Below are positions 1-46,739 of a stretch of DNA of 46,739 nucleotides, piece by piece (the stretch's first letter is position 1; the number at the start of each line of letters is the position of its first letter). The notes beneath the pieces were generated by a model that was not told the origin of the DNA, made no database searches, and saw only the letters and a program-made list of their open reading frames with translations. Source of the DNA: an uncultured Candidatus Actinomarina sp. (GTDB lineage: Bacteria; Actinomycetota; Acidimicrobiia; Actinomarinales; Actinomarinaceae); contig CACDQN010000003.1 in NCBI GenBank assembly GCA_902555055.1, positions 79,860-126,598 on the forward strand, in the 5' to 3' direction. The position numbers were made by a program, and so were the translations under genes.

Positions 1-1
1 T

Positions 2-445
2 GCAAGTTTAGATATTTTATTTCCGGAGTTATCTAAAGCAAAAGATAAAAGTGAAGTAACTTTAATTAGAACCAGGTTAACTAAAGTTTTTTATGCATCT
101 TTTTCTATTCCTATTATTTACTTTATTTTTAAAGATATTGGAAATTCTATATTTACCAACTTATTAGGTGATGAATTTGATATGGTCTCCGAGTACACTT
201 ATCAAATATTATTTTGTATTCCATTAATGGTTTGGTCAAGAATTAATATAATTTTTTCAAGAGCATTAAATTTTGAAATTAATTTATCAAAAACCATTAT
301 TCTCGGAGCAGCATTTTCTTATATTATTTATTTAGTAATGCATAGCATAGGTAATAACCCTGCTGTATTATCAATCATTCTTTCACAAATTGTAATCGCT
401 TTACTTACTACTTTTAGTTACAGAAGATCTTATGAGAAGTTTTAA
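2..445 (+). CDS. Polysaccharide flippase, C-terminal part (cut by window start)
   Basis: The frame is open from base 2 to a stop at 445, giving about 147 residues with no start in the window, so the 5' end is missing. The visible start ILFPELSKAKDKSE resembles the loop of MurJ/Wzx-type lipid-linked sugar flippases that follows a 'LFP-LS' motif. After it come four or five hydrophobic stretches and a short basic tail, as expected at the end of a 12-14 helix MOP-superfamily transporter. It lies directly before polysaccharide genes and overlaps the next gene by 14 bp, which fits export of lipid-linked repeat units. The family call is from pattern and context; the subfamily (Wzx or MurJ-like) cannot be decided from the fragment. 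Confidence 0.65.
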   Translation, partial: ASLDILFPELSKAKDKSEVTLIRTRLTKVFYASFSIPIIYFIFKDIGNSIFTNLLGDEFDMVSEYTYQILFCIPLMVWSRINIIFSRALNFEINLSKTIILGAAFSYIIYLVMHSIGNNPAVLSIILSQIVIALLTTFSYRRSYEKF

Positions 446-2042
446 AACACTACTGAGAAAAATCAAGTATACGACTAGTTATTTAATAAAATCTAGTGTT
501 GAAATTCCATCAGAATTTAGATTACTAAAACGAGGAAAAACTCAACATCAAATTTTTTTCCAAAATTGCAGATCTGAGTTATTAAATGAATTTAATTTGG
601 ATGATAATCTAAAAATATTTGGCAAATATTCAGATAATTATGAAATTTCAACGGATATATTTTCAAATTTTGATTTTTCTAATAAAAAATTAAAACCAGC
701 TTTTTTTAATAACGCCGATGTCAAGGTTCCTTATGAGGCTTCCAGGTTACAATATTTACAAAAAGCATATACAGGAAGTATTGATGTTAATAAGTTTCCA
801 TTAATTTACTGGAACAGTCCTATGGATGTAGCGATTAGAAATATCAATCTAATTTTTCATTTATTCAATATTGAAGCTGGTCAGAAAACTGCTGAAATTC
901 TAGGAAATAATCTTGATCTATTGACGACTTATATAAGCCAGCATTTTGAATTTATTAGAAATAATCTAGAAAATAAAGGAAATGTAGTTGGAAACCATTA
1001 CTTAATTGAACTCACATCCATATTATTAACAATTGCAACTTTTGAATTCGATGGGATTGAAGAGGAGTATTTTTATTATAAAAATGAATTGATGAAAGAG
1101 CTTGATAGGCAATTTTACAATGATGGAACGAATTTTGAAGGGTCAACTCATTATGCAGCTTTTGTAACAGAGGCGTTAATAATTTGTAAGCTTGCTATAG
1201 AAGAAATAGATACGAATTCAGATATAATTCCCAGGATTGATCAAATAATTAAATCCAATCGATATTTATTATCAAAACTGATTAATAATGGTGAACTTTC
1301 ACAAATAGGGGATAATGATTCTGGAAGATTATTCTATTTTAATTTTGATGAAGATGCTCCTCTAAAGATGACATGGTTGATGGATTTAGTTGATGTACTG
1401 TATCAAAATTCATCAATCGAAATAGAAGAAAAAAATTTTCAATATAATATTGATTCTAAATTACCCAATTTAGATAGTTATAAGAAAGTTACACATAAAC
1501 CAATTAAATTATTTAGTAAAGAGTACCAAAGTTACTGTTTTGAAGAATTTGGTATTTATGTGTGGAGGAATGACAATGAATATTTAAGTATTAGATGTGG
1601 CCCTATCGGACAAAATGGGATTGGAGGACATGCTCATTATGATCAACTTTCTATTGAGTGCTTTAAAGACAACAAATGGATTGCTAGAGATCCTGGTACT
1701 GGTACATATACAGACGATATAGAAATTAGAAATAGATTTAGGTCTCTCGAATATCATTGGGGACCAAAACCAAAAATGAAATTTCCAAAAGAAGATGAGT
1801 TTGACTGTTTTAAATTAAATTATATGAGTAATGGGGAAGTAATAAAGATTGATAAGAATAACTTTTTAGGTTCTGCAGAATTCAACGGCAAAAAAATCTA
1901 TCGCAAAATTGTTATTATTGATGGTGAAGTAAGAATTGAAGATTTTTCTAATGATGTGGAATTAGAGGAATATACTTTATGGGGTGAAGAAAATGACGGA
2001 GTTAAAGAAAAATTTTCCAATGGATACAAGAGAATAAGTTGA
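432..2042 (+). CDS. Heparinase II/III-family protein
   Basis: A 536-residue protein with the two-part layout of heparinase II/III-family polysaccharide lyases. The N-terminal half is an all-helical toroid-like region containing VGNHYLIEL and, further on, NDGTNFEGSTHYAAFVTEA, which matches the family's 'DG-F-EGS--Y' segment with a candidate catalytic Tyr. The C-terminal beta region has GGHAHYDQLSIE followed by ARDPGTGTY, the family's conserved His-containing segment. No signal peptide is evident. It overlaps the flippase by 14 bp and the polymerase by 4 bp, so it belongs to the polysaccharide locus, where such proteins are often found and may trim or modify the polymer. The substrate cannot be inferred. 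Confidence 0.8.
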   Translation: MRSFKTLLRKIKYTTSYLIKSSVEIPSEFRLLKRGKTQHQIFFQNCRSELLNEFNLDDNLKIFGKYSDNYEISTDIFSNFDFSNKKLKPAFFNNADVKVPYEASRLQYLQKAYTGSIDVNKFPLIYWNSPMDVAIRNINLIFHLFNIEAGQKTAEILGNNLDLLTTYISQHFEFIRNNLENKGNVVGNHYLIELTSILLTIATFEFDGIEEEYFYYKNELMKELDRQFYNDGTNFEGSTHYAAFVTEALIICKLAIEEIDTNSDIIPRIDQIIKSNRYLLSKLINNGELSQIGDNDSGRLFYFNFDEDAPLKMTWLMDLVDVLYQNSSIEIEEKNFQYNIDSKLPNLDSYKKVTHKPIKLFSKEYQSYCFEEFGIYVWRNDNEYLSIRCGPIGQNGIGGHAHYDQLSIECFKDNKWIARDPGTGTYTDDIEIRNRFRSLEYHWGPKPKMKFPKEDEFDCFKLNYMSNGEVIKIDKNNFLGSAEFNGKKIYRKIVIIDGEVRIEDFSNDVELEEYTLWGEENDGVKEKFSNGYKRIS

Positions 2043-3415
2043 ATTTAAAATATTCAAAAATATTATTATACTCGGTTACATTATTTTTGGTTTTTGAGGG
2101 ACTAGATGCATTTTCAATAAACAATATTCCAGTTTACTGGATCGGTGTTTCGTTTTTAGTTTTTGTATATTTGATTTGTTATTGGTTTGGATTTAGAACA
2201 TTCAATTTAAATTTATTTTCTATAAGAAATTGGGTAATTTATGGAATTTTTATTACTCTATTTCAATCTTTGTTTAATGACCTAGTGCTACCAAAATATG
2301 CAAGCACATCATATATTCAATATATAAGTTTAAGAATACTTCGGATACTACTCTTCTTGGTTATTGTCTATTCTTTGAATTACATTTTAAAAAAGTACGA
2401 CTACGATGAGGTACTTAAATTTTTTCTAATTTCCAGTATCATTATTTCAATTCTTTCACTGATAAGTTATTTTTCTTATCTCTATGGGTATAGTGATTTT
2501 CCAAGAACTAGGCAAGGCTCTGGTGGTTGGTCACAGCCAATCCAGAGAGCATGTAATATATTAAGAAATTATGGAACCTTTAGAGAACCAAGTTTTTTGG
2601 CTATTTGGACAGTTCCATTTATTCCTTATTTTTTTTACTTAGGTAAAAAAAATAAGTTATGGTTCTTTTTGTCAGTATTCCCAATTTTCAGTGTTGTGCT
2701 GAGTAGAAGCTTGACAGGCATTGTTGCCTTTGTTTTAGCATCCTTTTTAGTTATCTTATTCATGATTTTTATTCATAAAACAATAGATATAAATTTATTC
2801 TTCATGCTTATTTTATTTTTAACTATAATTTTCACTTCAAGTTTGTTTTCATTTCAATTCCCACCTGATGATTCTGCTTGTTTATCTGAAAACGGTGATT
2901 GTATTTGCATACCTGAAGATCGACTTGATGAATTAAAAAGTTCAACAAACGTTAGTGATGCTACTTTTGGTAGGTTTTATGAAATAACCTCAAGAGGATT
3001 AGATGCTTTTGAAAATACGGCTTTTTTGTTTGATTATGTTAGTAATGAAGGAATTTCAATTTTTGGTGATGGTTACGGATATTCTAATATTTCTTTTTCT
3101 TATGCAGCAGATGAAGCTACTAAACGTGTTGTAGATAATCAAATAATATATAGAAACCCCGGACAAGTAGTTTCTTTTAATAATTTGTATGCAAATATTT
3201 TAATGTCTACTGGTTTAATCGGACTGTTTTGGTTTTTGTATATTTTAATTGATGTTTTAAGAAAAATTGTTATAAAAAATAACCAACTTCAGCCATATCT
3301 ATTGATTAGTTTTATTTCTACATTATTTGTATATTCCTACCAAGCTGAAGAACTCTCAACTCACCTTGCAATAGCAATTGCATTTGGTTTAAATTTAATT
3401 AACAATGACAAATAA
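2039..3415 (+). CDS. Wzy/O-antigen-ligase-like polysaccharide polymerase
   Basis: A 458-residue multi-spanning membrane protein with roughly ten to twelve hydrophobic segments and a large hydrophilic loop around residues 275-370. FREPSFLAIW near residue 185 and SRSLTGIVAF near residue 222 match motifs seen in Wzy polymerases and O-antigen ligase-like proteins. The start is TTG at 2039, forming a TTGA overlap with the previous stop codon, which supports translational coupling. The external loop contains four closely spaced Cys residues (SACLSENGDCICIP), unusual for the family and possibly disulfide-bonded outside the cell. Role by family and context: joining exported repeat units into a chain. 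Whether it is a polymerase or a ligase is not settled. Confidence 0.72.
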   Translation: MNLKYSKILLYSVTLFLVFEGLDAFSINNIPVYWIGVSFLVFVYLICYWFGFRTFNLNLFSIRNWVIYGIFITLFQSLFNDLVLPKYASTSYIQYISLRILRILLFLVIVYSLNYILKKYDYDEVLKFFLISSIIISILSLISYFSYLYGYSDFPRTRQGSGGWSQPIQRACNILRNYGTFREPSFLAIWTVPFIPYFFYLGKKNKLWFFLSVFPIFSVVLSRSLTGIVAFVLASFLVILFMIFIHKTIDINLFFMLILFLTIIFTSSLFSFQFPPDDSACLSENGDCICIPEDRLDELKSSTNVSDATFGRFYEITSRGLDAFENTAFLFDYVSNEGISIFGDGYGYSNISFSYAADEATKRVVDNQIIYRNPGQVVSFNNLYANILMSTGLIGLFWFLYILIDVLRKIVIKNNQLQPYLLISFISTLFVYSYQAEELSTHLAIAIAFGLNLINNDK

Positions 3416-4628
3416 AAAAATACTTGTAGTTTCACATCAATTTCTGCCACATGTAAGTCCTAGAACAACCCGATGGAAATTGTTAATAGAGCAGTTAGTA
3501 AATCAAGGAAACGAAGTAACAATATTAACTGGTACAAATCCCAATGACATAGCTAAAAAATATAATATTTTATATTTTGGCAATAAAAATATATCGTCAG
3601 CTGTAAATACTTTAAGAATAGATTCAAATAATGTTGAAAATTCCTTTATAAAAAAGAAATTTTACAATTTATTGAAGAAAATTTATAGAATGATCTTTAA
3701 ATCTCTAGCTTGGCCTGATTATGCTATGTTTTGGATATTCACTGTAATCAAAAACAAATCAAAAATACCAAAAGATTTTGACATAATCATTTCCGTGAGC
3801 TTACCTTTCACTTCACATGTGTGCGCATCAATATTACAAAAATCAATGAGTTCAAAATGGTTTATGGATATAGGCGATCCGTTTAGTCTTAAAGATAAGT
3901 CATTTGAAAACAACAGATTCCTTTATTCTTTATTAAATTCCTATTGTGAAAAAAAATATTATAGAGCGGCAGATAAAGTAATTTTTACTCACAAGGAGGC
4001 TTCAGAAATACATATAAAAAAATTTAAGATACCTTCCTCAAAGATTGTTATTGGTCACCCAATTTCTCTTATTGATACCTACTTTATAGATTCTTCTAGC
4101 AAATTTAAATATAATGCGCTACCAATCAAAATAGGTTATTTTGGAATATTTACCGATGGTGTTAGAGATCCAAACAATTATCTAAATACAGTAGCAAGCT
4201 CTTTTAAGAGTAAAATCCATCATTATTGGTATATAAATGATGAATCTAAAAAATATTTTTCTGCATTAGAGAATTTAAATACCCATACTTTTAAAACTAT
4301 GATTCTTCGAGAGGATGCCATAAAAGAGATGATAAATAATTTCCATATTTTACTTTCAATTGGCAATAAAAATACATATCAATTACCCAGTAAAGTGATT
4401 GAGTATATTTCTTTAGGGAAACCTGTTCTGCATTATGCTGAAATATTATCAGATCCAATGTACAGGTTTGAAACATTATTTAAAAATTTAAAAATAATAG
4501 ATAAGAATACTGATGAAAATGATATATTAAAATTTTTAAAAATTTTTCAATCTAACCAAGTTGAATTTAATTACAAAGAATTTGAAAATAATTTTAGTCC
4601 AAAACATATTATTGATAATTTAGTTTAA
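3405..4628 (+). CDS. Glycosyltransferase, GT4-like
   Basis: A 407-residue cytosolic protein with the two-Rossmann-fold (GT-B) pattern. The N-terminus starts with the strand KKILVVSHQFLPHVSPRTTR and continues WKLLIEQLVNQGNEVTILTG, typical of family 4 enzymes that assemble surface polysaccharides. The C-terminal half contains EYISLGKPVLHYAE, the position where the family's nucleotide-sugar-contacting Glu and 'G-P-V' loop lie. It overlaps the polymerase gene by 11 bp and converges with the next gene, their 3' ends overlapping by 9 bp. It probably adds one sugar to the lipid-linked repeat unit; donor and linkage are unknown. Confidence 0.75.
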   Translation: MTNKKILVVSHQFLPHVSPRTTRWKLLIEQLVNQGNEVTILTGTNPNDIAKKYNILYFGNKNISSAVNTLRIDSNNVENSFIKKKFYNLLKKIYRMIFKSLAWPDYAMFWIFTVIKNKSKIPKDFDIIISVSLPFTSHVCASILQKSMSSKWFMDIGDPFSLKDKSFENNRFLYSLLNSYCEKKYYRAADKVIFTHKEASEIHIKKFKIPSSKIVIGHPISLIDTYFIDSSSKFKYNALPIKIGYFGIFTDGVRDPNNYLNTVASSFKSKIHHYWYINDESKKYFSALENLNTHTFKTMILREDAIKEMINNFHILLSIGNKNTYQLPSKVIEYISLGKPVLHYAEILSDPMYRFETLFKNLKIIDKNTDENDILKFLKIFQSNQVEFNYKEFENNFSPKHIIDNLV

Positions 4629-5570
4629 ATTCCAATCTTCATAGTAAATTGGGACATTAGCCTCATCTAAATACTTTGAAACAAGAGATATGCTACATGT
4701 TTCTATTAAGGAATTGACATCTCCTAAAATGTATTTAAAAATATTCTGATTATCAATATTTATATATTCTTCATTTGGAACAATCACCTTCATACCAGAC
4801 TCCAATGCTTCATAAATAGGGAGTCCCACAGTTTCATATTCACTTGTGTGGATATAATGAGAATTACTTTTAAAAATATTAATCAATTCATTAGTATCTA
4901 CTTTGTTATGAACAACAATGTTTTTAAAATTAGACTGATTTAAGAAAGCTAAATCTTGGTATCTTGATACGTTAACTATATTTATATTTTTATCTAATTT
5001 TACAAGTTCTGAAAGAAATTTAATTATAAATTTAGGATTTTTATTTTTAATATCTTCATAGATTAAAACGAACCCTTGATTTTTGGATTGAGATATATTT
5101 TTATATTTAATTTTTCCAATAGTTTTTATTTTTGTTGATGCTGGCATTAGGCTTGCTACGTGTGGCTGCTGAACAATAATCTCATCAGAAATTTTTAAAC
5201 TATAGGTATACAATATTTTTAGAATAAAATTTCTTAAAGATGCAAATGGCTCAACTATTGGCAGCACATTTTGAATAAAAGTAGAAGTTTTTATTTTTGT
5301 TTTGAAACCAAAATTTCCAAGGTGTATTATTTCATCAAAAGTATTTATATACTTTAAATCATCTTCCTTAATAAAATAATTCAAAATAGCATGAAAGTAG
5401 CGAGGCGTTTTGATAAAGATATTCTCAATATTTCCAATCATTTGCTTTAATTCAAAATTGTCGTAAATAATATAAAATTTAACTTCTGTATTATTCTCAA
5501 CTAATTTTTTAAATACAGTTATGCCTCCCTTTGACTTAAGCCCACAAGCATTTATAACAATTCTTTTCAT
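4620..5570 (-). CDS. Glycosyltransferase, GT-B fold, in reverse orientation
   Basis: A 316-residue protein. The C-terminal region has HTSEYETVGLPIYEALESG followed by MKVIVP, which is the GT4 donor-binding segment (E-x-GLP--EAL--G). The N-terminus KRIVINACGLKSKGGI carries a Gly-rich first loop as in GT-B enzymes. It is the only minus-strand gene in the polysaccharide locus, so it is transcribed against its neighbours, and its 3' end overlaps the upstream glycosyltransferase by 9 bp. The ATG at 5570 is preceded by a TATTAT box 7 nt away, suggesting its own leaderless promoter. It is shorter than typical GT4 enzymes (350-400 residues), which suggests a compact N-domain. Confidence 0.68.
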   Translation of the reverse strand: MKRIVINACGLKSKGGITVFKKLVENNTEVKFYIIYDNFELKQMIGNIENIFIKTPRYFHAILNYFIKEDDLKYINTFDEIIHLGNFGFKTKIKTSTFIQNVLPIVEPFASLRNFILKILYTYSLKISDEIIVQQPHVASLMPASTKIKTIGKIKYKNISQSKNQGFVLIYEDIKNKNPKFIIKFLSELVKLDKNINIVNVSRYQDLAFLNQSNFKNIVVHNKVDTNELINIFKSNSHYIHTSEYETVGLPIYEALESGMKVIVPNEEYINIDNQNIFKYILGDVNSLIETCSISLVSKYLDEANVPIYYEDWNLN

Positions 5571-5623
5571 TGATTCAATAATAGTTAATAATTTGCTTAT
5601 TAATACCTACTAATATAGTAAAC
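5571..5623. promoter_or_regulatory. Divergent promoter region
   Basis: This 53-bp gap separates the minus-strand glycosyltransferase from the epimerase. On the minus strand TATTAT (5583 to 5578) lies 7 nt before the ATG. On the plus strand TATAGT (5614-5619) lies 4 nt before the GTG at 5624, with a weak TTGCTT (5593-5598) upstream. Neither start has a Shine-Dalgarno sequence, so both mRNAs may be leaderless. The assignments are by eye in AT-rich DNA and are tentative. Confidence 0.4.
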
Positions 5624-6712
5624 GTGACTAAAACATTTTATGATACAGCAATGATTGTAGGAGCAAGGCCTAACTTTGTTAAAGTAGCTCCACTTTTAAG
5701 TCATTATGAGTCAAACAATCATAACGTACTGTTTATTCATACTGGGCAACATTGGGATAAAAATATGTCTGATGATATTTTTACAGATATAGGACTCAGA
5801 CAACCTGATATTAATCTAAATATTAAATCAGACTCCATGAATAGACAACTAGGTGAAGTAATTATTGAATTGGATAAATATATCAATGCTAAAAATACAG
5901 GAAATTTATTTATATTTGGGGATGTTACCTCAACGTTAGCTGGTGCAGTAGTTGCAAAAAATAACAATATTGATGCATATCACGTAGAAGCTGGACTTCG
6001 ATCTGGAAATTTTTCAATGCCAGAAGAACGTAATCGAATTATGGTCGATTCTATATGTGATAGATTATTTACCCCTTCAAAAGACGCAGTAAATAATCTA
6101 TTAGCTGAGAATATAAGTCCAGATAAAATTTCAAATGTTGGAAATATTATGATTGATACATTAGTTAAAAACTATGAAAAAATTATATCCAATCAAAGCT
6201 TCAACCCATTAGATTTTAATATTGAGAAAGAATTTTTTGTTTTAACAATTCATCGACAAGCAAATCTATCTGATAAGAATTTAAAAATAATATTCGAAGG
6301 GTTAAAAAACTTTGTTAAAGATTATGACATTGTTATACCAGCACATCCTAGACTCAAAAAATATATAGAATCAAATAAAATTAGCACAGATGGTTTAAAA
6401 ATTATAAATCCATTACCGTATGTAAAATTTTTAAGCTTAGTATACAACTCATCTCTTTGTCTCACTGATTCTGGCGGACTTCAGGAAGAAACTACTTATT
6501 TAAATAAAAAATGTTTGACCTTGAGGGAGGAAACTGAACGTCCTATAACTGTTGAGTCTGGAACTAATAAAGTAATTGGAGTAAATAAAAATATTATTGA
6601 TGAAATAAATAATTCATTAAACACTAAACTTCAGTCTTATAGCAAGATTGAACTTTGGGATGGCAAAACATCTGAAAGAATATACCAGGAGTTAAATATT
6701 GAACAAATTTGA
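5624..6712 (+). CDS. wecB: UDP-N-acetylglucosamine 2-epimerase (non-hydrolysing)
   Basis: A 362-residue cytosolic enzyme interconverting UDP-GlcNAc and UDP-ManNAc, the entry step to ManNAc/ManNAcA-containing polysaccharides. The N-terminus has the family's GARPNFVKVAPL, then HTGQHWDKNMS, GDVTSTLAGA, HVEAGLRSGN and MPEERNR, with the expected Asp and Glu residues of the active site. TIHRQANL holds the catalytic His, and DSGGLQEE with LREETERP forms the UDP-binding end. Length is normal for the family. The GTG start was chosen because it lies just after a -10-like TATAGT; an ATG at 5651 would still keep GARPNF. It overlaps the following dehydrogenase by 14 bp, an arrangement typical of wecB-wecC pairs. 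Confidence 0.93.
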   Translation: MTKTFYDTAMIVGARPNFVKVAPLLSHYESNNHNVLFIHTGQHWDKNMSDDIFTDIGLRQPDINLNIKSDSMNRQLGEVIIELDKYINAKNTGNLFIFGDVTSTLAGAVVAKNNNIDAYHVEAGLRSGNFSMPEERNRIMVDSICDRLFTPSKDAVNNLLAENISPDKISNVGNIMIDTLVKNYEKIISNQSFNPLDFNIEKEFFVLTIHRQANLSDKNLKIIFEGLKNFVKDYDIVIPAHPRLKKYIESNKISTDGLKIINPLPYVKFLSLVYNSSLCLTDSGGLQEETTYLNKKCLTLREETERPITVESGTNKVIGVNKNIIDEINNSLNTKLQSYSKIELWDGKTSERIYQELNIEQI

Positions 6713-7958
6713 TTATAACCTTGGAGTCGTTGGCTTAGGATATGTAGGATTACCGTTGGCTGTTGAATCTGCAAATTCAAAATTGAGTGTTTTAGGCTTT
6801 GATACAAGTAGTAATAGAGTTGAGGAAATTAATAATGGCCACTCTCCAATTGAAGATATTTCAGATGATGAATTAGAAAATGCTTTAAATAGCTTTTTCT
6901 CTACAGATGACCCTACTTTACTATCTAAATGTCATCATATTGTCATTAGTGTCCCCACACCCCTTACTGATTATCAGCCTGATTTGTCCTATGTTGAGGC
7001 AGCAGCAAAGTCTGTCGGTGAAAACTTAGTTCCTAATCAAATAATTATTCTTGAATCTACTACTTACCCTGGAACTACTTTAGAGGTTCTTATTCCAAAT
7101 CTCGAAAAATACTCGTCTTTAAAGGCAGGTTCTGATTTTTATGTTGGATATTCACCTGAGAGGATTGACCCCGGTAATGAGGAGTGGAAGTTTAAAAATA
7201 CTCCAAAAGTCATCAGTGGAATAAACGAAGAATCTCTCAATAAAATAAAATCATTTTATGAACAAATTGTTGATGAGGTTGTAGTTGTTAAAGGCACTAA
7301 AGAAGCAGAGATGGTTAAGCTTCTTGAAAATACATATCGTCACGTAAATATAGCTTTAATTAATGAACTTGCCATGCTTTGTAAAATGCTAGACATTGAC
7401 ATATGGGAAGTAGTAAATGCAGCAAAAACAAAACCTTTTGGATTTCAGTCTTTTAAACCAGGTCCTGGGGTTGGAGGCCATTGTATACCAGTAGACCCCG
7501 AGTATTTATCATTTAAAACTCGCCAAATTGGCAAGCCAGTCAGATTTGTAGAATTAGCTCAGGAAATTAACAACTCTATGCCCGCTTATGTTGTTAGTAG
7601 AGTTAATGAATTATTAAATAGTCAAGATAAAATATTAAGAAACTCTAAAATTTTAATTCTGGGTGTTGCTTATAAAAAAGATATTAGTGATACAAGAGAG
7701 TCACCATCATTAGATATATTAGAACTTCTTATTGAAAAAAATGCTGAAGTGTCTTTCTATGATCCGTTTGTAAAAGAATTAACTATTGCAGGCCAAAGCA
7801 TTAATAAAGAATCCTTATCTAAGAATTTTCATGATTATGACATGTTATTAATTCTCACACCGCATACAGAGTTTTCAGAAATTGATTTTGAGATATTAAA
7901 TAATATAGTATTTGATACCACCGGAAGTAATTTTATTAAAAGCACCGAAAGGATTTAA
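6699..7958 (+). CDS. UDP-N-acetylhexosamine 6-dehydrogenase (WecC/WbpA type)
   Basis: A 419-residue NAD-dependent enzyme that oxidises C6 of a UDP-sugar to a carboxylate. Visible features are the NAD-binding GLGYVGLPLA at residues 10-19, VISVPTPL, ESTTYPGTT, GYSPERIDPGN, and the catalytic Cys in GPGVGGHCIPVDPEYL near residue 260, followed by the UDP-binding C-terminal domain with GVAYKKDISDTRESP. The start is TTG at 6699 with a clear AGGAG (6687-6691) 7 nt upstream. The adjacent epimerase suggests UDP-ManNAc as substrate (WecC), but the FGFQ-F--GPG segment also resembles UDP-GlcNAc 6-dehydrogenases of the WbpA type, so the substrate is left open. Confidence 0.88.
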   Translation: MNKFDYNLGVVGLGYVGLPLAVESANSKLSVLGFDTSSNRVEEINNGHSPIEDISDDELENALNSFFSTDDPTLLSKCHHIVISVPTPLTDYQPDLSYVEAAAKSVGENLVPNQIIILESTTYPGTTLEVLIPNLEKYSSLKAGSDFYVGYSPERIDPGNEEWKFKNTPKVISGINEESLNKIKSFYEQIVDEVVVVKGTKEAEMVKLLENTYRHVNIALINELAMLCKMLDIDIWEVVNAAKTKPFGFQSFKPGPGVGGHCIPVDPEYLSFKTRQIGKPVRFVELAQEINNSMPAYVVSRVNELLNSQDKILRNSKILILGVAYKKDISDTRESPSLDILELLIEKNAEVSFYDPFVKELTIAGQSINKESLSKNFHDYDMLLILTPHTEFSEIDFEILNNIVFDTTGSNFIKSTERI

Positions 7959-7986
7959 TATATCTGTTAATTTTCATACATTGCCA

Positions 7987-10404
7987 GTGACAATAAAACT
8001 TCTAGGAAACGAATTAGGAAATGTTATAAAAGAACAAGCTGGTACTAAATATTTCAAAATTGTAGAAAATATCAGATTTGATTCAAAAAAGTATAGATTA
8101 ACTAAGGAAGAAAAATATCTAAATAACATCTTTAAATCTTTAAATAATTTAGAACCAAAAGAAATTTACATAATTACAAAATCATTTACGATATTTTTTT
8201 ATTTATCAAATATTGCTGAACAAGTATTTAGAGAGCATTTTCTTGAAAATAAGAATGTTAAGATAAAAAAGTCTTTAAAAAAGAACCTGTCATTTATCCC
8301 TGTATTCACAGCTCATCCTACCGAAAGCTCAAGACAATCTACTTTAAAGAAAATATATAAAATTGGTGAGTTAATTGAAAAAAATTCATCTAGAGATATG
8401 AATGAAATAAATACATTAATTACACAACTTTGGTACACAAGGGACGTTAGGTCTGCTAAACCCAATCCATTGGATGAGGTTAAGTCTCTAATTTATTATT
8501 TAGATATTTTATATACCGATGTTTATGAAAATATTATAAATGATGATGAAATTTTAAAAAATACAGATAATTTCAACATAAATTTTGGTTCGTGGGTTGG
8601 AGCTGATAAAGACGGTAATCCATATGTGACTACTAATGTTACTAAAGAAGCACTAAAGATTTACTCGTCTCAAATTATTAATATCTATAAAAGTAAAATC
8701 AAAGAACTTTCAGAAGACTTTAGTATTTCTACAGATTTTGTTAAATGTCCCGATTTCTTATACAGGTCTATTAGAAAATATGAAAAATTAATGCCAAATG
8801 AGTATCTTCACTACTCCAAAGTAAATTTTGATGAGCCTTTTAGGATTTATCTCTCCTTAGTATTTCATCGACTTGAACTATTTCAAAAAAGCAATAAGGG
8901 ATATATGTATTTTGATGAATTTAAAAAAGACATGTTGACTTTCCAAAAAGCTGTTCATCAAATATTTGGTAATAAAACACAAATAGCTAAACTAAATACT
9001 TTTATTAAATACATTGAGCAATTCGAATTTCATGGTGTTTCTTTAGATATTCGACAAAACTCTTCAATAGTCAATTCAAAAAAAGGTAAACTTTTTACCG
9101 ATTTTAAAAAGCTTTTAAAGGAAATTCCAACTTTACAGAAAATTTATGGAAAAAAAGTATTCAATTCTTTAATTCTGTCAATGACTAAATCTCATTCTGA
9201 TATTCTTTCACTTTATGATTTAAGTAAAGAGGCTATGCCTATTAAAAATATTCCATCTATAACACCACTCATTGAAGAAATTAATGATTTAAATAAATCT
9301 GCAGAAATTATTGACAGATTACTTAAAACTGCAAGGTATAAAAATTTTTTGAATAACTATATGAATAATTCACAAGAAATAATGCTTGGATATTCTGACT
9401 CTAATAAAGATGGTGGCATTATTGCGTCACAGTGGAATGTATATAAAGCCCAAATTTCTATGTTTGAAGTAGGATTTAATAACGATGTAAATATTAATTT
9501 CTTTCATGGCAGGGGAGGAACAATAAGCCGTGGAGGTGGGCCTACATATGATTCTATTATGTCACAGCCTCAAGGTACAATTTCTTCCCAAATAAGATAC
9601 ACAGAACAAGGAGAGGTTATCTCAGACAAGTATTCAACACCTTATTTGGCTTATGAAAATATAAAACTTGGAGTAGCTGCTTTTATAAATAAATCATCAA
9701 GTGAAATTCAAACTAAATTAAAGCATGAAAAATTTATAGACGAACTTTCTGAAAAGTCTTATAAAAAATATAGAGAATTTGTTGAACAAGATGGCTTAAT
9801 TAATTACTTTGAAACGGGTACACCTGTTAATTTATTATCAACTCTTAATATTGGCTCAAGACCTAGTAAGAGGTCCGGTTTCCAACATTCTATTGAAAAC
9901 TATCGAGCAATTCCATGGGTTTTTGGATGGGCTCAAACTAGAAATACATTGACTGGTTGGTACGGTTCAGGTACAGCATTGAAATATGCGATTGAAAATT
10001 ATGGAATTGAAGAAGTACGACGCATTTACAACAATTCAGAATTTCTGAAGAACTTAATAAGCAATATAGAGATGACTATCTTTAAATCTGACTTAAAAAT
10101 TTCCAAACTGTACGTTAACTCGTTACTTAAAAAGGAAAATATTACAATCTATGAAAATATTGTTAATGAGTCTAACCTAGTAAAAACAGCAATTAAAAAA
10201 ATTAAAAATACAAATGAACTCCTTTCTGATAACAAAGTATTAAAAAACACTTTGAATATTAGGAATGCTTATTTGGACCCTCTCTCTTTGATACAGATTA
10301 CGTTAATGCAAAAAATGAATGATTCTACTTTGGCAGAAGAGGAGAAGAAAGCACTCCTTTTGTCAATAAATGGACTAGCCGCTGGATTGAGAAATACTGG
10401 CTGA
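7987..10404 (+). CDS. ppc: Phosphoenolpyruvate carboxylase
   Basis: Carboxylates PEP to oxaloacetate, the anaplerotic feed of the TCA cycle. Diagnostic motifs are FTAHPTESSRQST (catalytic His), GYSDSNKDGG, FHGRGGTISRGGGPTYDS (the mobile glycine-rich loop), QGEVISDKY, and FGWAQTR, and the protein ends in the almost universal GLRNTG. The start is uncertain: the frame is open from a TTG at 7912 inside the upstream gene, but homology (the LLGNELGNVIKEQAG segment) fits a start at GTG 7987 or TTG 7981, giving about 805 residues, short for the family (850-950). No Shine-Dalgarno decides between them. Its 3' end overlaps the convergent peptidase gene by 30 bp. Confidence 0.96.
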   Translation: MTIKLLGNELGNVIKEQAGTKYFKIVENIRFDSKKYRLTKEEKYLNNIFKSLNNLEPKEIYIITKSFTIFFYLSNIAEQVFREHFLENKNVKIKKSLKKNLSFIPVFTAHPTESSRQSTLKKIYKIGELIEKNSSRDMNEINTLITQLWYTRDVRSAKPNPLDEVKSLIYYLDILYTDVYENIINDDEILKNTDNFNINFGSWVGADKDGNPYVTTNVTKEALKIYSSQIINIYKSKIKELSEDFSISTDFVKCPDFLYRSIRKYEKLMPNEYLHYSKVNFDEPFRIYLSLVFHRLELFQKSNKGYMYFDEFKKDMLTFQKAVHQIFGNKTQIAKLNTFIKYIEQFEFHGVSLDIRQNSSIVNSKKGKLFTDFKKLLKEIPTLQKIYGKKVFNSLILSMTKSHSDILSLYDLSKEAMPIKNIPSITPLIEEINDLNKSAEIIDRLLKTARYKNFLNNYMNNSQEIMLGYSDSNKDGGIIASQWNVYKAQISMFEVGFNNDVNINFFHGRGGTISRGGGPTYDSIMSQPQGTISSQIRYTEQGEVISDKYSTPYLAYENIKLGVAAFINKSSSEIQTKLKHEKFIDELSEKSYKKYREFVEQDGLINYFETGTPVNLLSTLNIGSRPSKRSGFQHSIENYRAIPWVFGWAQTRNTLTGWYGSGTALKYAIENYGIEEVRRIYNNSEFLKNLISNIEMTIFKSDLKISKLYVNSLLKKENITIYENIVNESNLVKTAIKKIKNTNELLSDNKVLKNTLNIRNAYLDPLSLIQITLMQKMNDSTLAEEEKKALLLSINGLAAGLRNTG

Positions 10405-11520
10405 TAAATCTCTAAGTTCAAAGTGCATTTCATCTGGAGATGTCCATGTTCCTCCCCAAGCGAATCCCCATGAATTAAAAATTTCAACTATTCTTGGTGG
10501 ATACCCTGATTTTGTATTTATATCTATTGCAATTCCCCACGCATGTCTTGAGATACTTCCACCTGCATCAAATCTACTAATTCTCCTAGGTGCATAACAT
10601 CCACCAGATGATCTCCATTCTTCAATTGATAAATAACCTTCAAGGCCTTCTTCAAGAATTTGATTTAATGCACCCTCAAGTGGTTCCCACATTAATCTAT
10701 GACATCTTGTTATTCCCAATATAGGCATTCTTTTATTCTGAATATTTTCTTCTCTCCACTCGGGTTCTGTTGTAATCCATACACCGTCACGTTCTTTTAT
10801 TTGAAAATCACCAAACATTTCTTTTACAAGAGCATTAGGTAATACCCAATTTTTGTTAGGTGAAGGTTTTTTGTATGTAAATTTAACTTTGCTGTATTCA
10901 ATATTTTTATGAAGTTCTATAAAAAAATTTTCGCTTACTTTACTATCCCAAATGATTGCTTGTATGTTTCTGAAAATTCCTAGCTTATATCCAACTTCCT
11001 TATTAACCACAATCTCAAACCAACCCATTGTTGAGTCTTTTGTGATTTTTCCAACTTCCAGAGAAATTTTTTCATTGTTTAATCCTACAAAATTAACTAT
11101 GTCACCAACTTCAAGTTGATATCGTTCAGCAGTCAACGTTGATACAACTAACATTCCGCTATTTATAACATCGGCAGTGCCAGCATCGTAAAACATATTT
11201 GAAACTTTGGAATCTATAGTTTTGACGGATACAGAATATAGAAAATTTTCTAATGTGCTTACTTTAATTTCTTCGTTAGGTGCTGTTGTTGATTCAAGAC
11301 CAACATTTGCTCTTCCTATAAATGTTACATTTGATTCTAAATTTTTAACACTTTCTATAATCTGATTTGTGACGCTATAAAATAAACTTCCAGACTGAGA
11401 AATTGTTATAACTTCATAATTATCTATTTTATTTTTGGATTGCAGAACTGTTTCTTGGTTATTCGTGATTGGAATAGATGATAAGTTGATTAGCACTGAA
11501 ACTAATAGTGAATAAATCAT
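10375..11520 (-). CDS. Secreted M15-family (VanY-like) peptidase with long N-terminal region
   Basis: A 381-residue exported protein. The first 17 or so residues form a hydrophobic signal peptide. The C-terminal 120 residues match the M15_4 D-Ala-D-Ala carboxypeptidase / endopeptidase fold: SRHAWGIAIDIN supplies zinc ligands His326 and Asp333, and DEMHFEL supplies catalytic Glu364 and ligand His366. The residues from about 60 to 230 are not part of that domain; the ERYQLEVGDIVNF / LEVGKI pattern recalls the extracellular beta domain of MacB/FtsX-like permeases, but no permease helices are present. Role: cleaving peptidoglycan stem peptides outside the membrane. It is convergent with ppc and overlaps it by 30 bp. 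Confidence 0.8.
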   Translation of the reverse strand: MIYSLLVSVLINLSSIPITNNQETVLQSKNKIDNYEVITISQSGSLFYSVTNQIIESVKNLESNVTFIGRANVGLESTTAPNEEIKVSTLENFLYSVSVKTIDSKVSNMFYDAGTADVINSGMLVVSTLTAERYQLEVGDIVNFVGLNNEKISLEVGKITKDSTMGWFEIVVNKEVGYKLGIFRNIQAIIWDSKVSENFFIELHKNIEYSKVKFTYKKPSPNKNWVLPNALVKEMFGDFQIKERDGVWITTEPEWREENIQNKRMPILGITRCHRLMWEPLEGALNQILEEGLEGYLSIEEWRSSGGCYAPRRISRFDAGGSISRHAWGIAIDINTKSGYPPRIVEIFNSWGFAWGGTWTSPDEMHFELRDLSASISQSSG

Positions 11521-11527
11521 ATTAAGT

Positions 11528-11600
11528 AGTTTAATTTTCCTAATAATTTACATAGATTTAACATGAATAAATACCGCTAATTTTAAATCTTGGTTATTCT
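11528..11600. promoter_or_regulatory. Divergent promoters of the M15 peptidase and MMPL genes
   Basis: On the minus strand TAAACT (11533 to 11528) lies 7 nt before the peptidase ATG at 11520. On the plus strand TATTCT (11595-11600) lies 8 nt before the MMPL ATG at 11609. Neither start codon has a Shine-Dalgarno sequence, so both transcripts may begin at or next to the start codon. No convincing -35 hexamers were seen. Confidence 0.4.
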
Positions 11601-11608
11601 TTAAATCT

Positions 11609-14197
11609 ATGAAACTTTTGACTAACTTTTTTTCAACAGCTGCAACAAAAAGGCCTGTAATAACAATTATTATTGTTTTACTTTTAACCGGTTTTTTTGG
11701 GTTTATGGCAGGACAAGCTGAAGAATTGAGTACTAGCTTTGGTGGAGAATTAGACACACCTGAAATACAAGCATCATCAAAACTTGGAGAGTACTTTCAA
11801 ACCTCAGGTTCACAGTCTGTATTTCAAATTATTGTCAGTGGTGACGATGTTCTCACTGTAGATGGTTATTTAGCTTGGCAGGAAATTAATAAAGCAGTTT
11901 TACAAAGTGAAATTTATCCTTATTTAGTAAAAGATCAAGGGGGAGCTGTACAAGGCTTTTTCGCACCTGTTGATTTTGCAAAAGCATTTAATCCTACTCT
12001 AAATGTTAGTGCCATGTCAGATGAACAATTTAAGCAGCTATATAATCAAGCTAATGGTCAAATGCCTCCAGAGTTTAAAGCATTTGCAGCTGCACTATTA
12101 TCTTCAACTTATGATGAAGAGGCTACAACAGCTTCAGCAGGTTTAGCAATTGTTACTATTGATAGCTCATTAATAGTCCAAGAATTTGGAGGATCAGATG
12201 GGGCATTCATTGAGCAACCACGTATGGAAGTTGCTCTCTCTGAAGCACTATCTGAAATTTCAATAGGAGATATTAAAGTGTCAGGATTTTCCTTTGGTCT
12301 TTTATTAGGTAATGAAGGTGATGACTTTCTTGCTGAGATTGGCTTGTTGTTTGGACAAGCTTTCTTAATTATTCTTGTTGTACTTGCGTATATATTCTTC
12401 ATAAGACCAAGAAAAGGTTTTGGAATTCTTAAATCTGGAAGAAGAACATTCAGTGACCTACTGTTAAGTCTGGGAGCTATTCTGCTCTCTATTGGCTGGA
12501 TGCAAGGTGCAGGTACAATACTAGGGCCTGGTTATTTAGATATAATTGGTGCTCCAAACCAAGTATCACAGATTGCTCCTATTATACTGATCGGCCTTGG
12601 TGTTGACTATGCAATTCACTTCACATCTAGATACAGGGAAGAAATCGGTTCAGGAAATTCTATAGTTGGCTCTACATCATCAACACTTAAGTCTGTTGGT
12701 ATCGCCCTTACACTTGCAACGCTTGCAACAATTGTAGGATTCTTAACGAATATTGTTTCTCCGCTTCCAGAATTAAAAGATTTTGGAATATTAGTTTCAA
12801 CAGGTATATTTTTTGCTTTCTTTTTAGTTATGACTTTTGTTCCTGCTATCAGGACATTATTAGATAAGAGAGCTGAATCAAAGGGAAATATCAGTACCGA
12901 AGCTTTTTCATCTTCTGGAGAGAGTATACTTAATAAAATTGCTGCATCCAGTGGTATTATTCCAAAGAAGCTCAAATTAGTTGCTCTAGCATTATTAATT
13001 GGTATTTCAGGCTACGGTTATTTTAGCTTTACTAACTTAGAGACAATTTTTGAATTTACAGATTTTCTTCCTGAGGATGATCCAGTTGTGCAAACATTAG
13101 ATTTATTAACTGAAGAGTTTGGTGGCGGGTTTGGTGAGACTACAAGTGTACTAATTGAGGGTGATAACCTTGCAACACCAGATGTTCACAATGCTCTTAT
13201 TGACTCAATTAATAATTTAAGCGATAAAGAAAATATAGTAGTTTATGCGGGCAATGTTGCTGCTGAGTCTGTAATTGGCACAGTCGGACAGCTACTAGCG
13301 CCACAAGGAGCAGCTCCTGGTGCACCACCAGCTATGCCTGATATGGAAGTTTTGGGAACCCTTGGTTCATATGGTGTTGATTTAATGTCTGGATCTCAAG
13401 GTATTGATGCTTTAAGAGTAAAAGACTCAGGAGATGTTCAAGGACTTTATGAGTATCTTGTAAGTTCTGACCCGGAAGCATTCTTAGCAAATCTATATTT
13501 CAATGAAGAAAATATAGTAACCGCTCAACAAGTTAGAATAACAACTTCAGCTGGTTCTTTAGGTGCTGCACAATTAAGAGATGATATATATGATGCCTTT
13601 ATTCCACTATCTTCACTAGGAGTCGATATTGCCGCAACAAATGATGCTATTGTAACGCAGAGTGTAAGTGACTTAATCTCAGAGTCACAATTTCAATCTC
13701 TAATCTTTGCAATTTTAGCTTCAATGACTTTCTTAATTCTTTACTATTTAATTGATATTAGAAAACCATTTCTTGGGGTAATTACTATTCTTCCAGTAGT
13801 AGCTATAGTAATGGGTACTTATTTAGGTATGTATTTTCTTGAAATACCTTTAAATCCTGTAACCTCAACGTTATCAGGACTAGCTATTGGTATAGGTGTG
13901 CCTTTTGTTATACATGTTACTAATAGATTTAGAGAGACTCTTTTGACCTCATCTAATCCAGTTGAAGCAGTGAAAACTACATTAAAAACAACTGGTGGTT
14001 CGCTATTTGGATCTGCATTTACAACTATGGCTGGTTTTGGTATTTTGATGACTTCATCATTAAAACCATTTCAACAAATGGGTCAAGTTGTTGTAGTAGC
14101 ACTTGGTTTTGCCTTGGTTGCATCCATCCTAATTTTGCCTACATTATTAGTATTTTGGGCTAATTATCACAATAAAAAAACTGCTAAATCTTTATAG
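11609..14197 (+). CDS. MMPL/RND-family exporter (HAE3-like)
   Basis: An 862-residue membrane protein with the duplicated RND layout: one N-terminal helix (FFSTAATKRPVITIIIVLLL), a large external loop to about residue 235, a five-to-six-helix block, then a second helix near residue 455, a second external loop and a second block. The first block carries GLGVDYAIHFTSRYREE near residue 330 and the second GIGVPFVIHVTNRFRET, the paired segments of MMPL / hydrophobe exporters. In actinobacteria such proteins move lipids, hopanoids or small hydrophobic molecules using the proton gradient. In the first segment the Asp of the proton relay is present (GVDYA); in the second it is replaced (GVPFV). It forms its own unit from a likely leaderless start. 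The substrate is unknown. Confidence 0.88.
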   Translation: MKLLTNFFSTAATKRPVITIIIVLLLTGFFGFMAGQAEELSTSFGGELDTPEIQASSKLGEYFQTSGSQSVFQIIVSGDDVLTVDGYLAWQEINKAVLQSEIYPYLVKDQGGAVQGFFAPVDFAKAFNPTLNVSAMSDEQFKQLYNQANGQMPPEFKAFAAALLSSTYDEEATTASAGLAIVTIDSSLIVQEFGGSDGAFIEQPRMEVALSEALSEISIGDIKVSGFSFGLLLGNEGDDFLAEIGLLFGQAFLIILVVLAYIFFIRPRKGFGILKSGRRTFSDLLLSLGAILLSIGWMQGAGTILGPGYLDIIGAPNQVSQIAPIILIGLGVDYAIHFTSRYREEIGSGNSIVGSTSSTLKSVGIALTLATLATIVGFLTNIVSPLPELKDFGILVSTGIFFAFFLVMTFVPAIRTLLDKRAESKGNISTEAFSSSGESILNKIAASSGIIPKKLKLVALALLIGISGYGYFSFTNLETIFEFTDFLPEDDPVVQTLDLLTEEFGGGFGETTSVLIEGDNLATPDVHNALIDSINNLSDKENIVVYAGNVAAESVIGTVGQLLAPQGAAPGAPPAMPDMEVLGTLGSYGVDLMSGSQGIDALRVKDSGDVQGLYEYLVSSDPEAFLANLYFNEENIVTAQQVRITTSAGSLGAAQLRDDIYDAFIPLSSLGVDIAATNDAIVTQSVSDLISESQFQSLIFAILASMTFLILYYLIDIRKPFLGVITILPVVAIVMGTYLGMYFLEIPLNPVTSTLSGLAIGIGVPFVIHVTNRFRETLLTSSNPVEAVKTTLKTTGGSLFGSAFTTMAGFGILMTSSLKPFQQMGQVVVVALGFALVASILILPTLLVFWANYHNKKTAKSL

Positions 14198-14220
14198 ATT
14201 TATTTATTACTATTAATTAA

Positions 14221-14991
14221 GTGAATGTATCAAAATTACTAAAAACTGTAAATTCTTTAGTTCCTCTTGATTGTGCTTTTGAAGATGACTTTGTCGGTAT
14301 TACTGTCGGGTCAGAAGATTCTAAAGTAAATGGATTAGTTGTTGCACATGAATTAGATAACAATATATTAAAATATTCAATCGATAACAATATCAACACT
14401 TTAATTACTTACCATCCACCGTCAATGAAAAAAAAGTTAGAAAAAGATGGAACTGAAAGCTTTGAAGAAGAAACATTGACATCTAATTTTAGAGAAGCAG
14501 GAATAAATATAATCTCTATACATACCGCACAGGACGTATGTAAAGGTGGCAATGCAGATTTACTTGTTGATTTATTTGAGATGACAAATACTGAAATATT
14601 TGCACATACAACAGGAGAGTTTGGAGCAGGTCGTATTGGGCAAATACAAAAAACGTCTTGTATAGAATTTGTAGAAACGTTAGAAGCAAAACTTAATACA
14701 AGAATTGTAAGGACTAATAAATATTTTCAGTCAATAAAAGAAATAAAAAGTATTGCAGTCTTACCTGGATCAGGAACTCAATTTTTAGATGAAGTGATAA
14801 CAAAAGCTGATGTGTTTATAACAGGCGACATATCTCATAGATACTTATTAAAAGGCGATGAAACAAATCTTGGATTGATTCAAGTTAATCATTTATCTAC
14901 AGAAATACCAGGAATGAAGAGATTTGTTAGCAATTTAAGTATTGAGCTAGGAACAGAGCTAGAGTATTTTTATAATAAGTATTATGAATGA
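14221..14991 (+). CDS. NIF3-like dinuclear metal protein
   Basis: A 256-residue NIF3/YbgI/DUF34-family protein. Metal-ligand segments are visible: TYHPP (first His), SIHTAQDVCKGGNADL (the 'HT--D---GG-N' segment) and ITGDISHRY followed by VNHLSTEIPG, where His and Glu complete the site. PGSGTQFLDEVITKADVFITGD is the family's conserved core. The start is a GTG 23 nt after the MMPL stop. It overlaps the zinc-ribbon gene by 8 bp; in mycobacteria the same three genes (NIF3, zinc-ribbon, RNase H) are adjacent. The family's cellular role is not firmly known; GTP cyclohydrolase activity has been proposed for some members. Confidence 0.88.
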   Translation: MNVSKLLKTVNSLVPLDCAFEDDFVGITVGSEDSKVNGLVVAHELDNNILKYSIDNNINTLITYHPPSMKKKLEKDGTESFEEETLTSNFREAGINIISIHTAQDVCKGGNADLLVDLFEMTNTEIFAHTTGEFGAGRIGQIQKTSCIEFVETLEAKLNTRIVRTNKYFQSIKEIKSIAVLPGSGTQFLDEVITKADVFITGDISHRYLLKGDETNLGLIQVNHLSTEIPGMKRFVSNLSIELGTELEYFYNKYYE

Positions 14992-15691
14992 ACCTTTTTT
15001 ACTTAGTAATTTGATAGATCTTCAAGATATTGATAATGAAATTACAAAATTAATTACAAAAAAATCTGAAGGTAAAACAGTTTTAGAATTAAAAAACTTA
15101 GAACAAAAGTATAAAGAAGTTACTAAAGCTATTGAAATATCAAAATTAGCAATGGAGGATTACTTTTCAGATAAAAAAGATTTTGATAAAAAGCTTTTGG
15201 AGAATGAAAATAAATTATCAAGTATTGAAATAAAATTACAAGATACAAAATTAAATGCAAGTGAATTGCAAAATTACAATTTACAGAAATCTAATGTTCA
15301 GCTTGTTATAGAAGATATATTCAAATCTATAGATCTTCTTAATAGCAATAATAAAGAAGGATTAATTGAAATTGAAAATTTCCAAAATCAGTTATCTTCT
15401 TTAAAGCCTAAGTTGGTTGAAATATCTAAAACCCTGCAAACTGAGTGGAAAGATATTGATAGTAAAATGAGTCAGCAAGAACAAGAAAAGTCTAATCTCA
15501 TTAGTTCATTTCCAGATGAAATCAAATTGCTTTATGATGAATTAAAATCTCAAGGAGTTGAAATAATTGCTGCATACAAAAATGATACTCAATGTGGTTG
15601 TTGTGGAGTAAGTCTTACATCTAGTGAAATGGATAATATTCAAGAATCTAAATTTCAACAATGTCCATATTGTCAAGGTATTTTAGTTTAA
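14984..15691 (+). CDS. Coiled-coil C4 zinc-ribbon protein (COG1579 type)
   Basis: A 235-residue protein with a long, charged, Leu-rich helical region (about residues 10-175) that should form an antiparallel coiled-coil hairpin, followed by a C-terminal zinc ribbon with the pairs C-G-C-C and C-P-Y-C at residues 204-229. This is the layout of the COG1579 family, which is encoded next to NIF3 and RNase H in many actinobacteria. The stop codon overlaps the RNase HI start codon by one base. A role in nucleic-acid handling has been suggested for the family, but its function is not established. Confidence 0.85.
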   Translation: MNEPFLLSNLIDLQDIDNEITKLITKKSEGKTVLELKNLEQKYKEVTKAIEISKLAMEDYFSDKKDFDKKLLENENKLSSIEIKLQDTKLNASELQNYNLQKSNVQLVIEDIFKSIDLLNSNNKEGLIEIENFQNQLSSLKPKLVEISKTLQTEWKDIDSKMSQQEQEKSNLISSFPDEIKLLYDELKSQGVEIIAAYKNDTQCGCCGVSLTSSEMDNIQESKFQQCPYCQGILV

Positions 15692-16083
15692 TGTACGAAA
15701 TTTACTGTGATGGGGCATCAAGATCAAATCCTGGAGAAGCGTCAGTTGGAATATCAATCTTAAAAGACAAAAAAGAAATAGATACTATCAAAAAAAGAAT
15801 AGGGATTGCCACAAACAATGTTGCTGAGTATTTAGGTTTGATTGAAGCATTGAAATATTGCGTTGAAAAGAACATTATGGAAGTTGATATATATTTAGAT
15901 TCCTTATTAGTCGTTCAACAAGTTAATTTAGAATACAAAGTTAAATCAAAAAAACTTCAAGAATATTACAACCAATCCCTCGATTTAATAAATAAAATAA
16001 ATAACATAAAAATCACTCATGTCAGAAGAGAATTCAATAAACGTGCAGATCAGCTAGCAAATCAGGCATTAGATGAACTATGA
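15691..16083 (+). CDS. rnhA: Ribonuclease HI
   Basis: A 130-residue enzyme that cuts the RNA strand of RNA-DNA hybrids. All four metal-binding acidic residues are in place: Asp7 in YCDGASRSNPG, Glu46 in NNVAEYLGL, Asp70 in YLDSLLVV and Asp120 in NKRADQLAN. The ATG at 15691 shares a base with the previous stop (TAATG), and translation from it begins right before the first beta strand, so it is preferred over an upstream ATG at 15661 inside the zinc-ribbon gene. In mycobacteria the equivalent protein carries a fused acid-phosphatase domain; here the RNase H domain stands alone. Confidence 0.93.
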   Translation: MYEIYCDGASRSNPGEASVGISILKDKKEIDTIKKRIGIATNNVAEYLGLIEALKYCVEKNIMEVDIYLDSLLVVQQVNLEYKVKSKKLQEYYNQSLDLINKINNIKITHVRREFNKRADQLANQALDEL

Positions 16084-16544
16084 TTATTTGGACTTCTACT
16101 ATTTCCCTCTTTTTATTTAGATATATATTTAAGGATTTTAAAGCCGACTTAAGATACATAGTCTTAGGAAGCTTTTTTCCAATCGCATTAGATCAATTTT
16201 TATTTTTATTTAATTTTTACAAAAATCCAATATCGATTGGACACAGTTTGTTTGTAACAATTGGATTATTGTTCACACTCATGATTATTACGAAAAGAAA
16301 TAGTACCTTTAGAAACAAGTCATTACTTTTTTCCATAGGTTCATTCTTTTATTTAGCGTTAAGTTTTACTTGGCTAAATCAAGAAATATTTTTATACCCA
16401 ATTTTTCCAGGAACAGATAACCTCTTTGAAATTCCTTTATTTGTCAAAGTAATTCTTAATTTTATTGGATTAGGTTACTTTTTTTATAAAATAAAAAATA
16501 TGGACCAACTTAAATATTTTTTTAAAGAAGGAAAATTTATTTAG
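16080..16544 (+). CDS. Small integral membrane protein, possibly YdjM/DUF457-like
   Basis: A 154-residue protein with about four or five membrane helices and an ATGA overlap with rnhA, so it is likely co-translated. LGSFFPIALDQFLF followed by ISIGHSLF and a late W-N-E segment weakly recall the YdjM/DUF457 'metal-dependent hydrolase' membrane proteins, whose conserved pattern is LG--LPD-D ... HSL. The middle Asp is shifted here, so the match is not secure. Its 3' end overlaps the convergent TauE gene by 8 bp. Confidence 0.6.
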   Translation: MIIWTSTISLFLFRYIFKDFKADLRYIVLGSFFPIALDQFLFLFNFYKNPISIGHSLFVTIGLLFTLMIITKRNSTFRNKSLLFSIGSFFYLALSFTWLNQEIFLYPIFPGTDNLFEIPLFVKVILNFIGLGYFFYKIKNMDQLKYFFKEGKFI

Positions 16545-17277
16545 TTGAATAAAACATATTTATTGCAACAAGAACTAAGAAACTACCAAATGCAATATTT
16601 AATGCATCTCTAGATATATTAAAAACAAAATTTGCCCCGACAACAGAACCTATTACTCCAAATAATCCAACAGTAGTACCAATTTTAAGTAGTTCTGTAT
16701 TTGTACGTATTTTTGTAACAGCAGCAGTAAGTGCAGTTGGAACTGTTGTTATTAATGAAATTCCCTGTGCAACAATTTGTTCAAAACCACCAAAAAATAT
16801 TAAGAGCGGAATCCTAATTATCCCACCCCCAATTCCTAAAAGTCCTGATCCAATTCCAGATATAAAACCAACTGCAAAATATAAAATAAAATTATTTTCA
16901 TAGATGGAAATAATTGATGAAGAAAATATCATTCTATAAGCAGATGCAATAAGAAGTATTGAAAATATTTTTTTTAATAATTTTGTATCAATTTTATTTG
17001 TAAACTTGCTTCCTGCGTATCCACCAATTATTCCGCCAATAATAATGACTAATATTTCTAAAAAAAGATTGTTGTTTCCGCTAAAACCTTTTAATAAATA
17101 AGTAATACTGCTGGCACTAGCAACAAAAACAACAGCTAAGGAAGATACTCCGGTATTAATCTTAAAATCAGATTTTGTAAGATAGGTTAGTAAAGGTACA
17201 AATACAACTCCACCACCAATACCTAAAATGCCAGAGAGTAGTCCTCCAATAGTTCCTATGAAAAGGTAAATAAACAA
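16537..17277 (-). CDS. Sulfite exporter TauE/SafE-family permease
   Basis: A 246-residue membrane protein with seven or eight helices built from two repeats. Each repeat opens with the family's glycine motif: LSGILGIGGGVVFVPLL at residues 13-29 and GSGLLGIGGGIIRIPLL about 125 residues later. The family moves small anions (sulfite, sulfoacetate and similar) or acts as a UPF0721-type permease. It starts one base after the stop of the upstream F420-type oxidoreductase gene, so the two are probably co-transcribed. The substrate cannot be read from the sequence. Confidence 0.87.
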   Translation of the reverse strand: MFIYLFIGTIGGLLSGILGIGGGVVFVPLLTYLTKSDFKINTGVSSLAVVFVASASSITYLLKGFSGNNNLFLEILVIIIGGIIGGYAGSKFTNKIDTKLLKKIFSILLIASAYRMIFSSSIISIYENNFILYFAVGFISGIGSGLLGIGGGIIRIPLLIFFGGFEQIVAQGISLITTVPTALTAAVTKIRTNTELLKIGTTVGLFGVIGSVVGANFVFNISRDALNIAFGSFLVLVAINMFYSTK

Positions 17278-17278
17278 A

Positions 17279-18259
17279 TTACTTTCTTAATTTTGGCAGT
17301 AGTTCTTTACCGAGTAACTTAATTGTTTCTTCTTGGTTTATTGAAGATATTTGAATAGTAACAATTTCTGAATCAAAGTCATTTACAAGAGGACTATATA
17401 TATTAACTAAATCCTCTATTGTTGCTGCTTTGGAAAATTTACCCATAATCTCTTCTTTTGGGAAACTATCAGCTTCTATTCGAAGAGCTTCAGGATCTAG
17501 TTGTTGTAATCTACTAGGAGCCCTAAGCCCTCTCCAAGACCTTAGTGCTGTCCATGCATCCTCGTCATTATCTGCAAACATTGTCCACCTGTAAGTATGT
17601 ACTGACATATCTTTTTTCTTTAATTCAGCAGTTTTCTCTTTTGCTGGATCAATCACCCTTTCATAAGAGTCCTTAGGGTCTTTAACACTAATCATTAAGC
17701 CATCTGCAAATTCTGCTGCTACCTGTGCAGACTTAGGACCTCCTGCTGCAAGCCATATTGGAATATTTTTTAAAGGAGGGGAGTACAATTTAGCTTTTTC
17801 AGTTTTATAATAATCACCATTGTAAGTGAGTTTTTCACCACTCAATAAACGTCTGATAATAGTGAGAGATTCAATCAATCTATTTTTACGTTCTTCGTAT
17901 TTTGGAAACGTATATCCAAGAGGTCCTTCATTTATATTTTCACCTGTTCCAACACCTAAGTGAAAAGTTGATTTTGTTAGCCTGTCTACTGTTGCTGCTG
18001 CTTGAGCTACAACTCCAGGATGCATTCTCCATAAAGGTGTAGTTACTCCAGTACCCAGGTCAAGGCTAGGAATATTGTTTGCTAGTGCTCCTAAAGTGGA
18101 CCAGGTAAAATTTGAAGCTGAGTAGTCATCTACCCAAGGATGGAAATGTTCAGATATTGTTAACATATCAAACCCTGAATCTTTTGCAATTTCTGCGTGT
18201 TTGATTAAGTCTTCTGGTTGCCACTGTTCTGATCCTAAGAAGTATGAAAATTTTGTCAT
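17279..18259 (-). CDS. LLM-class F420-dependent oxidoreductase (G6PD-like)
   Basis: A 326-residue TIM-barrel enzyme of the luciferase-like monooxygenase superfamily. SGFDMLTISEHFHPW, GTGVTTPLWRMHPGVVAQ, FHLGVGTGENINE and the C-terminal ELLPKLRK follow the pattern of actinobacterial F420-dependent glucose-6-phosphate dehydrogenase-like proteins (TIGR03557 type), including the SEHFHPW loop that holds a catalytic His in that group. The true substrate may be another alcohol. It implies that the organism makes cofactor F420, though no F420 biosynthesis gene lies in the window. The ATG is preceded by TAAAAT 6 nt upstream. Confidence 0.87.
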   Translation of the reverse strand: MTKFSYFLGSEQWQPEDLIKHAEIAKDSGFDMLTISEHFHPWVDDYSASNFTWSTLGALANNIPSLDLGTGVTTPLWRMHPGVVAQAAATVDRLTKSTFHLGVGTGENINEGPLGYTFPKYEERKNRLIESLTIIRRLLSGEKLTYNGDYYKTEKAKLYSPPLKNIPIWLAAGGPKSAQVAAEFADGLMISVKDPKDSYERVIDPAKEKTAELKKKDMSVHTYRWTMFADNDEDAWTALRSWRGLRAPSRLQQLDPEALRIEADSFPKEEIMGKFSKAATIEDLVNIYSPLVNDFDSEIVTIQISSINQEETIKLLGKELLPKLRK

Positions 18260-18265
18260 TGGATT

Positions 18266-18271
18266 ATTTTA
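18266..18271 (-). promoter_or_regulatory. Candidate -10 box of the F420-type oxidoreductase gene
   Basis: TAAAAT on the minus strand lies 6 nt before the ATG at 18259, with no Shine-Dalgarno sequence between, so transcription may start at the start codon. No -35 box was recognised. Confidence 0.4.
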
Positions 18272-18291
18272 GTTTACTTTATTATTTAGGT

Positions 18292-18314
18292 GGGTGCCCC
18301 ATAAAGAGGCACCC
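18292..18314. terminator. Strong hairpin downstream of rnpB
   Basis: A 9-bp stem (GGGTGCCCC pairing with GAGGCACCC through one wobble) with a 5-nt ATAAA loop. It follows the 3' end of rnpB by about 8 nt, so it is the likely stop for rnpB transcription. However, on the rnpB strand it is followed by ACCTAAATAATAAAG, not by a U-run. The T-run lies on the other side (GAGTTTTTG on the plus strand), so by the classical rule it would terminate plus-strand transcription heading into rnpB. Confidence 0.6.
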
Positions 18315-18322
18315 GAGTTTTT

Positions 18323-18650
18323 GTGAAACTATAAGCCGGATTCTGTATACGAAAAACGTATGATAATCATCCATCTTGTGTACTTGTTACCAAATACATC
18401 TAGCTACTTACCCGCAATTATTAACCGAGCAGGCTAATTGCTTCTTAGTATTGCTCCAAGAGGGGTTTACAAGCTAATCTGATTACTCAAATTACTGGTA
18501 GTCTCTTACACCACCTTTTCACCCTTACTTATTTTCATAAGCGGTTTGTTTTCTGTTGCACTATCCGTCAATTACTTGCCTGGGAGTTACCCAGCTCTTT
18601 GCTCTGTGGAGTCCGGACTTTCCTCGATAAATCGCGATTATCCGTTTCAC
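18323..18650 (-). ncRNA. rnpB: RNase P RNA (type A-like)
   Basis: The catalytic RNA that trims the 5' leaders of tRNA precursors. Read on the minus strand it contains GAGGAAAGTCCGGACTCCAC (conserved region I, 5' strand of P4), a GGGTAACTCCC hairpin, GACGGATAGTGCAACAGAAA, GGTGAAAAGGTGGTGTAAGA and, near the 3' end, ACAGAATCCGGCTTAT, which closes P4. The ends were set by the P1 pairing GTGAAAC (18650 to 18644) with GTTTCAC (18329 to 18323). It accounts for most of the 413-bp stretch 18260-18672 that lacks a protein gene. It begins only 22 nt after the ccmG stop codon on the same strand, so it may be made from its own promoter inside ccmG or processed from a longer transcript. Confidence 0.96.
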
Positions 18651-18672
18651 ATTTTAAGTTTACATAGTAAAT

Positions 18673-19155
18673 TTATTCATTTGAATAAGAAATTATTATT
18701 TCTTGGAGGTTGTCTAAAGATAGGGGACCTATAAACTTTTTGATGATCTGATTATTTAATAATATATGTGTTTCAGGTACTCCAAATACGCCAGAGTAAA
18801 TTGCCATCTTACTTTCTGGGTCAGTTAAATAATTTATTTCACCCCTTCCATACTGATTGATAAAATCAATAGCATTTTCTTTTGAGTCTTGAAATAATAC
18901 GAAATAAACTTGGTTTTCAAATCCCTCGGTTTGAGAAAGTTGAATTAAGTACTGGTGTTCTTCTATACATTCCAAGCACCAAGATGCCCAATAATTAATT
19001 ATTGTGTAATTACTGGAATTTATATTGATACTTTCACTTGTTTCAAGATTTTCTAGATTATTTAAAATATTTTCATCAACTTCAATACTATTTGTTGTTG
19101 CATTAGAACTACAAGATATAAAGATTAAAATTGGTATAAAGAGTTTAATTTTCAT
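18673..19155 (-). CDS. ccmG: Thioredoxin-like lipoprotein, CcmG/DsbE type
   Basis: A 160-residue protein with a lipoprotein signal (IFISC, lipid-attached Cys15) and a thioredoxin fold outside the membrane. The redox pair is Cys60 and Cys63 in NYWASWCLEC, and the cis-Pro loop is GVFGVPETHIL. In cytochrome c maturation this protein reduces the apocytochrome CXXCH thiols, directly or through CcmH. It is the last protein gene of the ccm series, overlapping the TPR gene by 11 bp and followed 22 nt later by rnpB. Position and the TlpA/DsbE-type fold support ccmG; a general TlpA role is possible. Confidence 0.85.
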   Translation of the reverse strand: MKIKLFIPILIFISCSSNATTNSIEVDENILNNLENLETSESININSSNYTIINYWASWCLECIEEHQYLIQLSQTEGFENQVYFVLFQDSKENAIDFINQYGRGEINYLTDPESKMAIYSGVFGVPETHILLNNQIIKKFIGPLSLDNLQEIIISYSNE

Positions 19156-19681
19156 AAATCACAAGTATTTCATTAATTATTTTTAAATCATCCTCAGGTA
19201 ATGAAGTATTGCTTTTTAAAGATTCTAATATTTTAATTCCCTCACTCCTAGTATTGGGATTCTGAACATATATGATTCCTTTATAGGTACTTCCTAAAAG
19301 GGATCCGGGAGATAATCTCACAGCTTCATTTATGTAACTCATTGAGGTCAACTCATCTCCAGACTCATATACCATCCATCCTATCTGTGCAAGTGAGTAG
19401 CTTTTCAAATCTATATCATCGGTATTTTCAGCAACATACATAAAGTGGATTAAAGCATTGGAGTAATCGTAAGATTCAAAATATCTATTAGCTAGAGCAA
19501 TTCTCATAGGTAAAATATCAGGATTTAATTTAATTACCTGCTCCATTTCCTCATTAGTCACATTTGAAAGATCTGTTGATTGATTAGGAGAAATAGAAGA
19601 ATTGTTATCTAAATTAAAATAAAGAAATATAGGGAAAATTAAAATAAAGACTCCTGAATAAAACCATTTATTTTTCAACAT
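19145..19681 (-). CDS. TPR-containing cytochrome c maturation protein, CcmI-like
   Basis: A 178-residue protein with one N-terminal membrane helix (WFYSGVFILIFPIFLYF) and two or three TPR-like helical repeats outside the membrane, for example ALANRYFESYDYSNALIHF and IGWMVYESGDELTSMSYI. It overlaps ccmH by 14 bp and ccmG by 11 bp. In proteobacteria the CcmI/CycH TPR domain holds apocytochrome c and presents it to the CcmF/CcmH haem lyase; the position here fits that role. Sequence similarity to CcmI is low, so the symbol is withheld. Confidence 0.75.
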   Translation of the reverse strand: MLKNKWFYSGVFILIFPIFLYFNLDNNSSISPNQSTDLSNVTNEEMEQVIKLNPDILPMRIALANRYFESYDYSNALIHFMYVAENTDDIDLKSYSLAQIGWMVYESGDELTSMSYINEAVRLSPGSLLGSTYKGIIYVQNPNTRSEGIKILESLKSNTSLPEDDLKIINEILVIYEN

Positions 19682-20027
19682 ATAGTTTCCTTATAAAAAT
19701 TGATATAAAAATTAGAACAACAGATAGTGGCACAATCAGTATTTCAATATTGTTATTTATTGGATTTGTTATTATTCGCTCTCCATATCGTTCAACCCAA
19801 AATGCATTTATTTCACTATCTGTTAATCCGTTGTCTATTTGTTCTTTTAAAATAGATTTCATATCATCTGCATACTCTGATGGGGAATCATAAATAGTTT
19901 CACCCTGACATACTGGGCATAATAATATTTTGCTCCAAGTTTCTAATCTTGATTCGCTACTCGGAGATATAAAAGGCATTGAAATAATGATTACAATCAG
20001 TAAAAAAGTAATAAATTTAGACTTCAT
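19668..20027 (-). CDS. ccmH: Cytochrome c maturation protein CcmH (CcmL/NrfF type)
   Basis: A 119-residue protein with an N-terminal signal/anchor, the redox motif LLCPVCQGETIYDS (Cys pair C-P-V-C), the helical segment EYADDMKSILKEQIDNGLTD and IINAFW--RYGERI-type continuation, and one C-terminal membrane helix. This is the short NrfF/CcmL form, with the TPR part encoded separately by the next gene. The residue before the first Cys is Leu where most relatives have Arg. It helps present reduced apocytochrome to CcmF. It overlaps ccmF by 11 bp. Confidence 0.9.
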   Translation of the reverse strand: MKSKFITFLLIVIIISMPFISPSSESRLETWSKILLCPVCQGETIYDSPSEYADDMKSILKEQIDNGLTDSEINAFWVERYGERIITNPINNNIEILIVPLSVVLIFISIFIRKLYVEK

Positions 20028-21912
20028 TTTTTCTTAACCTTGGGAAGAATGAAAGACTTGTAATAAGTAATCCTATCCACATAATCAAAACCCCGTAATT
20101 ATTTCTTACTATTAACTTGTAGCTATCTTCGTTAATAAACTTAACAGTTATATAAATATCATTAATAATTGATCTAAATACAGCAGGCGAACTAATTGCT
20201 TGTTGTGATGAATTTTTAAATATATTTAGAGAAGTATATTTAGTCTGATTGGAATTTGAAATTGGCAACTTAAGAACATTTTTTTCAGGGAGGCTTTCTT
20301 CAATTGTGTTATATACAAAATAAGTATCATTATTGAAATTAAATTCCTGAAAAGAATTCAGCTCTATTTCAGTTGAGAAGCTCTGACTAACATTTAAAAT
20401 TATTCCAAGTGCAAAGATTCCTATTCCTAGATGAGCAATTTGCCCAGTCCAGTAGGAGCTACTTCCTTTCGTTAACCTAAAGCTCTTGTAAAAATTGCTT
20501 ACAGTAGTAAAAATTAATAAAAAAGAAAATGAAGCTGTAATGATTAGAATGTATGAATTATTTAGTAGAAATAATGTAAAAATAGTCACAATTAGTGCAA
20601 TGTTTATTAAAATTACATTTTCATTAAACCATTTTTGAATGTTTAAATTTCTGATTGATAGTTTTACGGAAAAAATCATTAGTCCTAAAAGGATTAGCAA
20701 GAGAGGGCCAACAAGAATATCATAATAAGCTCTTCCAACAGTAATTTGTCTACTGTAAAGAGTTTCGTAAATTAGTGGAAATATGGTCCCAATAAAAATT
20801 ACTAGTGCAGATGAAAATAAGAAAATATTGTTGAAAACAAAAAATCCTGATTTTCCAAACCAGTTATCAATTTTTTTTGATTTTGAAAAGTATTCAATAT
20901 TTTTTGAGCCTATTGCAATAAAAATTAATCCAAATATAAGCATTCCAAATAACAAATAGGTTCCAATATTTCCATTAGAGAATGCGTGAACAGATATGAG
21001 CACTCCTGATCGAGTTATAAAAGTTCCAAATAATGTAGATAGAAACATTAAACCCACAAGAATATAGTTCCAATTCAACAAAGTATTCTGTGTTTTTTGA
21101 ATTTTAGCTGAATGAAGAAATGCTGTAGCTAGTAACCAGGGGATAAATGATACATTTTCAACTGGATCCCAGGCCCAATAACCTCCCCATCCCAGAACCT
21201 CATAAGACCAAGCTGCACCAAGAGTTATTCCAATAGTCAAAAACAGCCATGGTATATAAGTTGTTTTTTCAGCAACTTCAATCCATGAATTCGACTTATC
21301 TTTTCTTGAATAAAGTCTACTTGTAGCAGCAACAAATGGCATTGTCATACCGACATAGCCTATATAAAGCATTGGAGGATGAATAGCCATTAGAGGATGA
21401 TTTTGTAATAGAGGGTTTGGTCCTCGGCCTATATTGCTTGTTACCAATTCAGCAAAAGGTAAGATAGTTGAAGCACTGCATCCGATAGTTGCAAGTTCTA
21501 TACAACCGGCAAAGGGAGATGAACTAAAAACTGTATATCCAACAAAAAATATCATAATAAGAGTAAAAATTTTAATATCAATATTTGAAGAAGGATCTTT
21601 ATACAACTTTAAATAAAAATACATAAATAAACTTAAACAAAGATTCCACAGTAATATAGATCCATCTAACGACCCCCAAAGCGAAGCAAATTTATATAAA
21701 GGTGGAGTAGATTCTGCAGAATAATTAGCAACATAAGATAAAGAGAAATCGTTTAAAAATAATCCTACTTCGAGTAGGCAAAATAAGAAAACTTGAATAA
21801 ATAGGTTAACCCTTACAAGTATTTCTGTATACAGATTTTTTTTGTTAAAAAATAAAAATATTAACAGACTGAAACTGATCCAGCTAAAAATAATTCCAGT
21901 GTTGTAAATCAT
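20017..21912 (-). CDS. ccmF: Cytochrome c haem lyase subunit CcmF
   Basis: A 631-residue, roughly 15-helix membrane protein that attaches haem from CcmE to apocytochrome c. The WWD signature is intact: GWGGYWAWDPVENVSFIPWL, with HPPMLYIGYVGM upstream and TAFLHS downstream supplying the His residues typical of the family. A large external domain lies near the C-terminus before the last helix, as in known CcmF proteins. Length is near the family norm (640-660). It shares 4 bp with the ccmE stop and overlaps ccmH by 11 bp, so the maturation genes are translated in close coupling. Confidence 0.95.
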   Translation of the reverse strand: MIYNTGIIFSWISFSLLIFLFFNKKNLYTEILVRVNLFIQVFLFCLLEVGLFLNDFSLSYVANYSAESTPPLYKFASLWGSLDGSILLWNLCLSLFMYFYLKLYKDPSSNIDIKIFTLIMIFFVGYTVFSSSPFAGCIELATIGCSASTILPFAELVTSNIGRGPNPLLQNHPLMAIHPPMLYIGYVGMTMPFVAATSRLYSRKDKSNSWIEVAEKTTYIPWLFLTIGITLGAAWSYEVLGWGGYWAWDPVENVSFIPWLLATAFLHSAKIQKTQNTLLNWNYILVGLMFLSTLFGTFITRSGVLISVHAFSNGNIGTYLLFGMLIFGLIFIAIGSKNIEYFSKSKKIDNWFGKSGFFVFNNIFLFSSALVIFIGTIFPLIYETLYSRQITVGRAYYDILVGPLLLILLGLMIFSVKLSIRNLNIQKWFNENVILINIALIVTIFTLFLLNNSYILIITASFSFLLIFTTVSNFYKSFRLTKGSSSYWTGQIAHLGIGIFALGIILNVSQSFSTEIELNSFQEFNFNNDTYFVYNTIEESLPEKNVLKLPISNSNQTKYTSLNIFKNSSQQAISSPAVFRSIINDIYITVKFINEDSYKLIVRNNYGVLIMWIGLLITSLSFFPRLRKNEV

Positions 21913-22310
21913 TTTGAATAACTTTTAACATCATATGTTTCACCATCACTTGAAACATACTCATTATCATGTTTTACCAACATATCATCTGCAAAAAATA
22001 TATCACTATCTAATACACCATCAAGAATTACACCCATATTTTCCTGAAATAACTCGGGGATAAACCCGTCAAATACAATCTCTATATCCTTATTGCCGTC
22101 TGTTATTGTAAAAACTGTAAATCCATCTTCTTGAGAAACAGAATCTTCAACTACAAATCCACCTAGCTTAATTCTTTCATTAGTTGTTATTTCTATATTT
22201 TCAGTTTCAGATGTAGTGTAATAATAGATGGTGTTTCTTGATGCAATTATTGTACTTGCATAAATAATAAGCCCGATGCCCAAGAGGACAATAATAAAAT
22301 TTTTTTTCAC
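21909..22310 (-). CDS. ccmE: Haem chaperone CcmE
   Basis: A 133-residue protein with one N-terminal membrane anchor and an external OB-fold beta barrel. The haem-attachment motif H-x-x-x-Y is visible as His114 and Tyr118 in LVKHDNEY; in the family this His carries haem covalently between CcmC and CcmF. GGFVVEDSVS near residue 50 and FDGFIPELF near residue 80 match the conserved barrel strands. It therefore follows the classical His form rather than the Cys variant. It starts 5 nt after ccmC and overlaps ccmF by 4 bp. Confidence 0.94.
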   Translation of the reverse strand: MKKNFIIVLLGIGLIIYASTIIASRNTIYYYTTSETENIEITTNERIKLGGFVVEDSVSQEDGFTVFTITDGNKDIEIVFDGFIPELFQENMGVILDGVLDSDIFFADDMLVKHDNEYVSSDGETYDVKSYSK

Positions 22311-22315
22311 TCTAC

Positions 22316-22984
22316 TTAAATTTTAGCTCTTGATTTAGGATTTAAATAGTTGTCCCACAATATATCATTAGATATTCGGAATATTTTTGAGAGGAATATG
22401 TGAACAAGTGTTACCAACAGAACACTAATTAGAAGAGTAGTAAGAATATCTACAGACATTGGAGCATCACCTGACGCAACAGTTTCTTGGCTTAAGATAC
22501 TTGCTTGTTGGTGGACAGATCGCCACCAAATTACACTAAAGTGCAATATAGGAATCTGGATTACACCAAAAATGCCGATAAAGGAAGAATTCTTTGCTGT
22601 TTTAGCTAAATCTTTATTAAATTGTCGAGAAGCAATGTATCCTAAATAAACTAGCAAGAGAATAGCTGTTAAGTTGAGCCTTGCATCACCCCAAACCCAC
22701 CATGTTCCCCATGTCTGTTTTCCCCAAAAAGAACCTGCTAATAAAGTAACTATTGTAAAAATGACTCCAGATTTAGCATTTGCTACTGCTAATGAGTCAT
22801 ATTTTTGTTTTTTAGTAAAAAAGTAAAATACAGAATATATGAAAGTAAGAGTGTAGCCTAAGTAGGCAACCCAAACAGTGGGTACGTGAATATATAATAG
22901 TTTTGAATAGATGCCTTGGGTCACGTCATAAGGTCCGAAGAAAGAAACTGCAAGCCAAGCTGCTAAAGGTCCATAAAGCATCAT
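22316..22984 (-). CDS. ccmC: Haem handling protein CcmC
   Basis: A 222-residue protein with six membrane helices. It contains the WWD-type motif GKQTWGTWWVWGDARLN and flanking His residues (LYIHVPTVW before it and ILHFSVIWWRSVHQ after it), the haem ligands of the CcmC family. It loads haem onto CcmE. The ATG at 22984 forms a 4-bp overlap with the ccmB stop. The N-terminus is about 20 residues shorter than in E. coli. No ccmD reading frame fits in the 5-nt gap to ccmE. Confidence 0.94.
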   Translation of the reverse strand: MMLYGPLAAWLAVSFFGPYDVTQGIYSKLLYIHVPTVWVAYLGYTLTFIYSVFYFFTKKQKYDSLAVANAKSGVIFTIVTLLAGSFWGKQTWGTWWVWGDARLNLTAILLLVYLGYIASRQFNKDLAKTAKNSSFIGIFGVIQIPILHFSVIWWRSVHQQASILSQETVASGDAPMSVDILTTLLISVLLVTLVHIFLSKIFRISNDILWDNYLNPKSRAKI

Positions 22985-23616
22985 TTAGAACTCCTTAAAT
23001 AAAAATTAGTAAAAGCATAAATAATCAAAGTTATACCTAAATACATTAATAAGTAAATATTACTTATTTCTTGATTTACACCTAACCATAGGGGTGCGAT
23101 TAAAATTGCAAAACCTATATAAATTGGAACAATTATTGTAAATTGAACAAAACGATTATTAAAACTTGTAAATACTTGAAAAAAAAGATTTATCATTATT
23201 GCATTTATACAAAAGAATAAGACAGATAAACATATATAAATCAAAGAAGAATTTAATGATGTATTTGTGAATCCAGAAAAGAGAATTAGTAAAAGAATAA
23301 TTTGTGGATAAAATATACCTAATTCCGCAACAGTTTTGCTGTAGAAATAATCTTTTTTTTGAATTGATCCAAAATTTAACTCTTTTATTAATCTTTGCTC
23401 ATCTAGAGGATTCCTTATTGAAAAAAGTGTTGTAAATAGAATGAGAAATAAAAGCTCAACTATCAAAAATAAGTCATTGTCCACACGAAATCTATTTTCT
23501 GACAAAATTGGAAAAACAATTATCAGGACAGACATGGTAGGAGTAATTAAAAATAAAGATGTGTTATTTCTAAATTCCAAACTGGTTTCTTTTTTTACAA
23601 TGTATTTTTTAATCAT
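22981..23616 (-). CDS. ccmB: ABC transporter permease CcmB
   Basis: A 211-residue membrane protein with six helices. RNPLDEQRLIKEL and the following segment DYFYSKTVAELGIFYPQIIL match the conserved cytoplasmic loop and third helix of CcmB, and the order ccmA-ccmB-ccmC supports the call. With CcmA it forms an ABC complex that uses ATP to release haem-loaded CcmE from CcmC. Its start overlaps ccmA by 8 bp. Divergence from proteobacterial CcmB is considerable, mainly in the N-terminal helix. Confidence 0.88.
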   Translation of the reverse strand: MIKKYIVKKETSLEFRNNTSLFLITPTMSVLIIVFPILSENRFRVDNDLFLIVELLFLILFTTLFSIRNPLDEQRLIKELNFGSIQKKDYFYSKTVAELGIFYPQIILLLILFSGFTNTSLNSSLIYICLSVLFFCINAIMINLFFQVFTSFNNRFVQFTIIVPIYIGFAILIAPLWLGVNQEISNIYLLMYLGITLIIYAFTNFYLRSSK

Positions 23617-24202
23617 TTAAATCAATAGTTCTCTCAATGCTGGCTAAGGAGATTATGCTTTCTTGGCTTGAAAGAATTGTAGAATTTCCTTCGTATTCTC
23701 TTTTTTTAAGCAATTCCAACAACAGTTGAATTCCATTCTCATCAAGATAAACTTTGGGTTCATCAATACAAAGTACATCAGGATTTTTTAAATCTGCAAT
23801 AGCTATTTCACTTCTTTTAATCATTCCACTTGAAAAGTCTTCAATTAAGTCTGCTCTAAATTGATTAAGTTCATATTTATTAAGAATTTTATTTATCGTA
23901 CTTTCTTGTTTTTTTTCATTGAACAAAAAATAATTTATATTCTCAATTAGAGAAAGTTTTGGAATTAGGGAGGGTATTGATCCGATTTCCATTAATGAAT
24001 TTTTACTTCTTTGTATATCTGAATTAAAAGTATTGCCAATAAAGTTATTACTAATACACATAAGAAGAGTTGTTTTCCCTGAACCATTTTTCCCAATAAT
24101 TTCATAATTTTTTGACAATTTTAAAGAAATTTTCAAATCATCAACCACAATTTGATTACCATAACCAAGTTTAAGATTGCTTGATTCAAAGAAAGAACTC
24201 AT
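23609..24202 (-). CDS. ccmA: Haem exporter ATP-binding protein CcmA
   Basis: A 197-residue ABC ATPase. Walker A is GKNGSGKTT at residues 37-45; the signature is FSSGMIKRSEIA (normally LS-G---R); Walker B is VLCIDEP. Its small size is typical for CcmA (about 200). It powers the CcmB/CcmC complex in haem delivery to CcmE. It lies 4 nt after the exonuclease gene, so the ccm genes continue the branched-chain amino-acid transcription unit without any visible terminator. Confidence 0.88.
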   Translation of the reverse strand: MSSFFESSNLKLGYGNQIVVDDLKISLKLSKNYEIIGKNGSGKTTLLMCISNNFIGNTFNSDIQRSKNSLMEIGSIPSLIPKLSLIENINYFLFNEKKQESTINKILNKYELNQFRADLIEDFSSGMIKRSEIAIADLKNPDVLCIDEPKVYLDENGIQLLLELLKKREYEGNSTILSSQESIISLASIERTIDLND

Positions 24203-24206
24203 AATT

Positions 24207-24707
24207 CTATTGTATTAATATTAGTTTTTTATAAATTTCGAAAGTTGACATTACATCGTCTCTGGCACTGTGTGTTGGGGGAGTAATATCGAAATATTCT
24301 GAAATAGTTTTTAACTTGTGGTTTTTTACCTTGTCTTGAAGTTTGCTTCTACTTAGTGAAAGTGTATCAATTGTCCTATTTTCTAATTTATTCACAAGGT
24401 TGTAATTTAAAAATTTTAAATCAAAGTTGTCAATATTATGTCCAATCAGTATTGAATTTTTCAAGAAATCAATAATTTCTTGCTCTTTTTCTTTAAATGA
24501 TGGGGAATTTTCTACAGTAGAATCTTTAATGCCATGAATTTCAGAATTGCCAATTGTTTCTTTTGGTTTAAACAAAGAATAAAACTCATCAGTTACTAAA
24601 TTATTTTTTACTTTTAAAATAAACAATTCAATAATTTCAGAATTCTCAGGTTCAAACCCTGTAGTTTCTATATCTAACACACAAAGGGTATCTTCTTCTA
24701 ATATCAC
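24207..24707 (-). CDS. DEDDh 3'-5' exonuclease (DnaQ/PolC epsilon-like)
   Basis: A 166-residue exonuclease domain. Exo I is VLDIETTGFEPENSEIIEL (Asp and Glu), Exo II is GHNIDNFDLKFL (Asp), and Exo III is HSARDDVMSTFEIY (His and Asp), so all catalytic residues are present. The protein is a bare domain without polymerase or helicase parts. It may act as a proofreading subunit or as an RNase T/oligoribonuclease-like enzyme; the substrate is not clear. It overlaps the TrmH-family gene by 4 bp. Confidence 0.85.
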   Translation of the reverse strand: MILEEDTLCVLDIETTGFEPENSEIIELFILKVKNNLVTDEFYSLFKPKETIGNSEIHGIKDSTVENSPSFKEKEQEIIDFLKNSILIGHNIDNFDLKFLNYNLVNKLENRTIDTLSLSRSKLQDKVKNHKLKTISEYFDITPPTHSARDDVMSTFEIYKKLILIQ

Positions 24708-25495
24708 TTAGTTAATTCCCACATTCCTATTGCTGCTGCTGTAGAGGCATTTAAAGAATCTACATTATTAGTAGACCTAATTCTTATGGAAGTATGTTTG
24801 TTTTCAAACCAATTATCTGAAATTCCATACTGTTCTGCTCCTACGACTAAAGCAAAATTAATATTTGGCTTAAATTCTTCAATATCCACTTCTCCATCTG
24901 GGTCAAGTAGTAATATTTGGTAGTCTTTTTTGTTCAAAATATTTATTAATTCTTGGTTAGTGCTACTCCAAATATTGGTATTAAATATATGACCAATTGA
25001 AGATCTTATAACATTCGGATTAAAAATATCGGTAACTTCATCCGACAAAATAATATTGTTAATACCAAAAGATTTAGATGTTCTTATCATTGTTCCTAAA
25101 TTTCCAGGCTTTTCAATTTGGTCAGGAATTAAAATTGGCCCACTTAGATTATTTGATATTTGATTATATTTTGTATTAAATAAAGTCAAAATACCATCAG
25201 GTCTGTCCCTGTAGGAAATTTCTTTAAATATTTTTTCTGAAACTTCTACAGTTCGAATATTTTTTGCAATGAATTTTTCAATAAGTTCTTCATTATTATC
25301 TCCCATAAGTAATGAATTACAGATATACAACGAATCTACTTCATAATTAGATTCAATAAGTTGAAGATTCTCCCTGTATCCTTCTGCGATTGACTTCATT
25401 TCAGACTTACGATTTCTATTTTTCTTTAGAGAAATTAAAAATTTATACTCCGGATTTTTATAAGATGTTATATTTTTATTTACTAAATTTTTCAT
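24704..25495 (-). CDS. SpoU/TrmH-family RNA 2'-O-methyltransferase
   Basis: A 263-residue methyltransferase of the knotted SPOUT superfamily. Motif 1 is EKPGNLGTMIRTSKSFG (catalytic Arg and Asn region), motif 2 is LVVGAEQYGISDNWF, and motif 3 is VDSLNASTAAAIGMWEL, together forming the trefoil-knot SAM site. The N-terminal 100 residues form the ribosomal L30e-like RNA-binding part that TrmH/RlmB-type enzymes carry. It likely methylates a ribose in rRNA or tRNA, but the exact target is not readable. It overlaps the nitroreductase gene by 20 bp. Confidence 0.87.
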   Translation of the reverse strand: MKNLVNKNITSYKNPEYKFLISLKKNRNRKSEMKSIAEGYRENLQLIESNYEVDSLYICNSLLMGDNNEELIEKFIAKNIRTVEVSEKIFKEISYRDRPDGILTLFNTKYNQISNNLSGPILIPDQIEKPGNLGTMIRTSKSFGINNIILSDEVTDIFNPNVIRSSIGHIFNTNIWSSTNQELINILNKKDYQILLLDPDGEVDIEEFKPNINFALVVGAEQYGISDNWFENKHTSIRIRSTNNVDSLNASTAAAIGMWELTK

Positions 25496-26081
25496 TATGT
25501 ATAAGTTTTTTCCTTTTTATTTCTTTAGATTTCGTAATAATAGATTCATTTTGTACACCAGCAGTTATTAATCCTATTACTAAATAATTTTCAGGTATGT
25601 TCAATAATTTATTAACTTCTTTTCTATCAGTATTATGAAGTCCCATAAATCCACTTGAAAGACCCTTCTCTTCTATTAGTAACATACAATTCATCATTGA
25701 AGCTCCTGCATCTACAAACCAGTAAGGTACATCCCAATCCTTTGAATTTACAGCTTTTGCTTTATCACTCTTAGAATATCGTTGATGATAAGCATCTTCA
25801 TTTAGAAGTATAAAAAATAAAGCTACGGAATGAGAAATCCAAGGATCTTTACCTTCTTCAATATATTTTCTCTCATGAAATAAATTAGAGATTTTATCTA
25901 TAGTTTCTGTATTAAAAACTTGGATAATTTCAATACCTCTTGAAAATCCTGCGGTTGGTATTTTTATTGAATAACTTGCTATATTTTTTAGAGATTCAGT
26001 ATCGAAATTAACTTTTTTATAACTTCTAACTATTTTCCGTTTTGATAAGAGTTCTTCTAAGTGTGATAAAGCATTATTCAT
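25476..26081 (-). CDS. Nitroreductase-family FMN oxidoreductase
   Basis: A 201-residue protein of the nitroreductase fold. RKIVRSYKKVNFDTESLKNI holds the FMN phosphate-binding Arg residues, APTAG-like PTAGFSRG lies at the usual place, ASMMNCMLLIEEKGLSSGFMGL matches the second FMN-contacting helix, and LVIGLITAGVQNE is the end of the core. It sits in the leu/ilv unit, overlapping leuB by 8 bp, but has no known part in branched-chain synthesis. Members reduce nitro groups, quinones or flavins with NAD(P)H; the natural substrate is unknown. Confidence 0.82.
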   Translation of the reverse strand: MNNALSHLEELLSKRKIVRSYKKVNFDTESLKNIASYSIKIPTAGFSRGIEIIQVFNTETIDKISNLFHERKYIEEGKDPWISHSVALFFILLNEDAYHQRYSKSDKAKAVNSKDWDVPYWFVDAGASMMNCMLLIEEKGLSSGFMGLHNTDRKEVNKLLNIPENYLVIGLITAGVQNESIITKSKEIKRKKLIHNEKFSK

Positions 26082-27141
26082 TTTGACTTAGTAAAGAATT
26101 TAAAACCATATCGCCCACTTCACTTGTTGACATACCCATTTTTCCAGCAGAAAGTGATTTTAAACTAATTGCTGTCTCTATGATTGCATTTTCAATATCT
26201 TTTGAATATTTTTCTTCACCTAATTCTTTCACCATCATTGCAGCAGCACCAATGCAGGCAAGTGGATTGATTACATTTTTGTCAGTATATTTTGGCGCAG
26301 ACCCTCCAATGGGTTCAAACATAGATGTACCCTCTGGGTTGATATTACCTCCAGCTGCTATTCCCATGCCACCTTGAATCATCGCTCCAAGGTCAGTAAT
26401 TATGTCTCCAAACATATTATCTGTAACAATTACATCAAACCATTCTGGATTCTTTACCATCCACATGCAAATTGCATCTACATGTCCATAATCAGTCTCT
26501 ATATCTGGATATTCTTCAGCAACTTGATAAAATATTCTTTCCCAGAGATCATGTGCGTAAGTTAGAACGTTAGTTTTAGCACACAGTGTCACTTTTTTTC
26601 TGTTGTTATTTTTTGCATATTCAAATGCATATTTGATACATCTATGAATAGCAAAGTGTGTATTAATAGACTCTTGTGTAGCCACTTCATTTTTAGTGCC
26701 ATAATGAATGTACCCACCTGCACCGGCATAGAGTCCTTCAGTATTCTCTCTAACTACAATGAAATTAATATCTTCGGGGTTTTTATTGGCTAAAGGTGTT
26801 TCTACACCTGGATATAATATAACTGGTCTTAAATTTATATATTGATCAAACTCTTTTCTTAATTTTAATAAGATACCTTGCTCAAGTATCCCAGGCTTTA
26901 CATCAGGATGTCCTATTGCACCAAGTAAAACTGCATCTGCGTTTTTAAACTGTTGTATATCCTTTTCTGTAACAAGTGTTTTAGTTTCAATGTATCGATT
27001 TCCACCTAGGTCATTTTCTGAAAAATTAAACTCTACTCCGTAATTTTTTTGAGATTCCACTAAGACTTTTACTGCTTCTCTCACTACTTCTGGCCCCGTA
27101 CCATCACCAGCTAATAATGCTATATTCAATTTTTTACTCAT
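26074..27141 (-). CDS. leuB: 3-Isopropylmalate dehydrogenase
   Basis: A 355-residue NAD-dependent decarboxylating dehydrogenase of leucine synthesis. The N-terminus [17 protein letters not shown], the substrate-binding [12 protein letters not shown], the metal/NAD-binding [18 protein letters not shown] and the [19 protein letters not shown] segment are all typical. Length matches the family (about 350-360). It follows leuA with a 4-bp overlap. The middle step, isopropylmalate isomerase (leuC/leuD), is not encoded in this window. Isocitrate or tartrate dehydrogenase is less likely given the leuA partner. Confidence 0.94.
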
Positions 27142-28628
27142 TTATTCAACGCATTCAAAAATGACTCTACCGATCCCTGTACCACATCAGTAGACACAGA
27201 ACGCCCCTGTTTCATAAGGTGACCATCATTTATAATCGTTACAATTTCAGCTGTTGCATCGGATCCTTTAGTTATGCTTTCAACTCTATAGTCAATAAGT
27301 GTTGCATCGGATTTAAGTATTTTTTTCACAGCTGTAAAAGCAGCATGAATCATTCCATCTCCTGTAGCTTCTTCAGTAATTTCTTTATCTCCAACCTTAA
27401 GGGTCACTTTAGCAGATGCATATTCATCTTTACTGTTGACCGATACAGACAAAAGTTTTGTATTACTTTGGTTTGTTTCAACCTGACCAACTATTGCTCT
27501 TAATTCATTTTCAACTATTTCACCTTTTCTATCAGCTATTTTCTTAAAAGTATTGAATGCATTGTCAAAAGAGTCACTATCAAGTGTTATGTTTAAGTTA
27601 TTTAATGCATCTTTAAATCCGGCTCTTCCAGAATGCTTACCAAGGATAATTTTTGCTTCTTGTCCAACAGAGTCGGGGGACATAATTTCGTATGTTGAAG
27701 TATTTCTTAGATATCCATGTTGATGTATACCTGATTCATGACTAAATGCATTTTTTCCAACTACTGCCTTATTGAACTGAACTGGATACCCAGTCAATTT
27801 AGATACAAGACGTGATGTTTCAAATATTTCAGTAGTCTCTGCTTTGATATCAACACCAAATTGATCTTGCCTAGTTTTCACCGCCATAATTATTTCTTCT
27901 GTCGAGGTATTTCCAGCTCTTTCTCCAATTCCATTAATTGCGCCTTCTATCTGTCGTGCTCCTGCTGTTATAGCTGTAAGTGAATTAGCTACCGCCAATC
28001 CTAAATCATTATGGCAATGAGTAGAAATAATTACATCTTCATTTCCACCTTTTACTTGTTCATATACTTGGGATAAAAGTTCTAGGTAGTCCTGAGGAGT
28101 AGCATAGCCAACTGTATCGGGAACATTTATAGTTGTAGCACCTTCCTCAACTGCAGTTTTAAGTACTTCAATTAAAAAATCCTTGTCTGTTCTTGTGGCA
28201 TCTTGAGCTGAGAATTCTACATCTTCACAAAGTTTTTTGGCATATTTAACAGATTCTTTTGTGTCCTTTAGAATCTCGTCCTTACTTTTTCTTAGCATAT
28301 GCTCCATATGTATTTCAGAAGTCGATGTAAATACATGAATTCTCGAATCATTTGCAACTTTAATTGCTTCCCAAGCTTGCTCAATATCATCTGGATGACA
28401 TCTCGCAAGAGAAGCTATTGTTGAATTTTTAATATTTTGTGCAATTAGATTTACACCTTCCCAATCGCCAGGAGATGACGCAGCAAAACCGGCTTCAATA
28501 ACATCAACTTTTAATTTTTCTAACTGTTGAGCAATCAAGAGTTTCTCTGATGGTGTTAAAGCAATTCCAGGACTTTGCTCACCATCTCTAAGAGTCGTAT
28601 CAAAAATTACTAATTTATCATTATTCAT
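27138..28628 (-). CDS. leuA: 2-Isopropylmalate synthase
   Basis: A 496-residue enzyme of the first committed step of leucine synthesis (acetyl-CoA plus 2-oxoisovalerate). The DRE-TIM barrel opens with [13 protein letters not shown], contains [17 protein letters not shown] (metal-binding His pair) and [18 protein letters not shown], and is followed by a linker and a C-terminal LeuA allosteric domain (from about residue 390, with [14 protein letters not shown]), which normally binds leucine for feedback inhibition. It is preceded by ilvC and followed by leuB with 4-bp overlaps on both sides. A citramalate synthase is possible but fits less well. Confidence 0.94.
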
Positions 28629-29641
28629 TTATTTTTAGTTACATCCTTTGCATCAAGAAAGGGCATCATATCTCTTAAGCTTTTTCCAATTTCTTCTATT
28701 TGGTGCTTTGAAGCTTCTTCTCTTTTTTCTTTAAGAAAAGGGGCCCCTTCTCTTGCTTGTGACATCCATTCTTTTGCAAATGCCCCAGATTGAATTTCAT
28801 CTAATACTTTTTTCATTTCTTTTTTTGTATCACTATTTATAATTCGAGAACCTCTAGAAAAATCACCATATTCAGCTGTATCAGAAATTGAATGTCTCAT
28901 CCATTCGAACCCACCTTCGTACATTAGGTCTACTATAAGTTTCACCTCATGCAATGTTTCAAAATATGCACTTTCAGGTTGATATCCAGCTTCAACTAAA
29001 GTTTCAAATCCATTCTTTATAAGTTCAGTTAAGCCTCCACATAAAACAACCTGTTCACCAAATAAATCTGTTTCAGTCTCTTCTTTAAAAGTAGTATTTA
29101 AAATCCCAGCTCTTCCACCTCCAATAGCAGAAGCATATGAAAGTGCAATCTCTTGAGTGTTTCCAGAAGTATCCCTATCTACAGCAACTAGACACGGCAT
29201 ACCACTACCTTCAGAGTAAGTTCTTCTTAGTAAATGACCAGGCCCTTTTGGAGCCACCATTGCAACAGATAAATCTTCTCTAGGCTTAATTTCATTAAAG
29301 TGAATGTTAAAGCCATGTGCGAACAATAAGGTAGAACCTTCTTTCATATATTCAGCAACCTCGGAGTTGTAAACATCTGCCATAACTTGATCGGGGAGAA
29401 GTAACATTACAACATCAGAATCTTTGGTAGCATTTTCAAGATTTGCAACACTAAGGCCCATTTCTTCTGCTCTTTGAAAAGAGGATGAATCTTCTCTAAG
29501 TCCAACAGTTACATTTACTCCTGATTCATGAAGGTTTAATGCATGGGCATGACCTTGACTCCCAAATCCAATAACTGCAACTTTTAAATTTTTTATTAAG
29601 TCTTGATTAATTGACGAATCATAAATTATTTTTGTTTCCAT
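28625..29641 (-). CDS. ilvC: Ketol-acid reductoisomerase (class I)
   Basis: A 338-residue enzyme converting acetolactate to dihydroxyisovalerate (and the isoleucine equivalent). The Rossmann motif [13 protein letters not shown], the cofactor loop LREDSSSF (Arg and Ser suggest NADPH use), [15 protein letters not shown] and the knotted all-helical C-domain with GEQVVLCGG and [19 protein letters not shown] are all present. The length marks the short class I form. The start has a good AAGGAG Shine-Dalgarno sequence, one of few in the window, because it follows ilvN with a 9-nt gap rather than an overlap. Confidence 0.97.
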
Positions 29642-29650
29642 TTTTTCTCC

Positions 29651-30124
29651 TTATAAATTTGATTGTATTGCTATTCTTCCGCCTCTTACCATTTCTATTA
29701 TTCCAAATGGTTTCATTAATTTTTCAAATTTATTTAACTCCTTGGATGATCCTGTCATTTCAAAAATTGCATAATCTTGACCCACGTCAACAGATTTTGC
29801 ACTAGATAAATTTGCTTTTTCAATTACAGAAGTTTGGGTGTCTTTATTTATTGATACTTTAAGTAAAAGTACCTCAGTTTCAATTGTCATTTCTGGATCT
29901 AACTCAACTATTTTTATGACATTAACTAATTTATTAAGTTGTTTTTTAACTTGCTCAACTGCGTCTAGTTCAGTAACTATTGTCATTTTAGATCTACCTT
30001 CAATATGGGTTGGACCTACTGATAATGAGTTAATATTAAAACCTCTTCTTGAGATTGTTGAAGATACTCTTGCAAGAACACCAGGTTTATCTTCTACTAA
30101 AACAGATAATATTCTTTCACTCAT
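29651..30124 (-). CDS. ilvN: Acetolactate synthase regulatory subunit
   Basis: A 157-residue small subunit with an N-terminal ACT domain (ILSVLVEDKPGVLARVSSTI followed by RRGFNINSLSVG) where valine binds in characterised relatives, and a second C-terminal ACT-like domain (about residues 80-157, ending VRGGRIAIQS). It activates the IlvB catalytic subunit and gives feedback control. Overlaps ilvB by 4 bp. This is the IlvH/IlvN long form (about 160 residues). Two control layers on the pathway are visible: this subunit and the attenuator upstream of ilvB. Confidence 0.95.
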   Translation of the reverse strand: MSERILSVLVEDKPGVLARVSSTISRRGFNINSLSVGPTHIEGRSKMTIVTELDAVEQVKKQLNKLVNVIKIVELDPEMTIETEVLLLKVSINKDTQTSVIEKANLSSAKSVDVGQDYAIFEMTGSSKELNKFEKLMKPFGIIEMVRGGRIAIQSNL

Positions 30125-31833
30125 AGTTGTTTCAAATCCTCTTTATTCATAATAATCTGATCATTACTTCCACCAGCCGGAACCATTGGGAAGACCATAT
30201 CATCTGGATCAACTACACAATCAATTAATACAGGTTTGTCATTTGTATTTAACATTTCAGTAAATATTTTTTTAACATCGTCTTTTTTTGTCATTCTTAA
30301 ACCAACAGCACCCATAGATTCTGCAAGTTTTACATAGTCGGGAGTATGATGTGTTAGTTCAGATGCCGAAAATTTACTGTTATAAAATATTTTTTGCCAC
30401 TGACGCACCATTCCGTGATTACCATTATTGAAAACTACAACTTTAATGGGAATATTTTCAGTCGAAGCTGTTATAAGCTCTTGGCATGTCATTTGAAAAC
30501 ATCCATCACCATCTAAAGCCAAAACTAATTTATCTGGAAATGCTGTTTGAGCTCCGATTGCGGCTGGTAATGAATATCCCATTGTTCCAAGGCCTCCAGA
30601 ATTTAACCAGGTATGAGGTTCGGTAAAATTCCAATGTTGAGAAATCCACATTTGATGTTGTCCTACACCCGATACAACCACGGCCTCTTCTTCTGTTAGA
30701 TTTTGAAGCTGTTCTAGAACATACGGAACCTTTAACGGCCCATCATCTTTTTGATCATAAGAGAGTGGAAAATTTTGTTTCATATCTTTCAAATCATTAA
30801 TCCAACTTGCAGTATCCAAGTCTGAGCCCTTTAATGCTTCTATCAAGCCAATCAAGACACTTTTGGCATCTCCTACAATTGGTACCTGAGCTTCTCGAAC
30901 CTTTCCTATTTCCGCTGGGTCAATATCTGCATGAATTACTTTTGCATTTTGTGCAAAAAAATCAGGATTTGCTGTAACACGGTCATCAAACCTAACACCT
31001 ATAGCAATTAACAGATCTGAATTCTGAATTGAGGTAGTAGCAGTATAATTTCCGTGCATACCTGGCATTTCTAAGCAGAGTTCATGTCCATCAGGAAATG
31101 CACCCCTTCCCATTAAAGTTGTGACTACTGGTATATTATATGTAGTTGCTAAGTCGTAGAGTTCTTTATGAGACTTAGAGTGAATTATTCCACCTCCTAC
31201 ATAAAGTATTGGTTTTTTTGATGACTTTATTAAAGTAGCAGCTTGTTGGATCATTTTTGGATTTGGCTCTAAGGTTGGTTTATAACCCGGAAGATCTAAA
31301 CTCTTAGGCTCCACCCAGATTGTTTTTTGATTAAGTATATCTTTTGGTACATCTACTAAGACAGGCCCAGGTCTTCCAGATGTTGCAATATATTTTGCTT
31401 CTTTGAGGACTTGAGGTATTTCAGATGCATCAGTAATTAAATAATTATGCTTAGTAGCTGCCATTGACAATCCAACAGTGTACGCTTCCTGAAAGGCATC
31501 ATTACCAATAGCAGTAGATGCTACTTGGCCAGTGATTGCCAATAAAGGAGTAGAGTCCATAAGTGCATTTGCTAGGGGAGTAATCAGGTTTGTAGCGCCA
31601 GGACCAGAAGTAGCAATTACAACACCAAGTTCTCCTGTGGCTTGAGCATAACCTTCAGCCATATGACCAGCTCCTTGTTCGTGTCTAGCTAATATATGTC
31701 TTATTGGACTGTCATATAAAGGATCATAAGCTGGAAGAATAGCTCCACCAGGAACTCCAAAAACCGTAGAAACATTTAAATGTTCCAAACTTCTTACAAT
31801 TAGTTCTGCACCTGTAATCAATTCTTTTGTCAT
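30121..31833 (-). CDS. ilvB: Acetolactate synthase large subunit
   Basis: A 570-residue thiamine-diphosphate enzyme catalysing the first shared step of valine, leucine and isoleucine synthesis. FGVPGGAILPAYD opens the PYR domain, RHEQGAGHMAEGYA carries the catalytic Glu, a FAD-binding-like middle domain follows, and GDGCFQMTCQELIT continuing to FNNGNHGMVRQW is the ThDP/Mg GDG-NN motif. Length is normal. The ATG at 31833 lies 24 nt after the attenuator T-run, with a GAGGAAG sequence roughly 13 nt before it. Expression is expected to depend on read-through of the upstream attenuator. Confidence 0.97.
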   Translation of the reverse strand: MTKELITGAELIVRSLEHLNVSTVFGVPGGAILPAYDPLYDSPIRHILARHEQGAGHMAEGYAQATGELGVVIATSGPGATNLITPLANALMDSTPLLAITGQVASTAIGNDAFQEAYTVGLSMAATKHNYLITDASEIPQVLKEAKYIATSGRPGPVLVDVPKDILNQKTIWVEPKSLDLPGYKPTLEPNPKMIQQAATLIKSSKKPILYVGGGIIHSKSHKELYDLATTYNIPVVTTLMGRGAFPDGHELCLEMPGMHGNYTATTSIQNSDLLIAIGVRFDDRVTANPDFFAQNAKVIHADIDPAEIGKVREAQVPIVGDAKSVLIGLIEALKGSDLDTASWINDLKDMKQNFPLSYDQKDDGPLKVPYVLEQLQNLTEEEAVVVSGVGQHQMWISQHWNFTEPHTWLNSGGLGTMGYSLPAAIGAQTAFPDKLVLALDGDGCFQMTCQELITASTENIPIKVVVFNNGNHGMVRQWQKIFYNSKFSASELTHHTPDYVKLAESMGAVGLRMTKKDDVKKIFTEMLNTNDKPVLIDCVVDPDDMVFPMVPAGGSNDQIIMNKEDLKQL

Positions 31834-31857
31834 AATATAACGTTTCTTCCTCTTATT

Positions 31858-31908
31858 AAAAAAAAACCCCCCCGTTTTGGGAGGCGCTCATCACAGCAAA
31901 ATGAGCGC
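31858..31908 (-). terminator. ilvB transcription attenuator (two adjacent hairpins and a U-run)
   Basis: Downstream of the leader peptide on the minus strand are two hairpins. The first pairs GCGCTCAT (31908 to 31901) with ATGAGCGC (31891 to 31884), an 8-bp stem with a 9-nt loop, and its 5' arm begins right at the leader stop codon. The second is a rho-independent terminator: CCTCCC (31884 to 31879) pairs with GGGGGG (31872 to 31867) through one wobble, followed by nine T residues (31866 to 31858). The arms of the two meet and share the base pair position at 31884. A ribosome finishing the leader would cover the first hairpin and leave the terminator free; a ribosome stalled earlier would let the first hairpin form and disturb the terminator. 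The mechanism is inferred. Confidence 0.82.
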
Positions 31909-31958
31909 TAAATAAGTAATAGCACTAATACTGAAATGAATACAGCTAAATTTTTCAT
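31908..31958 (-). CDS. ilv leader peptide (attenuator sensor)
   Basis: A 16-residue reading frame, MKNLAVFISVLVLLLI, starting with ATG at 31958 and ending with TAG at 31910 to 31908. Ten of the 16 residues are branched-chain amino acids (five Leu, three Val, two Ile), and six of the last seven are Leu, Val or Ile. It lies between the promoter and the terminator of the ilvB attenuator. Its stop codon touches the 5' arm of the first hairpin, so ribosome position would control folding. A TATAGT -10 box ends 7 nt before the ATG, so the leader mRNA is probably leaderless. The peptide itself is presumed to have no other function. Confidence 0.85.
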   Translation of the reverse strand: MKNLAVFISVLVLLLI

Positions 31959-31965
31959 TAAAATA

Positions 31966-31973
31966 ACTATAGT
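31966..31973. promoter_or_regulatory. Shared palindromic -10 element, ilvB leader and queG
   Basis: ACTATAGT reads the same on both strands, giving TATAGT toward the ilv leader (7 nt before its ATG at 31958) and TATAGT toward queG (14 nt before its ATG at 31988). No good -35 box was found on either side. If used by both genes, the two polymerases would exclude each other at this site. Confidence 0.5.
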
Positions 31974-31987
31974 AAAAGGTTAGAAAA

Positions 31988-33082
31988 ATGAAACATATAA
32001 ATCTTAATAATTTATTAACTGAAAATTTATTAATTTTGCCTAAAGAGGTGAGATTAGGGGTTGTTTCATTGCCATCAGGATTAAGTTTTTCTGACAAAAT
32101 AGAAAAAATTAAAAAACAAAATAAGCATGCCAATATGAAATTCACCTTTTCAAATCCTAGTTATTCTGGAAAGGCTGATAAATTTGAATGGGCAAATTCA
32201 GCAATTATCTTTACTTATGACTACAAGCAGAACAAACACAACTCTAATTTATCTTCTAATGGTTTTGGTAAAATAGCTGCATTTGCTGAACAAGATTATT
32301 ATGAACCTTTAAAGAAAATTACTAGTGAATTTGAAAATCTTTTTTCCAGGCTGAATTATAAATTCCATACATTTATTGATAATCCAAATCATTATGATAG
32401 AACTTTTTTTGAAATTTCAGGTTTAGGGTGGCAAGGTAAAAGCACAATGATGTTGAGCCCAGGAATTGGACCATGGCAACTACTCGGAACTATGTACTCC
32501 GACCAACATTTTGAACCAACAGAGTCTAAAAATTATTCATGCGGCGAATGTAATCTTTGTCAAATATCTTGTCCCACAGGGGCATTGGATGAAGATTATA
32601 TATTAGATTCAAATAAATGTTTATCTTATTGGCTTCAATCACCAGAAACTATTCCATATGACATTAGAACCGCATTAGGAAATAGATTTTATGGATGTGA
32701 CGAGTGTCTAATATCATGTCCCCCTGGACAAAACAAAAATATAACAATTAGTAAAATTAATTCTCATGATGTTGATCTTGAAAAAATTATTATATCTACA
32801 AATGAAGATCTCTTAGAAAAATATAACTGGTTTTATATACCTAAAAGAAACGCTAATTATCTAAAGAGGAATGCAATTATTGCTTTAAGTAATAATCCAA
32901 ATCACAAAACATATAAATTTTATCTTGAAATTTATAAAATCTTACCCGATGAATTGAAGAACTATATTTTATGGGGATTTTGGAAACTAGGAAAAATTAA
33001 TGAAATTAATTCATTAATGGATAAAGAAAACAGCCATGACTTAAAACTTGAATATGAAAAATTAAAAAGTATGACTTCCTAG
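31988..33082 (+). CDS. queG: Epoxyqueuosine reductase
   Basis: A 364-residue cobalamin- and iron-sulfur-dependent enzyme performing the last step of queuosine synthesis in tRNA. It has an N-terminal cobalamin-binding domain (FDEISGLGWQGKSTMMLSP-type loop, here FEISGLGWQGKSTMML), then the ferredoxin-like module with CGECNLCQISCPTGAL and, after CLSYW, CDECLISCPPGQNK, giving two 4Fe-4S clusters, and a C-terminal HEAT-like helical tail. Other queuosine genes are not in the window. It is the first gene of a plus-strand unit that continues with ilvD 23 nt later. Confidence 0.92.
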   Translation: MKHINLNNLLTENLLILPKEVRLGVVSLPSGLSFSDKIEKIKKQNKHANMKFTFSNPSYSGKADKFEWANSAIIFTYDYKQNKHNSNLSSNGFGKIAAFAEQDYYEPLKKITSEFENLFSRLNYKFHTFIDNPNHYDRTFFEISGLGWQGKSTMMLSPGIGPWQLLGTMYSDQHFEPTESKNYSCGECNLCQISCPTGALDEDYILDSNKCLSYWLQSPETIPYDIRTALGNRFYGCDECLISCPPGQNKNITISKINSHDVDLEKIIISTNEDLLEKYNWFYIPKRNANYLKRNAIIALSNNPNHKTYKFYLEIYKILPDELKNYILWGFWKLGKINEINSLMDKENSHDLKLEYEKLKSMTS

Positions 33083-33093
33083 ATTAAATAATC

Positions 33094-33099
33094 TATTCT
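33094..33099 (+). promoter_or_regulatory. Candidate -10 box of ilvD
   Basis: TATTCT lies 6 nt before the ilvD ATG at 33106, in the 23-nt gap after queG. The same hexamer precedes the MMPL gene by 8 nt. A second TATTCT directly abuts the ATG. No Shine-Dalgarno sequence is present, which supports a leaderless mRNA for ilvD separate from queG. Confidence 0.4.
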
Positions 33100-33105
33100 T
33101 ATTCT

Positions 33106-34767
33106 ATGAAAAAAATTTCTGATGATGTCACGCAAGGTATTAATAAATCTGCAGCAAGAGCAATGTTACGAGCTGTAGGCTTGAAAGATGATGACTTTAA
33201 CAAATTTCAAGTAGGTGTAGTTTCAGCTGGAAATGAAGTTACTCCGTGCAATTTAACTGGGCCAGAATTATCAGAATATGCAAAAAAAGGTGTAAATGGT
33301 CCTGACTCAGCCGCATTAATTTTTTCAACTATAGCTGTATCAGATGGTATTTCTATGGGCCATGAAGGTATGAGAGCTTCGTTAGTTTCTAGAGAGGTCA
33401 TAGCTGATTCAGTGGAACTAGTTATGCATGCAGAACGGTTTGATGGAATGGTGACTATTGCCGGATGTGATAAATCTTTACCTGGTATGCTAATGGCTGC
33501 TGGAAGAATTAATAGACCAGCTATATTTCTATATGGTGGGAGTAGTTTACCTGGGGAGTACCAAGGTAAAGATATTTCAATTGTTGATGTCTTTGAAGGT
33601 ATTGGTGCTTATGAAAAAGGAATTATTACCAAAGAAGATTTATACAACATAGAGTGTGCTGCGTGTCCTGGTGTTGGCTCTTGTGCAGGCATGTTTACTG
33701 CAAATACAATGGCTTCAGTTGGAGAAGCAATTGGTATGAGTTTACCCGGTACTGCAGCAATTCCTGCTGAAGATTCTAAATTAAGAGAAGCTGCAGTAAA
33801 GTCAGGTGAACAATTAAATTATCTTTTAAAAAATGACATAAAGCCAAGTGACATAATGACAGAGGAAGCATTTAGTAATGCTATTGTGACAGTTTTAGCA
33901 TTGGGTGGAAGTACAAATGCAGTCCTACATCTTTTAGCAATAGCTTATGAAACTGGAGTAAGTTTAACGATTGACAAATTTGATGAGCTCAGTAGAAAAG
34001 TTCCCCACCTTGCTGACATGAAGCCATTTGGAAAATACCATATGGTAAATTTAAATGAAATTGGAGGAGTTCCTGTTGTCTCAAAGATTTTATTAGAAAA
34101 TGAATTAATAGATCCTAATTGTTTAACTGTGACAGGGAAAACAGTAGGAGAAAATTTAGAAAATATTCAAATACCTAAAAACCAAAATGTTATAAGTTTT
34201 CCTGACAATCCAATTTCAAGTGAAGGCGGTATTGCAGTATTAAAAGGAAGCCTCTCTCCAAAAGGCTCTGTTGTAAAAACTGCAGGAATCGAAATAAACA
34301 ATTTTTCTGGACCAGCTAATGTCTTTAATAGTGAGCAAGAAGCTTTGGAAGCTTTGTTTAACAACAAAATATCAAAAGGAGAAGTTGTTGTAATTCGCAA
34401 TGAAGGACCTAAAGGCGGACCTGGCATGAGAGAGATGCTACAAATTACAGCAGCAATAAAAGGGGCTGGTTTAGGCAAAGATGTTCTTTTGATTACTGAT
34501 GGAAGATTTTCTGGAGGCACCACAGGACTATGTATTGGACACGTTGCTCCAGAAGGGTTTGATAATGGTCCAATATCAGTTTGTGAAAATGGAGATACTA
34601 TAACACTTGATATTGAAAAAAGAACACTAAATCTAGAAGTTGAAAAAGATGAAATTGTAAAAAGATTAGAAAATCTTCAACTTCCTTCTCCAAGATACAA
34701 ATCCGGGGTTCTTCATAAGTACTCCAAGCTTGTAAGTGGATCTGACACTGGTGCGGTTACAATTTAA
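33106..34767 (+). CDS. ilvD: Dihydroxy-acid dehydratase
   Basis: A 553-residue iron-sulfur enzyme that makes 2-oxoisovalerate and 2-oxo-3-methylvalerate, the step after IlvC. The cluster-ligand segments [11 protein letters not shown] and [17 protein letters not shown] are intact, as are SMSLPG-like [14 protein letters not shown] and the C-terminal [17 protein letters not shown]. It is placed on the strand opposite the other ilv genes but only about 1.1 kb from the ilvB promoter, with queG between. It has its own likely leaderless promoter, so it may escape the ilvB attenuator. Confidence 0.96.
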
Positions 34768-34770
34768 TAG

Positions 34771-35538
34771 ATGATATTTATTTCTGACGTCCACTATCAG
34801 TTAGATTATTTGAGTACTTTACCAAAAGACAAAGGGCCTGTGGTTATATTGGGGGACCTAATAAATTGGATTGATTATAGAAATGGAGAGGGGATAGCAA
34901 AAGAAGTTTTTGGATCAGACAATGTTCACAAGCTTATAGATTTAAGAAAGCAGCATAAGTTTGAAGAGAGAAAAGATCTATGGAAAAATTTATACTCCAT
35001 TGATCCAGAAATTATAATGAAAAAAATGAAAGAAGCCATTGAAAACCAGTATCACGAAGTTTTTAAAATTTTAAAATCTTATGAAGTTTGGTTTATTCCT
35101 GGGAATGTTGATGATGTTGATATTATGAATAGCTACACAGCCTCTTCTATTAATAATGTTGACGGACTTTTAATAGAACAAGAAGGTATTAAATTTGGTT
35201 TTGCTGGTGGTGGTGTACCAACTCCTATAAACGCAAGGGGTGAAATTAGTGAAAGTGAATTTTCAAAAAAATTAAGCAACCTTAATCAAGCTGAAATTAT
35301 TTGTACTCATGCACCACCATATGTAAATGAATTAATGACTGATGTTATTACTAATAAAATTGAGCAAGGATGGAAAAGCTTACTAGATTTTATAAAAATT
35401 AATCATCCTAAATATTCTCTTTTTGGTGATGTACATCAACCTAAAGCTTCAACTTGGAGAGTAAATAATACAACATGTATTAATATTGGTTACTTTAGAG
35501 CTACTAACCAATATTTAGAATTATCATCAATAATATAA
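34771..35538 (+). CDS. Calcineurin-like metallophosphoesterase
   Basis: A 255-residue cytosolic protein with the five metal-site blocks in order: FISDVHY, ILGDLINW, FIPGNVDDVD, CTHAPP and FGDVHQP. The block pattern matches the small class III phosphoesterases (YfcE/Rv0805-like). It follows ilvD after 3 nt and shares one base with the ROK gene start (TAATG), so it is likely translated with both. Substrate is unknown; sugar phosphate, nucleotide or phospholipid are all possible. Confidence 0.82.
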   Translation: MIFISDVHYQLDYLSTLPKDKGPVVILGDLINWIDYRNGEGIAKEVFGSDNVHKLIDLRKQHKFEERKDLWKNLYSIDPEIIMKKMKEAIENQYHEVFKILKSYEVWFIPGNVDDVDIMNSYTASSINNVDGLLIEQEGIKFGFAGGGVPTPINARGEISESEFSKKLSNLNQAEIICTHAPPYVNELMTDVITNKIEQGWKSLLDFIKINHPKYSLFGDVHQPKASTWRVNNTTCINIGYFRATNQYLELSSII

Positions 35539-36446
35539 TGAATTGCTTATCTTTTGATGTTGGGGGCACAACAATAAAATATGGGATTATAAATGATAGG
35601 TATGAAGTCCTTTTGAAAGATAAAATACCAACTCCAAAAGATGAAGAACAGTTTATAGAGTCAATCTCTGAAATTATTCAAAAAAATATTGAAAATATTT
35701 CAAAAGTTTCAATAGCAATGCCAGGATATGTAAATATAGCAAATAACAAATATTTGTATGGTCCACATTTACAATATGGTATTGATTTTTCAAAGTTATC
35801 AAAATTTTCTGAATACGACTTTTATTTAGACAATGACGGCAATGTCGCGGCTTATTGTGAATATTTATTAAATTATAAAACCAAATATTCAAATTTAATA
35901 ATGTTAACTTTTGGCACTGGAGTAGGTGGGGGAATAATTTCTGAAGGTAAATTATTAAGAGGAAGGGGAAATGCAGGGGAAATTGGACATATGCTTACCT
36001 CAAATGATAGATCAGTTAAAGGCGATAGTGGCAAAAAAGGTAGTTTTGAGTCATCAGTTGCTGCATCAGTATGGACAAAGAAATGTTTTGAGTTAACTGA
36101 GAAAAATAAAGATTCAGAACTTGCAGAAAAATTTACTAAAAAAAATGTTGGTTCAGTTTTGTTTGACACCACACTTAGCTTGACAGACCTAGAAGCTACT
36201 GCAAGAGATGAAATAATTCAAAACATCTCAAATGGACTTTTAAGTTTATTCGAAATATTCGATAATGAAGCTTTTGTTCTTGGTGGAACTATGTCATCTG
36301 AACCTTTTGATTTAATTACCCTTATACAAGACGATATTAAGAATAGATACCAATTTCCATCTAGAAATTTTCCTGAAATCTTTATTGCTTCTCAAGGAGA
36401 GGATTCTGGAATAATTGGTGCAGCAGCAATATCATTTGATGAATAA
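35538..36446 (+). CDS. ROK-family sugar kinase lacking the zinc-binding cysteines
   Basis: A 302-residue protein of the ROK family. The ATP phosphate loop is FDVGGTTIKYGI at residues 6-17, the catalytic Asp is Asp100 in YLDNDGNV, the second phosphate loop is TFGTGVGGGI, and GEIGHM (Glu148, His151) is conserved. The zinc-binding stretch that follows in typical members (C-x-C-G-x-x-G-C) is here GDSGKKGS with no Cys. Likely activity is glucokinase or a related hexose / N-acetylhexosamine kinase; a polyphosphate glucokinase is possible in actinobacteria. It overlaps the next gene by 8 bp. Confidence 0.82.
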   Translation: MNCLSFDVGGTTIKYGIINDRYEVLLKDKIPTPKDEEQFIESISEIIQKNIENISKVSIAMPGYVNIANNKYLYGPHLQYGIDFSKLSKFSEYDFYLDNDGNVAAYCEYLLNYKTKYSNLIMLTFGTGVGGGIISEGKLLRGRGNAGEIGHMLTSNDRSVKGDSGKKGSFESSVAASVWTKKCFELTEKNKDSELAEKFTKKNVGSVLFDTTLSLTDLEATARDEIIQNISNGLLSLFEIFDNEAFVLGGTMSSEPFDLITLIQDDIKNRYQFPSRNFPEIFIASQGEDSGIIGAAAISFDE

Positions 36447-37119
36447 AAAAAATTCTCTATTACTTCCACCCCAATTTTTTGAAAATGATTTTCATAAAAA
36501 ACTAAACTATATACTCCAATTTAAAATTGATGTCTTGTATCTTTTTGATCATCTTAAAAATCCAATTAATGCAACAAAGCCTACTTATATACTTACTGAA
36601 GAAGTATTTAATTTATATGAAAAAGTAAACAATAAAATAAAAATTGGCGTCTGTGTATTAAATGTTAATACAAGATATTTAGGTAAATTGTTAAAAGATA
36701 TACTCGAGCCATTGCTTGAGTTAAAAAGTATAAGTTTAGGTTTAGGCACTGGAGATAATAAATACGAAAATCGCGATTTTTTATATGAAAATAATATTGA
36801 AGATATTATTTGTTATATTTTAGAAAATAAAAATTTTATAAATAATGAATCGCAACTATTTCTTGGAGGTAATTCAAAAGAAAAATTAGATTTAGTAAAA
36901 AAATATAACCTTGGTATTAACCAATGGATGGGGTCAGATTCAAATTTTATTAAAAAACAGAATGTTTATAAACATTTATTGAATCCAGTTGGAAGTCTTT
37001 CACGATGTATCGCATATGAGAATCAACTTGAATTTGATTATGAAAAAATACATATATTAAAAGATTCTAATTTAAAGATTTTTCAAGAATCTATAGATAA
37101 AATTTTTAAAAATGAATAA
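36439..37119 (+). CDS. Short luciferase-like (LLM) superfamily protein
   Basis: A 227-residue protein with a compressed LLM pattern: FKIDVLYLFDHL resembles the 'D-lw--DH-' strand, KIKIGVCVLNVNTRYLGKLL the next strand with its Arg, SISLGLGTGDNKY the 'lGlGaG' strand and LFLGGNSKEKLDLVKKY the 'gG-s---l---A' phosphate loop. It is about 100 residues shorter than usual family members, so parts of the TIM barrel are missing. The ATG at 36439 is chosen because it overlaps the ROK stop by 8 bp as in the rest of this unit; an earlier ATG at 36415 lies deeper inside ROK. The enzyme activity, if any, is unknown. Confidence 0.6.
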   Translation: MNKKNSLLLPPQFFENDFHKKLNYILQFKIDVLYLFDHLKNPINATKPTYILTEEVFNLYEKVNNKIKIGVCVLNVNTRYLGKLLKDILEPLLELKSISLGLGTGDNKYENRDFLYENNIEDIICYILENKNFINNESQLFLGGNSKEKLDLVKKYNLGINQWMGSDSNFIKKQNVYKHLLNPVGSLSRCIAYENQLEFDYEKIHILKDSNLKIFQESIDKIFKNE

Positions 37120-38284
37120 ATATTCCAACAAGTTAATTGAAAATTTTCCTGATTACTTATTTAATAAAATAAATGAGCAAAAATTAAATTTACGTCAGAC
37201 AGGGGAGGACATAATAGATCTCGGCTATGGTAATCCAGATATTCCTTCTCATGAACTAGTTGTTCAGAAGCTTATAGAATCTGCTCAAATCAAAAAAAAC
37301 CATAAATACTCCGTTTCAAAAGGGATTCATGGTCTAAGAAATGCAATTTCAAAAAAATACCAACGAGAATACGGAATTAATTTAGATCCGGGTAGAAATA
37401 TAGTTAATACTATTGGTAGTAAAGAGGGCTTAACTCATTTACTGATGTCCGTAATTAATAAGGGTGATAATGTAATTGTTCAAGATCCCAGCTATCCAAT
37501 TCACCACTATGCTCCATTAATAGCAGGTGCAAACGTTTTAAAAATTGAATGTCTTTCAATAGATGGCTTTATGAATAATCTTAAAAAAAGCCTTAAAAAT
37601 GAAAAGGTCAAAGTAGTTTTAATTTCATTTCCTCATAACCCAACTACATTAACTGTTAATCAGGAATTTTATGATGAACTGGTAGAACTTGCAAAAATAT
37701 ATAATTTTTTATTAATAAATGACTTTGCCTACTCAGATATATATTTCAATGAAGTAAAACCACCTTCTTTATTAAAATCCGATCCCGAATTAGAACACTG
37801 TGTAGAACTATATTCATTAACAAAAGGTTATTCAATGGCTGGATGGAGAGTGGGGTTTGCAATTGGTAATGAAAACGCAATTACTTCATTGACTAAGCTA
37901 AAGTCTTATATTGACTATGGTACATTTCAACCAATACAAATTGCTTCAACAGTTGCAATAAACGATTTAGATGATTATCCGAAAGAAGTATCTTCTATCT
38001 ATTCTGAACGAAGATTATTAGCCACTGAGTATCTAACTAAATATGGCTTTGAGGTACAAGAAAGTACCGCAACAATGTTTGTTTGGGCAAAGTTACCAAA
38101 AAAATACAACAATGATTCAATGAAATTCTCTATTGATTTACTTTCAAAATCTAATGTTGCAGTTTCTCCAGGTCTTGGTTTTGGGAAATTTGGCGAAGGC
38201 TTTATTAGGCTTGCATTAGTAGAAAACAAGCAACGTATTAGGCAAGCGATGAAAAATTTTATAAAGACAAATAATAGTGATTAG
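37112..38284 (+). CDS. Class I/II pyridoxal-phosphate aminotransferase (AlaC/DapL-like)
   Basis: A 390-residue aspartate-aminotransferase-fold enzyme. The N-terminus with YLFNKINEQKLNLRQTGEDI and DLGYGNPDIP matches the AlaC / LL-diaminopimelate aminotransferase-like group. FPHNPTT and INDFAYSDIYF hold the PLP-ring Asn and Asp/Tyr, and SLTKGYSMAGWRVGF holds the Schiff-base Lys; the C-terminal Arg is in IRLALVE. It may form alanine or another amino acid from a 2-oxo acid. It overlaps both neighbours by 8 bp. The donor and acceptor cannot be fixed from sequence. Confidence 0.85.
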   Translation: MNKYSNKLIENFPDYLFNKINEQKLNLRQTGEDIIDLGYGNPDIPSHELVVQKLIESAQIKKNHKYSVSKGIHGLRNAISKKYQREYGINLDPGRNIVNTIGSKEGLTHLLMSVINKGDNVIVQDPSYPIHHYAPLIAGANVLKIECLSIDGFMNNLKKSLKNEKVKVVLISFPHNPTTLTVNQEFYDELVELAKIYNFLLINDFAYSDIYFNEVKPPSLLKSDPELEHCVELYSLTKGYSMAGWRVGFAIGNENAITSLTKLKSYIDYGTFQPIQIASTVAINDLDDYPKEVSSIYSERRLLATEYLTKYGFEVQESTATMFVWAKLPKKYNNDSMKFSIDLLSKSNVAVSPGLGFGKFGEGFIRLALVENKQRIRQAMKNFIKTNNSD

Positions 38285-38846
38285 GGAATTTGTATCTAAC
38301 TTATTTTTTAATACTGCTCTGGGTAATGGGTTTTATTATAATTTAAACCAAGTTGGACTTATATACCTTGGTTTAATCTCACTCATAGCAATTGTCTTAT
38401 ATAGACTAAATGAAAAAATTAATTTACGAATATTGTATTTGTTTTGCTTTATTTTAAGCTCTATAGCCACTTTTAATGTTTTGAGATATCTTCCATACGG
38501 CGGAGATGCAGCAATTTATTGTGAGCTAACTACATTTTCAAAAAATTCAGGTATTTCAATTTACAATACAAGCTTTAAATATACTTTTAATTATCCACCA
38601 ATATTTGAAAATATTCTTAACTACCTATGTACATTCAATTATGAAGAAAATTATTATTTTTATTCAGTAGGTTTTGGAATCTTCCTGGCAATATTATCAA
38701 AAAAACAAGGTAAAAATGTCTTCCTCTACTCCATTTATTTTCTCGGATCATTTTTGGGATTAAGATGGTCACTGAAAACTGGCAATTTTGTATTTCTTGA
38801 ATTAATTTTTCTGACTCTGTTCGTAGTTAATTACAAAAAAAAATAA
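38277..38846 (+). CDS. GT87-like membrane glycosyltransferase, 5' part (frame broken at A9)
   Basis: A 189-residue fragment with about five membrane helices. YGGDAAIY near residue 75 and FNYPPIF near residue 108 resemble the GGD-xx-Y and YPP motifs of GT87/DUF2029 polyprenyl-phosphate mannosyltransferases, and LKTGNFVFLEL follows. The frame ends at TAA (38844-38846) directly after a run of nine A residues (38835-38843). With eight A the frame would continue through NNPISYLFL into the next fragment, giving one protein of about 402 residues, normal for the family. GTG start overlapping the aminotransferase stop by 8 bp. Confidence 0.72.
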   Translation: MIREFVSNLFFNTALGNGFYYNLNQVGLIYLGLISLIAIVLYRLNEKINLRILYLFCFILSSIATFNVLRYLPYGGDAAIYCELTTFSKNSGISIYNTSFKYTFNYPPIFENILNYLCTFNYEENYYFYSVGFGIFLAILSKKQGKNVFLYSIYFLGSFLGLRWSLKTGNFVFLELIFLTLFVVNYKKK

Positions 38847-38871
38847 TCCAATCAGCTATTTATTTCTCATA

Positions 38872-39486
38872 TTGTTCGGCTTTCAAAGACTTTGGTATTT
38901 ACTACTTGTCCCAGTATTCTTATTTTTTGATCGTGATAAGTCGTTAAAGAAATTTCAATTAATTTTTATTTCTTCTTTTTTTCTTATTCTTCTGAATTTT
39001 AATAATTTATTAGTTTACCTTACTAGTTTATTACCTTCTGGTGAGGGTTATAGTATATTTAAAGAACCTCCTGGACATAACACACCTTCAATTTATATAG
39101 GCTTAGTTAAAGGATTGAATTTATCTCCCTCCCTAATCACTTTGTTGGTCTATTTATTAGTGTCTTTTATATTCCTATTTCTATTTATGAGAAACAAATC
39201 ACTATCGAATGAAATAGTTGCTGTAATTTTAATTTGTTCTTTAATTTTGCTGAACCCTTACCTAAAACCTTATCACTTTATTTTTTTTACTCCCTTGCTT
39301 CTTCTTATAAAAGACTCATACCTAACCAATACTAAAAGTATGCTTTTGAGTATTGCATATCCATCTTTTTTCTGGATAGTTGCATCTAACTTATCAGTTG
39401 GTACATTAACGGGTTATTTCCAAACTGTTTTTTTCGGCTTATTTGTTTTCAATCTAGTTCAGTTAGACTTAGATAGAAATGATTGA
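38872..39486 (+). CDS. GT87-like membrane glycosyltransferase, 3' part (frame broken at A9)
   Basis: The second part of the split gene, 204 residues from a TTG at 38872; the same frame is open from 38836. FGFQRLWYLLLVPVFLFF, LNPYLKPYHFIFF and further helices match the second half of GT87/DUF2029 proteins, including the 'K--YH' segment. Neither fragment alone is a full transferase, and there is no Shine-Dalgarno sequence before the TTG, so independent translation is unlikely. The end overlaps threonine aldolase by 8 bp, as expected if the gene is really one unit within the operon. Confidence 0.7.
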   Translation: MFGFQRLWYLLLVPVFLFFDRDKSLKKFQLIFISSFFLILLNFNNLLVYLTSLLPSGEGYSIFKEPPGHNTPSIYIGLVKGLNLSPSLITLLVYLLVSFIFLFLFMRNKSLSNEIVAVILICSLILLNPYLKPYHFIFFTPLLLLIKDSYLTNTKSMLLSIAYPSFFWIVASNLSVGTLTGYFQTVFFGLFVFNLVQLDLDRND

Positions 39487-40441
39487 TTTAAGATCTGATA
39501 CTGTAACGAAACCCGATAAAGACATTTTACAAGAAGCTTTAAATGCAGAACTAGGTGATGATGAATACGGAGAAGATCCAACTGTAAATGAACTTCAAGA
39601 AAAGTGTTCTAAACTACTTGGTTTTGAAGATGCATTATTTGTTTCTTCTGGTCTTATGGGTAATCAGATATCTTTATTAATTCATAATACTCCAGGCAGT
39701 GAAGTCATCACAACATCTGATTCTCATATTAAAAATTACGAACACGGTGCCGCTTCTTTCCTTTCGCGTGTGCAGTTTAGAGAAGTAGAACATAAAAATG
39801 GAATTATTGACCTAGATGAGATTGCTACAACATTTGAAAAATCAAAAGTCCATAAACCTAACATAAAAACAATAGCCGTTGAAAATACACATTTAGCTTC
39901 TGGTGGATCTATTGTTCCTTATAATCATATAAAAAAAATTTACCAACTTACACAACAATTAAATGTAAATTTACATATTGACGGTGCAAGAGTTTGGCAT
40001 GCAATTCTACAAGAAGATTCTTCTCTTAATTATGGATCGATTTGTGATAGTTTAACATTTTGTTTTTCTAAAGCCCTTGGTGCCCCTATAGGTTCTATGT
40101 TATTAGGTACTAAAGAATTTATTAAAGAGGCAAGAGAATTTAGAAAAATACTTGGTGGAGGTACAAGACAGGTCGGAGTTATTGCATCGATGGCTAACAA
40201 AGCGTTAGACAAGAGACAACGATTGTTAGAAGACCATGCAAAAGCTGAAAATATTTATAAGGCCCTTGTTGAAATTGGTGATGAAAAAAATGAATTTAGT
40301 TTAAAGTATCAAAATACGAACATGGTTTTTCTTGAGTTTGAAAATAATGAGATTGCTAATCAATTTATAGAAAGACTCCAAAATCAGCAAGTTTTATCTG
40401 GTCTTATTAATAAAAACACGGTGAGGTTGGTTTTTTCATAA
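39479..40441 (+). CDS. Low-specificity L-threonine aldolase, C-terminus frameshifted
   Basis: A PLP enzyme splitting threonine to glycine and acetaldehyde. The start MIDLRSDTVTKP, YGEDPTVNELQ, HIDGARVWHA (PLP-ring Asp) and FCFSKALGAPIGSMLLG (Schiff-base Lys) are typical. As written the protein stops early with VRLVFS at 40441. If one T of the six at 40431-40436 is removed, the frame continues as VRLVFHKDVLNEDLETIKEA and ends at 40505, restoring the usual C-terminus and a length of 341 residues. The corrected end would overlap the convergent small gene by 22 bp. Confidence 0.9.
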   Translation: MIDLRSDTVTKPDKDILQEALNAELGDDEYGEDPTVNELQEKCSKLLGFEDALFVSSGLMGNQISLLIHNTPGSEVITTSDSHIKNYEHGAASFLSRVQFREVEHKNGIIDLDEIATTFEKSKVHKPNIKTIAVENTHLASGGSIVPYNHIKKIYQLTQQLNVNLHIDGARVWHAILQEDSSLNYGSICDSLTFCFSKALGAPIGSMLLGTKEFIKEAREFRKILGGGTRQVGVIASMANKALDKRQRLLEDHAKAENIYKALVEIGDEKNEFSLKYQNTNMVFLEFENNEIANQFIERLQNQQVLSGLINKNTVRLVFS

Positions 40442-40483
40442 GGATGTTCTAAATGAGGATCTAGAAACTATAAAAGAAGCTGT

Positions 40484-40723
40484 TTACTCTTCCTCAAAAT
40501 CCTGATTCCATTCAGTAATTGACTTTTCTGACAGATTAACTAAAACATAAGTCCCAATTAATGCAGATAAGCAAACTATAGAAATATAAATTAAAATATC
40601 TATAAGGCAATTAGGTTTAGAATCAGCAATACAGAATGCATTGCCTAATAAGTAACCTATATAGGTAGAAAAAATTAAAACAGTTATATAAATTAAAAAT
40701 CTAGTTTTGTTGCTAAATCTCAT
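40484..40723 (-). CDS. Small two-helix membrane protein, unknown
   Basis: A 79-residue protein not recognised. Two hydrophobic segments (about residues 10-28 and 42-62) are joined by a short loop with two Cys residues (AFCIADSKPNCLI), and the C-terminus is acidic (NQDFEEE). The ATG at 40723 is 23 bp from the divergent start at 40747. Its 3' end overlaps the restored end of threonine aldolase. Codon and base composition look like the surrounding genes. Confidence 0.55.
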   Translation of the reverse strand: MRFSNKTRFLIYITVLIFSTYIGYLLGNAFCIADSKPNCLIDILIYISIVCLSALIGTYVLVNLSEKSITEWNQDFEEE

Positions 40724-40746
40724 AATTATATTAACTTTAGCTTATT

Positions 40747-40971
40747 ATGAATTTTCCAAGTCCGTGGATTACAATTTTAACTTTTGTTTTAATTTTTTTC
40801 TCTGGTTTTTTCTCTTTCATATTTAGTAAAAAAACTGTAGATCTTTATTTGGAAAACGTAGAAACAAAATTTTTAAAGTCTCTAGAGCCAATAATAGGAA
40901 CTATAGGTTTTGTTTCGTCATTTGGTTTGAGTTTAGTAATTCTATATTATTTTATTATATTTGTAAGTTAA
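40747..40971 (+). CDS. Small two-helix membrane protein, unknown
   Basis: A 74-residue protein not recognised, with two membrane helices (about residues 5-25 and 50-72) and a polar middle (KKTVDLYLENVETKFLKSLEP). The first helix carries FFSGFFSFIF. It is transcribed away from the other small membrane gene at 40484-40723 and ends 5 bp before the convergent phosphatase gene. Nothing in the sequence indicates a function. Confidence 0.5.
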   Translation: MNFPSPWITILTFVLIFFSGFFSFIFSKKTVDLYLENVETKFLKSLEPIIGTIGFVSSFGLSLVILYYFIIFVS

Positions 40972-40976
40972 CATCT

Positions 40977-41525
40977 TTACACTGTCATACTTAATATATT
41001 TTTATCCTCTATTATTTGTACCTCACAATGGGACGGTCTATTTTCAGAAAAATCTTTGTCATGTAAATGGAAGTAAGTAAATGCTCTTATCGTATCCTGG
41101 TGCGATATAAAGAGTGTATGTTCGTTATTGCTAAATAATTTATTTACCCTCTCATACACTTCTTGAAGAGGTTCATCTGCTTTTATTAAATCAATTGATT
41201 TTTCACTATAAGATTTGTACTCATTAGTTAATTTAATTTCATTAATTGTTAATCCGTGCCATGTAGATATTCCAGGCCATTCTGTAAGTTCTTCCGAGTA
41301 AGTTATGTTTATTCCTAGATGTTCATTAACTGCTAAAGCAGTCTGTCTTGCTCTTAAGATAGGGGATGATATTATTTTTTTGACTTTGAAATTCTCATTT
41401 ATCTTTTCCCCAATTTCTTTAGCTTGTGTAAATCCATTTTCACTGAGAAAATAACCTGGCAAACTTCCATACTGTATATTTTTATTATTTTCTACCTCTC
41501 CGTGTCTTAAAAATAAATTGTTCAT
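40977..41525 (-). CDS. Histidine phosphatase / phosphoglycerate mutase-like protein
   Basis: A 182-residue protein of the histidine phosphatase superfamily. FLRHGEVENN at residues 5-14 carries the RHG motif with the phospho-accepting His, ISSPILRARQTA is the second Arg segment, and LFISHQDTIRAF contains the second catalytic His. The start is set at ATG 41525, 4 residues before the first strand, as usual; the frame is open further to 41642 but that would run across the divergent DUF3040 start. The enzyme may act on sugar phosphates or be a CobC-like phosphatase; in mycobacteria a related domain is fused to RNase H. Confidence 0.82.
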   Translation of the reverse strand: MNNLFLRHGEVENNKNIQYGSLPGYFLSENGFTQAKEIGEKINENFKVKKIISSPILRARQTALAVNEHLGINITYSEELTEWPGISTWHGLTINEIKLTNEYKSYSEKSIDLIKADEPLQEVYERVNKLFSNNEHTLFISHQDTIRAFTYFHLHDKDFSENRPSHCEVQIIEDKNILSMTV

Positions 41526-41551
41526 AAATTTAGAGTAGTGTGGAAAATGAT

Positions 41552-41557
41552 TAAAAT
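41552..41557 (+). promoter_or_regulatory. Candidate -10 box of the DUF3040 gene
   Basis: TAAAAT lies 6 nt before the ATG at 41564, in the divergent gap with the phosphatase gene. There is no Shine-Dalgarno sequence, so the mRNA may be leaderless. Confidence 0.4.
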
Positions 41558-41563
41558 CTTTAT

Positions 41564-41911
41564 ATGGCATTAAACAAAAAAGAACAAGAAATATTGAATC
41601 AGATTGAACAAGAACTTTTGAAAGATGATCCAGATTTAGCAAATACTGTTAAGGAGTCTACACTTTCAAAATATACCAGAACAAGAGCTGTCGTTTCTTT
41701 TTTTGTTTTCTGCATTGGGCTTCTAACTATGTTCAGTACTTATATAGTTCAACCGACTATTGCTCTTGTTGGCTTTGTCGTCATGGCTTTAGCAGCCTAC
41801 ATCTTTGTTTCTAATACTAGGGCTCTATTAAATGCAGAAAATATTAATGAGTGGAATTTTAAACAGGTTTACACTGTTCTAAGAAACAAAGATACCTCTA
41901 GACAAAGTTAA
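41564..41911 (+). CDS. DUF3040 family membrane protein
   Basis: A 115-residue protein with the actinobacterial DUF3040 layout: an N-terminal helix KKEQEILNQIEQELLKDDP that starts almost every member, a basic stretch (KYTRTRAV), then two membrane helices around residues 42-80 and a polar tail. The family is almost restricted to actinobacteria and is often found near the mraZ division cluster, as here. Function is unknown. This gene is one of the better lineage markers in the window. Confidence 0.75.
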   Translation: MALNKKEQEILNQIEQELLKDDPDLANTVKESTLSKYTRTRAVVSFFVFCIGLLTMFSTYIVQPTIALVGFVVMALAAYIFVSNTRALLNAENINEWNFKQVYTVLRNKDTSRQS

Positions 41912-41949
41912 AAAATTTAATTAAATTAAATATACATCAAATTTTTTTT

Positions 41950-41954
41950 AGGAG
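41950..41954 (+). promoter_or_regulatory. Shine-Dalgarno sequence deciding the MerR gene start
   Basis: AGGAG lies 7 nt before the TTG at 41962. It supports TTG as the start codon and stands out because most genes at unit heads in this window lack such a sequence. Confidence 0.65.
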
Positions 41955-41961
41955 TAAGGTT

Positions 41962-42453
41962 TTGAAAAAGGATGCATTTACATCTAAGCAGGCATGCTAT
42001 TTGTCTGGGTGCACTTCTCATCAATTACGCTACTGGGACAAGGTAAACCTGGTAAATCCTTCTATTCAATCTTCAAATGGTAAACCAGGTGTTCCTAAAA
42101 TGTATTCATTCAGGGACATTGTGGCTCTAAGAGTTATTAAGACTCTCCTAGATAATGGAATGAGTATTCAGAGAGTCCGTAGGGCATGGAAATATTTGTC
42201 CAAAAATGCAAACTTAACCCATCACTTGTCTGAAGTCCGCCTTGTCTCAGATGGAAGTACAATATACTCTGTTGAAGATGACGAGGTCTTTGATGCTCTA
42301 AAAAATGGTCAATTAACATTTTTTGAAACGATAGATAGTATCACCCAAGATGTCAAAGAAGATGTATCTAAATTTGAGTTAGATAAAGAAAGATTTTTAA
42401 ATTTACTGACTAAAGTAGAAGAAGATGTACTTAGTCAAGAACTTCAAGCATAA
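41962..42453 (+). CDS. MerR-family transcriptional regulator
   Basis: A 163-residue protein with an N-terminal winged helix-turn-helix of the MerR type: FTSKQACYLSGCTSHQLRYW is the recognition helix region, followed by VPKMYSFRDIVALRVIKTLL and NGMSIQRVRRAWKYL. The C-terminal part has no Cys cluster or known ligand domain; it ends with a charged helix. Such MerR-like proteins without metal sites occur near division genes in actinobacteria. The TTG start is supported by AGGAG. Targets are unknown; the neighbouring mraZ promoter is one possibility, purely by position. Confidence 0.78.
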   Translation: MKKDAFTSKQACYLSGCTSHQLRYWDKVNLVNPSIQSSNGKPGVPKMYSFRDIVALRVIKTLLDNGMSIQRVRRAWKYLSKNANLTHHLSEVRLVSDGSTIYSVEDDEVFDALKNGQLTFFETIDSITQDVKEDVSKFELDKERFLNLLTKVEEDVLSQELQA

Positions 42454-42479
42454 TTTACAAGCTAAAATAATTTACCATT

Positions 42480-42992
42480 ATGGAAAAATTTCTTAGTCAC
42501 CGCACATTAATATTAAATTCAACTTTTCAACCACTTTCTGTTGTTTCATACCGGAGAGCAGTTTCACTTATATTAAATAAAAAAATTCATTCACTTGAAG
42601 ATTCAAAAATAGTCTTTAAATCTGAAAAAACTAAAATAAATTTACCTAATGTTGCACTTCTAAATTATTTTGTTAATGCTCCGTACTCAAGAAGAGTTGC
42701 CCTTAATAAAGAGAATATATTTATCAGAGATTTTCATACCTGCCAATATTGTGGAGGTGTAGCTGAATCTGTTGACCATATTATTCCAAAATCAAAAGGA
42801 GGAGAACATGTTTGGAGTAATGTAGTAGCTTGTTGCAAGAAATGTAATTTGATAAAAGCTGATAAAGATTTGCTCAATACAAGACTTAAATTAATTAAAA
42901 CACCAGAGCATCCAGTGGGTGCATTTTGGGTAAAAACTATCGTCGGTTCTAATCCAGATCCTTCATGGAATAAGTATCTAAAGTCAGCTTAA
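42480..42992 (+). CDS. HNH endonuclease domain protein
   Basis: A 170-residue protein. The N-terminal part (LILNSTFQPLSVVSYRRAVS) is the conserved first segment of a widespread actinobacterial and cyanobacterial HNH protein group. The nuclease domain has Cys88-x-x-Cys91, the catalytic VDHIIPKSKGG with Asp99-His100, Asn114, and Cys119-x-x-Cys122, so zinc and active-site residues are intact. A TAAAAT box lies 11 nt before the ATG. It is not associated with an intron or intein here, so it is probably a free-standing cellular nuclease of unknown role. Confidence 0.85.
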   Translation: MEKFLSHRTLILNSTFQPLSVVSYRRAVSLILNKKIHSLEDSKIVFKSEKTKINLPNVALLNYFVNAPYSRRVALNKENIFIRDFHTCQYCGGVAESVDHIIPKSKGGEHVWSNVVACCKKCNLIKADKDLLNTRLKLIKTPEHPVGAFWVKTIVGSNPDPSWNKYLKSA

Positions 42993-43012
42993 AAAATTTT
43001 TATTCAAAAGTG

Positions 43013-43041
43013 TTGCATTGTGGTAGATAGTGTCATATAAT
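43013..43041 (+). promoter_or_regulatory. mraZ promoter (sigma-70 type)
   Basis: TTGCAT (43013-43018) and TATAAT (43036-43041) are separated by exactly 17 nt, the best consensus-like promoter in the window. It should drive the division / cell-wall cluster beginning at mraZ (43078), leaving a leader of about 30 nt with AAAGGCGG as possible ribosome binding sequence before the GTG start. Confidence 0.75.
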
Positions 43042-43053
43042 GTATAAAAGTGG
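43020..43053 (+). promoter_or_regulatory. Candidate MraZ operator: four GTG-type repeats at 10-bp spacing
   Basis: GTGG (43020), GTGT (43030), ATGT (43040) and GTGG (43050) are spaced by exactly 10 bp and overlap the spacer and -10 box of the mraZ promoter. MraZ proteins studied elsewhere bind direct repeats with a 10-bp period (TGGGN with 5-nt spacers in E. coli; AAAGTG[T/G] in mycoplasma) at their own promoter. The assignment is inferred from this resemblance. Confidence 0.5.
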
Positions 43054-43077
43054 TTCAAGGCACGAAAGGCGGATAAA

Positions 43078-43503
43078 GTGTTCCTTGGTGAGTTTCAACA
43101 TACAATGGACTCTAAAGGTAGGGTAGTTATACCTTCAAAATTTAGAGCAAGGCTTCAACAGGGCTGTGTGGTCACCAAGGGGCAAGATAATTGTCTTCAG
43201 ATACTCACAAAAAAGACATGGGAAGAAGAAGCATCAAAGATGGCTTCACTACCTTCTACAGATTTAACTTCTAGACAATTAAGAAGAGCACTATTCAGTG
43301 GAGCTATTGACGTAAAAATTGATTCTGCAGGAAGAATACCAATTCCAGAAAACTTAAGAGATTACAGTGGAATTGATCTTAATGAGGAAGTTACTGTAAC
43401 AGGTTCTGGCCCTGTAGTTGAAGTATGGTCAACAAGAAGTTGGAAAAAAATCCAAAAAGAAGCTGATCAATCATTTGCAAACATAAATGAGGTGAAAGAA
43501 TAG
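43078..43503 (+). CDS. mraZ: Transcriptional regulator MraZ
   Basis: A 141-residue protein of two SpoVT/AbrB-like domains: FQHTMDSKGRVVIPSKFRAR at residues 6-25 and VKIDSAGRIPIPENLRDY at residues 79-96, each with the D-x-x-GR motif. MraZ forms ring-like oligomers that bind repeats upstream of its own operon and control the division / cell-wall cluster. GTG start at 43078, about 37 nt after a consensus -10 box. It is followed by an 87-nt gap with a large hairpin before rsmH. Confidence 0.95.
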   Translation: MFLGEFQHTMDSKGRVVIPSKFRARLQQGCVVTKGQDNCLQILTKKTWEEEASKMASLPSTDLTSRQLRRALFSGAIDVKIDSAGRIPIPENLRDYSGIDLNEEVTVTGSGPVVEVWSTRSWKKIQKEADQSFANINEVKE

Positions 43504-43511
43504 GTTCATAG

Positions 43512-43588
43512 CCAGCTCTCTAGACAACTAAATTGGAACACCCTTACTCCGCCCAACTTTCCAATTGGTGCCAGTTCTAGAGAGCTGG
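43512..43588 (+). ncRNA. Structured leader before rsmH, candidate mraW RNA motif
   Basis: A perfect 13-bp stem pairs CCAGCTCTCTAGA (43512-43524) with TCTAGAGAGCTGG (43576-43588), and inside it AATTGG (43531-43536) pairs with CCAATT (43561-43566) around a C-rich 24-nt loop (ACACCCTTACTCCGCCC). The outer stem ends 2 nt before the rsmH ATG, so it covers the region where ribosomes would bind. The 'mraW RNA' motif of actinobacteria is known from the same position, upstream of mraW (rsmH). Identity with that motif needs a covariance search; the hairpin itself is plain in the sequence. Confidence 0.7.
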
Positions 43589-43590
43589 GT

Positions 43591-44505
43591 ATGAATGAAA
43601 ACAGGGTTGGGTACTTAGAGCATGAAGGGGTGATGATAACTGAAGTAAATTCAGTTATTTCAAGTACACCACCAGGTATTTTTGTAGATGCTACATATGG
43701 ATATGGTTCTCACTTTAGAAATATTGAACAAAATTTTCCCGACTTAGATCTCCTTGCATTTGATAGAGATATTGAAGTATTAAATAATTCTTATTCCAAT
43801 ATTATTAATCTAAAATTTTCTCAAATTTCTAATTATTTTATAGATAATAATATTGATAGTATTTCTGGAATTTTATATGACTTCGGAGTTTCCTCACATC
43901 AGTTAGATAATCATTTAAGAGGGTTTTCATATTCTAATGATGGCCCTTTAGATATGAGAATGAACCAGAATGATGATACTAATGCTTATGATGTTGTAAA
44001 TAGTTTTGAAGAATATAAAATTGCAGATATTTTATTTCAAAATTCTGGAGAAAAAAATTCACGTCGTATTGCAAAAGACATTGTTAGTTCTCGCCCTATA
44101 GAATCTACACAGGAACTAGTTAATGTCATTAAAAGTTCCATAGGTAAACAAAATCCAAAATATATTTCTCAAACTATAAAACGCTGTTTTCAATCCTTTC
44201 GAATTTATGTAAATGATGAATTAAATGAAATACAGGAGTCTTTAAATCAAATAAAAAATTTTGTTAAGTCTAACGGTGTAATTGTATGTTTAACTTATCA
44301 CTCACTTGAAGATAAAATAGTTAAAAGAATTTTTAATGAATTAACGACCTCCTGTTATTGTGATGTATCTATTCCTGTATGTACTTGTAAAAATGAACAG
44401 TTATATGTGTATGGTAAAAAAAAGAAAATTTATCCTTCAGATTTAGAAATATCAAAAAATCCAAGGGCATCATCTGCAACCCTTAGATATGTGATTAAGC
44501 TATGA
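43591..44505 (+). CDS. rsmH: 16S rRNA (cytosine-1402-N4) methyltransferase
   Basis: A 304-residue SAM-dependent methyltransferase (formerly MraW) acting on the 30S decoding centre. EHEGVMITEVN, FVDATYGYGSHF (SAM loop), LYDFGVSSHQLDN, GPLDMRMN and LTYHSLEDKIVKRIF are all present; the SAM loop reads TYGYGSH where most have TLGGGGHS. The C-terminal zinc-like cluster CYCDVSIPVCTC is a common insert. The start lies 2 nt after the 13-bp stem of the upstream RNA structure, so translation may be controlled by its opening. The stop overlaps an ATG at 44502 for ftsL. Confidence 0.95.
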   Translation: MNENRVGYLEHEGVMITEVNSVISSTPPGIFVDATYGYGSHFRNIEQNFPDLDLLAFDRDIEVLNNSYSNIINLKFSQISNYFIDNNIDSISGILYDFGVSSHQLDNHLRGFSYSNDGPLDMRMNQNDDTNAYDVVNSFEEYKIADILFQNSGEKNSRRIAKDIVSSRPIESTQELVNVIKSSIGKQNPKYISQTIKRCFQSFRIYVNDELNEIQESLNQIKNFVKSNGVIVCLTYHSLEDKIVKRIFNELTTSCYCDVSIPVCTCKNEQLYVYGKKKKIYPSDLEISKNPRASSATLRYVIKL

Positions 44506-44526
44506 AGTTTAGAAATTTCCTTTTTT

Positions 44527-44826
44527 TTGTTTATTGGAATATTTGCAATATCTATGGTCTCAAATTTATATTTTAACTTAAAAATAAATACCCTTTCGGA
44601 AGAACTTTCTACTTTAAAAATTGAATTAGTTGAATTAGAAGTTGAGAAATCCAATACCCACCTTGTATTTATAAAAAGTTTTTCAACGAGCAATATGGAC
44701 TTTCTTTCAAAGAATTTGAATTTTAGAAGATTAGACATTCACAATAAGAATATAGATCTTGTTAAACCATATAAGCTAGAGGACGAGGATAAACCAATTG
44801 TAGTTTTAGGTTTTGGTGGAAGATGA
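44527..44826 (+). CDS. ftsL: FtsL-like division protein (N-terminus probably frameshifted)
   Basis: A 99-residue protein from a TTG at 44527, with one N-terminal membrane helix (FIGIFAISMVSNLYF) followed by a heptad-rich helix (INTLSEELSTLKIELVELEVEK) and a short beta tail, the FtsL layout, in the FtsL position between rsmH and ftsI. An ATG at 44502 overlapping the rsmH stop (ATGA) would be the expected start, but the frame is off by one because of an eight-T run (44521-44528). With seven T the N-terminus would read MKFRNFLFLFIGIF and the protein would have 107 residues. It overlaps ftsI by 4 bp. Confidence 0.75.
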   Translation: MFIGIFAISMVSNLYFNLKINTLSEELSTLKIELVELEVEKSNTHLVFIKSFSTSNMDFLSKNLNFRRLDIHNKNIDLVKPYKLEDEDKPIVVLGFGGR

Positions 44827-46496
44827 ATTTATTCAAAATAAAAAGCTTATTACTTTTTACTTTAATATCTGCACTAGTTTTGAGTTCTTCATATATATTT
44901 ATATCCACAGTTCATGATTTACAATTTACAAACTCTGAGTACTTTAAAGACCAAGCCCTATCGTACAGAATTAAATCTAATAAACTTAAAGCATCCAGAG
45001 GTAATATCTATGACACAAATTTAAATGTTGTTGCATCAAGTTCCAGATCATTCAATATTGGCGTATTTCCAAAACAAATAAGTAATGTTGGAGAAGTATC
45101 AGCAGCTATTGGTGTGATTTTAAATCTTGACCAAGAAAAAATTTTAGAAAAGATTGTTTCATCTGACAGGTTCTTTTATCTAAAAAGAAATATCGAATTT
45201 AATGCAGGTGAAGAAATAAAAAGCTGGAATCTTGACGGCATTGTTTTAGAACCATCATATATGAGACATGTCCACTCAGAATCATTAAAAAAGATAATTG
45301 GAAAAGTTGATCCAGACGAAAATGGTATAGAAGGGATTGAGTATTATTTTAATTCAAATTTAGAAGGCACAGATGGAGAAATAAAGTATGAAGCATCTCC
45401 AAATGGAAGAATGATTCCACAAGCTGAAGTTAAGACTATTCAACCAATTCATGGTCAAGATCTTATATTAACAATCGACTCTGATTTACAGTATCTAAGT
45501 GAAGGCTTATGTGAAGATGCTTTAATAAGAACAGAAGCCTTAAATTGTTCAATAGTATTCTCTAATGCAAATAGTGGTGAAATATTAATTGCTGCAGAGA
45601 AGCAGAGTCAAAATAAACAAAGTTATGATATAGATTTAATTAGCTTACGAGCAATATATGAACCTGGTTCATCTTTAAAAATCTTCTCTATAGGTGCAGG
45701 AATTGAGTATGGCTTAATTGATGAAAGTACAAAATTTGTTGTAAATGATTTTATTGAAGTTATTGAAGGATCGTGTGCTAAAAACTATGAAGGATTTAAA
45801 GCTTGTTATAGAGACTTTTTAAATCATGAACCATATGAGTTAAGTGTTATGGAAATTATTGAAAGATCATCAAACGTTGGAACTATTCTTGCTACTCAAA
45901 ATCTAAATATTGATTATTTAGAAGAATACTTGATGAAGTTTGGATTTGGGGAGCCTACAGGGGTAGAGCTAACTGGTGAGCTCCCAGGGGGGTTTAGAGA
46001 TTATAATACTTGTGCAACATGTCTTAGCTCCCTATCTATAGGCTACTCTATAAACGTAACACAACTTCAGATGATAAGAGCATACAGTATCATTGCTAAC
46101 GGTGGAAGAGATGTAAATCTATCAATGGTAAAAAAAGAAAGCATTAGTCTAGACAACGAACAAATCATAAGTTATGAATCAGCAAATAGGTTAAAAAAAT
46201 TATTAATCAACGTTGTAGATGGTGAAAATGGAACTGGTAGGTCACTACGACTTGAAAATTATATTATTGGGGGCAAGACAGGGACTAGTAAAACCCACAT
46301 CGAAGGCGTAGGATATTCAGATTTTAGATACAATACATCTTTTACAGGCTTTATTGAAACATCTAAAGGACCTGTAGTAGGCTCTGTTATTTTATGGGGT
46401 GCCTCGGTTAACCCAAGATCAGAATATGTAACAGGCGGCTCTACTGCGGCACCACTATTTAAAAATATTGTCAGCAACTTAGTTCCGGGTGAATAA
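44823..46496 (+). CDS. ftsI: Peptidoglycan transpeptidase FtsI (penicillin-binding protein)
   Basis: A 557-residue class B penicillin-binding protein that cross-links septal peptidoglycan outside the membrane. It has one N-terminal helix (residues 8-28), a pedestal domain with KASRGNIYDTNLNVVA and NGIEGIEYYFN, and the transpeptidase domain with S-S-L-K (Ser283, Lys286), the SSN motif in ERSSNVGTI and the KTG motif at 485-487. No PASTA repeats follow. ATGA overlap with ftsL; its stop shares a base with the next start. It works with FtsW, not present in the window. Confidence 0.94.
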   Translation: MNLFKIKSLLLFTLISALVLSSSYIFISTVHDLQFTNSEYFKDQALSYRIKSNKLKASRGNIYDTNLNVVASSSRSFNIGVFPKQISNVGEVSAAIGVILNLDQEKILEKIVSSDRFFYLKRNIEFNAGEEIKSWNLDGIVLEPSYMRHVHSESLKKIIGKVDPDENGIEGIEYYFNSNLEGTDGEIKYEASPNGRMIPQAEVKTIQPIHGQDLILTIDSDLQYLSEGLCEDALIRTEALNCSIVFSNANSGEILIAAEKQSQNKQSYDIDLISLRAIYEPGSSLKIFSIGAGIEYGLIDESTKFVVNDFIEVIEGSCAKNYEGFKACYRDFLNHEPYELSVMEIIERSSNVGTILATQNLNIDYLEEYLMKFGFGEPTGVELTGELPGGFRDYNTCATCLSSLSIGYSINVTQLQMIRAYSIIANGGRDVNLSMVKKESISLDNEQIISYESANRLKKLLINVVDGENGTGRSLRLENYIIGGKTGTSKTHIEGVGYSDFRYNTSFTGFIETSKGPVVGSVILWGASVNPRSEYVTGGSTAAPLFKNIVSNLVPGE

Positions 46497-46739
46497 TGAA
46501 CAATAATTTAACTTTTGATCATTATGTTAATTTAAATATAGATTATTCGAATGTAGTCAACTCAACTCTAGATATTGAAAATGATTCAATATTATGTATT
46601 GAACTAAATGATGCCGAAAGATTAGATAATTTAATTTTAGAAGGATTAAAAAAAGGTACAAAACTTGTATTAACAAGTAACAAATCAAATATTGAAAATG
46701 AAAGCGTCTATAGATATGAAAATTTTGAAGAAATTTTTT
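46496..46739 (+). CDS. Probable MurE N-terminus (cut by window end)
   Basis: A frame starting with ATG at 46496 (TAATG overlap with ftsI) and open to the window end, about 81 residues. The visible part, NDSILCIELNDAERLDN and GLKKGTKLVLTSN, loosely follows the Mur ligase N-terminal domain pattern (a strand, then a helix before 'GA--vv'), but the usual DSR-V--G-lF motif is not clear. Position after ftsI is where murE stands in the division cluster of most bacteria. The assignment rests mainly on that position. Confidence 0.6.
   Translation, partial: MNNNLTFDHYVNLNIDYSNVVNSTLDIENDSILCIELNDAERLDNLILEGLKKGTKLVLTSNKSNIENESVYRYENFEEIF

Follow-up and report, generated by a model that had tools for sequence, protein, structure and literature searches.

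The window analysed here, a 46,739-nucleotide stretch of a contig from an uncultured Candidatus Actinomarina sp. (GenBank CACDQN010000003.1, positions 79,860 to 126,598; host draft genome, 1.01 Mb, 82% complete), carries the genes ilvB, ilvN, ilvC, leuA, and leuB on its minus strand, preceded by a short leader reading frame and predicted RNA hairpins. The IlvB proteins of the closest named relatives (81 to 88% identity) belong mostly to uncultured Candidatus Actinomarina, with one from an Acidimicrobiia bacterium. They place the host among marine actinobacteria with small genomes (Actinomycetota, Acidimicrobiia) and led to rejection of an initial assignment to a SAR11-like alphaproteobacterium. 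The features of the locus are listed below in window coordinates, with the basis of each, or the protein profile with its score and cut-off, in parentheses.

31966..31973, readable on both strands: palindrome ACTATAGT, holding a candidate −10 box TATAGT at 31971-31966 on the minus strand (conservation)
31908..31958, minus: leader open reading frame MKNLAVFISVLVLLLI, 16 codons, ATG at 31958 and TAG at 31910-31908
31904..31926, minus: H1, putative anti-antiterminator (predicted folds, codon controls)
31884..31908, minus: H2, putative antiterminator hairpin (sequence, class covariation)
31867..31885, minus: H3, predicted intrinsic terminator stem-loop (terminator scan, folds, class covariation)
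31858..31866, minus: T tract of H3, exactly nine T (sequence)
30121..31833, minus: ilvB, acetolactate synthase large subunit (TIGR00118, 764 bits, cut-off 538)
29651..30124, minus: ilvN, acetolactate synthase small subunit (TIGR00119, 145 bits, cut-off 57)
28625..29641, minus: ilvC, ketol-acid reductoisomerase (TIGR00465, 445 bits, cut-off 226)
27138..28628, minus: leuA, 2-isopropylmalate synthase (TIGR00973, 618 bits, cut-off 599)
26074..27141, minus: leuB, 3-isopropylmalate dehydrogenase (NF002898, 496 bits, cut-off 393)

The RNase P RNA (bacterial class A; 272.6 bits) lies elsewhere in the window, at 18316-18653 on the minus strand.

An earlier note, made from the letters of the window, had described a 16-codon frame with ten Leu/Val/Ile residues upstream of ilvB, an 8-bp hairpin beginning at the leader stop codon, and then a terminator with nine T. 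The coordinates bear this out, with all parts on the minus strand in the order leader frame, H2, H3, nine T, and ilvB. Leu, Val, or Ile is encoded by 10 of the 16 codons of MKNLAVFISVLVLLLI, and the putative sensor codons TTA GTG CTA TTA CTT (LVLLL) stand immediately 5′ of the last codon. The H2 arms are GCGCUCAU (31908-31901) and AUGAGCGC (31891-31884), the first G being the G of the leader stop codon, and H3 pairs (G)CCUCCC (31885/31884-31879) with a G run at 31873-31867 (plus U31866). The hairpins barely overlap, as that note had also held: one base (C31884) or two (with G31885) are shared in the window, and near-abutment is found class-wide. A third hairpin, H1, was absent from its account; here AGUGCUA (31926-31920, in the sensor codons) is predicted to pair with UAGCGCU (31910-31904, the stop codon and H2 5′ arm). 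Folding of the 154-nt leader region gave −42.3 kcal/mol (z = −4.2), a stability equalled by 0 of 200 shuffles, and a terminator scan over 4 kb returned 6 sites (2.3 in shuffles; standard deviation, 1.6), 4 of them registers of H3 alone.

The genus set comprised 34 loci with full upstream DNA (27 distinct, several named contigs being the same places as genus genomes), all of which kept the leader, H2, and H3 (H2 was read with the motif script in L023, L025, L026, and L036). A pattern spanning H2 and the start of H3 occurred in exactly one copy in each of 31 of the 39 genus genomes, and a reversed control pattern occurred in none. The eight pattern-free genomes (G004, G015, G017, G019, G022, G025, G026, and G028) had no ilvB match or a part of ilvB without the 5′ end; the element is thus present in 27/27 genus genomes having the ilvB 5′ end, a figure that omits four of the 31 pattern-bearing genomes (G198 to G201), which were outside the ilvB search. 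G017 (90% complete) and G022 (86%) carry cimA with a poly-Ile leader (L262 and L258, respectively), yet no ilvB match or ilvB attenuator. In L027 and L037, ilvB starts at residue 117 beside unrelated sequence (read in L027), probably in a chimeric single-cell contig.

The 15 distinct genus leader peptides vary in their N-terminal half and have Leu or Val at every residue from −2 to −6, while residue −1 is M, I, N, or K; the L005 leader is shorter by exactly one codon, with its frame intact. Leu and Val are thus conserved, and Ile is probably no main signal at the ilvB copy, where the codon before the stop varies. After H3, the T tract has 8 to 10 T in the genus, and the distance from the end of H3 to ilvB is 17 to 34 nt in the genus, with a class maximum of 97 nt.

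Outside the genus, the class set (Acidimicrobiia) held 73 ilvB loci, of which 66 passed a script for a terminator, H2 (5 or more pairs), and a leader; four were dropped for lack of a terminator, one of H2, and two of a leader, and among these L072, L079, and L106 keep the layout by eye. Among the class loci, L029 is the same place as L052, so that it was counted twice. In 62/66 class loci a stem with 7 pairs or more began no further than 3 nt from the first base of the stop codon; such a stem was seen in 7.6% of 13,200 dinucleotide-shuffled versions of these stretches. Leu, Val, or Ile accounted for 21% of residues at −1 and 89 to 97% at −2 to −5 in the 62 distinct class leaders.

Stem pairing was assessed in alignment A2, made of 45 of the 65 distinct class stretches, hand-picked to thin near-duplicates and doubtful stems. 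In these sequences 91.7% of cells were paired, 0/500 shuffles reached any of five measures, and pairing dropped to 31 to 62% when the partner was slid by 1 to 3 columns. Both sides changed in 12/14 counted pairs (H2, 7/7; H3, 5/7). The alignment of relatives that the earlier note had proposed thus returned both of the signs it named, namely, conserved codons (Leu/Val at −2 to −6 in 15/15 genus peptides) and compensatory changes in both stems (45 class sequences). Folding and a covariance search, also proposed there, agreed: besides the z score given above, covariance model R2, built from the 45 A2 sequences with none from Actinomarina, found the window element (31860-31928; E = 9.7e-6) as its sole match in the host genome at E up to 1.

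R2 matched 106 of 119 class genomes, many of which carry two or three matches. Among the 13 class genomes with no match, three have a good ilvB (G038, G043, and G044), six lack one, and the remaining four were outside the ilvB search. Loss of the element where ilvB is kept, named earlier as evidence against attenuation, was accordingly found nowhere in the genus, and at class level the three R2-negative genomes with ilvB stand on the other side. Beyond the class, the script found no terminator in 11 of 28 phylum loci (L111, L113 to L120, L123, and L125); L114 (the same place as L073) was a miss of the criterion, and the other ten had no leader-like region by eye. L126 and L130 (with L128 and L134 by eye) appear to form one family, likely mycobacterial by resemblance. 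An LVVI leader is present in L126 and L130. In L130 the script places an H2-like stem next to the terminator (gap, −1), whereas it found the terminator only in the other three.

Many R2 matches lie upstream of other genes. We took 100 stretches (L150 to L249) around listed R2 matches, chosen mostly from multi-match genomes and not at random; 99 were usable (L167 was excluded, its element being that of L189) and 97 were distinct. A branched-chain gene lay downstream in 99/99, namely, ilvB in 37, leuB in 25, a cimA-like gene in 20, and leuA (two types) in 17, and one example of each checked by profile scored above cut-off (cimA, TIGR00977; leuA, TIGR00970 and TIGR00973; leuB, NF002898). Leader residues −2 to −5 were 85% Ile and 0% Leu before cimA (Leu absent in 20/20); 75 to 95% Leu with no Ile or Val before leuA (at least three Leu in 17/17); 55% Ile, 39% Val, and 0% Leu where leuB comes first (Leu absent in 24/24); and 36% Leu, 47% Val, and 12% Ile before ilvB (both Leu and Val in 32/36). 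No label permutation out of 5,000 reached the observed separation of codons by gene in the 97 distinct elements. The leader codons match the end product of each downstream gene, which is the strongest evidence for the codons as the sensor, and this natural swap of codons between copies strongly supports ribosome-mediated attenuation as the likely mode of action.

The sensor codons also have a sharp edge. Among the 97 elements, Leu, Ile, or Val stood at −1 in 9, at −2 in 94, at −3 in 95, at −4 in 95, and at −5 in 72, and exclusion at −1 agrees with the idea that a ribosome stalled on that codon would lie over H2. Actinomarina itself has a second copy, at cimA, which R2 missed and which was found by reading upstream of that gene: 14/14 genomes read, of 26 with cimA above cut-off, have a poly-Ile leader of 7 or 8 residues (e.g., MKKIIIII), an H2 of 8 to 10 pairs, and, 0 or 1 nt further on, an H3 of 7 pairs followed by a T tract. 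The host's own cimA copy (L252) is at 7259-7859 of the same contig, outside the window, and the others are L250, L251, and L253 to L263.

H2 and H3 compete for only one or two basal pairs in the genus and the window. Of the 66 class ilvB loci, 60 had H2 and the first G-C pair of H3 set 0 to 8 nt apart, 4 had them 13 nt apart, and in 2 they overlapped. The H2-H3 gap in the 97 elements was −2 to 7 except in two outliers, with 9 elements without an assigned gap. In the predicted folds H2 lowered the outer H3 pair by >0.1 in 1/66 class loci, so strict mutual exclusion appears to fail as a class-wide mechanism. An antiterminator formed by upstream pairing with the H3 5′ arm was also considered and dropped, since inspection of the leader by eye showed no G-rich stretch. 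In the class, H2 loops measure 3 to 20 nt (20 nt being the script limit), and abutment kept despite so variable a loop would favour a steric or kinetic action at the RNA exit, where a packed hairpin would keep the terminator from closing its final pairs or from having space to form. A broader scheme, to which we give somewhat less than even odds, is that ilvB, leuA, leuB, and cimA in the Acidimicrobiia share one abutting-hairpin scaffold with steric or kinetic antitermination and with specificity set by four or five codons, and that Actinomarina ilvB gained a codon-encoded, default-off anti-antiterminator.

That anti-antiterminator would be H1. With no ribosome, its pairing probability has a median of 0.995 over the 27 genus sequences (window, 0.995). 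The Val codon GTG in H1 is invariant in the leaders, yet GTG makes up 8.9% of the 440 Val codons in 17 window genes. For each of the 15 leaders, which are mutually related, so that the codon tests are not independent, the observed H1 probability beat at least 99.3% of 300 synonymous versions drawn at the codon frequencies of those 17 genes. When the leader's own codons were permuted (20 to 187 permutations per leader), the real order was best in 7/15 and among the best 8 in 15/15. Rare codons as the sole cause of the fixed GTG are doubtful, because permuting each leader's own codons lowers H1; four leaders are excepted (L015, L023, L024, and L025), with permuted means still at 0.60 to 0.84. 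H1 as a class-wide feature was rejected, ribosome-free H2 being predicted at >0.9 in 59/66 class loci. Since H1 is missing in most of the class, the relatives may be on by default and Actinomarina off.

Predicted folds of the ilvB leader were computed with a ribosome mask reaching 12 nt past the first base of the A site and are given as medians of the 27 genus sequences. For a ribosome that has reached the stop codon, the G-C pair at the base of H3 was at 0.999 (window, 0.87). With the A site at −4 or −5, H2 was at 1.0 and the H3 basal pair fell to 0.40 (range, 0.21 to 0.90; window, 0.21); L005 was at the upper end, with the pair still at 0.90. The pairs adjoining the U tract are the most vulnerable spot of a terminator. 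The inner H3 pairs persisted under the same stall (0.996), which means that the terminator is not lost in folds at equilibrium; in the window the one inner pair measured went from 0.86 to 0.52, its run of seven G allowing H3 several registers. These models suggest that the stalled-ribosome state trims the base of H3 instead of replacing the terminator. With no ribosome, H1 formed and H3 was intact. With a stall at −3 the H2-H3 clash was gone (basal pair, 0.999), and at −2 the mask covered H2, so that exposure of H2 by a stalled ribosome was seen at −4 and −5, partly at −3, and not at −2. Yet conservation at codons −2 and −3 is no lower than at −4 and −5, which indicates that the real footprint or mechanism differs from the mask model.

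Upstream of the leader, ACTATAGT is without variation in alignment A1 (26 genus sequences; L023 was excluded, its reference having ended early at a T run), and TATAGT ends 7 or 8 nt 5′ of the leader ATG in 27/27 distinct genus sequences (window, 7 nt). In the 66 class loci, 34 −10-like hexamers fell at the five offsets 6 to 10 nt before ATG and 26 at the other 40 offsets. A sigma-70 consensus scan found no promoter at the leader, and no good −35 box was seen by eye. The spacing of TATAGT makes it likely that transcription begins at the leader AUG or one or two bases before it, and the leader mRNA is probably leaderless. The ATG is separated by only 29 bp (31959-31987) from a divergent open reading frame preceding ilvD, which is QueG-like (TIGR00276, 167 bits, under the 200 cut-off). 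The conserved palindrome ACTATAGT could act as a −10 box for either strand, which would link ilvBNC-leuAB to queG-ilvD.

We consider the element to be a ribosome-mediated transcription attenuator that governs an ilvBNC-leuAB operon by sensing charged leucyl- and valyl-tRNA (probability, about 0.88). The reading is based on the sequence, conservation, covariation, the match of codons to genes, and predicted alternative folds, from which we infer the start site, termination, transcription as an operon, the sign of each state, and the weakening of H3 by H2. When Leu and Val are plentiful, the ribosome would reach the stop codon and cover the H2 5′ arm, and a full H3 would terminate transcription before ilvB. 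When Leu or Val is scarce, the ribosome would stall on LVLLL, blocking H1 and freeing H2, which, flush against H3, would take its one or two basal pairs and crowd the RNA exit, so that polymerase reads through. Without a ribosome on the leader, H1 would sequester H2 and the terminator would form, giving a default-off state. The attenuation first read from the layout of the locus is therefore backed by the fixed Leu/Val codons, the covariation of the class stems, and the codon-gene match, and the suggestion that H2 may act by crowding is plausible.

H2 and H3 might instead form a cooperative tandem terminator in which H2 aids termination, the leader being opposite in sign or a decoy. Hairpin clusters are reported to induce termination (PMC8355165), and in 65/66 class loci H2 has next to no effect on the outer H3 pair. 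Under such an arrangement, however, a ribosome at the stop codon would weaken termination under plenty, which is senseless with product-matched codons, and the window hairpins compete for one or two basal pairs; we hold this to be improbable. Slightly less probable still is a constitutive terminator with a conserved, unregulated short reading frame, or a trans-acting small RNA or peptide. There is a precedent in the leader peptide peTrpL, which works in trans in Sinorhizobium (PMC7298713), and an additional trans role for the leader is possible. Against a purely unregulated or trans-acting leader, residues −2 to −6 are Leu/Val in 15/15 genus peptides although the N-terminal half is variable, and the leader codons change with the downstream gene.

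Control of ilvB translation, with the leader hiding a ribosome-binding site, has in its favour that the 3′ arm of H3 reads GGGAGG in many genus copies and so resembles a Shine-Dalgarno sequence. However, H3 is followed by 8 to 10 T in the genus, its end lies 17 to 34 nt from ilvB there (in the class, as far as 97 nt), and genus copies have, by eye, a purine-rich sequence of their own past the T tract; this explanation ranks as very unlikely. We give the least credence to a ligand-binding element (a ppGpp riboswitch or T-box) or one of the named motifs ilvB-OMG and ilvB-II. A ppGpp riboswitch controls some bacterial ilvB genes (PMC10272879), but no Rfam family reached its gathering score in the window leader or in ten class or phylum loci. 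The window leader gave weak matches only: Phe_leader scored 19 bits (cut-off, 55; E = 0.43), and RAGATH-12, on the opposite strand, scored 18.8 bits (cut-off, 75; E = 0.08).

This kind of attenuator is known already; what makes the present case interesting is the class family, with its swapped codons, and the puzzling abutment of the hairpins. In that family, a natural experiment, one scaffold carries four different sets of codons (Ile, Leu, Leu plus Val, and Ile plus Val), and the sensor codons have a sharp edge, −1 being excluded and −2 to −5 used. The element also suggests that, in uncultured marine actinobacteria with very small genomes, an amino acid operon is tunable via the leader RNA itself. 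In the proteobacterial trp, leu, and ilv attenuators, the position of the ribosome on control codons selects between alternative hairpins, and the antiterminator and terminator share a whole arm. In contrast, the Actinomarina hairpins share only one or two bases, and those of most relatives share none.

Candidate ilvB leader peptides and terminators were listed in 2005 for Corynebacterium, Mycobacterium, and Streptomyces (PMC1262725) and are like the present element in having a short reading frame with Ile/Val/Leu runs and a terminator before ilvB; the available text of that study defines no ilvB antiterminator and mentions neither Acidimicrobiia nor cimA and leuB copies. It cites work on Streptomyces coelicolor in which changing the regulatory codons before ilvB left regulation unaffected (PMC1262725). 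We found no paper on a class-wide Acidimicrobiia family in the literature searched, the scope of which left out most subscription journals. For Mycobacterium tuberculosis ilvB1NC, an abundant terminated leader RNA of about 120 nt and a dependence on LVVI codons are described (PMC13236596). As proposed for Actinomarina, a leader rich in branched-chain codons, an antiterminator, and an intrinsic terminator precede ilvB, and the antiterminator is covered once a ribosome reaches the stop codon; the M. tuberculosis leader differs in its 166-nt length and in having no H1 in the part described (PMC13236596). The phylum loci L126 and L130, with their LVVI leader, have the same order as the M. tuberculosis attenuator.

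The closest counterpart is the Corynebacterium glutamicum ilvBNC attenuator, which has three hairpins, a leaderless leader, and an antiterminator and terminator overlapping at GCC; it has been tested by mutation, changes in the terminator-antiterminator region raising expression seven- to eight-fold (PMC11857589). Both systems place an H1 anti-antiterminator, an H2 antiterminator, an H3 terminator, and Leu and Val control codons before ilvBNC, those of Actinomarina being predicted, and in both H2 and H3 are adjacent, sharing a boundary GCC in C. glutamicum and the GC of GCC in Actinomarina (PMC11857589). The leader start lies 1 nt from the transcription start in C. glutamicum (PMC11857589), and in Actinomarina the start is predicted from the −10 box. 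An H1 that uses the H2 5′ arm is likewise common to these two and is not found in most class relatives. Actinomarina differs in that H2 begins in the stop codon, in that leuA and leuB follow ilvC, and in being known from sequence alone. In design, the Actinomarina attenuator thus appears to match that of C. glutamicum closely, and the two raise the same question of how a hairpin that barely touches a terminator (a three-base overlap in C. glutamicum) would disable it.
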